From the NCBI GenBank assembly GCA_947456185.1, contig CANGPW010000011.1:1-52603 (forward strand): a stretch of DNA of 52,603 nucleotides, in the 5' to 3' direction. The stretch comes from Bacteroidota bacterium. Lineage in GTDB: Bacteria; Bacteroidota; Bacteroidia; UKL13-3. Below are positions 1-52,603 of the stretch, piece after piece; position 1 is the stretch's first letter; the number at the start of each line of letters is the position of its first letter. Below the pieces are notes generated by a model that was not told the DNA's origin, did not search any database, and worked only from the letters and a program-made list of their open reading frames with translations. Position numbers and translations under genes: made by a program.

Positions 1-1122
1 CCATTCATTGGTCAATTACCCAGTTTTACCAATTGGACAAAATATACAAATGGCATATCGAGTGCAATTACTAATTATGCAACTACCGAAAATGTTAACA
101 ATGCTGTTACATGGTTAAAAACACAAACCAATAAACCAGTGTTTCTTTGGTTGGCTTTCAATGCGCCTCACGAGCCGCTGCATTTACCACCATTGACTTT
201 ACATAATTATAAAACTTTATCAGGAACTGCAATAGATATTAAGAATAATCCAAAGCAATATTTTAAAGCCATGATACAAGCCATGGACCATGAAATAGGA
301 AGATTATTTGATTCGTTAAAGGCAATGAACAGATTTGACAGCACTGATTTTATATTTATTGGTGACAACGGAAACACGCCTCGCACGGCACAAATAGCCG
401 ATACATCAAAAGCCAAAGGAACGGTTTACCAATATGGAGTTCATACACCTATGATCATTGCTGGACCAAGTGTGGTTAATCCAAATAGAATTTGTAATGC
501 ATTAACCAATACAGTTGATTTATTTTCAACGTTGTTGGAATTAAATGGATTTACAAATTGGCAAAATCAAATTCCAGTGAATAAACCTGTAGATAGTAAA
601 AGTTTAATGCCATTGATAAAAAATACTGGAACAGAAATTAGACCTTGGCAGTTTTGTGAAATATTTAAATTGCAGCATGATTCATTTGAAGCAAAAGCCA
701 TTAAAAATATGGATTACAAACTAATTCATTTTGATTATGGAAAGACGGAATTTTATAATTTAAAAGCTGATCCATTAGAAACCAATAATCTTTCCTATAG
801 TTCAATGTCAGTAGATGAAAAAAATAATTACGATTATTTATGTACCCAATTTACTCAATTAACAAGTACAAGCGCAGGTTGTACTGTAACTGGTAACAAT
901 GAAATAATCAATGAATCTGCTTTAAAAGTTTATCCAAATCCATTTACCAAATATATTCAAATAGAAAACAATAAAGCTAATACAGTTGTTGTTTTATATA
1001 ATTCAATAAGTGAAAAAATATATGAGGGTACACAAATTGAATTGCAAGATTTTTCAAACTTAGCAAAAGGTATTTACTTTTTAAAATTAGAAAATCAATC
1101 AAGAGCAATTATTAAAGAATAA
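1..1122 (+). CDS. Sulfatase family protein, 5'-truncated by the window edge, with C-terminal T9SS sorting domain
   Basis: Frame 1 is open from base 1 (PFIGQLPSFTNWTKY...), so the GTG at 139 is internal. 'FLWLAFNAPHEPLHLPP', 'FIFIGDNGNTPRTAQ' and 'YKLIHFDYGKTEFYNLKADPLETNNL' are typical of the sulfatase C-terminal half. C-terminus 'KVYPNPFTKYIQIE...GIYFLKLE' is a T9SS CTD. Confidence 0.88.
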   Translation, partial: PFIGQLPSFTNWTKYTNGISSAITNYATTENVNNAVTWLKTQTNKPVFLWLAFNAPHEPLHLPPLTLHNYKTLSGTAIDIKNNPKQYFKAMIQAMDHEIGRLFDSLKAMNRFDSTDFIFIGDNGNTPRTAQIADTSKAKGTVYQYGVHTPMIIAGPSVVNPNRICNALTNTVDLFSTLLELNGFTNWQNQIPVNKPVDSKSLMPLIKNTGTEIRPWQFCEIFKLQHDSFEAKAIKNMDYKLIHFDYGKTEFYNLKADPLETNNLSYSSMSVDEKNNYDYLCTQFTQLTSTSAGCTVTGNNEIINESALKVYPNPFTKYIQIENNKANTVVVLYNSISEKIYEGTQIELQDFSNLAKGIYFLKLENQSRAIIKE

Positions 1123-1162
1123 AAATTAAATATAATAACAAACCTATTAAATCATAAAAGCC

Positions 1163-2524
1163 ATGAAAAAAAACACCATCCTATTTTCTATTTTATTGTT
1201 TAGCATGATTGCAAATGCACAAACAAATCCAGCCATTTTAAATTGGTTACAAAACACCACAGTAACAGGTCGTCATTATGTAAAAAATAATTCTACTCCT
1301 ATTGTGGATGCTGCATTAGCAAATTGCCAAAGTATTAAATACTCCGCAACTTCAGTTTATGTGGCTACCAACGGAATTCCAACTTATATTACGGGTCCAT
1401 TTCAAGACGGAAATCCATCGTTGGCCACAGCACAAAACGCAATTTTTAAATTACCTTTAAACCCTGCTCAAAATACTGGTGTAGCAAATGCAACAACTGG
1501 TGGAAATATTGGATTATTTATTAACGGTGTAGCTTTATTTGATTACAGAGATGGAGTGTCGTGGCAAAATTCTACTAGCACGTTAAAAGGTGGTCCATTA
1601 GGAGGCATGGGTGATGGCGCTTGGAATAGAGATGCAGTAGTTGGCGAAAGACTTGGATTCGATTGTTCAAAGGCGCATCCTGCCATGGGTAATTACCATC
1701 ATCATCAAAACCCAAGTGCATTTAGTTTAGATTTAAAATCTATTTCAGATGTTTGTAAACTATATGCTTCAGATGGTTTATATGCCATTGATTCTAGTAA
1801 ACATTCACCATTAATTGGTTTTGCTTATGATGGTTTTCCTATATACGGAGCATATGCTTATAAAAATGCAGATGGAACAGGAGAAATTACAAGAATGAAA
1901 AGTAGTTATACATTAAGAAATATGACTACCAGAACAACCAATGCAAGCGGAACAGCTGTAACCGCTGGACCAGATGTAAGTACAACTTATCCACTAGGAT
2001 ATTTTAGAGAAGACTATCAATACAATGTTCCTGTTAGTTCGTCTCAAGATTATTTAGATTCACACAACGGACGTTTTTGTAAAACACCGGAATATCCAAA
2101 TGGAATTTACTGCTATTTTGCTACTGTAGATCAGAATTGGAATTCGGCTTATCCATATGTAGTTGGCCCAACATTTTATGGTATAAAATCTGCTACAAAA
2201 GTTACCTCAATTACAGAAACAGTTACTACATACACTCCTGGTGGAAACACTGGAATTAATAAAAGTGAATTAGATGAATCAAAAATCAATGTATTTCCTA
2301 ATCCAGCAAAAGATTTTATTGCCATTCAATTAAATCAACTAACAAAAAATAATATTGATGTAGAACTTTATGATTTAACAGGAAGATTGCTTCAAAAAAC
2401 AGTTTTATTTCAAGGAAGTACCATTGTAAACTTTGACACCAGAACCTTATATGAAGGAACTTATTTAATCAAAATCATTGGCAATGGTAATGTGGTGACT
2501 AAAAAAATTATCATTTCAAAATAA
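1163..2524 (+). CDS. YHYH domain-containing protein, signal peptide and T9SS sorting domain
   Basis: N-terminal signal peptide MKKNTILFSILLFSMIANAQ; 'HPAMGNYHHHQNP' and 'SPLIGFAYDGFPIYGAYAYKNADGTGEI' are YHYH-family motifs; C-term 'INVFPNPAKDFIAIQ...GTYLIKIIGNGNVVTKKIIISK'. Confidence 0.85.
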   Translation: MKKNTILFSILLFSMIANAQTNPAILNWLQNTTVTGRHYVKNNSTPIVDAALANCQSIKYSATSVYVATNGIPTYITGPFQDGNPSLATAQNAIFKLPLNPAQNTGVANATTGGNIGLFINGVALFDYRDGVSWQNSTSTLKGGPLGGMGDGAWNRDAVVGERLGFDCSKAHPAMGNYHHHQNPSAFSLDLKSISDVCKLYASDGLYAIDSSKHSPLIGFAYDGFPIYGAYAYKNADGTGEITRMKSSYTLRNMTTRTTNASGTAVTAGPDVSTTYPLGYFREDYQYNVPVSSSQDYLDSHNGRFCKTPEYPNGIYCYFATVDQNWNSAYPYVVGPTFYGIKSATKVTSITETVTTYTPGGNTGINKSELDESKINVFPNPAKDFIAIQLNQLTKNNIDVELYDLTGRLLQKTVLFQGSTIVNFDTRTLYEGTYLIKIIGNGNVVTKKIIISK

Positions 2525-2526
2525 AG

Positions 2527-2560
2527 ACAAAAACGCCTCCATTAAATGAGGCGTTTTTTT
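2527..2560 (+). terminator. Rho-independent terminator hairpin
   Basis: aaaacgcctc-cattaaat-gaggcgtttt followed by a T run, directly after the YHYH gene stop codon. Confidence 0.8.
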
Positions 2561-2572
2561 ATCTATTTATTC

Positions 2573-3037
2573 ATGCACATAAAGTTAGTTATAATATTAG
2601 TTTTCTTTTTTATTGCTCATAAACCAATTGCTCAAAACATTCAAGTTTTAAAATTTGATGCTTTAAAGCAATGCATATATAATAACTCTGACACGGTGTA
2701 TGTAGTTAATTTTTTTGCATCGTGGTGCAAACCATGTATAAAAGAAATACCTGAATTTGTAAACTTTGCCAAAGGCATAAAAAACAGTAAAATTAAATTA
2801 GTTTTTGTAAGTTTAGATTCAAAAAATGACCCGGAGAAATTATTGAAAATAATTCAGCAATACAGTTTGCAAAATGTATATTTATTGGATGAAACAAATG
2901 CCAATAATTGGATCAATAAAATAGACAAGCATTGGAGTGGCGCTATTCCTGCTACATTAATTATAAAAAAAGGAAAAAATAAAAAGTTCATTGTTGATGC
3001 AATTAGCTGCGAAACATTATTTAAATTCACCAAATAA
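2573..3037 (+). CDS. TlpA-like thioredoxin-fold protein
   Basis: 'VVNFFASWCKPCIKEIPEFVNFAK' has a WCxPC active site; hydrophobic N-terminus. The ORF start at 2546 lies inside the terminator hairpin, so the ATG at 2573 (MHIKLVIILVFFF) is preferred. Confidence 0.85.
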   Translation: MHIKLVIILVFFFIAHKPIAQNIQVLKFDALKQCIYNNSDTVYVVNFFASWCKPCIKEIPEFVNFAKGIKNSKIKLVFVSLDSKNDPEKLLKIIQQYSLQNVYLLDETNANNWINKIDKHWSGAIPATLIIKKGKNKKFIVDAISCETLFKFTK

Positions 3038-3043
3038 AATTAC

Positions 3044-3652
3044 ATGAAAACTATCAAATCATTGTCAATATTATGGATTACTTTATTAATAATTTCTACC
3101 AATTCATTTGCTCAGAAAAACAATAAAGACATTGTTGATTTTAAACTAAAAAACGTGGATGGAAACTTTGTTTCATTAAGCGATTATCCAGATGCAAAAG
3201 GTTTTATCATTGTTTTTACTTGTAACCATTGTCCGTTTGCAAAACTATATCCTCCCCGACTGATTGATTTAAACAATAAATTCAAACCATTGGGTGTGCC
3301 ATTGATTGCTATTAGTTCAACCGATACCATGATGTATGAAGAAGATACTTATCCAAACTTGGTGATAAAAGCCAATGAAGAGCATTTCAATTTCCCTTAT
3401 TTATTTGACGAAATGCAAGTAGTTGCTAAAAATTTTAAAGCACAAAAAACACCACACGCATACGTAATTTGGAAAGAAAACAACCAGTGGGTTGTTAAAT
3501 ACAACGGTGCGATAGACGACAATGGAATGGAACCAGAAAAAGTAACCGAATCATATGTATCAAATGCCGTTTATGAACTGCTGGCTAACCAACTTGTAAA
3601 AACAAGTGAAACAAAATCAATCGGTTGCCAAATAGCTTTTAGAAGAAAATAG
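3044..3652 (+). CDS. Secreted redoxin / AhpC-TSA-like thioredoxin-fold protein
   Basis: Signal peptide; 'DGNFVSLSDYPDAKGFIIVFTCNHCPFAKLYPPRLIDL' with CNHC redox motif; 'KTPHAYVIW'. Confidence 0.82.
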   Translation: MKTIKSLSILWITLLIISTNSFAQKNNKDIVDFKLKNVDGNFVSLSDYPDAKGFIIVFTCNHCPFAKLYPPRLIDLNNKFKPLGVPLIAISSTDTMMYEEDTYPNLVIKANEEHFNFPYLFDEMQVVAKNFKAQKTPHAYVIWKENNQWVVKYNGAIDDNGMEPEKVTESYVSNAVYELLANQLVKTSETKSIGCQIAFRRK

Positions 3653-3705
3653 TTTGATTTAAACCTTTTTTAGTTTTCAAAATCTATAAAAAAATTTCAA
3701 ATTAT

Positions 3706-5355
3706 ATGAAAAAAACTCAAAGGTTAGCTGGAAAGTATTATTTATTCACATTTTTAACAATTGGATGCTTAAATTTAAAAGCACAAAACAAAACCATTAT
3801 TTTAGGAAGGCCAACTGATAATTCAGTAACTATTAGTATTGCCTTTGATCAAAACGTGGAATATCTTTTTGAATATGGAATTCAATCAGGTGTTTACACA
3901 AACACATCAGCTGTTTTCACAAATATAGTCAATACTCCTGATGAAAAAGATTTGACCGGCTTAACTGCAAATACAAAATATTTTTACAGGGTAAAGTATA
4001 AAACTGTTGGCGCTAGTAACTATATAATAAGCAATGAGTATGCTTTTATAACCCAACGAACTAAAGGCAGCACATATACTTTTACCATTGAATCGGATGA
4101 GCATTTATACGACAAAAAAGGAGTGAAAAGCATGTATCAAGTTTGCTTAAATAACCAAGCCAACGATAAGCCCGATTTCATGCTTTCATTAGGCGATATA
4201 TTTGGCGATGATCACAATCCATTTACCATCACCTCGGCAGAATTAGATGTATTACATGCTAATTACAGGCCTTTTTTAGGAAGCATTTGCCATTCCATAC
4301 CTTTTTATGTTTGCCTAGGAAATCATGAAGGTGAAAACGATTATTATTTAGGGAAAACTCCTCCAAATAACTTGGCTATTTGGGGAACTTTAGCTCGTAA
4401 AAATTATTATCCAAATCCATTTCCAAATTCATTTTATTCTGGTAATACTGATGTAGAACCTTATGGTGTGGGCAATCCGGAAAACTATTATGCTTGGACT
4501 TGGGGTGATGCACAATTTATAGTTTTGGATGTTTATAGAGATGAGTGTGATACTTCTGCTAAGCCTCAAGGTTGGAACTGGAGTTTAGGTTTACCACAGT
4601 ATACATGGCTGAAAAACACATTGGAAGCCAGCACCTCAAAATACAAATTTGTATTTGCACACCATATTCGCGGACAAGGAAGAGGTGGTGTGACCAATGC
4701 ACAATTATATGAATGGGGCGGATTAAATAAATTAGGTGGAACCAACACTTTTGCTGCCAACAGACCAGGTTGGGCCAAGCCTATTCACCAATTATTTATT
4801 GACAATAAAGTAAATATTTTCTTTCAAGGACACGACCATGTTTTTGCTCACGAAGTTTTAGATAGTATTACATATCAAGCATTGCCAATGGCGGCAGATT
4901 CTACATATGAAATTGGTATGTTGGCCAATGCTGATGCTTATGTTTCAGATACAGTGGCAGGAACAGGGCATTTAAGAGTAACTGTTTCCCCAATTAATGT
5001 AAAAGTTGATTTTGTTCGTGCATATTTACCCGCTGATACTTTAAGTGGTGCTCATAAAAATGGAGAAGTGGCTTTTTCATATACTGTTGGAGGTAAAACA
5101 AATGTTGGTGTAAACGATGTATTAGCAATAGCTGATTTGAAATTATACCCAAACCCTGCAAGAAATGAAGTTACCATCCTTTCTAGTCAAAATTACAAAT
5201 TAGAAGAAGTAACAATATACAATTCTGTGGGACAATTGCAGTTACAAACTCCTATAAATACATTTGATATCAGTAATTTTTCAAATGGAATTTACTTTGT
5301 AAATATCAAAACTGAAAATGCACTTGTTGTAAAAAAATTAGTAGTAAATAAATAA
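3706..5355 (+). CDS. Purple-acid-phosphatase-like metallophosphoesterase with N-terminal Fn3-like domain and T9SS sorting domain
   Basis: Motifs 'ESDEH', 'LGDIFGDD', 'LGNHEGE', 'FAHHIRGQ', 'FQGHDH'; N-terminal 'GRPTDNSVTISIAF...LFEYG'; CTD 'LKLYPNPARNEVTI...GIYFVNIKTENALVVKKLVVNK'. Confidence 0.9.
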   Translation: MKKTQRLAGKYYLFTFLTIGCLNLKAQNKTIILGRPTDNSVTISIAFDQNVEYLFEYGIQSGVYTNTSAVFTNIVNTPDEKDLTGLTANTKYFYRVKYKTVGASNYIISNEYAFITQRTKGSTYTFTIESDEHLYDKKGVKSMYQVCLNNQANDKPDFMLSLGDIFGDDHNPFTITSAELDVLHANYRPFLGSICHSIPFYVCLGNHEGENDYYLGKTPPNNLAIWGTLARKNYYPNPFPNSFYSGNTDVEPYGVGNPENYYAWTWGDAQFIVLDVYRDECDTSAKPQGWNWSLGLPQYTWLKNTLEASTSKYKFVFAHHIRGQGRGGVTNAQLYEWGGLNKLGGTNTFAANRPGWAKPIHQLFIDNKVNIFFQGHDHVFAHEVLDSITYQALPMAADSTYEIGMLANADAYVSDTVAGTGHLRVTVSPINVKVDFVRAYLPADTLSGAHKNGEVAFSYTVGGKTNVGVNDVLAIADLKLYPNPARNEVTILSSQNYKLEEVTIYNSVGQLQLQTPINTFDISNFSNGIYFVNIKTENALVVKKLVVNK

Positions 5356-5363
5356 CAGCTATT

Positions 5364-7079
5364 ATGAAAAAATTTACACTCATCATTGCCATCATCACAT
5401 CATTTTACTATAATTCAAAATCACAAAATTTAATTCATAGTGAACTATTAGGTCGCCCAACTCAAAATTCAATTACTGTTCAAGTTTTTTTTGATACCGC
5501 TGTATATGCCAGCATTCAATATGGAACAGCAAGTGGCGTATATCCAAATCAAACCAATTGGCAAACATTTGCCGTGAATGAACCCACGGAAATTGAATTA
5601 AAAAATTTAACAGAAGATACAAAATATTTTTATCGATTAGCATACAGGAAACCAAACACTACCAACATCATTTTCAGACCAGAATTTACTTTTCAAACTA
5701 GTCGTAAATTAGGATCAAGTTTTTCGTTTACTATACAAGCCGATCCACATGTGGATGAACAAACTGATACAGCATTGTATCGTTTATGTTTACAAAACCA
5801 GCTAGAAGATAAACCTGATTTTATGATTGATTTAGGCGACTTTTTGATGTCGGATAAATTAACCAATGCATCTAAAGTTATTCAAAGAGATACTGTCACT
5901 TTTCGTTGTCATTTATTGCGTTCGTATTATGAATCAATAGTACATTCTGTTCCTTTGTTTATTGCCCTTGGCAACCATGAAGGTGAAGCTGGTTGGCAAT
6001 TAAATAATACTACAAATAATGTAGCTGTTTGGGGGACTTTAGATAGAAAAAAATATTTTACCAATCCAATTCCTAATACTTTTTATACAGGAGATACGAT
6101 TGTTCACCCATTTGTAGGTCAAAGAGAAAATTATTATGCATGGCAATGGGGCGATGCATTATTCATAGTACTAGATCCATATTGGTATACCAGTCCAAAA
6201 CCTGATTCATTAAATGGTTGGCGCTGGACATTAGGAAAAACGCAATATAATTGGTTGAAGTCAACCTTAGAAAAAAACAATTCCAAATTTAAGTTTGTGT
6301 TTGCACATCAAATTATTGGTGGCGATCCTGATGGACGTGGCGGTGTGGAAGTAGCCGATTTATATGAATGGGGAGGAAATAATTTAAATAATACCCGTGG
6401 CTTTGAAACCAACAGGCCAGGTTGGTATAAACCCATTAAAGATTTATTGGCTGAACATCGGGTAAATATTTTCTTTCATGGTCACGACCATTTTTTTGGT
6501 AAACAAGAAAAAAATTGTTTGTATTATCAAGAAATTCCTCAACCCAGTCATCCTAATTTTACTTCAACCGGGCAAGCTACTAAATATGGTTATAAAGAAG
6601 GGCAAATATTACCTGGTTCTGGTCATTTGAAAGTTACAGTTGATGGAAATGGTGCTAAAATAGATTATGTGAGGGCTTATTTACCTAAGAACGAAACCGG
6701 TTCAAGAAAAAACAAAGACATTTCCGCTACTTATTATATTGGTACTTTAAATTGTTATGATTCATTGAATACTGGCTCTCCAGTATTATGGAACAAAAAC
6801 TATGTAGATGAACTTTCTTATCCTAATCCGTTTTCAAATGAAATAAAAATTGAGTTTTCAATTTTAGAAACTCAAAAAATAAACCTAGCTATTTTTAATC
6901 AGCAAGGGCAAATAGTAAAAAATTTAATAGATAATAGATTGGTGCTAAAAGGTGCTTTTCAAATTATATGGGATGGAAATGATTTTAATAATAATCCATT
7001 GCCCAATGGAACTTATTATTACAAACTAATAGGAGAAAACAATATAAAATCAAGTAATAAAATTATTATTGCACGCTAA
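5364..7079 (+). CDS. Purple-acid-phosphatase-like metallophosphoesterase, FlgD-like/T9SS C-terminal domain
   Basis: Motifs 'QADPHVD', 'LGDFL', 'LGNHEGE', 'FAHQIIGG', 'FHGHDH'; C-term 'SYPNPFSNEIKIEFSI...LPNGTYYYKLIGENNIKSSNKIIIAR'. Confidence 0.9.
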   Translation: MKKFTLIIAIITSFYYNSKSQNLIHSELLGRPTQNSITVQVFFDTAVYASIQYGTASGVYPNQTNWQTFAVNEPTEIELKNLTEDTKYFYRLAYRKPNTTNIIFRPEFTFQTSRKLGSSFSFTIQADPHVDEQTDTALYRLCLQNQLEDKPDFMIDLGDFLMSDKLTNASKVIQRDTVTFRCHLLRSYYESIVHSVPLFIALGNHEGEAGWQLNNTTNNVAVWGTLDRKKYFTNPIPNTFYTGDTIVHPFVGQRENYYAWQWGDALFIVLDPYWYTSPKPDSLNGWRWTLGKTQYNWLKSTLEKNNSKFKFVFAHQIIGGDPDGRGGVEVADLYEWGGNNLNNTRGFETNRPGWYKPIKDLLAEHRVNIFFHGHDHFFGKQEKNCLYYQEIPQPSHPNFTSTGQATKYGYKEGQILPGSGHLKVTVDGNGAKIDYVRAYLPKNETGSRKNKDISATYYIGTLNCYDSLNTGSPVLWNKNYVDELSYPNPFSNEIKIEFSILETQKINLAIFNQQGQIVKNLIDNRLVLKGAFQIIWDGNDFNNNPLPNGTYYYKLIGENNIKSSNKIIIAR

Positions 7080-7088
7080 AAAAATCAC

Positions 7089-8696
7089 ATGAAGAAAATA
7101 ATTACCATCATTACCATTTGCTTATTGAGCCAAATTACATTTGCTCATAATGCCCACAATAGCCAATTCATTGCAAAGGAATGGAACATTGCAAAGCAAA
7201 ACAAAACAGTAGTTGGTTCATTTTTAATGTATAAAAATGGAAATGTTTTTATAGAAGATGTAAACGGAAACATTGCTAATTTTCCATTAACTTCTCTAAC
7301 CACTTACGACCAAAATTATATTTTAAATAAATATCAAGGAATTGAAAAATTAAACACTCAAAATAATAATGGCATTGCGCCTGCATCAGAAAAAACCTAT
7401 GATTATAAATATTTAATTGTGTTTTTATTTATTGTGATTATTTCATTTGGTATGTATCGTTTTACCAATAAAAAACAACTGCAATTAGTAACTCCACTTT
7501 TAATAATAAGTGCAAGTGTGACCTTATTTGGTTTTACAAAAGGTTTAATGAAAACCACCACAGATCCATTATTTGTAAACTCCGCTTTTGCTCCATTTAA
7601 GCCAGAGGTAAATACCCTTTACGATGCCAATTATTTTTATGTAGAATCGTTGGGATTACCAACTCACTTAATGATGGCAACTATTACAGGTTGGCAACAA
7701 CAATATCCAATTCCGCAGTGTTATGTTGGCACAAATGCATGGAGCATTCCTTTAAATCCGGTAAAAGCAACTACACCCGTTCCTGTTAATCAACAACATT
7801 TTTTAAGAGGTGCGGTGGCTGTGGCAGCCAATGGAATTGCCATATTTAATCCTTATACCAATACGGGTGTGGATGCATTTTTGGATGGACAGTTAGATAA
7901 TTTTGGTGGACATTGCGGACGAGCAGATGATTATCATTACCATACTGCTCCCCTATTTTTAGATAGTAAAACCACGGATATTATTCCTATTGCATTTGCC
8001 CTTGATGGTTATGCTGTTTATGGTGCTTTGGAACCCGATGGTACTGCAATGAAAACTTTAGATGCAAACCACGGACACGATGGAAGTAATGGCGTTTATC
8101 ATTACCACGGAACTACCACAGCTCCTTATATGATTGGAAATATGGTTGGAAAAGTAACTGAAGATTCTACTTTACAAATTATTCCTCAGGCTTCAGCCAA
8201 AGGAGTTCGTCCTGCTGGAACTCCACTTAAAGGAGCGGTAATAACGAGCTGCATTCCTAACGGAAATGGCAATGGTTACAAATTAACTTATACACTTGCG
8301 GGCGTTACTGATTCTGTAGTTTATAGCTGGACACCAGCCGGTGCTTATACTTTTAATTATTATGTTTCGGGCCTACTAACAACTACTAATTACAAAGGAA
8401 CTACCATTTGTACTTTACCAAATAACAATACCAATGCAAATGAAATTTCATGGAATAAACATGATTTTTCTGTTTACCCAAATCCAAGTAAGGAAATATT
8501 ATATTTACAATTAGAAAACAATACGCCAGCTAGCCAAGTGAAAGAAATAACTATTTACAGTTTAAATGGCACAAATGTTTTTACAGCTAATCAATTTGAA
8601 AAAACCATTGATTTAAAAAATTTTACTTTTGGAATTTATTTATTAAAAATTCAGTTTGCCGATATTCAAATTACTAAGAAAATTATTGTTCAATAA
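7089..8696 (+). CDS. YHYH domain-containing protein with SHD1-like N-terminal segment, two internal predicted TM helices and T9SS sorting domain
   Basis: 'GRADDYHYHTAPL', 'IAFALDGYAVYGAL', 'GVYHYHGTTTAPYMIG'; hydrophobic segments 'YLIVFLFIVIISFGMY' and 'LVTPLLIISASVTLFGF'; CTD 'FSVYPNPSKEILYLQ...GIYLLKIQFADIQITKKIIVQ'. Confidence 0.85.
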   Translation: MKKIITIITICLLSQITFAHNAHNSQFIAKEWNIAKQNKTVVGSFLMYKNGNVFIEDVNGNIANFPLTSLTTYDQNYILNKYQGIEKLNTQNNNGIAPASEKTYDYKYLIVFLFIVIISFGMYRFTNKKQLQLVTPLLIISASVTLFGFTKGLMKTTTDPLFVNSAFAPFKPEVNTLYDANYFYVESLGLPTHLMMATITGWQQQYPIPQCYVGTNAWSIPLNPVKATTPVPVNQQHFLRGAVAVAANGIAIFNPYTNTGVDAFLDGQLDNFGGHCGRADDYHYHTAPLFLDSKTTDIIPIAFALDGYAVYGALEPDGTAMKTLDANHGHDGSNGVYHYHGTTTAPYMIGNMVGKVTEDSTLQIIPQASAKGVRPAGTPLKGAVITSCIPNGNGNGYKLTYTLAGVTDSVVYSWTPAGAYTFNYYVSGLLTTTNYKGTTICTLPNNNTNANEISWNKHDFSVYPNPSKEILYLQLENNTPASQVKEITIYSLNGTNVFTANQFEKTIDLKNFTFGIYLLKIQFADIQITKKIIVQ

Positions 8697-8702
8697 CAAT
8701 TC

Positions 8703-9947
8703 ATGAAAAAACTATTTAACTTCTCTTACACTATTTTTTTATTGTTTGCACCAATCTGTGCAATGGCACAATACAAAGGAACAGCCTCTATAACGCAGGG
8801 AGCTGCCAATGTTGTAACCACTAATTTATATACTTGCACTGGAGGAAGAATAGCAGGTGTTGGAGCAATAAAAGCAAGCGATAGTTCCGTTTGGACGGTT
8901 CCCGCTGCGGTGAATTTTACCAATACTTCGTTTCCATTTTCGTCCGACTTAAACAATGTTTGTAATGGAAATAATTATGCAAATGTAAGCGCAGCTTTGG
9001 CAGCATTAAATGGCTCTGATATTGTTACGGTAGATGCCGATGGTGAAGTGATTACAGCCTATATATTTGCCGACAATTATTTTGAAATGTATATCAATGG
9101 AACACCAGTTGGAAAAGACAAAGTTCCATTTACACAATTCAATTCTAGCATTGTTCGGTTCAAAGTAAAACGCCCTTTTACCATTGCCATGCACCTCATA
9201 GATTGGGAAGAAAACTTAGGTTTAGGTTCAGAATTAAATGGTGGTTTTGCTTATCACCCTGGCGATGGCGGTATGGTAGCCGTTTTTAAAGATGCGAGCA
9301 ATAACATCATTGCTAAAACTGGAAGTGATTGGAAAGCTCAAACCTTTTACACTGCTCCCATTACCGATTTATCTTGTCCAACTGAAAGTGGCAACAGCCG
9401 ACTTTCAACAAATTGCAGCACCGCTAATTCAAACGATGGAAGTAAATATTATGCCTTACATTGGACCAAACCAGCAAACTGGCAAGCTACCACATTCGAT
9501 GATTCAACTTGGCCAAATGCATTTACTTACACTAACGCAACTGTTGGTGTAGATAACAAACCAGCTTATACCAATTTCGTCAGTATTTTTGATGATGTAA
9601 ATAATGATGCTCAATTTATTTGGAGCAGTAATTTAATTTTGGACAATGAAGTAGTGGTTCGAAAAACGGTAAGTGTTCCTAGTAAAATAGAAGAAACAAA
9701 TGGATTAAATAACAATATTCAAATTTATCCGAATCCAGCAAATACGGATATTTACATTGATTTGATAAATAACTTAAATGCTAAAACAATTCAAAACATC
9801 AGTGTTTATAATTTATTGGGAGAAAAAGTTTTTGAAAGCAATGCTTATATCCATCAAATACCTGTAAGTAATTTTAGTAAAGGAGTTTATTTGTTAAAAA
9901 TTGATATGAATGAAATGTTATTTACCAAAAAAATCATCATAGAATAA
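8703..9947 (+). CDS. Secreted protein of unknown function, possible jelly-roll domain, T9SS sorting domain
   Basis: Signal peptide; 'KPANWQATTFDDSTWPNAFTY...VVVRKTVSVP' resembles a galactose-binding-like fold; CTD 'IQIYPNPANTDIYIDL...GVYLLKIDMNEMLFTKKIIIE'. Confidence 0.75.
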   Translation: MKKLFNFSYTIFLLFAPICAMAQYKGTASITQGAANVVTTNLYTCTGGRIAGVGAIKASDSSVWTVPAAVNFTNTSFPFSSDLNNVCNGNNYANVSAALAALNGSDIVTVDADGEVITAYIFADNYFEMYINGTPVGKDKVPFTQFNSSIVRFKVKRPFTIAMHLIDWEENLGLGSELNGGFAYHPGDGGMVAVFKDASNNIIAKTGSDWKAQTFYTAPITDLSCPTESGNSRLSTNCSTANSNDGSKYYALHWTKPANWQATTFDDSTWPNAFTYTNATVGVDNKPAYTNFVSIFDDVNNDAQFIWSSNLILDNEVVVRKTVSVPSKIEETNGLNNNIQIYPNPANTDIYIDLINNLNAKTIQNISVYNLLGEKVFESNAYIHQIPVSNFSKGVYLLKIDMNEMLFTKKIIIE

Positions 9948-11185
9948 TGAAAAAATCAATCATCACTTCGCTCCTATTTTTAATCAGCGTTTTTACATTT
10001 GCTCAAAGTGCTACCAAAAGTATGCTTCGATTACCTGATACAGGACAAAAAAATAGTTATACCAATACCTTTGGCGAAGACAATGATTATTCCATAAACT
10101 TACCATATTATATTGATAATAAAAATGGAACCATTACTGATACCATTACGGGTTTAATGTGGCAGCAAACTGATGGTGGTGAAATGACGATAGAAAATGC
10201 CAGAATTTATTGTGATACATTAACATTGGGAGGATTTACCAATTGGCGATTAGCCAACGCACATGAAGCATTTAGTATATTGAATTTACAAAATAACAAT
10301 CCTGCTTTAGATATTTTATATTGTACCAAAACCGTAGCACAATATTGGTGGACAAGCGACAAGCAAGTCAACGATGCCAATAAAATATGGTGTACCAATG
10401 CTGGTGGTGGAATTGGAAATCACCCGAAAACAGAAACCATCAGTGCAGGTGGAACAAAATATTTTAACGTAAGAGCGGTTAGAGATATAACAACACCGCC
10501 CGTAATTTCAAATCATTTTACCGATAATGGCAATGGAACTATCACCGACAATTTAACCAATTTAATATGGCAAAAAGAGCCAAATACCAATGCTATTACT
10601 TGGGAAAATGCCATTTTGTACGCCAATAATTTAATACTTGAAAACGACAGTGATTGGCGTATGCCAAATATCAAGGAAATACAATCTTTGAATGATGAAG
10701 GATTTGTAAATCCTTCAGTTAACACCAGTATATTTAGTAATATTGGTGTAAAGAAATATTGGTCATCTACCTCACAACAAAATCAAGTAGCCAATGCTTG
10801 GTATTGGAATACACAATTTGGAATTACTACTTACGACCCTAAAATCAATAGTAATTATGTCATTTGTGTAAGAACAAAAACAAGTAATTCATCAATTAGT
10901 ATTAATGCGATTGAAAGAACGAAAACTGAATTTATGGTTTATCCAAATCCTGCAAATAATAAAGTGAATTTTGTATTTAATAATTTTGATAAAACACCCA
11001 TAAAAATAACTGTTTACAATAGCCTTAATCAAAATGTTTGGGAACAAAAGAGTGAAATTATTGGAATGAATTCATTGGAATGGAATACTGAAACCATGTT
11101 ACCTGGAATTTATTATTACCAAATAGAAAGCATTAAAAATAATGAGTCGGTTTATCAATATGGAAAGCTATTATTGAAGCACTAA
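9947..11185 (+). CDS. DUF1566 (Lcl C-terminal-like) protein with two tandem domains and T9SS sorting domain
   Basis: Two copies of 'NGTITDxxTxLxWQ...W+NA...WRxxNxxEhxSL'; CTD 'FMVYPNPANNKVNFVF...GIYYYQIESIKN'. ATG overlaps the upstream stop by 1 nt. Confidence 0.82.
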   Translation: MKKSIITSLLFLISVFTFAQSATKSMLRLPDTGQKNSYTNTFGEDNDYSINLPYYIDNKNGTITDTITGLMWQQTDGGEMTIENARIYCDTLTLGGFTNWRLANAHEAFSILNLQNNNPALDILYCTKTVAQYWWTSDKQVNDANKIWCTNAGGGIGNHPKTETISAGGTKYFNVRAVRDITTPPVISNHFTDNGNGTITDNLTNLIWQKEPNTNAITWENAILYANNLILENDSDWRMPNIKEIQSLNDEGFVNPSVNTSIFSNIGVKKYWSSTSQQNQVANAWYWNTQFGITTYDPKINSNYVICVRTKTSNSSISINAIERTKTEFMVYPNPANNKVNFVFNNFDKTPIKITVYNSLNQNVWEQKSEIIGMNSLEWNTETMLPGIYYYQIESIKNNESVYQYGKLLLKH

Positions 11186-11191
11186 TTATTG

Positions 11192-12826
11192 ATGAAAAAA
11201 CTTTATTTTATTTTCTATTTATCCTTTATAAATTTTGGAGTAAATGCGCAAACATTCAACGAAATATTAGGTCGCCCTACCGATTCTACCATTACCATGA
11301 GCATTTTATTTAACCAAAATGTAACTGTATATTGGGAATACGGAACTACTTTAAATGCATTAAACTTTAAAACACCAACTTATTCAGCAGCTATAGATAC
11401 GCCACTAGAAATAGATTTTACAGGTTTAATTCCTAATACTAAATATTATTATCAAACTTGCTACAAAGCAATTGGAAGCAGCTCTAATTTTTTATTTGGA
11501 AACATCCATTCATTCCAAACACAAAGAAGCATAGGAAGTAGTTTTACATTTACTATTGAAGCCGATGAACATTTGTATGACCCATCGCAGGGATCGCCAA
11601 AATTGTATCAAATTAATTTAGCCAATCAAAAAAAAGATTCAGGTGACTTTCTGATTTCATTGGGCGATATTTTTGGCGATGATCACACACCAAATACTAC
11701 AACGAGTGCGCAAATGAAAGCCAAACATTTGTTTTATAGACAATATTTAACTTCATTATGCAGCTCTTCTCCTTTCTTTATTTGCTTAGGAAATCATGAA
11801 GGTGAAAATGATTTTTTATTGAGTCAAACTCCTCCCAATAACATTGCTACTTATGCCACTTTATGGCGAAAATTTTATTACCCCAATCCGAGTCCTAACA
11901 CCTTTTATTCGGGAAATAATTTGGAAGAAAATTTTGGAATGGGAAAGCCTGAAAATTATTATTCATGGACATGGGGCGATGCACTGTTTGTAGTATTAGA
12001 TAGCTATAGAGACCAATGCGACACTAGTGTGAATCCTAAAAAATGGAATTGGAGCTTAGGATTACCGCAATATTCTTGGTTTAAAAATGTGTTGGAAAGC
12101 AGCAAAGCAAAATACAAATTTGTATTTGCTCATCATACCAATGGCCAACAAAGAGGTGGAATTAATTCGGCTAAATATTTTGAATGGGGAGGTTACGAAG
12201 CTTCAAAAACTGGTCCTCCAGTATATAAGTTTGATATAAATAGACCAGGTTGGTCAAAGCCCGTTCATCAATTAATGGTGGACAATCATGTAAATATTTT
12301 CTTTCAAGGACACGATCATTTATTTGCACATGAAACATTAGATGGAATCATTTATCAAGAAGTTCCAATGGCTGCCGATTCAACTTATAAAAGCGGAATA
12401 ACAGATTGGGGAAGTTTTTATACTAAAGATACATTGGCTGGTGCCGGTCATTTAAACGTTCTGGTATCGCCCGATTGCGTGCAAGTAAATTATATACTTG
12501 CCTATTTACCTCAAGATACTTTGGAGAATAATAAAAATGGAACGGTAGCTTTTAGTTATACTATTGGAACATGCATTACCAATACAAAAACTTTTGAATC
12601 TGATGATGCTATACCTTTGAATATTTATCCGAATCCTTTTTCTTCAAAAATAAAATTAAATGAAGAATATGCTCATGAATTAATCCAATTATGGAACATA
12701 TATGGACAAATAATTTATGAAGGAAATAATCTTGAAAACGAAGATTTTTCAAGTCTTGAAAAAGGTATTTATATTTTAAGAATAAATGGTAAAACTACAT
12801 TTACTAAAAAATTAATTAAAGAGTAA
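11192..12826 (+). CDS. Purple-acid-phosphatase-like metallophosphoesterase with T9SS sorting domain (paralogue of 3706-5355)
   Basis: Same motif set 'EADEH', 'LGDIFGDDH', 'LGNHEGEND', 'FAHHTNGQ', 'FQGHDH'; CTD 'LNIYPNPFSSKIKL...GIYILRINGKTTFTKKLIKE'. ATG at 11192 preferred over the in-frame TTG at 11189. Confidence 0.9.
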   Translation: MKKLYFIFYLSFINFGVNAQTFNEILGRPTDSTITMSILFNQNVTVYWEYGTTLNALNFKTPTYSAAIDTPLEIDFTGLIPNTKYYYQTCYKAIGSSSNFLFGNIHSFQTQRSIGSSFTFTIEADEHLYDPSQGSPKLYQINLANQKKDSGDFLISLGDIFGDDHTPNTTTSAQMKAKHLFYRQYLTSLCSSSPFFICLGNHEGENDFLLSQTPPNNIATYATLWRKFYYPNPSPNTFYSGNNLEENFGMGKPENYYSWTWGDALFVVLDSYRDQCDTSVNPKKWNWSLGLPQYSWFKNVLESSKAKYKFVFAHHTNGQQRGGINSAKYFEWGGYEASKTGPPVYKFDINRPGWSKPVHQLMVDNHVNIFFQGHDHLFAHETLDGIIYQEVPMAADSTYKSGITDWGSFYTKDTLAGAGHLNVLVSPDCVQVNYILAYLPQDTLENNKNGTVAFSYTIGTCITNTKTFESDDAIPLNIYPNPFSSKIKLNEEYAHELIQLWNIYGQIIYEGNNLENEDFSSLEKGIYILRINGKTTFTKKLIKE

Positions 12827-13008
12827 ATAGTTACGAAATTCTAAGCTCTTGAGTCTTTTTAAAGTTTCAATAAATCAAAATATCCATTGGTTTTATAAGT
12901 TATAACTTGAATTTTAAATCGAAATAAAAATATATCTCTGATTATAAGGTAATTAAATAAATAAATTACAATTTTTATTGAAAAAGCAACGAATAATGAA
13001 GAAAATAC

Positions 13009-13038
13009 TTGCATGTGAATTTATTAAACCTATATTGC
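13009..13038 (+). promoter_or_regulatory. Possible Bacteroidota-type promoter of the cold-shock gene (TTG / TATATTGC, 19-nt spacing)
   Basis: TTG at 13009 and TATATTGC at 13031, an imperfect match to TAnnTTTG, upstream of the Csp start at 13063. Confidence 0.3.
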
Positions 13039-13062
13039 GCTCTTATTTAATATATTAATACA

Positions 13063-13257
13063 ATGCAAGAAGGAACAGTAAAGTTTTTTAATGAAACAAA
13101 AGGATTTGGTTTTATCAGTCCATCAGAAGGTGGCGAAGACATTTTCGTACATTCATCAGGTCTAATCGACAGAATTAGAGAAAATGATAAAGTACAATTT
13201 GAAACAGAAAGTGGAAAAAAAGGTATTAACGCAGTTAGAGTTCAAACTATTAGATAG
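13063..13257 (+). CDS. Cold-shock domain protein (CspA family)
   Basis: 'GTVKFFNETKGFGFISPSEGGEDIFVHSSGL' contains the RNP1/RNP2 motifs of CspA-type proteins. Confidence 0.96.
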   Translation: MQEGTVKFFNETKGFGFISPSEGGEDIFVHSSGLIDRIRENDKVQFETESGKKGINAVRVQTIR

Positions 13258-13273
13258 TTTTTAACTTCGAATC

Positions 13274-13312
13274 AAAAAAAAAGACAGGTAATTTATTATC
13301 TGTCTTTTTTTT
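13274..13312 (+). terminator. Rho-independent terminator after csp
   Basis: aaaaaaagacag-gtaatttattat-ctgtctttttttt. Confidence 0.8.
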
Positions 13313-13358
13313 GCCTAAATCTTATCAAATATTGACTATAAATGTAAAAATTGATCAA

Positions 13359-13391
13359 TAAAAAAGGCAAGTATTTTGAATATTTGCCTTT
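13359..13391 (-). terminator. Rho-independent terminator of alaS
   Basis: On the minus strand aaaggcaaatattc...acttgccttttttatt: stem plus T tract just after the alaS stop. Confidence 0.7.
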
Positions 13392-13404
13392 CGATATAAT
13401 AAAT

Positions 13405-16029
13405 CTAAATCAAACTATTCGCTTTTTCAATAGCAGCTTGTAATCCGTTTACATCATTGCCACCAGCAGTTGCATAAAACGGTTGTCCTCCGCCTCCGCC
13501 TTTAATTTCTTTTGCCAATTCTTTGATGATGTTTCCAGCATGCAAACCTTTTTCTTTTACTAAGTTATCGCTAATGATAACGCTTAACATTGGTTTTTCG
13601 TTTAGCACACAACCCAACACACAAAATAAATTATCTACTTCAGTTTTTAGTTGGAAAGATAGATTTTTTAATTGTTCAGCATTGGAAATGTTGACTAGTT
13701 GAATAAGTTGATTGGTTGATTCTTTTGCAACTATTTTACCTTTCAATTCGTTTTTCAACGTAATGGTTTTTTCATTCTCAAAAACCTCTAATTTCTTCAA
13801 TAAATCAGCTTTTTCATTGATTAAATGGTTCACTGATTTTAAAATGTCTTTTGAACTAAAAGTTTTTTCTAAACTTTCAACGGATAACTGCCAATTGTCA
13901 ACTAGCTCTTGAGCAGCATCCGCAGTAATGGCTTCAATTCTGCGAACTCCTGCAGCTACAGCAGCTTCGCTTATTATTTTAAATAATCCAATTTGTCCGG
14001 TAGCTTTTACATGAGTTCCACCACAAAGTTCACGACTGTAATGTTCATCAAAAGTGATAACACGAACTGAATCTCCATATTTTTCACCAAAAAGCATCAT
14101 AGCTCCTAATGTTTTTGCTTCTTCAATTGTAACACTTCTGCGTTCATCTAAAACTATGTTTTCACGTATTTTTTGATTCACAATTTGCTCCACTTTTGCT
14201 ATTTCCTCTTTGGTCATGGCAGAAAAATGTGAAAAGTCGAAACGCAAATTTTCATTGTTTACCAAACTACCTTTTTGCGCTACATGTGTTCCTAAAACTT
14301 GACGCAAAGCGGCATGTAATAAATGCGTAGCTGAATGGTTATTTTCTGTTAATTTCCGCTTGTTTGTTTCAACAGTCGCAGTGAAGCTAGCCGCAATGTT
14401 TTCCGGTAATTCTTCGCAGAAATGAATGATTAAATTGTTTTCTTTTTTGGTGTCAATGATTTCAATTTTATCGTTAATATTTACAATGAAACCAGCGTCA
14501 CCAATTTGTCCACCACCTTCAGGATAAAAAGGAGTTTGATTAAAAACCAACTGATAACTTTCTTTTCCTTTTGCCTTCACTTTTCGATATTTAACAATTT
14601 GAATTTCAGCTTCTGTTTGGTCGTAACCAAGGAAAATGGTTTGTGTTTGTTGTGAAGACGTTGCATGCAAAGTCTCTACCCAATCATCGGTTGTTAATTC
14701 AGTTGCTTTGCGTGAGCGTGCTTTCTGTTCTTCTAATGCTTTTTGAAAACCTAATTCATCTACAGTAAATCCATTTTCTCTAGCAATTAATTGAGTTAAG
14801 TCTAATGGAAATCCAAATGTATCTGACAACTGAAATGCAAAATCTCCAGAAATTACTTTTTCATCAGTATCAAATTTAGTATTCAAAATAGCCATTCCGT
14901 TAGAAATGGTTCTTAAAAAACCAACTTCTTCTTCTTTGATTACTTTGCTTACAAAATCTTTTTGCGCATACAATTCAGGGAAAACAGTTTTAAAACTATC
15001 GGCAATTAACAAAGTCAATTTACACATAAACGGTTCTTTAATTCCCAAAAACTGATATTGGTAACGTACCGCTCTGCGTAAAATTCTACGAATTACGTAT
15101 CCTGCACCATTATTGCTTGGTAATTGCCCATCGGCAATGGCAAAACTAATGGCACGAATATGATCAGCCATTACACGCATGGCAATGTCTTGTTTGCTAT
15201 CGCTAAATTGGTATTTTATATTGGAAAAATTTTCAATGAATTGAATGGTTGGCACAAAAACATCGGTATCATAATTACTGGTTTTACCTTCAATGGCTCG
15301 CACCAAACGCTCAAAACCCATTCCTGTATCGACATGTTGGGCAGGTAAATTTTCTAAACTTCCATCTGCTTTGCGGTTAAATTCCATGAACACATTGTTC
15401 CAGATTTCTATCACTTGCGGATGGTCGTTATTGACCAACATTTTTCCATCAACCAAAGCACGTTCAGCATCTGAACGTAAATCAATGTGAATTTCAGAAC
15501 ATGGGCCGCAGGGGCCTGTATCGCCCATTTCCCAAAAATTATCTTTTTTGTTACCGTTTAAAATTCTGTTTTCGGCAATGTATAATTTCCAATTATCAAA
15601 TGCTTCTTGGTCAAAAGCCAAACCTTCTTTGGCATCACCTTCAAAAACAGTTACGTAAAGTCTATCTTTGGGTAATTGATATACATCAACCAATAATTCC
15701 CAAGCCCATTCTATGGCTTCCTTTTTAAAATAATCGCCAAAACTCCAGTTTCCCAACATTTCAAACATGGTATGGTGATAAGTATCCACACCCACTTCTT
15801 CCAAGTCATTATGTTTTCCGCTTACTCGCAAACATTTTTGAGTATCAACCACACGTTTATATTTAGGAGTTTCATTTCCCAAAAACCAATCTTTAAATTG
15901 GTTCATACCTGCGTTGGTAAACATTAAAGTTGGATCGTTTTTCACTACAATTGAAGCCGATTGAACAATTGTATGCCCTTTACTTTCAAAAAAATGTAAA
16001 AATTGTTTGCGTATATCTGCTGATGTCAT
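13405..16029 (-). CDS. alaS: Alanine--tRNA ligase
   Basis: 'MTSADIRKQFLHFFESKGHTIVQSASIV...NDPTLMFTNAGMNQFKD', 'NNHSATHLLHAALRQVLG', 'ELCGGTHVKATGQIG', C-terminal 'GGGGGQPFYATAGG'. Confidence 0.98.
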   Translation of the reverse strand: MTSADIRKQFLHFFESKGHTIVQSASIVVKNDPTLMFTNAGMNQFKDWFLGNETPKYKRVVDTQKCLRVSGKHNDLEEVGVDTYHHTMFEMLGNWSFGDYFKKEAIEWAWELLVDVYQLPKDRLYVTVFEGDAKEGLAFDQEAFDNWKLYIAENRILNGNKKDNFWEMGDTGPCGPCSEIHIDLRSDAERALVDGKMLVNNDHPQVIEIWNNVFMEFNRKADGSLENLPAQHVDTGMGFERLVRAIEGKTSNYDTDVFVPTIQFIENFSNIKYQFSDSKQDIAMRVMADHIRAISFAIADGQLPSNNGAGYVIRRILRRAVRYQYQFLGIKEPFMCKLTLLIADSFKTVFPELYAQKDFVSKVIKEEEVGFLRTISNGMAILNTKFDTDEKVISGDFAFQLSDTFGFPLDLTQLIARENGFTVDELGFQKALEEQKARSRKATELTTDDWVETLHATSSQQTQTIFLGYDQTEAEIQIVKYRKVKAKGKESYQLVFNQTPFYPEGGGQIGDAGFIVNINDKIEIIDTKKENNLIIHFCEELPENIAASFTATVETNKRKLTENNHSATHLLHAALRQVLGTHVAQKGSLVNNENLRFDFSHFSAMTKEEIAKVEQIVNQKIRENIVLDERRSVTIEEAKTLGAMMLFGEKYGDSVRVITFDEHYSRELCGGTHVKATGQIGLFKIISEAAVAAGVRRIEAITADAAQELVDNWQLSVESLEKTFSSKDILKSVNHLINEKADLLKKLEVFENEKTITLKNELKGKIVAKESTNQLIQLVNISNAEQLKNLSFQLKTEVDNLFCVLGCVLNEKPMLSVIISDNLVKEKGLHAGNIIKELAKEIKGGGGGQPFYATAGGNDVNGLQAAIEKANSLI

Positions 16030-16164
16030 GTAAGTTATAAAAATTCTTGTATTGGTAATGCTAAAAAATTGGTTTAAATTAATATTTTCGCCTCATGCTA
16101 AATTAAAATATTACAAGTTGAAGCAAGGCTTCAAAATAATATTATTTATTCATAATAAAAAAGC

Positions 16165-17130
16165 GTGGCAAAGATAAAATACTTTTATAATCCAAATAAG
16201 CTAGACTTTGAAAAAGTTCGCACCAGTTTTACCACGGTAATTTGGCGCGTTTTTGGCTTTCTATCAGCCTCTTTGGTTTCAGGTGCAATCATGGTTTTGG
16301 CCCTTTATAGCTTTATAGATTCTCCTAAAGAAAAAATATTAGTTCGCGAAAATATACAATATAAAGAACAATTACGCAGACTTCAAATGCGAGTTGGTGA
16401 ACTTAGTTCGGTGCTTGGGGAGTTACAAGACAGAGATGCACAAATTTATAGAAGTATTTTTGAAGCCGAACCTATTAATTTTAAACCAAAGTTTAATCCA
16501 AACGATAAAAAGTACAAATTAGCCGAAGGTTTTAATGATGCAGAAGTCATCAATGATTTAAGTATGAAAGTAGAAAATATTTCTATATTACTGGCTATTC
16601 AAACCAAATCGTTTGATGAATTAAAGAAATTAGCTGATAATAAAAGTGATTTTTTAGCTTCTATTCCAGCAATTCAACCGATAGCAAACAAAGATTTAAA
16701 ACGCATTGCTTCGGGTTTTGGTTATAGAATTCATCCTATTTATAAAACCACCAAATTACATTCAGGTATTGATTTTACAGCACCAACTAGAACACCAGTT
16801 TACGCAACTGGAAATGGTTCGATTAGTTTTGCAAAATACGAAGGCAGAGGTTATGGCAATCACATTATTATCAATCATGGTTTTGGTTATAAAAGTTTAT
16901 ACGGACATTTAAGTCGCATTGAGGTTTTTGAACGTCAAAAAATAAAACGTGGCGAATTAATTGGTTACGTTGGAAATACTGGAACTTCCACCGCTCCTCA
17001 CTTGCATTATGAAGTAATAAAAGGCGAAAGAAAAGTAAATCCTATCAATTACTTTTTCAATGATATAAGTGAATCTGACTACGAAGCCATTCGCGATTTA
17101 TCGGCTCGCCCAACTCAGTCATTCGATTAA
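16165..17130 (+). CDS. M23 family metallopeptidase, membrane-anchored
   Basis: N-terminal TM helix; 'SGFGYRIHPIYKTTKLHSGIDFTAPTRTPVYATGNG...GYGNHIIINHGFGYKSLYGHLS...GNTGTSTAPHLHYEV'. GTG start. Confidence 0.92.
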   Translation: MAKIKYFYNPNKLDFEKVRTSFTTVIWRVFGFLSASLVSGAIMVLALYSFIDSPKEKILVRENIQYKEQLRRLQMRVGELSSVLGELQDRDAQIYRSIFEAEPINFKPKFNPNDKKYKLAEGFNDAEVINDLSMKVENISILLAIQTKSFDELKKLADNKSDFLASIPAIQPIANKDLKRIASGFGYRIHPIYKTTKLHSGIDFTAPTRTPVYATGNGSISFAKYEGRGYGNHIIINHGFGYKSLYGHLSRIEVFERQKIKRGELIGYVGNTGTSTAPHLHYEVIKGERKVNPINYFFNDISESDYEAIRDLSARPTQSFD

Positions 17131-17252
17131 TTTTTTCGTTTCTACCATATTTATAAAACTTTGTTTGTAATTTTCTTGAAATTTATTGCATTAAAGTTAA
17201 TAATGTGATTTTATTTCTCTTCATTTGTTATAACAAATAATCAATTAATAGC

Positions 17253-17885
17253 ATGAAAAATCTATGTTTAGGTCTCATTTTTGTATTTATAAGTAAATTG
17301 TTATTTGCTTCCAATTGCGATGCGCAATTAGTTTTTTCCGTAAAAAATAATACATGGAAAGCAGTGAATTCAACTGTTTCAAACGGTGTCATTTATATTG
17401 AAGTTAATTCTGAATCAGATAGTTTTAGTTTTCAATTATTGAAAAACAATAATTGTACAACAATTAAAAAAATTAGTGATGTTTATTTGGGTGACGAAAT
17501 TATAAATCTTCCAAACGAAGGCGGTGTTATTAAATCTGGTTCACTAAGTGGATTATATAAAATATTAATTGTTACTCCAGGTTCAAGCGAGTGGTTTAAA
17601 TTATTTGTTAAAGTTACCAATCCTACTGCTGTAAAAAATGTTTTTTCAAATGCTAATTTATTTCTTTACCCAAATCCTGCAAAAGAAAATTTCTTTGTAG
17701 AAAACACCAACCAAGTAGAACAAATTAAAGTTATAGATATAATGGGTTCTGAAGTTTTAACAATTGATAATACATTCAGAAAAGATGCTTTAGATATAGA
17801 TATATCAAAGCTTCCCGCTGGTCAGTATTTTGTTACATTTATAAACGACAAACAAAAATTGACTAAAAAATTAGTGAAGTTATAA
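17253..17885 (+). CDS. Small secreted protein with T9SS sorting domain
   Basis: Signal peptide; 'NLFLYPNPAKENFFVENTNQVEQIKVIDIMGSEV...PAGQYFVTFINDKQKLTKKLVKL'. Confidence 0.75.
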   Translation: MKNLCLGLIFVFISKLLFASNCDAQLVFSVKNNTWKAVNSTVSNGVIYIEVNSESDSFSFQLLKNNNCTTIKKISDVYLGDEIINLPNEGGVIKSGSLSGLYKILIVTPGSSEWFKLFVKVTNPTAVKNVFSNANLFLYPNPAKENFFVENTNQVEQIKVIDIMGSEVLTIDNTFRKDALDIDISKLPAGQYFVTFINDKQKLTKKLVKL

Positions 17886-17902
17886 ATTTAAAAATACCCA
17901 TA

Positions 17903-17940
17903 AAAAAAAGCGCTTATTTTTGAAATCAAGCGCTTTTTTT
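17903..17940 (+). terminator. Rho-independent terminator
   Basis: aaaaaaaagcgctt ... aagcgctttttttt hairpin after the stop at 17885. Confidence 0.8.
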
Positions 17941-17994
17941 GTGAGGAAATATTTGAAATTTAAATGAATTCTGGACAGACAAATAGGTCTTTCC

Positions 17995-19323
17995 TTAAGA
18001 AGCTTCTTCTATTTTTACTTTTATTTTCTTTAACTTTTCATTTTTCATTTTCAGTAACAAAACTTTCATTTTATTTCTGTTAATCGAAACATATGATGAA
18101 TGATCCAAAATGGTAATTAAACCCAAATCTTCAGCTGTTAATTCACCTTTTTTCATCAATAAACCTGCAATATCTCCTTTACTGATTTTATCTTTTTTAC
18201 CAGCACTTATATACAAACAAACAAATGTTGGCGGAGCGGGCAGTGTTAGTTTTTCAGGTAAATTAATTTCCTTGAAATCTTTTTTATGCATGTAAACAGG
18301 CAAAGTTTCATCCTCGGCCAAAACCAAATAAGCTTCCCCATTTGCATGCATTCTTGCTGTACGTCCGTTTCTATGCACAAACTCTTCATAATGCACTGGC
18401 ATTTGGTAATGAACTACATGTTTTATTTCTGGAATATCTAATCCACGAGCGGCCAAATCGGTTGCTATTAAAACATTGCAAGCGCCTCCTCTAAATTTAA
18501 TTAGATTTTTTTCACGGTCTATTTGTTCTAAATCACCATGAAAAACACCGTGAGCAAAAGTATATTTATCCAAAACGCCACTAATTCTATTTACAGCATC
18601 TTTGTGGTTACAAAAAATTAAACAAACTTCTTGGTTAAAGCCAGCAATTAAACGCATCAGAGTTTCTACTTTTTCAGTACTTTTAGTTTTAACCAAGTTT
18701 AGTTTTAACTTTGATTCTACTTCTTGATGCTGATAATCTAGGGTTTCAACGCTTAAAAAAGGCAAAAAATTTGGCAATTCTAATAATCTTGTTGCAGATG
18801 TTAAAATATGTTTTTGACTTTTATTCAAAGCAAAGAATATTACTTTCAATTGCTCATGAAAGCCCATTTGTAGCGATTTATCAAATTCATCTAACACTAC
18901 TGTTTCAATAGTAGTGGGGTCAAATGACTTACGTTCAATGTGATCGGCCAAACGTCCTGGAGTTCCAATAATAACTGCAGGCGCTTCTGATAAACTATTT
19001 TGTTCTATTTTAAAAGAATGTCCACCATAACAACAACTTACTTTAAAAGTAGTTTTCATAGCTTTAAAAACTTGTTCTATTTGTAATGATAATTCACGTG
19101 ATGGAGCAACTATTAAGGCTTGTACACCTTTTTTCTCTGCTGATAAACTAGTAAGAATTGGAATTAAAAAAGAAAGGGTTTTACCTGAACCCGTTGGGGC
19201 TATAACCATGATATTTTTACTGGTTTCCGCTTTTTCAATGACCTCTGTTTGCATTTCATTAAACATTGTAATAGATAGATTAGCCAATGTTTTTTCATGA
19301 ATTACATTTAAATTTTTTTGCAT
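17995..19323 (-). CDS. DEAD/DEAH-box RNA helicase with DbpA-like C-terminal RNA-binding domain
   Basis: 'APTGSGKTLSF', 'VLDEFDKSL' (DEAD variant DEFD), 'TSATRL', 'ATDLAARGLDIPEIKHVVHYQMP', 'HRNGRTAR'; C-terminal 'ISAGKKDKISKGDIAGLLMKKGELTAEDLGLITILDHSSYVSINRNKMK'. Confidence 0.93.
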   Translation of the reverse strand: MQKNLNVIHEKTLANLSITMFNEMQTEVIEKAETSKNIMVIAPTGSGKTLSFLIPILTSLSAEKKGVQALIVAPSRELSLQIEQVFKAMKTTFKVSCCYGGHSFKIEQNSLSEAPAVIIGTPGRLADHIERKSFDPTTIETVVLDEFDKSLQMGFHEQLKVIFFALNKSQKHILTSATRLLELPNFLPFLSVETLDYQHQEVESKLKLNLVKTKSTEKVETLMRLIAGFNQEVCLIFCNHKDAVNRISGVLDKYTFAHGVFHGDLEQIDREKNLIKFRGGACNVLIATDLAARGLDIPEIKHVVHYQMPVHYEEFVHRNGRTARMHANGEAYLVLAEDETLPVYMHKKDFKEINLPEKLTLPAPPTFVCLYISAGKKDKISKGDIAGLLMKKGELTAEDLGLITILDHSSYVSINRNKMKVLLLKMKNEKLKKIKVKIEEAS

Positions 19324-19345
19324 AGGTGCAAAGGTAAGCTAATTA

Positions 19346-19392
19346 TTGGTTGATTGGTTGATTGGTTGAATTGTTGTCCCGACACATCGGGA
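19346..19392. repeat. Three TTGGTTGA octamers followed by a TCCCGA-caca-TCGGGA palindrome
   Basis: ttggttgattggttgattggttga (19346-19369) then tcccgacacatcggga (19377-19392), between dbpA-like and miaA. Confidence 0.85.
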
Positions 19393-19471
19393 GTTAAATT
19401 GCTATATTGCTATTTTATTGAATTGCTAAGTTACAAGTGCTAATTAATTTTATAATTATATAAAGTGTATT

Positions 19472-20413
19472 TTGCAAAAAATTTCAATTGAACTATCCAT
19501 TTTGAACTCACAAAACAAGAAATATTTAATTAGTATAGTGGGGCCAACTGCTATTGGCAAAACATCATTAGCTATTGAGTTGGCCAAATATTATCAAACG
19601 GTAATTCTTTCAGCCGATTCAAGGCAGTTTTATCAAGAAATTAGCATTGGCACTGCAAAGCCAAGTATAGATGAATTGAACCAGGTTCAGCATTATTTTA
19701 TCAATAATAAAAGTGTGGTTGATACATATTCAGCTGGCGATTTTGAAAAAGATGCCTTAAAACTTTTAGCAGAATTATTTAAAGAAAAAGACTTGGTAAT
19801 TTTAGTTGGTGGAAGTGGCTTATATATTAAAGCATTGTGGGAAGGGTTAGATGAAATGCCTCCATTAAATGAGGAACTAAGAAAAGCTATTATAAATGAC
19901 TATGAAACAAATGGAATTGGGTATTTACAAGAAAAACTTCAATTGCTGAATCCAGAAAAATACAAGAAAATAGATGTTCAAAATCCACAACGCTTAATGC
20001 GAGCCATTGAAATTGAAGAACAAAATATAACTTTTAAACCAACACAAATAAAAACACCAAGATTTTTTGAAACAATTAAAATTTGTTTGAACACCGACCG
20101 TGAAATATTATATCATAATATTAACAAAAGAGTGGATTCAATGATAGAAAATGGTTTGCTGAAAGAATGCGAACAAATGATGGAATTTAGAAATAATTAT
20201 GCATTAAATACTGTTGGTTATGCTGAAATTTTTAGCTTTTTTGATGGTGTTACTACTTTGGAAAAAGCCATTGAACTCATTAAACAACATTCACGAAATT
20301 ATGCCAAACGACAACTAACTTGGTTTAAACGTGAACTCGATTTAAATTGGTTTGAGCCAAATGAAATATCAAATATTATTGAATATTTAAATAATGAAAT
20401 TGAGCTAAAATAA
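19472..20413 (+). CDS. miaA: tRNA dimethylallyltransferase
   Basis: 'YLISIVGPTAIGKTSLAIELAK', 'VILSADSRQFYQEISIGTAKP', 'DLVILVGGSGLYIKAL'. TTG start in the ORF track; exact start uncertain. Confidence 0.95.
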   Translation: MQKISIELSILNSQNKKYLISIVGPTAIGKTSLAIELAKYYQTVILSADSRQFYQEISIGTAKPSIDELNQVQHYFINNKSVVDTYSAGDFEKDALKLLAELFKEKDLVILVGGSGLYIKALWEGLDEMPPLNEELRKAIINDYETNGIGYLQEKLQLLNPEKYKKIDVQNPQRLMRAIEIEEQNITFKPTQIKTPRFFETIKICLNTDREILYHNINKRVDSMIENGLLKECEQMMEFRNNYALNTVGYAEIFSFFDGVTTLEKAIELIKQHSRNYAKRQLTWFKRELDLNWFEPNEISNIIEYLNNEIELK

Positions 20414-20467
20414 TTGCAGAAAAATCTTAATTTCGCGCATCAAAAAAAATAAACTTAATAATAAAAT

Positions 20468-21199
20468 ATGATTGAATTTTTTACTTCACCAGAGGCATGG
20501 CTAAGCCTTTTAACTCTTACCATTTTAGAAATAGTACTTGGCGTAGATAATATTATATTTATATCAATAATTACTAGCAAACTTCCAAGAATTCAACAAC
20601 TTAAGGGAAGAAGAATTGGTCTGTTTTTAGCATTATTTATTCGTATAATCTTATTGTTTTTTATTAATAAAATAGTTCATGATTTAGTAGATGATTTTAT
20701 AACTATTTTTGGAATTGGATTTAGCTGGAGAGATATGATTTTACTAGTTGGTGGGGTATTTTTAATTTACAAAAGTGGCGTAGAAATATATGAGAAGTTG
20801 GAGAAAGAAGCTGAAGAAATTTCAACAAAAACATATAAATCGTTTTGGAATGTAGTAATGCAAGTGGTAATAATTGATATTGTTTTTTCATTTGACAGTA
20901 TATTAACAGCAGTTGCCATTTCTGACCATATTGAAATTATGGTAATAGCAGTTATTATTTCAATGATTGTAATGATGGTATTTGCTCAAAAAATAGGTGA
21001 TTTTATAAATGATAACCCTTCCATGAAAATATTAGCACTAGCATTTTTATTGATGATTGGTGGGCTTTTAACTGTAGAAGCATTCGATATTCATGTGGAG
21101 AAATCATATATTTATTTTGCATTAGCATTTAGCATATTAGTAGAAATGTTAAACCTTCGTTATAGAAAAAATATTACCAACGGAAAAATAAAACATTAA
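20468..21199 (+). CDS. TerC family integral membrane protein
   Basis: 'LTLTILEIVLGVDNIIFISII', 'VVIIDIVFSFDSILTAVAISDH'; multiple TM helices. Confidence 0.93.
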   Translation: MIEFFTSPEAWLSLLTLTILEIVLGVDNIIFISIITSKLPRIQQLKGRRIGLFLALFIRIILLFFINKIVHDLVDDFITIFGIGFSWRDMILLVGGVFLIYKSGVEIYEKLEKEAEEISTKTYKSFWNVVMQVVIIDIVFSFDSILTAVAISDHIEIMVIAVIISMIVMMVFAQKIGDFINDNPSMKILALAFLLMIGGLLTVEAFDIHVEKSYIYFALAFSILVEMLNLRYRKNITNGKIKH

Positions 21200-21216
21200 T
21201 GATATAATTTTTAAAT

Positions 21217-22074
21217 ATGGAAATTTTAAGCGGTATTTTAGTTGCAAAGCAAATAAAAACAGAAATAAAAACTGAAGTAGAAAGTTTAATCAATCAAGGT
21301 TTTAAAAGACCACATTTGGCAGCTATTTTAGTAGGTGCTGATGGTGCAAGCATAACTTATGTAAATGCCAAAGAAAAAGATTGTAAAGAAGTAGGTTTCG
21401 ATTCAACTGTACTGCGTTTTGAAGCTTCAATTACTGAGGAAGAATTACTAATAGAGGTGGAAAAAATTAATAATAATGCTGAAATTGACGGTTTAATTGT
21501 TCAACTTCCACTACCAAAACATATAAACGAAAAGAAAATAACTGAAACCATTAGTTGGAAAAAAGATGTGGACGGTTTTCATCCTTATAATGTTGGTTTG
21601 ATGTTTAAAGGATTACCTTGTTATTTACCCGCTACTCCTTTTGGAATTATTAAATTATTAGAATATTACAAAATTGAAACTTCAGGTAAAAACTGCGTAG
21701 TAATTGGCCGTAGCGATATTGTTGGAAAACCAATGGCTGCATTAATGCTTGGCAAAAACTGTACGGTAACAATTTGCCACAGTAAAACGATTGACATCAA
21801 TTCATTTACTCAAAAAGCTGATATCATTATTGCCGCTGTTGGAATTCCTAATTATGTAAAAGTAGAAATGATTAAAGAAGGTGCAGTTGTGATAGATGTT
21901 GGTATTACCCGAGTAGACGATGTTTCTGAAAAAGGATATAAACTAATAGGTGATGTAGATTTTAACAGCGCTGCAACAAAAGCAAGCTTTATTACTCCGG
22001 TTCCTGGTGGCGTTGGCCCTATGACTCGTGTTGGCTTATTGCTTAATACATTAATGGCAATAAAAAATAAATAG
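21217..22074 (+). CDS. folD: Bifunctional methylenetetrahydrofolate dehydrogenase/methenyltetrahydrofolate cyclohydrolase
   Basis: 'DGLIVQLPLPKHINEKKI', 'PATPFGIIKLLEYY', 'CVVIGRSDIVGKPMAALML', 'ITPVPGGVGPMTRVGLLLN'. Confidence 0.97.
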   Translation: MEILSGILVAKQIKTEIKTEVESLINQGFKRPHLAAILVGADGASITYVNAKEKDCKEVGFDSTVLRFEASITEEELLIEVEKINNNAEIDGLIVQLPLPKHINEKKITETISWKKDVDGFHPYNVGLMFKGLPCYLPATPFGIIKLLEYYKIETSGKNCVVIGRSDIVGKPMAALMLGKNCTVTICHSKTIDINSFTQKADIIIAAVGIPNYVKVEMIKEGAVVIDVGITRVDDVSEKGYKLIGDVDFNSAATKASFITPVPGGVGPMTRVGLLLNTLMAIKNK

Positions 22075-22109
22075 TTTTTTATCATTAGTATTAATTAATC
22101 AGCCATAAT

Positions 22110-23294
22110 ATGAGACCTTTTTTACTGTTATTCTCCATGTTTCCATTATTCATTTTTGGTCAAAATATACCTAAAATTGGAAACGATACTTTACTAGAAG
22201 TTGCCGCTTGGAATATTGAATGGTTTGGCGATACTGGTTACGGCCCAACTGATGAAACCTTACAGTTTAACAATGTAAAAGCGGTAATTGAAAAAACAGA
22301 TTTGGATGTTTTGGCTTTAGAAGAAATGAGTAATCCTACATCTTTCATTTCATTAAGCAATAGTTTACCTAATTATTCAAGTGTAAACAGTACCTTTTCA
22401 CAAACTCAAAAAATGTGCTTGTTCTACAAAAAAAGTATGTTTAATTTTATCAATGTAGAACATATTTTAGCTAGCAGTAATTATGATTTTGCCAGCCGAC
22501 AGCCTTTAATGGTAACGCTTGCCACCAAAGGCGACAGTTTAAATATTGATACCATGTATTTTATTGTAGTGCATTTAAAAGCCAATAGTGATGCCACAGC
22601 TGCTGGAAAATTAGAATCGTATAATAGAAGAAGACGAGCTGCCGATGCATTGAAAATTTTTGTTGAAACCACGCTTTTAAATAAAAAATATTTCATACTT
22701 GGCGATTGGAACGATCGGCTTGATTATTCTATTCATAATGGAATTGACTCTACACCTTTTAAGCAATTATTAGATGCTAAATATAATTTTACTACTAAAC
22801 CCTTAGCTGATGCAGGAAAAAGCAGTTATGCTTTTATGAATGGCTTTATTGACCACATGCTAATTTCACCTCGAATGGATTCATTTTATATAAAACAAAG
22901 CATGGGAGTTTTAGATAATCTAGGGCAATTTATTAGCAATTTTAGCAATAATACTTCAGACCACTACCCTATTTATGGTAAGTTTTTATTGAATAAAATA
23001 AAGTACGTAACTCCAATAGATACAATTCATCCCGATACTTCTCACGTTAACATTGCTGAATTAAATGAAAAGATTAAAATAAACATTTATCCTAATCCAG
23101 CCAAAGAAAATGTTACGATAGAATACAATGGATTTGAAAAAGAATTTATAGTAGAATTATTTGATTTTTCGGGTAAACTTATCGATTCAAAAACCATGAA
23201 TTCAACTATTTTAACTATGAAGTTAACTAATTACTCTAAAGGATTTTACACTTTAAAAATTAAAAATTCATTTTTTAAATTATTGCTAGAATAA
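22110..23294 (+). CDS. Secreted endonuclease/exonuclease/phosphatase (DNase I-like) protein with T9SS sorting domain
   Basis: 'LEVAAWNIEWFG', 'DVLALEEM', 'FILGDWNDRLDY', 'TSDHYPIYGKF'; C-term 'INIYPNPAKENVTIEYNG...GFYTLKIKNSF'. Confidence 0.88.
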   Translation: MRPFLLLFSMFPLFIFGQNIPKIGNDTLLEVAAWNIEWFGDTGYGPTDETLQFNNVKAVIEKTDLDVLALEEMSNPTSFISLSNSLPNYSSVNSTFSQTQKMCLFYKKSMFNFINVEHILASSNYDFASRQPLMVTLATKGDSLNIDTMYFIVVHLKANSDATAAGKLESYNRRRRAADALKIFVETTLLNKKYFILGDWNDRLDYSIHNGIDSTPFKQLLDAKYNFTTKPLADAGKSSYAFMNGFIDHMLISPRMDSFYIKQSMGVLDNLGQFISNFSNNTSDHYPIYGKFLLNKIKYVTPIDTIHPDTSHVNIAELNEKIKINIYPNPAKENVTIEYNGFEKEFIVELFDFSGKLIDSKTMNSTILTMKLTNYSKGFYTLKIKNSFFKLLLE

Positions 23295-23336
23295 CTAATA
23301 CTTTTTAATTCCCTTCTCAGTGCTCATTTCCTTATT

Positions 23337-23576
23337 TTACTCCACTTTCTGTCCATCTTCTCTAGGCCCTCTGAGGTGAATTACCAATCCATTTAAAAAG
23401 TTACGAAGAATTTGATCGCCACAAGGTTTAAAATTTGGATGGTCATCTTTTCTAAAAATGGCACCCAATTCGCTTTCAGAAATTTTAAAGTCTACTAACT
23501 TTAAAATAGCAATGATGTCATCGTTTTTTAAATGTAATGCTACACGCAATTTTTTAAATATATCGTTATTACTCAT
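23337..23576 (-). CDS. DUF1456 (YehS-like) family protein
   Basis: 'MSNNDIFKKLRVALHLKNDDIIAILKLVDFKISESELGAIFRKDDHPNFKPCGDQILRNFLNGL'. Confidence 0.85.
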   Translation of the reverse strand: MSNNDIFKKLRVALHLKNDDIIAILKLVDFKISESELGAIFRKDDHPNFKPCGDQILRNFLNGLVIHLRGPREDGQKVE

Positions 23577-23694
23577 AATTTATTTTTATATTTGAATTGG
23601 CATCAAACATAATTCTTATAATTATAAAAATGCTTATTGATATTTATAAATTTCAAATGCTTTCATTTATAAACTACAAAAAAGCTAATTAAAC

Positions 23695-24312
23695 ATGTGC
23701 TTTCATTCAAAACAAGGTAAAGATGCCCAAACATTAGAAAAACGATTCAAAGTAAAACTAAAATCGAATGATTTAGTGGTAACAGCAGATCGGTTTAATG
23801 GATTTACATTTCCCAAAACTCCAATCATTACCAATCAAAATAAACACGAAATTCAATTATTCAATTGGGGATTAATTCCAACTTGGGCAAAAGATGAAAG
23901 TATCAGAGCAAGCACTTTAAATGCTAGAATTGAAACAATTAATGAATTACCTTTCTTTAAAAACAATGTAAAAAACAGGTGTTTAATATTAGCCGATGGT
24001 TTTTATGAATGGAAATGGCTAGATGAAAAAGGCAAAGAAAAACAACAATATTTAATTTCATTACCCGATGACGAGCCATTTGCTTTTGCTGGTATTTACA
24101 GCGAATGGACGAATAAATACACAGGTGAATTATTACAAACTTATTCTATCATAACTACAGAAGCTAATCCGTTTATGGCCGAAATTCATAATACAAAAAA
24201 AAGAATGCCGGTCCTATTAACTCCCCAAAATGAACATGAATGGTTGAATGAAACAATCAATCCTAATGCATTTAAAGCCTGTAATATAAATTTAAAAGCT
24301 ACCTTAAGTTAA
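23695..24312 (+). CDS. SOS response-associated peptidase (YedK/HMCES family)
   Basis: Starts Met-Cys (catalytic Cys2); 'LNARIETINELPFFKN', 'RCLILADGFYEWKW', 'EIHNTKKRMPVLL'. Confidence 0.93.
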   Translation: MCFHSKQGKDAQTLEKRFKVKLKSNDLVVTADRFNGFTFPKTPIITNQNKHEIQLFNWGLIPTWAKDESIRASTLNARIETINELPFFKNNVKNRCLILADGFYEWKWLDEKGKEKQQYLISLPDDEPFAFAGIYSEWTNKYTGELLQTYSIITTEANPFMAEIHNTKKRMPVLLTPQNEHEWLNETINPNAFKACNINLKATLS

Positions 24313-24320
24313 ACAAAAAC

Positions 24321-24734
24321 CTATTTTACTGGTTGTTTGATTTCATTGATATTATGTTTAATTGATTCAAACAATTTCAATGTTTTTTCATCCATTTTAG
24401 ATTTTGAAGTGTCTAATTTAAGTTCCAAACTATTATACCTAGCAAGTGTTTCTGCCATTTTAGTTTTGGTAAAATCAGTAAAAGTATCAAAAATATTTGA
24501 ATGCAATGAAATAGCAGTATCTTCTATATCTAATCCTTGAAGCTCATCACTTTTCAAATCTCCTAAAATTAATGTATCACCATATAGTACTTCAACATAA
24601 TTCTTATTTACTGTCAATAAAGAATCAGCGAATATTTTAAAGGAAATTACCTCTGCATTTATTTTATCTTGTTCTGATTCACAGGAGAAAATAAATGTAA
24701 AAAAGAGCATTGCTAAAAGAGTTTTAGTTTTCAT
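24321..24734 (-). CDS. Putative lipoprotein, unknown function
   Basis: 'MKTKTLLAMLFFTFIFSCESEQ' is a lipoprotein-type signal. The second in-frame ATG is preferred to the ORF start at 24752. Confidence 0.65.
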   Translation of the reverse strand: MKTKTLLAMLFFTFIFSCESEQDKINAEVISFKIFADSLLTVNKNYVEVLYGDTLILGDLKSDELQGLDIEDTAISLHSNIFDTFTDFTKTKMAETLARYNSLELKLDTSKSKMDEKTLKLFESIKHNINEIKQPVK

Positions 24735-24769
24735 AATTTGTAATTCAATCATTCAGAAATCAAAATTCT

Positions 24770-26236
24770 TTAGCTGTTCTTATCAGGTATTCTTATCAAA
24801 GTTTCTAATAAATAAGCCCAATATTTTTGAACTGAACTTATTTGCACACATTCATCGGGCGAATGCGCTCCACGAATATTTGGTCCAAATGATATCATTT
24901 CAATTTTTGGATAATTGGTTCCTAAAATACCACATTCTAAACCAGCATGACATGCACTTACCAAAGCATTTTCATTGTAACGTTCGTGGTACAAATTACT
25001 CATTAATTTTACAATAGCAGCATCGGGCTTTGGCGCCCAACCGGGGTAAGAACCATTGAAAGCAACTTGCGCATCCATTAATTCAAAACAAGCTTTTAAA
25101 CCATTTGCCAAGTCCATTTTCTCTGAATCAACAGAGCTACGTGTTAAACATTGAATGCTGTATGTTCCTTGTTTTACCAATACTCTGGCTAAGTTATTGG
25201 AAGTTTGAACCAATCCTGAAATCTCAGGACTCATTCTATAAATTCCATTGGCGCAACTATAAATACTTCTCAATAATTTATCTTGAAATTGTTTTTCTAA
25301 AACAACGGTTGGTAATTCATTTTCTTCCAATAAAATTACCAAATTAGGATCAGTAGATTTATATTCCGCTTTAAGAATTTGCTCTTGATTTTTTATAAAA
25401 TCTACAAAATTACTTTCGTTGCTTTTTGGAAATACCACTATCGCAAACGACTCACGTGGTATGGCATTTCTTAAACTTCCACCATCTATGGTATTTATTA
25501 ATAAGCCAAATTCTGTTGCAGTTTGCAATAAAATTCTGTTCATTAATTTATTGGCATTTCCTCTGCCTTTATAAATATCCATTCCTGAATGTCCACCTGT
25601 TAAACCTTTTAAAGTAATTCGCTTTGAAATGAAATTTGTCGCAATACTTATTTCTCTGTAATTTCCTGTCGCAGTAACGTCAATGCCACCAGCACAGCCA
25701 ATTGTTAATTCATTATCGTCTTCAGTGTCCAAGTTCAACATGATTTCGGCATTTAGCAAACCACCTTTTAAACCCAAAGCACCCGTCATTCCTGTTTCTT
25801 CATCAATGGTGAACAATGCTTCAATAGCTGGATGAGGAATGGTTTTAGAAGCTAAAATAGTCATAATAGAAGCTACTCCAATTCCATTATCAGCACCTAA
25901 AGTAGTTCCCTTTGCTTTAACCCAATCGCCATCTACAAACATGTCAATTCCTTGCATATCAAAATCAAAATTAGTATCACCATTCTTTTGATGAACCATG
26001 TCTAAATGACTTTGCAAAGCAACCACTACTTTGTTTTCATAACCAGGAGTTGAAGGTTTTTTAATAATTACATTACCCGTTTCATCCTTCAATGTTTCAA
26101 AGCCTAAGTTTTTACCAAAATTCATCATAAACTCAATCACTCTTTCTTCCTTTTTTGAAGGACGAGGTACTGCGTTTAAATCTGCAAAATTATTCCAAAG
26201 TTCCTTTGGCTCTTGTTCTCTAACAGTGTTATTCAT
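24770..26236 (-). CDS. pepD: Aminoacyl-histidine dipeptidase (M20 family)
   Basis: 'VVVALQSHLDMVHQKN', 'GTTLGADNGIGVAS', 'ALFTIDEETGMTGALGL', 'LTGGHSGMDIYKGRGNANKLM', 'ACHAGLECGIL'. Confidence 0.95.
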   Translation of the reverse strand: MNNTVREQEPKELWNNFADLNAVPRPSKKEERVIEFMMNFGKNLGFETLKDETGNVIIKKPSTPGYENKVVVALQSHLDMVHQKNGDTNFDFDMQGIDMFVDGDWVKAKGTTLGADNGIGVASIMTILASKTIPHPAIEALFTIDEETGMTGALGLKGGLLNAEIMLNLDTEDDNELTIGCAGGIDVTATGNYREISIATNFISKRITLKGLTGGHSGMDIYKGRGNANKLMNRILLQTATEFGLLINTIDGGSLRNAIPRESFAIVVFPKSNESNFVDFIKNQEQILKAEYKSTDPNLVILLEENELPTVVLEKQFQDKLLRSIYSCANGIYRMSPEISGLVQTSNNLARVLVKQGTYSIQCLTRSSVDSEKMDLANGLKACFELMDAQVAFNGSYPGWAPKPDAAIVKLMSNLYHERYNENALVSACHAGLECGILGTNYPKIEMISFGPNIRGAHSPDECVQISSVQKYWAYLLETLIRIPDKNS

Positions 26237-26266
26237 TTTTTTAGTTTATTTGTTAACAAGTTTAAT

Positions 26267-26355
26267 GGTTGATAGGTTTATTGGTTAATAGGTTTAATGT
26301 GAGTTCAAATAAAAAATATCTTTTCAACTAATCAACTAATCAACTAATCAACCTA
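26267..26355. repeat. Inverted arrangement of TTGGTTGA/TCAACTAA-type short repeats
   Basis: ggttgataggtttattggttaataggttta (26267-26296) and 4 tandem octamers tcaactaa/tcaaccta (26324-26355), the last covering the stop codon of the ABC transporter gene. Confidence 0.8.
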
Positions 26356-28095
26356 TTTACGTTCACCAATTTGCTGACGCCACATGGCATAATACAAACC
26401 TTTTTCTTGCACTAATTCTTCGTGTTTTCCGGTTTCAATAATTTCACCTTTTTCCAAAACAAATATTTTATCAGCATGCATAATGGTTGACAATCGATGT
26501 GCAATTAACACCGTTATTTGTTCTTTTTTACTACCAATATTTTGAATGGTATTTGTTATTTCTTCTTCTGTAATTGAATCTAATGCAGAAGTTGCTTCAT
26601 CAAATACCAATAAATTAGGCTTACGCAACAATGAACGAGCAATGGACAAACGTTGTTTTTCGCCACCACTTAATTTCATTCCACCTTCGCCAATAACCGT
26701 TTCTATTCCTTTTTCACTTCTGGCTAATAAATTATTACAACTTGCCATTTCTAAAGCTTCATTTATTTGAATATTGGTAGCATTTGGCTTAACAAACAAC
26801 AAATTTTCTTTGATAGTACCACTAAATAACTGCGTGTCCTGTGTTACAAATCCCAATTGACTGCGAAGTTCATCTATATCAATTTCATTATAGTTTATGT
26901 TATTATAAACCACGTTTCCTTCCAAGGGAGTATAAAGTCCAACTAATAATTTAACCAAAGTACTTTTACCACTTCCACTTGGACCAACAAACGCAATGGT
27001 TTCCCCTTTATTTACCGTAAATGAAATGTTATTTAAAGCTTTAAATGATGCAGTTTTATGCTGAAAAACTACATTTTCAAAACGCATGGTATTGATTGCA
27101 TTCAATGGCTTTGGATTGATTGGCTTTACTTCTATTGGCGAAGCCAATATTTTTTGAAAATTAGTTAACGATGCTTCTGCTTCTCTATAACTCAATATTA
27201 CATTTCCCATTTCTTGCAATGGATTAAAAATAAAGAAGGAGAAGAATTGTAAAGTAATAATTTGAGCAACTACTAATTCACCTTTAAAAACCAAATACAT
27301 TAAAAAAAACATAATTGCTTGACGCAATGTATTTACAAATGTTCCTTGAACAAATGAAATACTTCTAATGCTTCGTACTTTTTTAAGTTCTAATTGTAAT
27401 ATTTTTTTAGTAGATATATGTAATCTTTTTGTCTCTTGATTGGTTAATCCTAAACTTTTTACTAATTCTATATTTCTCAAACTTTCAGTGGTTGTTCCCG
27501 CCAATAGCTTAGTTTCAGCTACAATTGTAGTTTGAACTTTCTTTATTTGTTTCGATAAATAATTGGTAATTGTAGCTAATATCAAACTTGCTACTAAGTA
27601 TATAATAATTAGAAATGAATTAACTTGTATGGCATATATAATGACAAAAACAATTCCTACCACCGAGAAAAACAATACATTGATAAAAATGGAAATGAAC
27701 TTTTCTGTATCCGTTCTCACTTTTTGTAAAATATTTAACGTTTCACCACTGCGTTGGTCTTCAAACTCACTGAACGATATTTGTAAAGTATGTTTTAAGC
27801 CATCGGTATACATATCGGCACCTAAACTTTGAATGACTAAACTTACAAAATAATCTTGAAATGCTTTTGCAATTCTACTGACCATTGCCACACTAATTGA
27901 GGCGAAAATTAAAAAACCAGCCCCTTTAATAAATTCATCAAAAGTGTATTTTAAAGGATTAGCAGCATAGTTACCAATTAATTTACCAAATATAATTGGG
28001 TCTAACAATGAAAAACCTTGGTTGATTAATGCAAAAACAATAGATATTATAACAAGTTTTTTATACTTCCTTAAATAGAATAATAATAATTTCAT
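26353..28095 (-). CDS. ABC transporter, fused permease/ATP-binding protein (exporter type)
   Basis: TM region, Walker A 'FVGPSGSGKSTLVKLL', signature 'LSGGEKQRLSIARSLLRKP', Walker B 'LLVFDEATSALD', 'VLIAHRLSTI'. Confidence 0.95.
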   Translation of the reverse strand: MKLLLFYLRKYKKLVIISIVFALINQGFSLLDPIIFGKLIGNYAANPLKYTFDEFIKGAGFLIFASISVAMVSRIAKAFQDYFVSLVIQSLGADMYTDGLKHTLQISFSEFEDQRSGETLNILQKVRTDTEKFISIFINVLFFSVVGIVFVIIYAIQVNSFLIIIYLVASLILATITNYLSKQIKKVQTTIVAETKLLAGTTTESLRNIELVKSLGLTNQETKRLHISTKKILQLELKKVRSIRSISFVQGTFVNTLRQAIMFFLMYLVFKGELVVAQIITLQFFSFFIFNPLQEMGNVILSYREAEASLTNFQKILASPIEVKPINPKPLNAINTMRFENVVFQHKTASFKALNNISFTVNKGETIAFVGPSGSGKSTLVKLLVGLYTPLEGNVVYNNINYNEIDIDELRSQLGFVTQDTQLFSGTIKENLLFVKPNATNIQINEALEMASCNNLLARSEKGIETVIGEGGMKLSGGEKQRLSIARSLLRKPNLLVFDEATSALDSITEEEITNTIQNIGSKKEQITVLIAHRLSTIMHADKIFVLEKGEIIETGKHEELVQEKGLYYAMWRQQIGERK

Positions 28096-28217
28096 GGAGA
28101 AAATTTACAAATAGAATGGCTGCAATAATACAGCCATTTATGTATAAGATTAATAATATTTTTGAAATTTTATTTAGTTTTATTGAAAAAAAATGAAATT
28201 CATATTCAGTTTAAAGC

Positions 28218-28253
28218 AAAAAAAAACTAAGCTCTAAAAAGCTTAGTTTTTTT
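28218..28253 (-). terminator. Rho-independent terminator
   Basis: aaaaaaaactaagct-ctaaaa-agcttagttttttt, just past the stop of the minus-strand CDS 28277-28963. Confidence 0.75.
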
Positions 28254-28276
28254 AAAAATTAACTAAATATAAAAAC

Positions 28277-28963
28277 TTAGTTTTTTGTAAATGTTTTAGA
28301 TATTACTTTTTCATCATCCTTGAAACGTAAAAAATAAATACCATTCGACAATTCTTCAATATTTACGTTTGCTTGTCCACCATTTAAAGTAAATGTTTTT
28401 ACTTTACTTCCTAAAATATTATAAATTTCTACTTGAAATGATTCTTTTGAAAAATACTTTAAAAATAATTCATCTTTAGCAGGGTTTGGGTAAAAACTAA
28501 ATTCTTTGTTTTGTTTCACTTCTTTAACAGCAACTCCCCATACCTTTCCCTCAACTGTAATTGTATCAGCAAATGAAGTTTTTGCACTTCTAACTACAAT
28601 TCGGGTAGTTCCATTTCCAGGGGTTCCATTAGGACTAAAATCTATCTTGAAATTTCCACTGTCATTTCTATTCTTAATAAAACTGCTTTTAAATCCTACA
28701 ACTCCACTACCTTCTAAACAAGTAAAAGGATCGCAAATTGACAAAACCCATGCTAAAGGCATTGAAACTTCTATCACTTCATAATTAAAAATTGAATCAG
28801 TAATATCATTACTTTTATTAATAAAATTAACATTTTTCTCAATTACATTTTTTGTACTTGCACCTTGTATTTTACTTAATTTCGGAATTAAAGTGAAATT
28901 TTGTGCTACCACAAAATTTGAAAGTACTAAAACTGATATTATAATTGTAAATATTCTTTTCAT
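28277..28963 (-). CDS. Secreted protein of unknown function with T9SS sorting domain
   Basis: Signal peptide MKRIFTIIISVLVLSNFVVAQ; C-term 'FSFYPNPAKDELFLKYF...GIYFLRFKDDEKVISKTFTKN'. Confidence 0.78.
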   Translation of the reverse strand: MKRIFTIIISVLVLSNFVVAQNFTLIPKLSKIQGASTKNVIEKNVNFINKSNDITDSIFNYEVIEVSMPLAWVLSICDPFTCLEGSGVVGFKSSFIKNRNDSGNFKIDFSPNGTPGNGTTRIVVRSAKTSFADTITVEGKVWGVAVKEVKQNKEFSFYPNPAKDELFLKYFSKESFQVEIYNILGSKVKTFTLNGGQANVNIEELSNGIYFLRFKDDEKVISKTFTKN

Positions 28964-29030
28964 ATATGTAATTTTATTTATATTGTTGCGGCAAAATTAA
29001 CATATTTTTTCTATTAAATTAACTAAAACT

Positions 29031-29465
29031 TTGAGAGTTATTATCATCAATGGACCAAATTTAAATTTATTGGGCACTCGTGAAACCAATATATACGGCA
29101 ATGATAGCTTTGAATCCTTTTTCAAAGTGCTTGAAAACACTAATAATCATTTAGTTAAACTTGAATATTACCAGAGTAATGTAGAAGGAGAAATTATCAA
29201 TAAAATACATGAAATAGCATTTGAAAAAGGGGAGAAATATGACGGAATTATCATAAATGCTGGTGGTTATACACATACTTCTGTTGCCATTGCCGATGCC
29301 ATTGCTGGAATCGATATCAAGACTATTGAAGTTCACATTTCCAATATTTTTGCAAGAGAAGAATACAGACATGTTTCTTTGTTGGCCAAAAATTGTATTG
29401 GTTCAATCAGTGGTTTTGGCCTAAAAAGTTATGAATTGGCTTTGAGTTATTTTTTAAAGCCTTAA
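29031..29465 (+). CDS. aroQ: Type II 3-dehydroquinate dehydratase
   Basis: 'IIINGPNLNLLGTRE', 'YYQSNVEGEIINKIHE', 'GIIINAGGYTHTSVAIADAI', 'EVHISNIFAREEYRHVS', 'GSISGFGLKSYELAL'. TTG start. Confidence 0.96.
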   Translation: MRVIIINGPNLNLLGTRETNIYGNDSFESFFKVLENTNNHLVKLEYYQSNVEGEIINKIHEIAFEKGEKYDGIIINAGGYTHTSVAIADAIAGIDIKTIEVHISNIFAREEYRHVSLLAKNCIGSISGFGLKSYELALSYFLKP

Positions 29466-29494
29466 AATAGTTTGATTTATTAAGTTAGTAAGTA

Positions 29495-29953
29495 TTATTC
29501 TAAAATATATTCTTCGGCTTCTAAGCCATCGTTTTCTAATCTAATAATTGTTTGATGTGTGTGTGAACCAATGATAATTGCTTCAGCGATAAATAAACCG
29601 TCATCCTCTTCAATTAATACGTCATCAATTAGATGGTTTATTAAATGTTTCCAAGCATCCGTATGACTAGCATCACGGGTTTGATATTGTAAACTACCTT
29701 TAAATTCTACTTGCAATTGATGGTTCAATAGAGCAATGTCAAGCGTTGCTAAAGGTAATATCATTTCACTGATCTCCTCTGCTTTTTGTAAAATAAGTTT
29801 GGTATTATTGGTAAATAAAAGTTCAATATATTCTACAAAACTAAATATATCCTGAGGATTGGCTTTATTTACCCAAAAATGATAGGCTACTTTTTCAAGT
29901 ATTTTACCTTCAGCACTTTTTAGCAACTGTAAGTGCTCGGTATTATAATACAT
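29495..29953 (-). CDS. Hypothetical protein, adjacent to purC
   Basis: 152-aa ORF 3 nt downstream of purC on the same strand; no recognised domain. Confidence 0.65.
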   Translation of the reverse strand: MYYNTEHLQLLKSAEGKILEKVAYHFWVNKANPQDIFSFVEYIELLFTNNTKLILQKAEEISEMILPLATLDIALLNHQLQVEFKGSLQYQTRDASHTDAWKHLINHLIDDVLIEEDDGLFIAEAIIIGSHTHQTIIRLENDGLEAEEYILE

Positions 29954-29955
29954 AA

Positions 29956-30918
29956 TTATTTGGACGCTTTATTGGCTAATTTTTCTAATTCAACTAAAAT
30001 TACCTTTTCCATTTTGTCTTCAAAGTTTTCGTATCCATTTTTAACAAATTCATTACCAGTTATATTTTCATATAACTCTACATAACGATTGGTAATATTT
30101 TCAATTAAGTCATCAGGAAAAGTTGGTGCACTAGCCCCCTCTTGTCCTTGAAAACCTTGGCTAATCAACCATTGGCGAACAAATTCTTTTGAAAGTTGAC
30201 GTTGTTGTTGATCTTTTGCTTGTATTGCAGCATAAGTATCTGCATAAAAATAACGTGATGAATCAGGTGTATGAACTTCATCCATTAACATAATGATACC
30301 GTTTTTATTTCCAAATTCATATTTTGTATCAACTAGAATTAAGCCTTGTTTTAAAGCATATTCAGTTCCAAAAGCATATAAATCCCTGGTGTGTTTTTCT
30401 ATTTGTTCAAAATCATTTTCACTAACTAAACCTTGAGCTATGATATCTTCTTTGCTTATATCAGTATCATGTCCACTTTTGGCTTTAATAGTTGGAGTAA
30501 TTATTGGAGATGGGAATTTATCGTTTTCGAGCATTCCATTGGGCATTTCGATTCCGCAAATCATGCGTTTACCACTTTTGTATTCGCGCCAAGCATGTCC
30601 AGTTAAATAACCTCTTATTACAATTTCAACTTGGTAAGGCTTACATCTATGACCAATGGTTACATTTGTATGTGGCGATGAAATAATCCAATTTGGAACA
30701 ATGTTTTTTGTTAATTCAAAAAAGAATGCCGCAGTTTGATTCAACACCTGTCCTTTATAAGGAATTGCCTTAGTCATTACCACATCAAAAGCCGAAATTC
30801 TATCGGTGGCAATCATTACTAAAACATCATCATTTATATTATAAACATCACGAACTTTACCTCTATAGAAGTTTTTTTGTTTAGGAAAAAAAAAGTTAGT
30901 TGCAATTAGAGCTTTCAT
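29956..30918 (-). CDS. purC: Phosphoribosylaminoimidazolesuccinocarboxamide synthase
   Basis: 'RGKVRDVYNINDDVLVMIATDRISAFDVVM', 'VEIVIRGYLTGHAWREYKSG', 'LILVDTKYEFG', 'LMDEVHTPDSSRYF'. Confidence 0.96.
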   Translation of the reverse strand: MKALIATNFFFPKQKNFYRGKVRDVYNINDDVLVMIATDRISAFDVVMTKAIPYKGQVLNQTAAFFFELTKNIVPNWIISSPHTNVTIGHRCKPYQVEIVIRGYLTGHAWREYKSGKRMICGIEMPNGMLENDKFPSPIITPTIKAKSGHDTDISKEDIIAQGLVSENDFEQIEKHTRDLYAFGTEYALKQGLILVDTKYEFGNKNGIIMLMDEVHTPDSSRYFYADTYAAIQAKDQQQRQLSKEFVRQWLISQGFQGQEGASAPTFPDDLIENITNRYVELYENITGNEFVKNGYENFEDKMEKVILVELEKLANKASK

Positions 30919-31062
30919 AATTTATTGCTTTAAAAAACGAACTGCAATGATACTCATTTAAGTATTGAAATGTCATAAAATTGTTAACTATAACAAAACT
31001 TGAAGTTAATTTAACTGATATTCAATGTAATTGAAATATTACATTTTACTTAAAAAAAAATG

Positions 31063-31596
31063 TTAGAAAATTAAATCAAACTCCTTTTTAACAAAATCCA
31101 ATGCTTTGTGAGTAGGCGTTTCATCCATTTTCATTATTTCTTCAAAAATTGTCTTACTCAAATCAATTCCCACGCAATTTGGACCTAAATTAGCATAAGA
31201 AGTGTTGATTAAATTAATCATTTCCTCTTTTACTATTCTAATCATTTGCCAACATTGGCTCGATACGTATAGTTGTTGGGAAATATTATGAGCAAACTCC
31301 TGATTGATACTTGCTATCAATTCAATTTTTAATTGGGAAGCGCTGATTCCTGGTTGATGAATGCGCATGACCAAACTTTCTGGACTAATACGTTCTATAA
31401 ATAATATCAATCGTTCATAAGCTTGTAATTTTAAAGGCAAAATAGTTTTGTCTTGCTCTCTTCTTAAGTCAATCATTCTTTTTTGATATTTATCGTCAAA
31501 AAAAGCTTTTTGCTGATAATAAACTACTAAAAAAATGACCAATGCAGGCAATAAATATTTTATAAAATCTAGGAAAAATGCGAAACTTTCTACCAT
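31063..31596 (-). CDS. Conserved Bacteroidota membrane-anchored protein of unknown function
   Basis: One N-terminal TM helix 'LLPALVIFLVVYY' and a helical cytosolic region 'LRREQDKTILPLKLQAYERLILFIERISP'. Confidence 0.7.
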   Translation of the reverse strand: MVESFAFFLDFIKYLLPALVIFLVVYYQQKAFFDDKYQKRMIDLRREQDKTILPLKLQAYERLILFIERISPESLVMRIHQPGISASQLKIELIASINQEFAHNISQQLYVSSQCWQMIRIVKEEMINLINTSYANLGPNCVGIDLSKTIFEEIMKMDETPTHKALDFVKKEFDLIF

Positions 31597-31630
31597 AATT
31601 TGTTTTTTAAATGTAATTCAATGTTTAAAT

Positions 31631-32680
31631 CTATAAAACCTGATTTTCCTGTTCCGAGACAGTTTCAGTTTCTGTAGCTAATGGTTTTTCATTTGGATTA
31701 TCATCCAGTATTATTATTTTTTCTTCAATCATTTCAGATAGCTCTTCCATAGATTCTGGAAATGTTAACTCCATTATATTTTCAGATTCATCAATCATTT
31801 CAGATACTTCTTGTAAAGTTTCTTCCAATGAATTTTCATCCACCATTTCCTTTTGTTCGTTTATTGGTTCAATGGAATCAGTAATTTGTTTATCAATTAA
31901 AATAGGGGTTTCAATTAAAACTTCTTTTTCAATAACTGAATCTTGCGGATTGTTTTTTAAAAATAATAAGGCTTTTTCTGATGCTTGTTGTTCGGCTTGC
32001 TTTTTATTAGTATGTTCTGCTTCACCAAAAACTTTATCGTCAATAATAACTGTTAACTTATAAATTTTTTGTTTGCCATGAGCTAATTCAGTTACGTTAA
32101 AGTCAAGATTCATTCCCGCTTTTTGAGTAAACTCAATTAAACGACCTTTGAAATTCTTTTCTGTTTGCTGTAATTTATCTACATCAATATGGTAACGAAT
32201 TAGTTTTTCAATAATGAAATATTTTGAATTTTTATATCCTTGATCTAAAAAAATGGCACCAATAAAAGCTTCTAAAGCATTTCCAAAAATGCTGTTTCGA
32301 AGGTTAATATTTTGCATGCTTTTTTTATCGTACTCAACAAGTTTGCTTAAACCTATTTTTAGGGCTAAATCATTTAAACTTACTCTGCTTACAATTTTTG
32401 AACGAAGTTCAGTCAAAAAACCTTCATCTTTATATGGATATTTTTTAAATAAATATTCAGCAACAACAGAATTAAGTACCGCATCACCCAAATATTCCAA
32501 GCGCTCATTGCTATCTTTGCTCCCACTGTTATGAATTTTATTTGCAGTAGAATGATGACGCAATGATTGCTGATAACAACTTAAATTATAAGGCGTTAAT
32601 CCAGTAATCTGTTTTATTCTAATAAATAAAACACGATTAGAAGAAAAATAATACTTAAGATAGGGAAAAAAGGTAATCAA
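31631..32680 (-). CDS. rnc: Ribonuclease III with acidic C-terminal extension
   Basis: 'SNERLEYLGDAVLNSVVAEYLF' signature, 'NALEAFIGAIFLDQGYK', dsRBD 'KGRLIEFTQKAG...KQAEQQASEKALLFL'. Confidence 0.95.
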   Translation of the reverse strand: MITFFPYLKYYFSSNRVLFIRIKQITGLTPYNLSCYQQSLRHHSTANKIHNSGSKDSNERLEYLGDAVLNSVVAEYLFKKYPYKDEGFLTELRSKIVSRVSLNDLALKIGLSKLVEYDKKSMQNINLRNSIFGNALEAFIGAIFLDQGYKNSKYFIIEKLIRYHIDVDKLQQTEKNFKGRLIEFTQKAGMNLDFNVTELAHGKQKIYKLTVIIDDKVFGEAEHTNKKQAEQQASEKALLFLKNNPQDSVIEKEVLIETPILIDKQITDSIEPINEQKEMVDENSLEETLQEVSEMIDESENIMELTFPESMEELSEMIEEKIIILDDNPNEKPLATETETVSEQENQVL

Positions 32681-32682
32681 TT

Positions 32683-33936
32683 TTACTCCTCAAATTTCTT
32701 TAAAATAATGGAAGCATTATGTCCACCAAAACCAAAAGTATTGCTTAAAACAACTTTTACGTTCTTATGTTGTGCTTTGTTAAAAGTTAAATTTAACTTT
32801 TTGTCAAAAGCAGGATCATCAGTAAAATGATTGATTGTTGGAGGAATTATTCCTTTATTTATGGCAAATAAACCTGCAATGGCTTCTATAGCACCAGCAC
32901 CTCCAAGCAAATGACCAGTCATTGACTTGGTAGAGCTAATATTAATATTGAATGCATGTTCACCAAAAACATTTTGAATTGCTTTTATTTCTTGAGGATC
33001 TCCTAGAGGAGTAGATGTACCATGTACGTTTACATAATCAACTTCGTTTGGATTCATTTCTGCATCTAATAAAGCTGCTTTCATAACGTTTGAAGCACCA
33101 ATACCATCAGGATGTGGAGCAGTCATGTGATAAGCATCGGCTGTAGCGCCATATCCAACTATTTCACCATAAATTTTAGCGCCACGTGCTTTAGCATGTT
33201 CTAGTTCTTCTAGCATTAAAGCACCAGCACCTTCACCCAAAACAAAACCATCTCTATCCAAATCAAAAGGACGTGAGGCTGTTTCTGGACTATCATTTCT
33301 TTCAGATAATGCTTTCATGGAATTAAAACCTCCCATTGCAGCTTCATTAACGGCAGCTTCAGAACCACCTGTAAGAATCATATCTGCTCTATTTGATTGA
33401 ATATACATAAAGGCATCACCAATGGCATTGGAGCTTGATGCACAAGCTGAAACAACTGCAAAATTGGGACCTCTAAATCCATATTTGATTGATATTAAAC
33501 CTGCAGCAATATCTGCAATCATCATGGGTATAAAAAATGGACTAAAACGGGGAGTACCATCGCCTTTGGCAAATGAGGAAACTTCGTCTAAAAAAGTTTT
33601 TATTCCGCCAATTCCTGATGCCCAAATTACTCCTACTCTATCTTTGTTAACGGCATCTAAGTTAATTCCACTGTCTAAAACAGCTTCATCAGAAGTTACC
33701 ATAGCAAATTGAGTAAAACGATCCATTCTTCTGGCATCTTTTTTATCAAGATGTTGATTTGGATCAAAATTCTTTACTTCGCAAGCAAATTTTGTTTTGA
33801 ACTTGGAAGTATCAAATTGAGTAATTGGCGCACTGCCACTTACTCCATTTGATAATCCATTCCAATACTCCTGCAAACTGTTACCAATTGGAGTGATTGC
33901 TCCAAGGCCAGTAATTACTACTCTGCGTTTTGGCAT
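32683..33936 (-). CDS. fabF: Beta-ketoacyl-ACP synthase II
   Basis: 'VVITGLGAITPIGNS', 'VVSACASSSNAIGDAF', 'VNVHGTSTPLGD', 'STKSMTGHLLGGAGA'. Confidence 0.97.
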   Translation of the reverse strand: MPKRRVVITGLGAITPIGNSLQEYWNGLSNGVSGSAPITQFDTSKFKTKFACEVKNFDPNQHLDKKDARRMDRFTQFAMVTSDEAVLDSGINLDAVNKDRVGVIWASGIGGIKTFLDEVSSFAKGDGTPRFSPFFIPMMIADIAAGLISIKYGFRGPNFAVVSACASSSNAIGDAFMYIQSNRADMILTGGSEAAVNEAAMGGFNSMKALSERNDSPETASRPFDLDRDGFVLGEGAGALMLEELEHAKARGAKIYGEIVGYGATADAYHMTAPHPDGIGASNVMKAALLDAEMNPNEVDYVNVHGTSTPLGDPQEIKAIQNVFGEHAFNINISSTKSMTGHLLGGAGAIEAIAGLFAINKGIIPPTINHFTDDPAFDKKLNLTFNKAQHKNVKVVLSNTFGFGGHNASIILKKFEE

Positions 33937-33993
33937 GTAAAATAAGTTTTTGGAGATTAATTTTGTTTTAAAAATTTAAAATTCTAAATCTAA

Positions 33994-34233
33994 TTACGAT
34001 TTTACATTTGCTTCAATGTAAGTAACTGCTTGTCCAACTGTACCAATCTTTTCAGCTTGATCGTCTGGAATAGCAATATTAAATTCTTTTTCAAATTCCA
34101 TAATAAGCTCAACAGTATCTAAAGAATCTGCGCCTAAATCGTTTGTAAAACTTGCTTCGTCTGTAATTTCAGCTTCTTCAACACCAAGTTTATCCATGAT
34201 GATGGTTTTTACTTTTCCTCTAATTTCTGACAT
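33994..34233 (-). CDS. acpP: Acyl carrier protein
   Basis: '[43 protein letters not shown]'. Confidence 0.98.
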
Positions 34234-34481
34234 TTTTGTATTGTTTAAAATTTTTGATGTGGGTGCAAATAAAGCAGTTTTTATTAAAAAAATAAATTTT
34301 TTATATCATTCTAAAAAATCTGTAGCTCTAATTTGCTTAAAATTAATGAATTGTTTGTTTAATTATTTTGCTTTTTATTTTATAAGTATTTTATTTTCAT
34401 ATATTTATTGAAAAAGTAATTCTGAAATTATTGATTTGAAATTTTTTTTATTAATAACAATCAATATTTTTTGTGAGTATA

Positions 34482-35126
34482 TTATAATTTTATGCCATAA
34501 GCCAAGTCACCCGCATCGCCAATACCCGGAATTATGTAACTATTTTCATTCAAATCTTTGTCAATTGCTGCAGTTATGATGTTTGCATCTGGCATGAATC
34601 GTTGAACATAAACCAATCCTTGTTCGCTAGCAATTAAACTTGCAATGAATACATTTTTTGGTTTTCCATGTTTACAAAGTGCTTGATAAGCCAAAAACAT
34701 GCTTTTGCCAGTGGCTAACATGGGGTCTATTAATATAATAGTTTTATCTTTTAAAGTTGGCGAAGCCATGTATTCAACCACTATTTCAAATTCTCCTGGA
34801 GAGCTGTGTTTTCGATATGCAGAAACAAATGCAGAATCAGATTGGTCGTAAAAGTCTAAAAACCCTTCATGCATTATCAATCCCGCTCTTAAAATACTGC
34901 ATATTATTGGCTTTTCATTGATAACACTTGTTTGAACTTTAGCTAAGGGTGTTTCAGTTTGAACATATTTATAAATTAATTTCTTACTAATTTCATAAGC
35001 TAATATTTGAGCAATACGAAAAAGGTTTTTTCTAAACCTAAGTGTATCTTTTTGAATTTCTTTATCTCTTATTTGAGTCAAGTAATGTTGAATGATAGAA
35101 TTTGTTTCAGAAAGATTTGTAAGCAT
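34482..35126 (-). CDS. upp: Uracil phosphoribosyltransferase
   Basis: 'PIICSILRAGLIMHEGFLDFYD', 'IILIDPMLATGKSM', 'IIPGIGDAGDLAYG'. Confidence 0.94.
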   Translation of the reverse strand: MLTNLSETNSIIQHYLTQIRDKEIQKDTLRFRKNLFRIAQILAYEISKKLIYKYVQTETPLAKVQTSVINEKPIICSILRAGLIMHEGFLDFYDQSDSAFVSAYRKHSSPGEFEIVVEYMASPTLKDKTIILIDPMLATGKSMFLAYQALCKHGKPKNVFIASLIASEQGLVYVQRFMPDANIITAAIDKDLNENSYIIPGIGDAGDLAYGIKL

Positions 35127-35132
35127 AAGTAT

Positions 35133-36332
35133 TTATTTAACTTTAGGGGTTTTATATATTCTAACTGAATCTAGAGTATTAATATTCAAATTTATAGATT
35201 TCATTGTAACTTTTAATGGCTGAATTTGAAACTTGATGCTGTCTTGTTTTGTTAATGCTCTTACTTTAAGCAAATTGTTAATCTCATTCTGAAATTTATT
35301 GATTACTACATTAGTTTTTGCAAACTTAATTCCTTCACTTACAGTATATGGATCCGTTAAATCTGTTTGAAAAACCCTCACTCCGAATTCGCTGCTATTT
35401 TTTAACATAGGTGCAGCTGCAATTTGGTTGTAATGCTTAAAAAAAACAATGTCTCTAGTATTAAAGTTTTGAGCAGTAATGCTCTCCATTAAATTTCCTG
35501 TTGCTACTTCCCAAATTTTTATGCTTCCATCATTGCAACCTGTTGCACAATATTTACTATCAAAACTGAAGGCTACCGCAGTAACTTTCCAACAATCAAC
35601 AGTTAGTTTTTTTAGTTCATTTCCAGTTTTAATATCCCAAATTCTTGCACTTTTGTCGTTGCTACCACTTAATAGGTACTTCTGATTTGGACTAACTTCA
35701 ATGGCATTAACCACGTCTGTATGACCTATAAATGAACGTTGAGTTTGGCTATTTGCCACATTAATTACTCTGATGATTGGTTCTTGGCCAGCTACAAAAA
35801 TAGTTCTTGGATCGTTACTCATAGCTAAAGCATTAACCTTAACATCATTTTGTAATGTTCTTAATATATTTTGAGTTTCTAAACTCCAAATTATAATTTT
35901 ACCAGCATCGTCACCACTAAATATAACTTTTCCACTATTATCAAATGTTATCGCATTGATGTTTGCAGCATGTCCACTTGATGCCACTAACATTTTTATT
36001 TTTTTATAAGAACTGTCATAAACATTTATAACTAAATCGTTGGAAGCACTTGCCAACAAACTTCCTTCTTTACTGTATTTCAATGCATTAATCTGAGCAT
36101 TATGGGCATCTTTAATAGTTTTTACTAATTTTATTGCAGTATCGCAACTATAAAAATTGATCGAATTTTCCCATCCTGCAGAGGCCAATAAATTATATTT
36201 TAAAGAAAAAGCCAATGCATTTAAATCATTTGAATGACCAGGTAATATAAATTGATGAGAAGCTATTTGTTTTTGTGCAAAAAGCTGTTGTACTGAAAAT
36301 AAAGTGATTATAATAAATAAGATTTTTTTCAT
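35133..36332 (-). CDS. Secreted WD40 repeat protein
   Basis: Signal peptide; repeats such as 'HTDVVNAIEVSPNQKYLLSGSNDKSARIWDIKTG' and 'KVTAVAFSFDSKYCATGCNDGSIKIWEVATG'. Confidence 0.9.
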   Translation of the reverse strand: MKKILFIIITLFSVQQLFAQKQIASHQFILPGHSNDLNALAFSLKYNLLASAGWENSINFYSCDTAIKLVKTIKDAHNAQINALKYSKEGSLLASASNDLVINVYDSSYKKIKMLVASSGHAANINAITFDNSGKVIFSGDDAGKIIIWSLETQNILRTLQNDVKVNALAMSNDPRTIFVAGQEPIIRVINVANSQTQRSFIGHTDVVNAIEVSPNQKYLLSGSNDKSARIWDIKTGNELKKLTVDCWKVTAVAFSFDSKYCATGCNDGSIKIWEVATGNLMESITAQNFNTRDIVFFKHYNQIAAAPMLKNSSEFGVRVFQTDLTDPYTVSEGIKFAKTNVVINKFQNEINNLLKVRALTKQDSIKFQIQPLKVTMKSINLNINTLDSVRIYKTPKVK

Positions 36333-36400
36333 TTATTGGTTTAGGTATTTTTTGCAAACTAATAATTTTTGTTTAAAATATAAGTAATGGACAAAAATAT

Positions 36401-37051
36401 TTATATTAATCCTGCTTTTTTATACTTTGAATATGATTTACAATGGTCAGATAAAGGACAAATATTACATTTTGGCGAACGAGCGGTGCAAGTATATCTT
36501 CCATGTAAAATTAACCAATGATGAGCAATAGCTACAAATTCTTCAGGAATATATTCCAACAATTGATTTTCGGTTTGAAGCGGTGTTTTTGAATTTGTTA
36601 ATCCCAAACGATTACTAACTCTAAAAACGTGAGTATCTACCGCCATGCTTGGTTGATTAAAAACTACCGATGTAATTACATTGGCTGTTTTACGACCCAC
36701 CCCTGGTAATTTTATTAATTCCTCGGTGCTTTCAGGAATTTTATTTTTAAAATCTTTCACCAACATTTGAGCCATTCCTATTAAATGTTTGCTTTTGTTA
36801 CTTGGGTAACTAACCGATTTTATATAATAAAAAACTTCATCGAACTCTGCTTCTGCTAATTTTTTAGGATTTGGAAATGCTTTAAATAATTCTGGTGTGA
36901 CCAAATTAATTCTTTTATCGGTACATTGAGCTGAAAGAATTACTGCTATTAATAACTGAAACGGATTTTCGTAATGTAATTCTGTTTCTGCAATTGGCTG
37001 ATTAATTTTAAAATAATTAATAATATGCTCAAATCTTTCCTTTTTTCTCAT
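36401..37051 (-). CDS. nth: Endonuclease III
   Basis: HhH 'LPGVGRKTANVI', 'VDTHVFRVSNRLG', FeS cluster 'CTARSPKCNICPLSDHC'. Confidence 0.96.
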   Translation of the reverse strand: MRKKERFEHIINYFKINQPIAETELHYENPFQLLIAVILSAQCTDKRINLVTPELFKAFPNPKKLAEAEFDEVFYYIKSVSYPSNKSKHLIGMAQMLVKDFKNKIPESTEELIKLPGVGRKTANVITSVVFNQPSMAVDTHVFRVSNRLGLTNSKTPLQTENQLLEYIPEEFVAIAHHWLILHGRYTCTARSPKCNICPLSDHCKSYSKYKKAGLI

Positions 37052-37143
37052 AAAATAGCTTCGTAATATTTATACAATGTTTAAATCAAATTGTTTGAAC
37101 AATAATTCTATTGATTATTATTGCTCCAAAATAAACTAAAATC

Positions 37144-37671
37144 ATGAGATTTTTTATCACCATTGCCATCCTTTTTTCATTTAACTTTTATGCAAAAGCG
37201 CAAGAAAATACCGACAGCCTTCAAAATGCATTTAATCCTGAAAGCAAAAAAGCATTTTTCATGCCCAATAAAACGATTGTTTTCAATACTGCAGATTCTA
37301 TTAATCCTGAATTTGAAGTGGTAAATGGAAAAGAATTGGTTTTTAAATATGAGTTTAGAAGCAAAGAATATTTGATGATTTCGGATGATGAATTTGTAGA
37401 AAGATTGTTTTTTAAAGTTTTGCCAAAAGGTAATAAATTTGTTTATAACCTTCATAATTTCAAAAAATCACATTTATTATATTCCCAAAGTTGTTTTTGT
37501 ATGGATGCAGGAAATTATGTCATTCAAAAAGGAAGCATTGTAGGAAAAAAAGTAAATAAAAATACTTGGGATGTTCAAATAAAATTTAGCTTCATAGCTA
37601 GAAATACCAAGAATTTAGTGAACAAAACCTATCATTTAAAATACAAGATTGCGAAAAAAGATGACAACTAA
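37144..37671 (+). CDS. Secreted protein of unknown function
   Basis: Signal peptide MRFFITIAILFSFNFYAKAQ; no recognised domain. Confidence 0.7.
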   Translation: MRFFITIAILFSFNFYAKAQENTDSLQNAFNPESKKAFFMPNKTIVFNTADSINPEFEVVNGKELVFKYEFRSKEYLMISDDEFVERLFFKVLPKGNKFVYNLHNFKKSHLLYSQSCFCMDAGNYVIQKGSIVGKKVNKNTWDVQIKFSFIARNTKNLVNKTYHLKYKIAKKDDN

Positions 37672-38146
37672 TTTTGAAATAAAACCAGCAACCATTAACG
37701 ATGCACAAATCATTGTTGATTTAATAAAAGCCATTGCGGAATACGAAAAACTTTCTGACCAAGTACAAGCAACTCCCGAAACTATTATTGCGCATTTATT
37801 TTCACGTAAATCTTATGCTGAATGCATCATAGCATTTGAAAACAACAAACCTATTGGTTTTGCATTGTTCTTTCATAATTTTAGCACATTTGTAAGTAAA
37901 CCCGGAATTTATTTGGAAGATTTGTTTGTGTTAGAAAGCCACAGAGGAAAAGGATACGGCAAAAAATTATTGCTACAAGTAATTGCGTTAGCAAAACAAA
38001 GAAACTGTGGACGAGTTGAATGGAGTGTATTGAATTGGAATAAACCGGCTATTGATTTTTACGAAAGTTTGGGTGCTACCGCAATGAACGAATGGACTAC
38101 TTATAGGTTAAATGAAGAATCAATATCTACACTTTTAAACAAATGA
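37661..38146 (+). CDS. GNAT family N-acetyltransferase
   Basis: 'IYLEDLFVLESHRGKGYGKKLLLQVIALA', 'WSVLNWNKPAIDFYESLGA'. ATG at 37661 gives MTTNFEIKPATIND, overlapping the upstream gene by 11 nt. Confidence 0.92.
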   Translation: MTTNFEIKPATINDAQIIVDLIKAIAEYEKLSDQVQATPETIIAHLFSRKSYAECIIAFENNKPIGFALFFHNFSTFVSKPGIYLEDLFVLESHRGKGYGKKLLLQVIALAKQRNCGRVEWSVLNWNKPAIDFYESLGATAMNEWTTYRLNEESISTLLNK

Positions 38147-38622
38147 TTATAAATATATATACCGATGGCGCAGCAAGGGGAAACCCAGGAAATGGTGGCT
38201 ATGGCATAGTTTTAACAAGTGGGAAATTCAAAAAAGAACTTTCAGCTGGTTACCGATATACTACTAATAACCGCATGGAATTATTGGCCGTTATTGTTGC
38301 TTTGAAGCAATTAAAAAATCTAAATATGCAAGTAAATATTTATACCGATAGTAAATATGTGTGCGATGCTATTGAAAAAAAATGGGTTTTTGGTTGGAAA
38401 GCAAAAGGATTTGTAGGTAAAAAAAATGCCGATTTATGGAACGAGTTTTTGAAAATATTTGCGCAACATCAAGTAAAAATGCATTGGGTTAAAGGACATG
38501 CTGGCCACCCTGGAAACGAACGCTGCGATGTGTTAGCCACAGAAGCTGCCGATAATAAATCCAATTTGTTAATTGACCATGTATATGAACAAGAGCATAA
38601 AGCAGAAAATGGTTTGTTGTAA
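38143..38622 (+). CDS. rnhA: Ribonuclease HI
   Basis: 'IYTDGAARGNPGNGGYGIVL', 'TTNNRMELLAVIVAL', 'IYTDSKYVCDAI', 'WVKGHAGHPGNERCDVLA'. Start overlaps the GNAT stop. Confidence 0.97.
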   Translation: MIINIYTDGAARGNPGNGGYGIVLTSGKFKKELSAGYRYTTNNRMELLAVIVALKQLKNLNMQVNIYTDSKYVCDAIEKKWVFGWKAKGFVGKKNADLWNEFLKIFAQHQVKMHWVKGHAGHPGNERCDVLATEAADNKSNLLIDHVYEQEHKAENGLL

Positions 38623-38820
38623 ATAAATTTCATTTCAAAAAACTCCTTGAACTCGGTCATCGAGCTTGTCAAAACGATCCTCCATATTAAATTTAAAATA
38701 GTTCACTTTAAATTTTATACTATAAAAGTTAGCATTTATAATTATCGCCCCCTGATTCAATATAAAAATTTATTGCCAATGCAAATTAAAAATTCAATAT
38801 TTATTAAATATATTGCCCAC

Positions 38821-40719
38821 ATGCTTAAATCCCGTTTAATAATCTTTTTTTCTTTATTCACTTTTATTGTAAATGCGCAGGAAAAGCCCGTTACTGCTAC
38901 TTTAAATAAAAAAGCAGACAAATTATTTAATCAAGCTTTAGAAAATTTTACCCTTCAAAATTACAGTGAAGCCATTTTGCTTTGCAATAAAGCCATTCAA
39001 GTTGATGACAATTACATAGATGCTCATATGCTTTTGGCCGATTTGTATGAAGAGGAAGAACAAGCAGAAAAAGCGTATCAATTATACCATAAATTGATAA
39101 AAGTAAATCCTAAATTTCCTTTAAGTTACTTAGGATTGGCAACTCATATGTATGAAAATGCAAATTACGATAGTGCACAATTTTATATTAAAAAATTTGT
39201 TCCTTTTCCTGATTGGTTTGCCAGAAAAACTGCTGGTTTAAAACTCGAAAAAAACATTGATTTTGCTGTGGAAGCCATGAAGCATCCAGTTCCTTATAAA
39301 CCAATTAATTTAGGTGCAAATGTAAACTCTATTCACGATGATTATTTTCCTGTACTTACGGCAGATCTACAAACACTTTTATTTACCCGAAACTTAGGTG
39401 ATAGAAGAACAGGAAATGAAGATTTTTTTATCAGTAAAATAGAAGGAAGTGGTTATTCAAAAGCTAAACCGATTGGTGCGCCCATAAACAGTGATAAAAA
39501 TGAAGGTACCGCTTCTATCAGTGTGGATGGCCAGTATATATTTTATACTTATTGTGCCGAAGTAGAAACGAGTTGTGACATATTATTAAGTGTGCTTGAT
39601 GGATTAGAATGGAGTGCGCCAAAAAACTTAGGACCTCCTGTAAATACGCGCAGCTGGGAAACACAACCGAGTGTATCATTCAATGGAAAAACTGTTTATT
39701 TTGCAAGTACCAGGCCAGGTGGTTTTGGTGGCAGTGATATTTGGATGACATTTTATAATAATGGGAAATGGGCGCCTCCTATTAATTGTGGACCAGAAAT
39801 AAATACTGAAAAAGATGAACAATATCCTTTTATAGCGTTAGACGATAAAACACTATTTTTTGTAAGTGCAGGACATCCAGGAATGGGCGGTTTAGATATT
39901 TACAGCAGTAAAAGAACCAACAACGGACGCTGGCAAACACCGGTAAATATTGGGTATCCAATAAATACTAACAAAGACGAACAAAGTTTTAGCATTACCA
40001 GCGATGGAATCAATGCTTTTATTTCATCGGCTAAAGATGGTGGATTTGGTGGATTAGATATTTACCAATTTGAACTATATAAAGATGCAAGACCAGAGCA
40101 AACAGGTTATGTAAAAGGAGTGGTTTACGATGCAGTTAAGAAAAATAAACTAGCAGCTAAATTAGAATTAATTGATTTAGCTACAAAAAAACCTGTGATT
40201 GAAAGCCGTTCAAACAAAACTACTGGTGCCTTTTTATTAAGTTTGCAAGGCAATAAAAATTATGCATTGAATGTGAGCTTGGCTGGATATTTATTTTACT
40301 CAGAAAATTTTAGTTTAAAAGAACAAAATAATATAGAACCTTTATTTTTAGATATTCCATTAACTCCAATTATTGCTGGAGCAAAAGTGGTTTTGAAAAA
40401 TATTTTTTTTGAAACTGCTAAGTTCGATTTAAAACCAGAATCGGTTACAGAATTAGATAAATTAGTACAGTTTTTACAAATAAATCCAAAGGTTAGAATT
40501 GAAGTTAGTGGTCATACCGATAACCAAGGTAAAAAACAAGATAACTTGACATTATCAAATAACCGTGCCAAGGCAGTTTATGAATATTTGGTGACAAATA
40601 AAATTGAATCATCAAGAATTACTTATAAAGGATATGCCGAAACACAACCTTTGTTTGACAATTTAACAGAGTCAAATAGGGCCAAAAATAGAAGAACAGA
40701 ATTTAAAATTATTTTATAA
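38821..40719 (+). CDS. TPR - PD40 beta-propeller - carboxypeptidase-regulatory-like - OmpA-domain protein (PorE-like architecture)
   Basis: TPR-like 'ADKLFNQALENFTLQNYSEAILLCNKAIQVD'; repeated 'PSVSFNGKTVYFASTRPGGFGGSDIW'; 'YVKGVVYDAVKKNKLAAKLELID'; OmpA 'KVRIEVSGHTDNQG...LSNNRAKAVYEYL'. ATG at 38821 precedes a signal peptide; the upstream extension looks non-coding. Confidence 0.88.
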   Translation: MLKSRLIIFFSLFTFIVNAQEKPVTATLNKKADKLFNQALENFTLQNYSEAILLCNKAIQVDDNYIDAHMLLADLYEEEEQAEKAYQLYHKLIKVNPKFPLSYLGLATHMYENANYDSAQFYIKKFVPFPDWFARKTAGLKLEKNIDFAVEAMKHPVPYKPINLGANVNSIHDDYFPVLTADLQTLLFTRNLGDRRTGNEDFFISKIEGSGYSKAKPIGAPINSDKNEGTASISVDGQYIFYTYCAEVETSCDILLSVLDGLEWSAPKNLGPPVNTRSWETQPSVSFNGKTVYFASTRPGGFGGSDIWMTFYNNGKWAPPINCGPEINTEKDEQYPFIALDDKTLFFVSAGHPGMGGLDIYSSKRTNNGRWQTPVNIGYPINTNKDEQSFSITSDGINAFISSAKDGGFGGLDIYQFELYKDARPEQTGYVKGVVYDAVKKNKLAAKLELIDLATKKPVIESRSNKTTGAFLLSLQGNKNYALNVSLAGYLFYSENFSLKEQNNIEPLFLDIPLTPIIAGAKVVLKNIFFETAKFDLKPESVTELDKLVQFLQINPKVRIEVSGHTDNQGKKQDNLTLSNNRAKAVYEYLVTNKIESSRITYKGYAETQPLFDNLTESNRAKNRRTEFKIIL

Positions 40720-40728
40720 AAACTATAC

Positions 40729-41142
40729 ATGTTTACAAGCAAAACAACCGTAAGAGTTCGATATTCTGAAACCGATAAAATGGGTGTGGTATATCATGGA
40801 AACTATGCGCAATACTTGGAAATAGGGCGTACAGACGCTTTGCGACAATTAGGATTAACCTACAAAAGTTTTGAAGACAATGGTATTATGATGCCTGTGT
40901 TAAGTTTAAATTGTAAGTATTTAAAATCGGCATATTACGATGATGAATTAACAATTATCACTATGTTAAAAGTAATGCCAAAAGTGCGCATTCATTTTTA
41001 TTTTGAAATATACAATCAGCAAAATGAATTATTGACAAAAGCGGAAGTTGAATTGGTAAATATTGATATACAAACAAAAAAACTTACTTCATCTCCAACA
41101 GTTTTAATTGAAGCATTGAAACCATTTTTTTTTATTAATTAA
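40729..41142 (+). CDS. Acyl-CoA thioesterase, YbgC/4HBT family
   Basis: 'VRYSETDKMGVVYHGNYAQYLEIGRTDALRQLG' hot-dog 4HBT motif. Confidence 0.93.
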   Translation: MFTSKTTVRVRYSETDKMGVVYHGNYAQYLEIGRTDALRQLGLTYKSFEDNGIMMPVLSLNCKYLKSAYYDDELTIITMLKVMPKVRIHFYFEIYNQQNELLTKAEVELVNIDIQTKKLTSSPTVLIEALKPFFFIN

Positions 41143-41294
41143 AATATATTTAACTAATAAACAATTGTTTTTAGAAGATACTGTATAATTTTTTTTTATT
41201 TAACAACTCTAATTCAAAATTATTAGCTTTAAATTTCCATAAATATTATTTAATTAACTTTTTATTACCTTCTTTTTATTATCAATGTAATTGT

Positions 41295-41302
41295 TAAATT
41301 TG
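41295..41302 (+). promoter_or_regulatory. Putative Bacteroidota -7 element (TAAATTTG) upstream of the polysaccharide export gene
   Basis: Exact TAnnTTTG match 48 bp before the ATG at 41350; no clear -33 TTG. Confidence 0.35.
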
Positions 41303-41349
41303 CACTCTTTAAAAAAATTTCTAATTAACTTAGAAGTAATTGATAAAAA

Positions 41350-42162
41350 ATGAAAATAAAAAACCTTATTATACTTAGCAGCATTGGATTAGCTTTGTTA
41401 ACTTCTTGCGTAGCAAACAAAAAGTATATTTTGATGCAAAATGCAAAAACAAGTACCGCTTCCGATACCAGTAAAAGTAATTACCAATTAGACCGAACCA
41501 TATATAAGTTACAAGTAAATGACATTTTATATGTGAGTGTGGCTTCTACTGATGAAAATATTTCTAAAGCTTTTTCTCATTCTATGGGAACACCAGTAAA
41601 CTTGCAAATTCCCAGTGGAATTGGAAGTTTGCTATATTTAATAGGTTATTCAATTAATCCATCAGGTGAAATTAATTTACCCATTATAGGTAATTTAAAA
41701 GTAAGTGGTTTATCAATTTCTGAAGCAAAAGAATTAATAGACATAGAACTTCAAAAATATTTTAAAGTATACCACCTAATAGTTCAGTTAGCTGAAATGC
41801 CATTTACCATAATAGGTGAAGTTAACAGGGCTGGTCGTTTTAGTGGCATGGTAAACCAAGTTACAATGATGGAAGCATTAGCCTTAGCAGGCGATTTTAC
41901 TACCATTGCAAATAGAAAAAATGTGACTATCATACGTCAAAATGCTGATGGAGTTAAAGTTTTTAAAGTAGATTTTACCAAAGCAGATTTAATCAATTCG
42001 CCATATTATATTCTTAGACCAAATGATGTGGTATATGTAGAGCCATTAAAATCTCGTTCAATAGGCAATTTTAGTAGTTTTCAAAACTCATTATCTACCA
42101 TCATTCCACTGTTAACTACTTTGGTTTTAGCCACTAATACCTACCTAATTATAAATAGATAA
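41350..42162 (+). CDS. Polysaccharide export outer membrane lipoprotein (Wza-like, SLBB)
   Basis: Lipobox 'ALLTSCVANKK'; 'LQVNDILYVSVAS', 'GEINLPIIGNLKVSGLSISEAKELI', 'FTIIGEVNRAGRF', 'ILRPNDVVYVEPL'. Confidence 0.93.
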   Translation: MKIKNLIILSSIGLALLTSCVANKKYILMQNAKTSTASDTSKSNYQLDRTIYKLQVNDILYVSVASTDENISKAFSHSMGTPVNLQIPSGIGSLLYLIGYSINPSGEINLPIIGNLKVSGLSISEAKELIDIELQKYFKVYHLIVQLAEMPFTIIGEVNRAGRFSGMVNQVTMMEALALAGDFTTIANRKNVTIIRQNADGVKVFKVDFTKADLINSPYYILRPNDVVYVEPLKSRSIGNFSSFQNSLSTIIPLLTTLVLATNTYLIINR

Positions 42163-42163
42163 C

Positions 42164-44674
42164 ATGGAAAACAACAAGGATAATAATACCGCTCAGCAAT
42201 CAAACTTTTCAGACGATTCAATTAGTCTTAAAGTTATTTTAGGGAAGTTCATTGCCTTTTTGCCTTTCATTATATTAAGTATTATAATTTCACTTTCCAT
42301 AGCATATTTGGTAAACAGGTATGCTACACCTAGGTATGCTTTAAAAGCAACACTATTAATTAAAGATAAAAGTAGGGGTGCATTTGATGGTGCTGAAAGT
42401 TTTTTACAAGGTTCATCATTGCTTATGCAAAGCAAAAACATTGAAAATGAAATTGGAATATTAAAATCAAGGTCATTGATAGAAGAAACTTTACGTAAAT
42501 TAAATTTTAGGGTTTCCTATAATGTAGAAGGTAATATTAAAAAATCAGAAGTTTTTGACAATCCTCCATTTTTAGTTGATATTGATACCAACCATTTTCA
42601 AACATACGATTTACCCATTTATGTATCATTTATTGGTAATAACCAAGTAGAAATAAGCAGTAATGATAAGGCAGGAAAAGTTTTAATTCCATATAATGAA
42701 AAGCCTGTAGAAGGCTTAGTAAATGGGAAAATTGCAACAGCAAAATTTAATTATAACAATGTAATTGAATTAGGAAATTTAAAAATAAAAATTACCCTTT
42801 TTGATAAAAATTTAATTAATAACCGTGAAAGTAAATATTCATTTAAATTAACTACTAATACTGCATTGATAAAAATGTATTATGATAAGTTTACTGTAAA
42901 AACTATTAACAAACAATCTTCCATTGTTGAAATAGAAAGAGAAACTGAATTTCCAGAAAGAGATTTAGTTTTTTTAGATGCATTATGTAATGCTTATATC
43001 AATGAAGGATTAGACGACAAAGCTCAAATTTCTAAAAATACAATTCACTTTATAAATATTCAATTAAATGAACTAAAAGACACCTTACAAAATGTAGAAA
43101 ATAGGTTAGTGGAATTTAAATCCAATAATAAAATATTAAGTATGGGTGAAGATGGAAAAGAAGGAAAAGTAATCATTGAAAAATTATATAAATTAGAGGA
43201 ACAAAAAGCAATTGAACAATCTAAGTTTAAATATTACTCTTACTTATATGAATACATTTACAAAAACAAAAATTTTAAAGAAGTTATAGCTCCTAGTGCC
43301 ATGGCAATTGTAGATCCTTTATTGAATTCATTAATTTTAAAATTGGCTGAACTATATACCAAGAAAATTACATATGAAAACAGTATGAAAGATGCCAATC
43401 CCGCTGTTTATGAGATTGACCAAAACATTAATAATATCAAATTATCATTGATTGAAAATCTAAATAATATAAAAAAACAATCTCAGTTAATTGTAAACGA
43501 TTTCAATATACAAATCAAAAAAGTAGAAAAGGATTTAAGTACCATTCCCGCATCTCAACGTCAGTATTTAAATATTAATAGACGTTATAATATAAGTGAT
43601 AAATTATATACTTATTTACTCGAAAAAAGAGCAGAAGCTGGCATTGCTGGTGCATCGGTAGTAGCTGATAATAGAGTGATTGATAAAACTGTAATAACTG
43701 GGAAAATATATCCTAAAACTGCCGTTATTTATTCCATTGCATTGTTAATTGGCCTTATTATCCCATTAATACTTATTTATATCATTGACTTTTTCAATAC
43801 CAATATTACCAATCATCAACAATTACAATTGGTAACAAAAATTCCATTGATTGGAAATATCATTCACAATACAAGTAACAATGCTTTAGTTATTGCTAAT
43901 TCTCCAAAAGCCAGTATTTCGGAATCTTTTCGTAATTTAAGAAGTAATTTAAATTACGTTATAAATGATAAAAATAAAAAAGTAATTCTTGTTACTTCTA
44001 CCGTTTCTGGAGAAGGTAAAACCTTTGTTTCTATGAATATTGCCTCTGTAATTGCTATCAGTGGCGCAAAAACATTGTTGATTGGTGTGGATTTACGTAA
44101 ACCAAAAATTTTCCAAGATTTTAACTTAAATAATGCCGTAGGTTTAACCAATTATTTAATTGGAAAAGTAACCGTAGATCAAATAATTCAAAAATCTGGT
44201 ATCAATAACTTAGATGTTATTACTGCTGGACCTACCCCACCAAACCCTTCTGAATTATTAATGAGTGATGGCTTTAAAAATTTATTGGATCTAATGAAAG
44301 ATAAATATGATTATGTAATATTAGATACGCCTCCAATTGGATTAGTTGCGGATGGATTAGATTTAATGAAATATGCTGATTTAATTTTATATATAGTTCG
44401 TCAAAAAGTTAGTAAGAAAAATTACTTAAACTTAATTAACGATATTTATATGTCAGATAAAACCAAAAATATTGGATTGGTATTTAATGATGTAAACTTT
44501 GCCCCTGTTTATGGATATGGATATGGTAATGGTTATGGATATGGATATGGTTATGGATATGGTTATGGATATGGATATGGTTATAGTTATGGAGCATATT
44601 CAAGTTATGGAGCATATGGAAATGAAACTGAAAAGCATGAAAAACCATTCTGGAAACGAATTATAGGATTATAA
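42164..44674 (+). CDS. Wzc-like polysaccharide co-polymerase / tyrosine autokinase with YG-repeat C-terminal tail
   Basis: N-terminal Wzz-type TM region; 'SESFRNLRSNLNYV', Walker A-like 'VTSTVSGEGKTFVSMNIA', 'LLIGVDLRKPKI', 'YDYVILDTPPIGLVADG'; Tyr-rich tail. Confidence 0.94.
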   Translation: MENNKDNNTAQQSNFSDDSISLKVILGKFIAFLPFIILSIIISLSIAYLVNRYATPRYALKATLLIKDKSRGAFDGAESFLQGSSLLMQSKNIENEIGILKSRSLIEETLRKLNFRVSYNVEGNIKKSEVFDNPPFLVDIDTNHFQTYDLPIYVSFIGNNQVEISSNDKAGKVLIPYNEKPVEGLVNGKIATAKFNYNNVIELGNLKIKITLFDKNLINNRESKYSFKLTTNTALIKMYYDKFTVKTINKQSSIVEIERETEFPERDLVFLDALCNAYINEGLDDKAQISKNTIHFINIQLNELKDTLQNVENRLVEFKSNNKILSMGEDGKEGKVIIEKLYKLEEQKAIEQSKFKYYSYLYEYIYKNKNFKEVIAPSAMAIVDPLLNSLILKLAELYTKKITYENSMKDANPAVYEIDQNINNIKLSLIENLNNIKKQSQLIVNDFNIQIKKVEKDLSTIPASQRQYLNINRRYNISDKLYTYLLEKRAEAGIAGASVVADNRVIDKTVITGKIYPKTAVIYSIALLIGLIIPLILIYIIDFFNTNITNHQQLQLVTKIPLIGNIIHNTSNNALVIANSPKASISESFRNLRSNLNYVINDKNKKVILVTSTVSGEGKTFVSMNIASVIAISGAKTLLIGVDLRKPKIFQDFNLNNAVGLTNYLIGKVTVDQIIQKSGINNLDVITAGPTPPNPSELLMSDGFKNLLDLMKDKYDYVILDTPPIGLVADGLDLMKYADLILYIVRQKVSKKNYLNLINDIYMSDKTKNIGLVFNDVNFAPVYGYGYGNGYGYGYGYGYGYGYGYGYSYGAYSSYGAYGNETEKHEKPFWKRIIGL
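44511..44620 (+). repeat. In-frame GGATAT/GGTTAT hexamer repeat encoding (Gly-Tyr)n
   Basis: tatggatatggatatggtaatggttatggatatgg... near the 3' end of the Wzc-like gene; 16 Tyr codons counted in the tail. Confidence 0.9.
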
Positions 44675-44706
44675 AAAAAGCTAATCAAATGAGTAGCTTT
44701 TTTTTG
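44673..44706 (+). terminator. Rho-independent terminator
   Basis: aaaaaaagcta-atcaaatgag-tagctttttttt at the wzc-like stop. Confidence 0.75.
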
Positions 44707-44989
44707 ATAAATTTTTCACGTCTATCTTTCCATTCTGATACATCTAAATTATTTTTTTTATTAATTGACCATTGTTTTCAATTCAACAAAGACATGAAAG
44801 CTTTAAGTTTTTTATTCTTTTTTCATAATTAGTAACCTCTAAGTTTGAAACTTAATTATTAGATAAATATAACTCAAAACTATTTTTATTAAAACAAATT
44901 TAAGCAATGAAAAACCATTTTTATTTATTTACAAACTTAAAACAAATATAAAATCACAAATAATATAATACATTAGAGCCATTAAATTA

Positions 44990-45034
44990 ATGAAATTAAT
45001 GAAATTAATGAAATTAATGAAATTAATGAAATTA
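44990..45034 (+). repeat. Five tandem 9-bp repeats ATGAAATTA
   Basis: ATGs at 44990, 44999, 45008, 45017, 45026. Confidence 0.95.
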
Positions 45035-45445
45035 CTAGACTTAACATATAACCAGAATATAAACTTACAATATTCCAATAAAAAAGATTGTATTTTTATG
45101 CTAGCATTGAACGAGAATTTGCAAAACCATGTTCATTCGTTTCATGCTGGTGCTATTTTTTCATTAGCAGAAGCTACAAGTGCTCAGTTATTAATAAATA
45201 CATTTAAGGTGTTTGAAAACAATGCTATTCCTTTATTAAGAGCAACCAATACAAAATATAGAAAACTTGGCTTGACTAATATATATGCAAAAGGAATTAT
45301 AATAAATGAAACCAAAGAAGATTTAATCAGCAAGTTGAATGAAAAAAAACGAGTATTGGTAGAAATAAAAGTGGATGTTATAGATGATGCAGATTGTATT
45401 GTTTTTACTGGAATATTCGAATGGTTTTTAAGCATTATTAAATAA
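44990..45445 (+). CDS. PaaI/DUF4442-like hot-dog thioesterase
   Basis: 'NHVHSFHAGAIFSLAEATSAQLLINTF' and 'LLRATNTKYRKLGLTNIYAKGII'. N-terminus is five MKL repeats; the true start may be any of the ATGs 44990-45026. Confidence 0.75.
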   Translation: MKLMKLMKLMKLMKLLDLTYNQNINLQYSNKKDCIFMLALNENLQNHVHSFHAGAIFSLAEATSAQLLINTFKVFENNAIPLLRATNTKYRKLGLTNIYAKGIIINETKEDLISKLNEKKRVLVEIKVDVIDDADCIVFTGIFEWFLSIIK

Positions 45446-45484
45446 AAAGGCACCATCAATATTTAATATTGACAGTGCCAAAAT
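45444..45484. terminator. Bidirectional terminator hairpin
   Basis: ggcac-cat-caatatt-ta-aatattg-aca-gtgcc between convergent genes ending at 45445 (+) and 45505 (-). Confidence 0.7.
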
Positions 45485-45504
45485 ATTTATGCTAACTTAT
45501 TAAG

Positions 45505-48102
45505 TTAGTTCTTTAAAAACTTACTATAATAAATTTTATCATCAATAGCTATTTTTACTAAATAGATGCCTTTATTCAATTCATTAACTGGAACAATAAT
45601 TTGTTTATTAAATATTCCTTTGAATTCTTCTTTACCGGTTAAATCAAACAAAGTTATATCTCCATTATTGGAACTTTCAGTAATTTCTATTGTTACAAAT
45701 TCATTAGCTGGATTTGGATAAACTTTAACATATGAATTAGCCAATAATGTTTCAACGGAAGTATTTGTTATTACAATTTGTTTAGATGAAGAATCGGTAC
45801 AATTATTTTTATTTTTAGCTATTAATTTAACGGTATAATTTCCGCTTTTATTATAGGTAAATGTAGCATTCGTTTTAATTGATGTATTATTACTTGCATC
45901 ACCAAATATCCATAAACTACTGGTGGTGTCAGATGATAAATTGGTAAAAACTACTTTGTTTTTATTTACATTATTGCTATCTGTTTTAAAGTATTCAAAA
46001 CTAAAATTAGCATTTGGATTTGGGTAAATGGTAATTGTAACTTCATTCGATGAATCCCTACAATTGGTAAAGGTATCAATAACTATTGCTTTAACTGAAT
46101 TAGTAGCATTTAAAGTAAACATGTTGGTAAAATTAATTACCTCAGAACTTCCGGCATACAATAGTTTTCTTATTGGAACAATTTGATAATATTGAAAGAA
46201 ATGCGAGTTAGCACCTTTTGCCGCTCTTGCATCTATGGCTTCCCCTTGACAATAGGTTGGAACAAACTTATCGGGAACCAAATTAGGTTTAATCGGACTA
46301 ATATTTCCTTTAATAACAAAGGCAGAATCTACTATTGGACAAACATTATCGGTGCTGTCTTTTACTTTTATTCTAACTAAATTATTGCCTTTCTTGGCAT
46401 TAAAAGTATAAAGTGAATTACGACTAAATGTAGATACATTATTTTCAAACTCATACTGAATGATGTAATTTGGATTTGAAATATCAGATAATTCAATGGT
46501 TGAGGGCATGCTTGTATTCAAACTATTGATACAAATATTTTTATTATAAGCAAATGTAATATTGATAGGATTACATCCATTGTTCACACAAGTTTTAGTT
46601 CCTGTAATTCCCGCTCCACAGGGTCCAATTGCTTTTGCTCTTACCAAAATAGTTACCGATGAATTAGGCATCAATCCAGTGACATTATGAGATAATTGAT
46701 TAGCTCCATTGGCATCACTCCATGAATTTCCATTGTTAGTACTAATTTCATAATTACTATATCCAGCAACTTGAAGCCAAGTAAACTGCATGCTTGATGT
46801 AGTACTACTGCCACATGAAACTGTTGGTGCACTAGCTTGTTCTTGAATTAAAATATATTTATTAGACAATGTATTGGTACAACCACTTTGAGAAATTTTT
46901 GGAGTTATTTTATAAAATCCACCCATGTTTCTTTTTAAAATAAACAAAGGATTAGTACTCGATTGAACAAGTGTATCGTTAACAAAATACTGAGCAGTAA
47001 ATCCACTTCCTGATAAGTCAAATACTACTGAATCATTTTTACAAATGGTATCTTTTGAAGCAAACAATGTTGATTGGGGTAGATTGGCTTTGATGGGTTT
47101 TATAAAACTAGAATTAGCAAAGCAGCCAGATGAATTAGTAACCCTAACTCGGTAATTTAAACTATCAGCAACCCTAATTGACGAAGCAGTATAGTTTCCT
47201 GGAGTCCATAAATACTGTAGGCCAGTTCCGGTATTTGCCTGAAGAGTAATACTATCATTGCTGCAAATAGTTAAACCATTAGGTGCAGTAATAGATGCTG
47301 TTGGCTTTGCTATAACACTTACATTTAAACTTACTTGAGGTGATGTACCATCAGCGTTAGAAGTCGTTAATCTAATAGTTTTTGTACCAGTGGTGGTATA
47401 TACTAGATTTACGTTTTGGCCATTTGCAGTAGTTGGATTGTAATTTAAAAACTGCCAGTTAAAAGTAGTAGGGTTATTAATTCCACTTCCTGTTAAATAT
47501 AATGTATCGCCCAAACAAATGGTAGTAGTTGAAGGTGTAATTACCGCTGTTGGAAGATTTGTTGTTGCTTGACTAATAGTGTAGGTTTTTAAATAAATTA
47601 AATCGCCCGATGTATTTGAATTATTATTTGTTCCATTAAAAGCTGTATAAAAAGATACTGTACCAGTACCCGAAATTGGGGCAGTCCAATTAAATGTCCA
47701 TGAACCACTGTTGCTTCCACTTTGTGAAATATATGTTTTACCTGAACTTATTTGTAAACCAGTTCCCGTGCCTGCAGCAATTGTTCCAGCCATTGCATTA
47801 GAGGAATTTAAACTAGTAAGTTGAAATCCGTTTTTACTAGTAGCTGCCGAATTTCCATTAAAGGTTAATGTATAAGTAGTACCTGGAATATAGCCATTCG
47901 TGGGCAAACCAGTTAATGCAATTGAACTCCATGCTGTTCCACTGGTAATAGCCGAACCTCCGTGGCATGATGTACAGTTTCCATTTCCGGGATCGCCTGC
48001 ATTAGCCGCAGGTGGATTACTCGAATAAGTAAAAACAGTTAATGATAATAAGCATATTGCTGATATACATATAGTACGATAGATAGTAGATGTTTTAATC
48101 AT
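45505..48102 (-). CDS. Large secreted protein: CxxCH-containing choice-of-anchor V/Reeler-like N-terminal domain, PKD/Ig-like modules, T9SS sorting domain
   Basis: 'AGDPGNGNCTSCHGGSAITSG...YIPGTTYTLTFNG...NGFQLTSLN'; Fn3-like 'YSNYEISTNNGNSWS'; PKD 'LWIFGDASNNTSIKTNATFTYNKSGNYTVKLIAKNKN'; CTD 'VKVYPNPANEFVTIEI...GIYLVKIAIDDKIYYSKFLKN'. Confidence 0.87.
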   Translation of the reverse strand: MIKTSTIYRTICISAICLLSLTVFTYSSNPPAANAGDPGNGNCTSCHGGSAITSGTAWSSIALTGLPTNGYIPGTTYTLTFNGNSAATSKNGFQLTSLNSSNAMAGTIAAGTGTGLQISSGKTYISQSGSNSGSWTFNWTAPISGTGTVSFYTAFNGTNNNSNTSGDLIYLKTYTISQATTNLPTAVITPSTTTICLGDTLYLTGSGINNPTTFNWQFLNYNPTTANGQNVNLVYTTTGTKTIRLTTSNADGTSPQVSLNVSVIAKPTASITAPNGLTICSNDSITLQANTGTGLQYLWTPGNYTASSIRVADSLNYRVRVTNSSGCFANSSFIKPIKANLPQSTLFASKDTICKNDSVVFDLSGSGFTAQYFVNDTLVQSSTNPLFILKRNMGGFYKITPKISQSGCTNTLSNKYILIQEQASAPTVSCGSSTTSSMQFTWLQVAGYSNYEISTNNGNSWSDANGANQLSHNVTGLMPNSSVTILVRAKAIGPCGAGITGTKTCVNNGCNPINITFAYNKNICINSLNTSMPSTIELSDISNPNYIIQYEFENNVSTFSRNSLYTFNAKKGNNLVRIKVKDSTDNVCPIVDSAFVIKGNISPIKPNLVPDKFVPTYCQGEAIDARAAKGANSHFFQYYQIVPIRKLLYAGSSEVINFTNMFTLNATNSVKAIVIDTFTNCRDSSNEVTITIYPNPNANFSFEYFKTDSNNVNKNKVVFTNLSSDTTSSLWIFGDASNNTSIKTNATFTYNKSGNYTVKLIAKNKNNCTDSSSKQIVITNTSVETLLANSYVKVYPNPANEFVTIEITESSNNGDITLFDLTGKEEFKGIFNKQIIVPVNELNKGIYLVKIAIDDKIYYSKFLKN

Positions 48103-48232
48103 ATATTTAAAATTTTGTTTTGCAATAATATATTAATTAAATATTAATTTTAAAAACGCTTTGTCATATTTTTCAATTTAACCTATTTATCTTAGTTATT
48201 CTATATAAAATAATTAATGCAAACAAACTTTA

Positions 48233-48240
48233 TACCTTTG
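48233..48240 (+). promoter_or_regulatory. Putative Bacteroidota -7 element (TACCTTTG) upstream of mnmD
   Basis: Exact TAnnTTTG match 52 bp before the ATG at 48292. Confidence 0.4.
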
Positions 48241-48291
48241 TAGGAGGTTAAATATAAAAACAAAAAAGTTAGAAGCTATTAGCCAATATCA

Positions 48292-48996
48292 ATGCAAAAC
48301 ATACACCAATTAATATTTACTGCCGATGGTTCTCATACTTTGTTGCATGAAGCATTGAACGAAACATATCACTCCAAAAATGGTGCATTGCAAGAAAGCT
48401 TGCATGTATTTATTCAAAATGGTTTATTTCATTTTATAAATCAAAATCCAGTTGAATCAATCCATATTTTTGAAGTGGGATTTGGAACTGGGTTAAATGC
48501 TATTCTTACTTTGAAAAATGCTACTTATAATAAATTCAATATTAAATATACTTGTCTTGAAGCTTTTCCATTAAATATTGAAATTATTAAGCAATTGAAT
48601 TATATAGATGATGAGAATGATGATTTAAAGTTATTGTTTTATAAAATGCATCAATGCAATTGGAATGAATGGGTAAAAATAAATGAGCATTTTTCTATTT
48701 ATAAAATGGAAAACAAACTTGAAAATATTGACTCCAATGAATTACTAAAAATTAGTCATCCATTTGACATTATTTATTTTGATGCTTTTGCACCAGATAA
48801 GCAACCAGAACTTTGGACTACCGATATATTTAAAACTGTATTTGAAGCCATGAATATTGGAAGTATACTTGTTACTTATTCAGCAAAAGGCGATGTTAAA
48901 AGAGCTTTGCGTGAAGCAGGTTTTATAGTAAAAAGATTAGCCGGACCAATTGGAAAAAGGCATATGCTGTTTGCAGAAAAAGGCAATAGTTTATAG
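48292..48996 (+). CDS. mnmD: tRNA (mnm5s2U34)-methyltransferase MnmD (stand-alone MnmC N-terminal-type methyltransferase)
   Basis: 'FTADGSHTLLHEALNETYHSKNGALQES', 'FEVGFGTGLNAILTL', 'DIIYFDAFAPDKQPELWT', 'VTYSAKGDVKRALREAGFIVKRLAGPIGKRHMLFA'. Confidence 0.92.
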   Translation: MQNIHQLIFTADGSHTLLHEALNETYHSKNGALQESLHVFIQNGLFHFINQNPVESIHIFEVGFGTGLNAILTLKNATYNKFNIKYTCLEAFPLNIEIIKQLNYIDDENDDLKLLFYKMHQCNWNEWVKINEHFSIYKMENKLENIDSNELLKISHPFDIIYFDAFAPDKQPELWTTDIFKTVFEAMNIGSILVTYSAKGDVKRALREAGFIVKRLAGPIGKRHMLFAEKGNSL

Positions 48997-49026
48997 ATGA
49001 TAGACCATGGACAAAAAATTGTATTA

Positions 49027-49066
49027 ACCAATCAACTCAATTAACATAATCAACCAATCAACTCAA
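49027..49066. repeat. Two 14-bp direct repeats ACCAATCAACTCAA
   Basis: Copies at 49027-49040 and 49053-49066, directly upstream of the ATG at 49069. Confidence 0.9.
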
Positions 49067-49068
49067 CC

Positions 49069-50121
49069 ATGCAAGTAAACTATCTCATCATCGGACAAGG
49101 ATTAGCTGGAACTTTATTGGCTAAAGAATTATTAGTAGCAAACGAAAGTTTTTTGATCATAGATGCCTTTAAGGAAAGTACTTCAACCAAAGTTGCAGCC
49201 GGAATGTTCAACCCCATTAGTGGAAAACGAATGGTAAAAAGTTGGAATGCCGATGAATTGTTACGCGATACTTTGGAAGCTTATACCTCATTAGAAAAAA
49301 TGCTTGATTGTAAATTACTCTATCAACAAAATATTTATCAATTATTTGGTTCAGTTAAAGAACAAAATGATTTGTCGAGCCGCATGGATAATCAAGATTT
49401 TTCGAAACATGTAAATTTATTTCCTACAAAAGAACCTAATTTGAATGATGCTTTTGGTACTTTTGAAATAAAAGAAACTGGATGGGTTTATACACGTTTG
49501 TTGATAGAAAAAATGCGTGCTTTTTTCATTGAAAAATCAAATTTGATTGATGAGGAATTTGATTATAATTTACTCACTTACAAAGAGGGAAACTGGCATT
49601 ATAAAAATAACATTGCTAAGCATATTATTTTTTGTGAAGGGTATAAAAATATTCATAATCCTTTCTTTAAATACTTGCCATTTGTGCTATGCAAAGGAGA
49701 AGTGTTTACCATAAAATGTAATGATATTGCAAAAGATAAAATCATTAAAAAAGGAATTTACTTGGTTCATCTGCACGATGATATTTACAAAGTTGGCGCA
49801 ACTTATGAGTGGAACGATTTAACAGAAAATACTTCGGAACAGGGCAAAGCATTTTTAATAGAAAAGCTTGATGATATATTGAATTGCGAATATGAAATTA
49901 TCAATCATGAAGCAAATATTAGACCTACCACCAAAGACAGAAAAGCCATCATTGGAGAGCATTATGAACATAAAAATATGTTTATTTTAAATGGCTTAGG
50001 AACTAAAGGTGTGATGCATGCGCCATATTTAGCCAAACAGTTATTGGCACATATTACCTTAGGAAATGAAATAGATAAAGAAATAAATATCAAGCGCTTT
50101 GATCAATTAGTTGTCAGTTGA
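49069..50121 (+). CDS. DAO-type FAD-dependent oxidoreductase, MnmC(o)-like
   Basis: 'YLIIGQGLAGTLLAKELL' Rossmann motif; 'AAGMFNPISGKRMVKSW'; C-terminal 'NIRPTTKDRKAIIGEHYEHKNMFILNGLGTKGVMHAPYLAKQLLAHI'. Confidence 0.85.
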   Translation: MQVNYLIIGQGLAGTLLAKELLVANESFLIIDAFKESTSTKVAAGMFNPISGKRMVKSWNADELLRDTLEAYTSLEKMLDCKLLYQQNIYQLFGSVKEQNDLSSRMDNQDFSKHVNLFPTKEPNLNDAFGTFEIKETGWVYTRLLIEKMRAFFIEKSNLIDEEFDYNLLTYKEGNWHYKNNIAKHIIFCEGYKNIHNPFFKYLPFVLCKGEVFTIKCNDIAKDKIIKKGIYLVHLHDDIYKVGATYEWNDLTENTSEQGKAFLIEKLDDILNCEYEIINHEANIRPTTKDRKAIIGEHYEHKNMFILNGLGTKGVMHAPYLAKQLLAHITLGNEIDKEINIKRFDQLVVS

Positions 50122-50135
50122 TTGTTGCCAGTTGA

Positions 50136-50177
50136 TAGACAATAGACAATAGACAATAGAAAATAGACAATAGACAA
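50136..50177. repeat. Six tandem 7-bp repeats TAGACAA (one TAGAAAA variant)
   Basis: tagacaatagacaatagacaatagaaaatagacaatagacaa, 14 bp after the oxidoreductase stop. Confidence 0.95.
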
Positions 50178-50283
50178 TAGTTAATAGATATAAGTTGAAG
50201 TTAAATTATGCTTGTATTTTCAATAATTTACTTGATTCTTTTCTGATATGAATGGTATTTGTAACTCTAAAAGAATAGCTATA

Positions 50284-50335
50284 ATTGGTTTAATAAATAA
50301 ATAAAATGGGGTTTTTATTTATTTATTAAACCAAT
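50284..50335. repeat. Perfect 23-bp inverted repeat with 6-nt loop
   Basis: attggtttaataaataaataaaa - tggggt - ttttatttatttattaaaccaat, between convergent genes. Confidence 0.95.
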
Positions 50336-50348
50336 AGATTTTGAATAT

Positions 50349-52603
50349 TTATTTTTTCTTTAATGTTTCAATTTCTTTCTTCAAAGCTATGATCATTAAT
50401 TGTTGTTCTTGAATGGCTTTAACCATTGGTGCTAATAAATCGTTGTAACGCACACTGTACATGCCCGCATCATCTTTTGAAATGATACCATTATTAGTTA
50501 CCCCTGCATTGTTTAAAGTGGCATCTAATTCTTGCGCTATAAAACCATATTCTAATTTTTTACTTTCATCATTGTTTCTAAAATAAGAAACAGGACGTAA
50601 TTGATTAATAAAGTCTAAGCCTAAGTTGCTATTTTGAATATTAGACTTCCAACGTTTATCGCTGGTAACTGTCCATGCTACTTGAACACCTGCATAAGTT
50701 ACAGCAGTATTTCCAACACGAACTTGGTTACTGGCAGTAGCACTTGGTGTTTGTGCATTATAACCTATGGCTGTATTATTACTTCCAGTGGTATTTAAAC
50801 TTAAAGCGGTGTTTCCTAAAGCAGAATTATTATTACCAGTTGTATTTTGATATAATGACCTAACTCCACTTGCCGTATTGTTATATCCTGTAGTATTAAA
50901 ATATAATGAAATATAACCATCAGCCATATTTTCATATCCTGAAGTATTGGAATTTAATGAAGCAGTTCCTATTCCAGTATTCTTATACCCAGTAGTGTTT
51001 GAATACAATGCCAACTGACCATTGGCGGTGTTTTCCGCTCCTGAAGTATTAGAAAACATTGCTAAATAACCAACGGCTGTATTTGCATTACCAGTATTAT
51101 TTGCTGGAGTTGTAGAACCACGAAGTGCTGCATAACCAACAGCAACATTTTGACTTTCAAAAGCAGTTGTTGTATTATTTGCATATTGCATGGCATTAGT
51201 TCCAATTGCAGTAGCTAAACTTCCTGCAGTATTTGAAACTAATGCACCATTTCCGACAGCCGTATTATAATATCCTATAGAATTATTTAATAATGATACA
51301 TAACCAATGGCTGTATTAGCATAACCAGTTGTATTAGCATACATTGCTCCATTCCCATTTGCAATGTTTGCATTTCCAGTAGTATTTGAATATAATGCCA
51401 TCAGACCGCTAGCTGTATTTTCGGAACCCGTTGTATTAAAATTCATTGCACCTTTACCAATTGCTGTATTCTGTGAACCTGACGTATTGAAATATAAAGC
51501 AGCTGTTCCCAAAGCAGTATTCAAAAATCCTGTAGTGTTTGAAAACAAAGCAACTGTTCCAAATGCTGAGTTATCATTTCCTGTTGTATTAGAATACAAA
51601 GCAAAATTTCCAATTGCTGTATTGTAGCTTCCAGTTGTATTTGAATACAAAGTTTGATGCCCATTTGCTGTATTCCCGCTTGCAGTGGTGTTATTCATTA
51701 ATGCAGAATCACCAGTTGCAGTATTATTATTACCCGTTGTGTTTCTGTATAATGCACTAAATCCATTAGCAGTGTTGGAATATCCTGTAGTATTAGAATA
51801 CAATGAAGAACATCCGATTGCAGTATTATTATTACCAGTCATATTTAAATACAATGCACCATTACCAGCTGCAGTATTGTAACTACCAGTAGAGTTTAAA
51901 TGCAATGCAAATGCACCAGTTGCAGTGTTATTATTACCCGTTGTATTAGAAAATAATGAATATCTTCCAGTTGCTGAATTTTGACTACCAGTTGTATTAG
52001 AATTCAATGCCCTATTACCAATTGCTGTATTCCAAACACCAGTAGTGTTTAAATTCATTGAATAATTTCCAATAGCTGTATTTTCATAGCCTGTTGTATT
52101 AGAAAATAATGAATATCTTCCAACTGCAGTATTTGAATAACCAGTTGTATTTGATCTCATAGCTGAAAGACCAATTGCAGTATTGCTAGCCCCGGTTAAG
52201 TTATTATAAAGTGAGTTAAAACCTAAAGCAGTATTACTGGTACCTGAAGTATTTAAACATAATGCATTTTTACCAATTGCGGTGTTGGCATAGGCTGTAG
52301 TGTTTGAAAATAATGCAGAATCACCCACAGCTGTATTTGAATTCCCTGTAGTAGTGGAAGCCATTGACAAAAAGCCAACGGCTGTATTGCTATAACCAGT
52401 AGTATTTGCATAGAGCGCTCCATTTCCGTTTGCAGTATTATAACTGCCAGTGGTGTTACTATTTAAAGCCACAACTCCAGTTGCTGTATTAAATGAACCT
52501 TCCGTATTAACTGATAATGCCTCTTCTCCAAGTGCAGTATTGTTTGAACCAATGGTATTATTCCATAAAGTATTTGCACCAACAGCAGTGTTATAATTTC
52601 CAG
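50349..52603 (-). CDS. Repeat-rich surface/fibre-like protein with about 35 repeats of 17 aa and C-terminal peptidase S74 (intramolecular chaperone) domain; 5' end beyond the window
   Basis: Repeats 'NTTGYSNTAVGRYSLFS'; C-terminus 'VTSDKRWKSNIQNSNLGLDFINQLRPVSYFRNND...EYGFIAQELDATLNNAG...YSVRYNDLLAPMVKAIQEQQ'. The frame stays open to base 52603, so the GTG at 52472 is internal. Confidence 0.92.
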   Translation of the reverse strand, partial: GNYNTAVGANTLWNNTIGSNNTALGEEALSVNTEGSFNTATGVVALNSNTTGSYNTANGNGALYANTTGYSNTAVGFLSMASTTTGNSNTAVGDSALFSNTTAYANTAIGKNALCLNTSGTSNTALGFNSLYNNLTGASNTAIGLSAMRSNTTGYSNTAVGRYSLFSNTTGYENTAIGNYSMNLNTTGVWNTAIGNRALNSNTTGSQNSATGRYSLFSNTTGNNNTATGAFALHLNSTGSYNTAAGNGALYLNMTGNNNTAIGCSSLYSNTTGYSNTANGFSALYRNTTGNNNTATGDSALMNNTTASGNTANGHQTLYSNTTGSYNTAIGNFALYSNTTGNDNSAFGTVALFSNTTGFLNTALGTAALYFNTSGSQNTAIGKGAMNFNTTGSENTASGLMALYSNTTGNANIANGNGAMYANTTGYANTAIGYVSLLNNSIGYYNTAVGNGALVSNTAGSLATAIGTNAMQYANNTTTAFESQNVAVGYAALRGSTTPANNTGNANTAVGYLAMFSNTSGAENTANGQLALYSNTTGYKNTGIGTASLNSNTSGYENMADGYISLYFNTTGYNNTASGVRSLYQNTTGNNNSALGNTALSLNTTGSNNTAIGYNAQTPSATASNQVRVGNTAVTYAGVQVAWTVTSDKRWKSNIQNSNLGLDFINQLRPVSYFRNNDESKKLEYGFIAQELDATLNNAGVTNNGIISKDDAGMYSVRYNDLLAPMVKAIQEQQLMIIALKKEIETLKKK

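Follow-up and report, generated by a model that had tools for sequence, protein, structure and literature searches.

A YHYH gene cluster of a freshwater Bacteroidota bacterium: two recurring modules with a possible role in metal handling

The ten-gene block opening the window (the whole analysed stretch of 52,603 nucleotides, from a freshwater bacterium of the Bacteroidota) is, judging by comparison of gene neighbourhoods, a set of two modules which recur separately in other Bacteroidota and not one conserved operon. The chances are considered even that both modules belong to an extracytoplasmic transition-metal handling system, with copper as the likeliest metal. The literature searched gives no description of this gene cluster and never joins YHYH with a metallophosphoesterase or SCO1; the YHYH family (PF14240) is named in three papers. 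The gene set, put forward in the original prediction as a candidate undescribed system, recurs and is apparently undescribed.

Gene content, export and transcription

The predicted layout of ten co-directional genes was borne out, coordinates included, and Pfam returned the expected families: Sulfatase, two YHYH, two thioredoxin-fold, three Metallophos and a tandem Lcl_C (= DUF1566). All ten genes lie on the + strand. The first, g1 (1..1122; PF00884, PF16347, PF18962), encodes an S1-type sulfatase, and because base 1 of the window is the contig edge, the 5' end of this gene is cut, the sulfatase N-terminus is missing and the operon start falls outside the window. It is followed by g2 or YHYH1 (1163..2524; PF14240 194 bits, PF18962), the TlpA-like thioredoxin g3 (2573..3037; PF00578) with the WCKPC motif and the redoxin g4 (3044..3652; PF00578) with CNHC, a gene type which in relatives usually adjoins a multicopper oxidase gene. 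Then come two metallophosphoesterases, g5 or PAP1 (3706..5355) and g6 or PAP2 (5364..7079), both with PF00149 and PF18962, next g7 or YHYH2 (7089..8696; PF14240 57.7 bits, PF18962), g8 (8703..9947), g9 with tandem Lcl_C (9947..11185; PF07603 155.7 bits) and a third metallophosphoesterase, g10 or PAP3 (11192..12826; PF00149, PF18962). For g10 the ATG at 11192 is the more likely start over the TTG at 11189, and this gene was seen as a member of the cluster in close relatives only. The orphan of the set is g8, for which Pfam matched nothing apart from the tail (PF18962). Rfam and tRNA scans gave no matches, and in a simple promoter scan matches were no more numerous than in shuffled sequence.

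T9SS-type tails had been predicted for eight proteins, and the type A C-terminal sorting domain (Por_Secre_tail, PF18962/TIGR04183) indeed scored above cut-off on g1, g2 and g5-g10. The genome encodes the T9SS translocon SprA (2445 bits), and the YHYH2 tail matches the solved T9SS tails 8glk and 8glj. Soluble cargo has no membrane anchors; hydropathy gives g7 two hydrophobic segments with a positive loop, and because these precede the T9SS tail, it is uncertain whether g7 is simply exported to the surface.

Between g2 and g3 lies a terminator-like hairpin (2529..2558, + strand; 11-bp stem and T run), which makes transcription of the ten genes as one unit doubtful. As the listed g3 reading frame begins at 2546, within the hairpin, its start was moved to the ATG at 2573, the credible one. 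The hairpin is identical in G002 and missing from the congeners G001 and G005, where a multicopper oxidase gene occupies the exact site.

Two modules across Bacteroidota

Module A has the order PAP1-PAP2-YHYH2-[g8]-Lcl_C-[HupE/UreJ-2] and module B the order sulfatase-YHYH1-[multicopper oxidase]-TlpA-redoxin, while in other loci YHYH1 adjoins MbnP-MbnH. Gene order is seen again in several genera, more than expected by chance. In 80 related loci YHYH2 is accompanied by Lcl_C (65), PAP2 (40), PAP1 (34) and HupE (32). The pairing of YHYH with a metallophosphoesterase is widespread and not confined to close strains, and on this point the original prediction withstood the comparison. Its claim of one co-expressed unit is weakened, both by the g2/g3 hairpin and by the two modules lying on different contigs in two genomes (G004 and G007).

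The same two observations, modules unlinked and a terminator-like hairpin between them, are what would be expected from accretion, that is, two functionally unrelated groups of T9SS genes brought together by chance in this genus and one other. Such an origin is judged rather unlikely, since in relatives an ECF sigma/Spy-like regulator triad of one type fronts module A as well as module B, and since multicopper oxidase-redoxin and YHYH1 are joined to YHYH2 repeatedly in other lineages (L060, L062, L069, L088, L096, L124, L131, L133). No such triad was seen at the window cluster, whose 5' end is missing. The Spy-like (Metal_resist) protein of the triad reaches the PF13801 cut-off barely, and its reading as a CnrX-type metal sensor was rejected, there being no conserved His ligands in 18 aligned homologues.

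The g8 structure model is a beta-sandwich (pLDDT 89, pTM 0.90), the gene is found in 28 of the 80 related loci, and strong tandem Lcl_C forms are confined to these clusters. It could be proposed that g8 and Lcl_C bind glycans for attachment to algal or diatom surfaces while the hydrolases, together with YHYH, modify the polymer. Agreeing with this are the likeness of Lcl_C to the adhesin Lsa25, the listing of YHYH among prevalent diatom families (PMC11992049) and a GH78/lectin-like Foldseek match of the g8 model. That match is weak and non-significant, so the label "lectin" is not claimed for g8, and the recurring neighbours in related loci include no glycoside hydrolase, lyase or SusC/D family; the proposal is regarded as improbable.

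Ester hydrolysis and metal-linked neighbours

The metallophosphoesterases possess all of the motifs DxH, GDxx, GNHE, AH(H/Q) and GHDH (AHH in PAP1). They share the Metallophos core and a PAP-N/PhoD-N-like N-terminal region with purple acid phosphatases and PhoD-like enzymes, but identity as purple acid phosphatases was rejected: the defining Tyr of GDxxY is missing (GDIFG, GDFLM, GDIFG), and Pur_ac_phosph_N, like PhoD, matched below cut-off. A PDB sequence search with the PAP1 ectodomain gave no relevant homologue. A full-length ortholog of the sulfatase (L037) reads CSSTR-TSILTG, with the Cys kept and Pro replaced by Ser.

The original prediction left two branches, scavenging of sulfate and phosphate esters or handling of minerals and metals. 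In the former, exported phosphoesterases and sulfatase would act at the cell surface on dissolved organic matter and free its phosphate and sulfate, YHYH being another metal-dependent hydrolase. What stands of it is the enzymes themselves, with metal-binding motifs and sulfatase Cys intact, and a prediction that YHYH in phage tails is a Zn-dependent hydrolase (PMC7824862). Among neighbour families recurring in at least 4 of about 100 loci there is none for phosphate uptake, transport or sensing, many YHYH2-Lcl_C loci contain no phosphoesterase and no sulfatase, and this branch does not explain the neighbours MbnP/MbnH, multicopper oxidase, SCO1 and HupE. Ester scavenging is judged unlikely.

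It is these neighbours, HupE/UreJ-2 included, and the N-terminal His of YHYH2 that favour metal handling. Of 43 YHYH1-type genes, 22 have MbnP no more than 10 kb away, where 0.6 would be expected. YHYH1 in relatives adjoins a MbnH/MauG-type gene (PF03150) and a T9SS multicopper oxidase; the MbnP-family protein (PF20243) stands beside the MauG-like protein, which has two CxxCH in 16 of 17 cases, and the oxidases keep the copper-ligand motifs HWHG, HxFHxH and HCH intact. The arrangement resembles MbnP-MbnH and CorA-CorB/MopE, in which a copper-binding protein has a di-heme partner (PMC3621798, PMC3912023), but the window itself is without the pair (one is found on contig C10 of the genome) and the scores miss the NCBIfam equivalog cut-offs (TIGR04052 28-42 of 140 bits; TIGR04039 196-208 of 363 bits). 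Three distant loci in Bacteroidota each have SCO1/SenC directly after a short YHYH gene, and in Deinococcus a YHYH gene lies 4 bp from a HupE/UreJ gene whose protein has the N-terminal His. The window cluster contains neither HupE nor a multicopper oxidase gene. That YHYH is always paired with metal genes was rejected, as Rhodobacterales plasmid copies sit with PEBP genes; further plasmid copies had no informative neighbours.

The WCKPC and CNHC motifs of the redox pair were found as predicted in g3 and g4. Their proposed role in maturing YHYH is not the best reading, since the redoxin accompanies multicopper oxidase at least as often as YHYH. Under metal handling, YHYH proteins would bind metal, and YHYH1 with MbnP-MbnH, multicopper oxidase and redoxin would bind and oxidise copper. 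Against this reading it must be said that metal handling does not require the phosphatases and the sulfatase; they may be co-regulated enzymes which use or accompany the handled metal.

YHYH2 as a candidate metal-capture protein

YHYH2 is composed, in order, of a signal peptide, a mature N-terminal His, an SHD1-like domain, two hydrophobic segments, the YHYH domain and the T9SS tail. The His20 codon (7146..7148, + strand) encodes the predicted first mature residue, invariant in a 10-sequence alignment. By a simple signal-core rule, 79 of 80 YHYH2 homologues have His immediately after the signal peptide; the other secreted families have 0-2 such proteins each. The two hydrophobic segments and their loop (7410..7535, + strand; hydropathy) are predicted to form an inner-membrane hairpin, the loop counting 165 K/R against 24 D/E over 55 homologues. 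The YHYH domain (7560..8423, + strand) was modelled with confidence (AlphaFold2 pLDDT 94.9, pTM 0.93), Foldseek found no PDB match for the model at E<=0.001, and a PDB sequence search with YHYH domains gave no relevant homologue.

The nearest known likeness is with the anglerases Ang-1 and Ang-2, domains fused to HupE/UreJ-2 which bind Cu2+ with a Kd of 62-74 nM, expose an N-terminal His after signal cleavage and, for Ang-2, have metallophosphatases among their neighbours (Franco Cairo et al. 2025, PMC12537917). YHYH2 loci share the His, the HupE/UreJ-2 partner and the metallophosphatase neighbours. They differ in that the His-bearing YHYH2 and HupE are separate genes, and in that the His leads an SHD1-like domain followed by hairpin, YHYH domain and tail, metal binding being putative. 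With its N-terminal His and His-rich YHYH domain, YHYH2 might capture metal, either periplasmically or on the cell surface, and in loci that also encode HupE/UreJ-2 hand it to this permease. A more specific proposal, put forward tentatively, is that YHYH2 is a "split anglerase", a new kind of metal-capture protein whose inner-membrane hairpin would present the His-led domain and the YHYH domain (a fold without PDB counterpart). It would pass on a metal, which is probably copper, to a HupE/UreJ-2 permease encoded separately, and would also supply the co-encoded secreted metallo-hydrolases.

YHYH proteins of bacteria, phages and diatoms have no known role, and the split-anglerase reading, if true, would give the family its first function. 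Neighbours for copper binding, oxidation and delivery and of the HupE/UreJ type, with the near-invariant N-terminal His, provide a testable claim for what YHYH does. In lake Bacteroidota this widespread, unnamed cluster of secreted proteins may couple the supply of metal to the activity of phosphatases and sulfatases outside the cell.

Composition of the cluster and the YHYH2 protein

The genome under study (G000) is a draft Bacteroidota assembly of 127 contigs, and the window is the whole of contig C11. Base 1 is thus a contig edge at which the sulfatase gene is truncated, and the upstream end of the cluster is missing. The ten plus-strand reading frames of the original prediction are present where it placed them (1-12826), and its families were borne out by Pfam: a sulfatase, two thioredoxin-fold proteins, three Metallophos proteins (here labelled PAP1, PAP2 and PAP3) and a protein with tandem Lcl_C (DUF1566) domains. 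Two further proteins match YHYH (194 and 57.7 bits). The predicted T9SS tail was also found by Pfam on eight of the products, and the T9SS component SprA is encoded in the same genome. The metallophosphoesterases retain their metal motifs and lack the Tyr of GDxxY, which rules out their identity as purple acid phosphatases.

The second YHYH protein, YHYH2 (7089-8696), comprises a signal peptide, a His, an SHD1-like domain (sub-threshold), two hydrophobic segments, the YHYH domain and a T9SS tail. The His follows the signal peptide immediately in 79 of 80 homologues, with 0-2 such cases per other secreted family, and the loop between the hydrophobic segments is positive (165 K/R versus 24 D/E in 55 proteins). 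A predicted inner-membrane hairpin together with a T9SS tail, found in nearly all homologues, conflicts with the usual T9SS model, in which cargo passes through the periplasm in soluble form. For the YHYH domain, AlphaFold2 gave a confident model (pLDDT 94.9) that had no match in the PDB at E≤0.001.

Two modules and their distribution

The ten genes had been predicted to form one co-expressed unit, and this part of the prediction was weakened. The block is two modules, B (sulfatase, YHYH1, TlpA-like thioredoxin, CNHC redoxin) and A (PAP1, PAP2, YHYH2, a protein without known family (g8), the Lcl_C protein and PAP3), and no single conserved operon, because a terminator-like hairpin separates YHYH1 from the TlpA gene and the two halves lie on separate contigs in genomes G004 and G007. 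The hairpin (2529-2558, AAAAACGCCTC-N8-GAGGCGTTTTTTT) has the canonical terminator shape, and the listed start of the TlpA gene falls inside it, so that translation more credibly begins at ATG 2573. The element is shared with the congener G002; in the congeners G001 and G005 a gene occupies its spot and there is no such element. In G005 this gene encodes a T9SS-tailed multicopper oxidase (Pfam), and the oxidase gene was probably lost in the window. The stretch 2529-2573 may be a deletion scar, the hairpin standing where G001 and G005 have the multicopper oxidase gene.

PAP1-like genes occur in 14 of 77 relatives, 12 of them on the YHYH2-bearing contig (one weak partial match scored negative; Fisher p 2e-10, a value which assumes independent genomes, and related genomes are not). 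Strong tandem Lcl_C proteins were confined to these clusters among 46 relatives checked, counting a PAP cluster in G016 whose contig stops ahead of any YHYH2. Across a collection of 84,980 species genomes, at least 563 loci code for a YHYH2 relative. The best 80 of these contain Lcl_C (65 loci), PAP2 (40), PAP1 (34), HupE/UreJ-2 (32), g8 (28), a Spy-like protein (17), an ECF sigma factor (15) and a sulfatase (14); the median spacing between adjacent same-strand core genes is 8 nt, and 89% of the spacings are ≤60 nt. The cluster is widespread yet patchy, as only 8 of 198 genomes evenly sampled from the phylum have a match. In another class of the phylum, the YHYH2 of locus L177 (G102:C13) scores 529 bits versus 524 for the window's own YHYH2, which hints at transfer between classes.

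Metal-related neighbours of YHYH genes

MbnP (PF20243) and a MauG-like di-haem protein (PF03150) adjoin YHYH1-type genes; for 22 of 43 such genes, MbnP lies no more than 10 kb away (expected 0.6). Multicopper oxidases with intact copper motifs, accompanied by the CNHC redoxin, adjoin YHYH1 or YHYH2. In three distant Bacteroidota, SCO1/SenC comes directly or one gene downstream of a short YHYH gene. These three loci (L162, L183, L184) carry a short YHYH subfamily of ~255 aa, with a small MORN-like protein in between in two. HupE/UreJ-2 genes stand downstream of Lcl_C or YHYH2 in cluster loci. A plasmid of Deinococcus carries YHYH 4 bp upstream of the gene for a HupE/UreJ protein that is predicted to begin with His once mature, the architecture of anglerases. 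Two anglerases bound Cu2+ with a Kd of 62-74 nM, and the neighbours of Ang-2 include metallophosphatases (PMC12537917). Near the HupE end of four clusters (L077, L079, L096, L134) an apparent NRAMP-type metal importer, recognised by eye, is encoded on the opposite strand. A counter-example to a simple YHYH-metal rule is given by Rhodobacterales, where YHYH copies adjoin PEBP (YbhB/YbcL-type) genes (plasmid loci L157, L159, L161). One distant Bacteroidota locus (L045) combines a metallophosphoesterase gene with YHYH and with a PEBP that carries EF-hands.

In the genome under study, an MbnP-MbnH pair lies on contig C10, and the genome's only HupE/UreJ-2 gene is on C58 (L140, 8265-9560), divergent from a small secreted protein, which matched no NCBIfam model and which we take to be DUF6702-like. 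The tiny contig C127 (L035, 1-3147) carries a second set made up of an edge-cut multicopper oxidase, a redoxin and a further YHYH1-type gene, 51% identical.

Shared regulator type and proposed function

A triad of, in this order, ECF sigma factor, small, presumably anti-sigma-like protein and Spy/Metal_resist protein, with mostly short gaps, stands upstream of PAP1-PAP2-YHYH2, of YHYH2-Lcl_C-HupE, of MCO (multicopper oxidase)-redoxin-YHYH2 and of MbnP-MbnH-sulfatase-YHYH1. The Spy-like protein has no conserved His, and no triad was seen at the window cluster, whose upstream end is missing. That both modules are fronted by the same regulator type is the best evidence for one purpose common to both.

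The cluster is undescribed in the open-licence papers searched. Two functions had been proposed for it, and the scavenging of sulfate and phosphate esters is the less favoured. It could still be the point of the system, the metal parts providing cofactors for hydrolases which look active. Metal handling is the favoured reading. MbnP, multicopper oxidase and SCO1 all belong to established copper protein families, which would make copper the likeliest metal.
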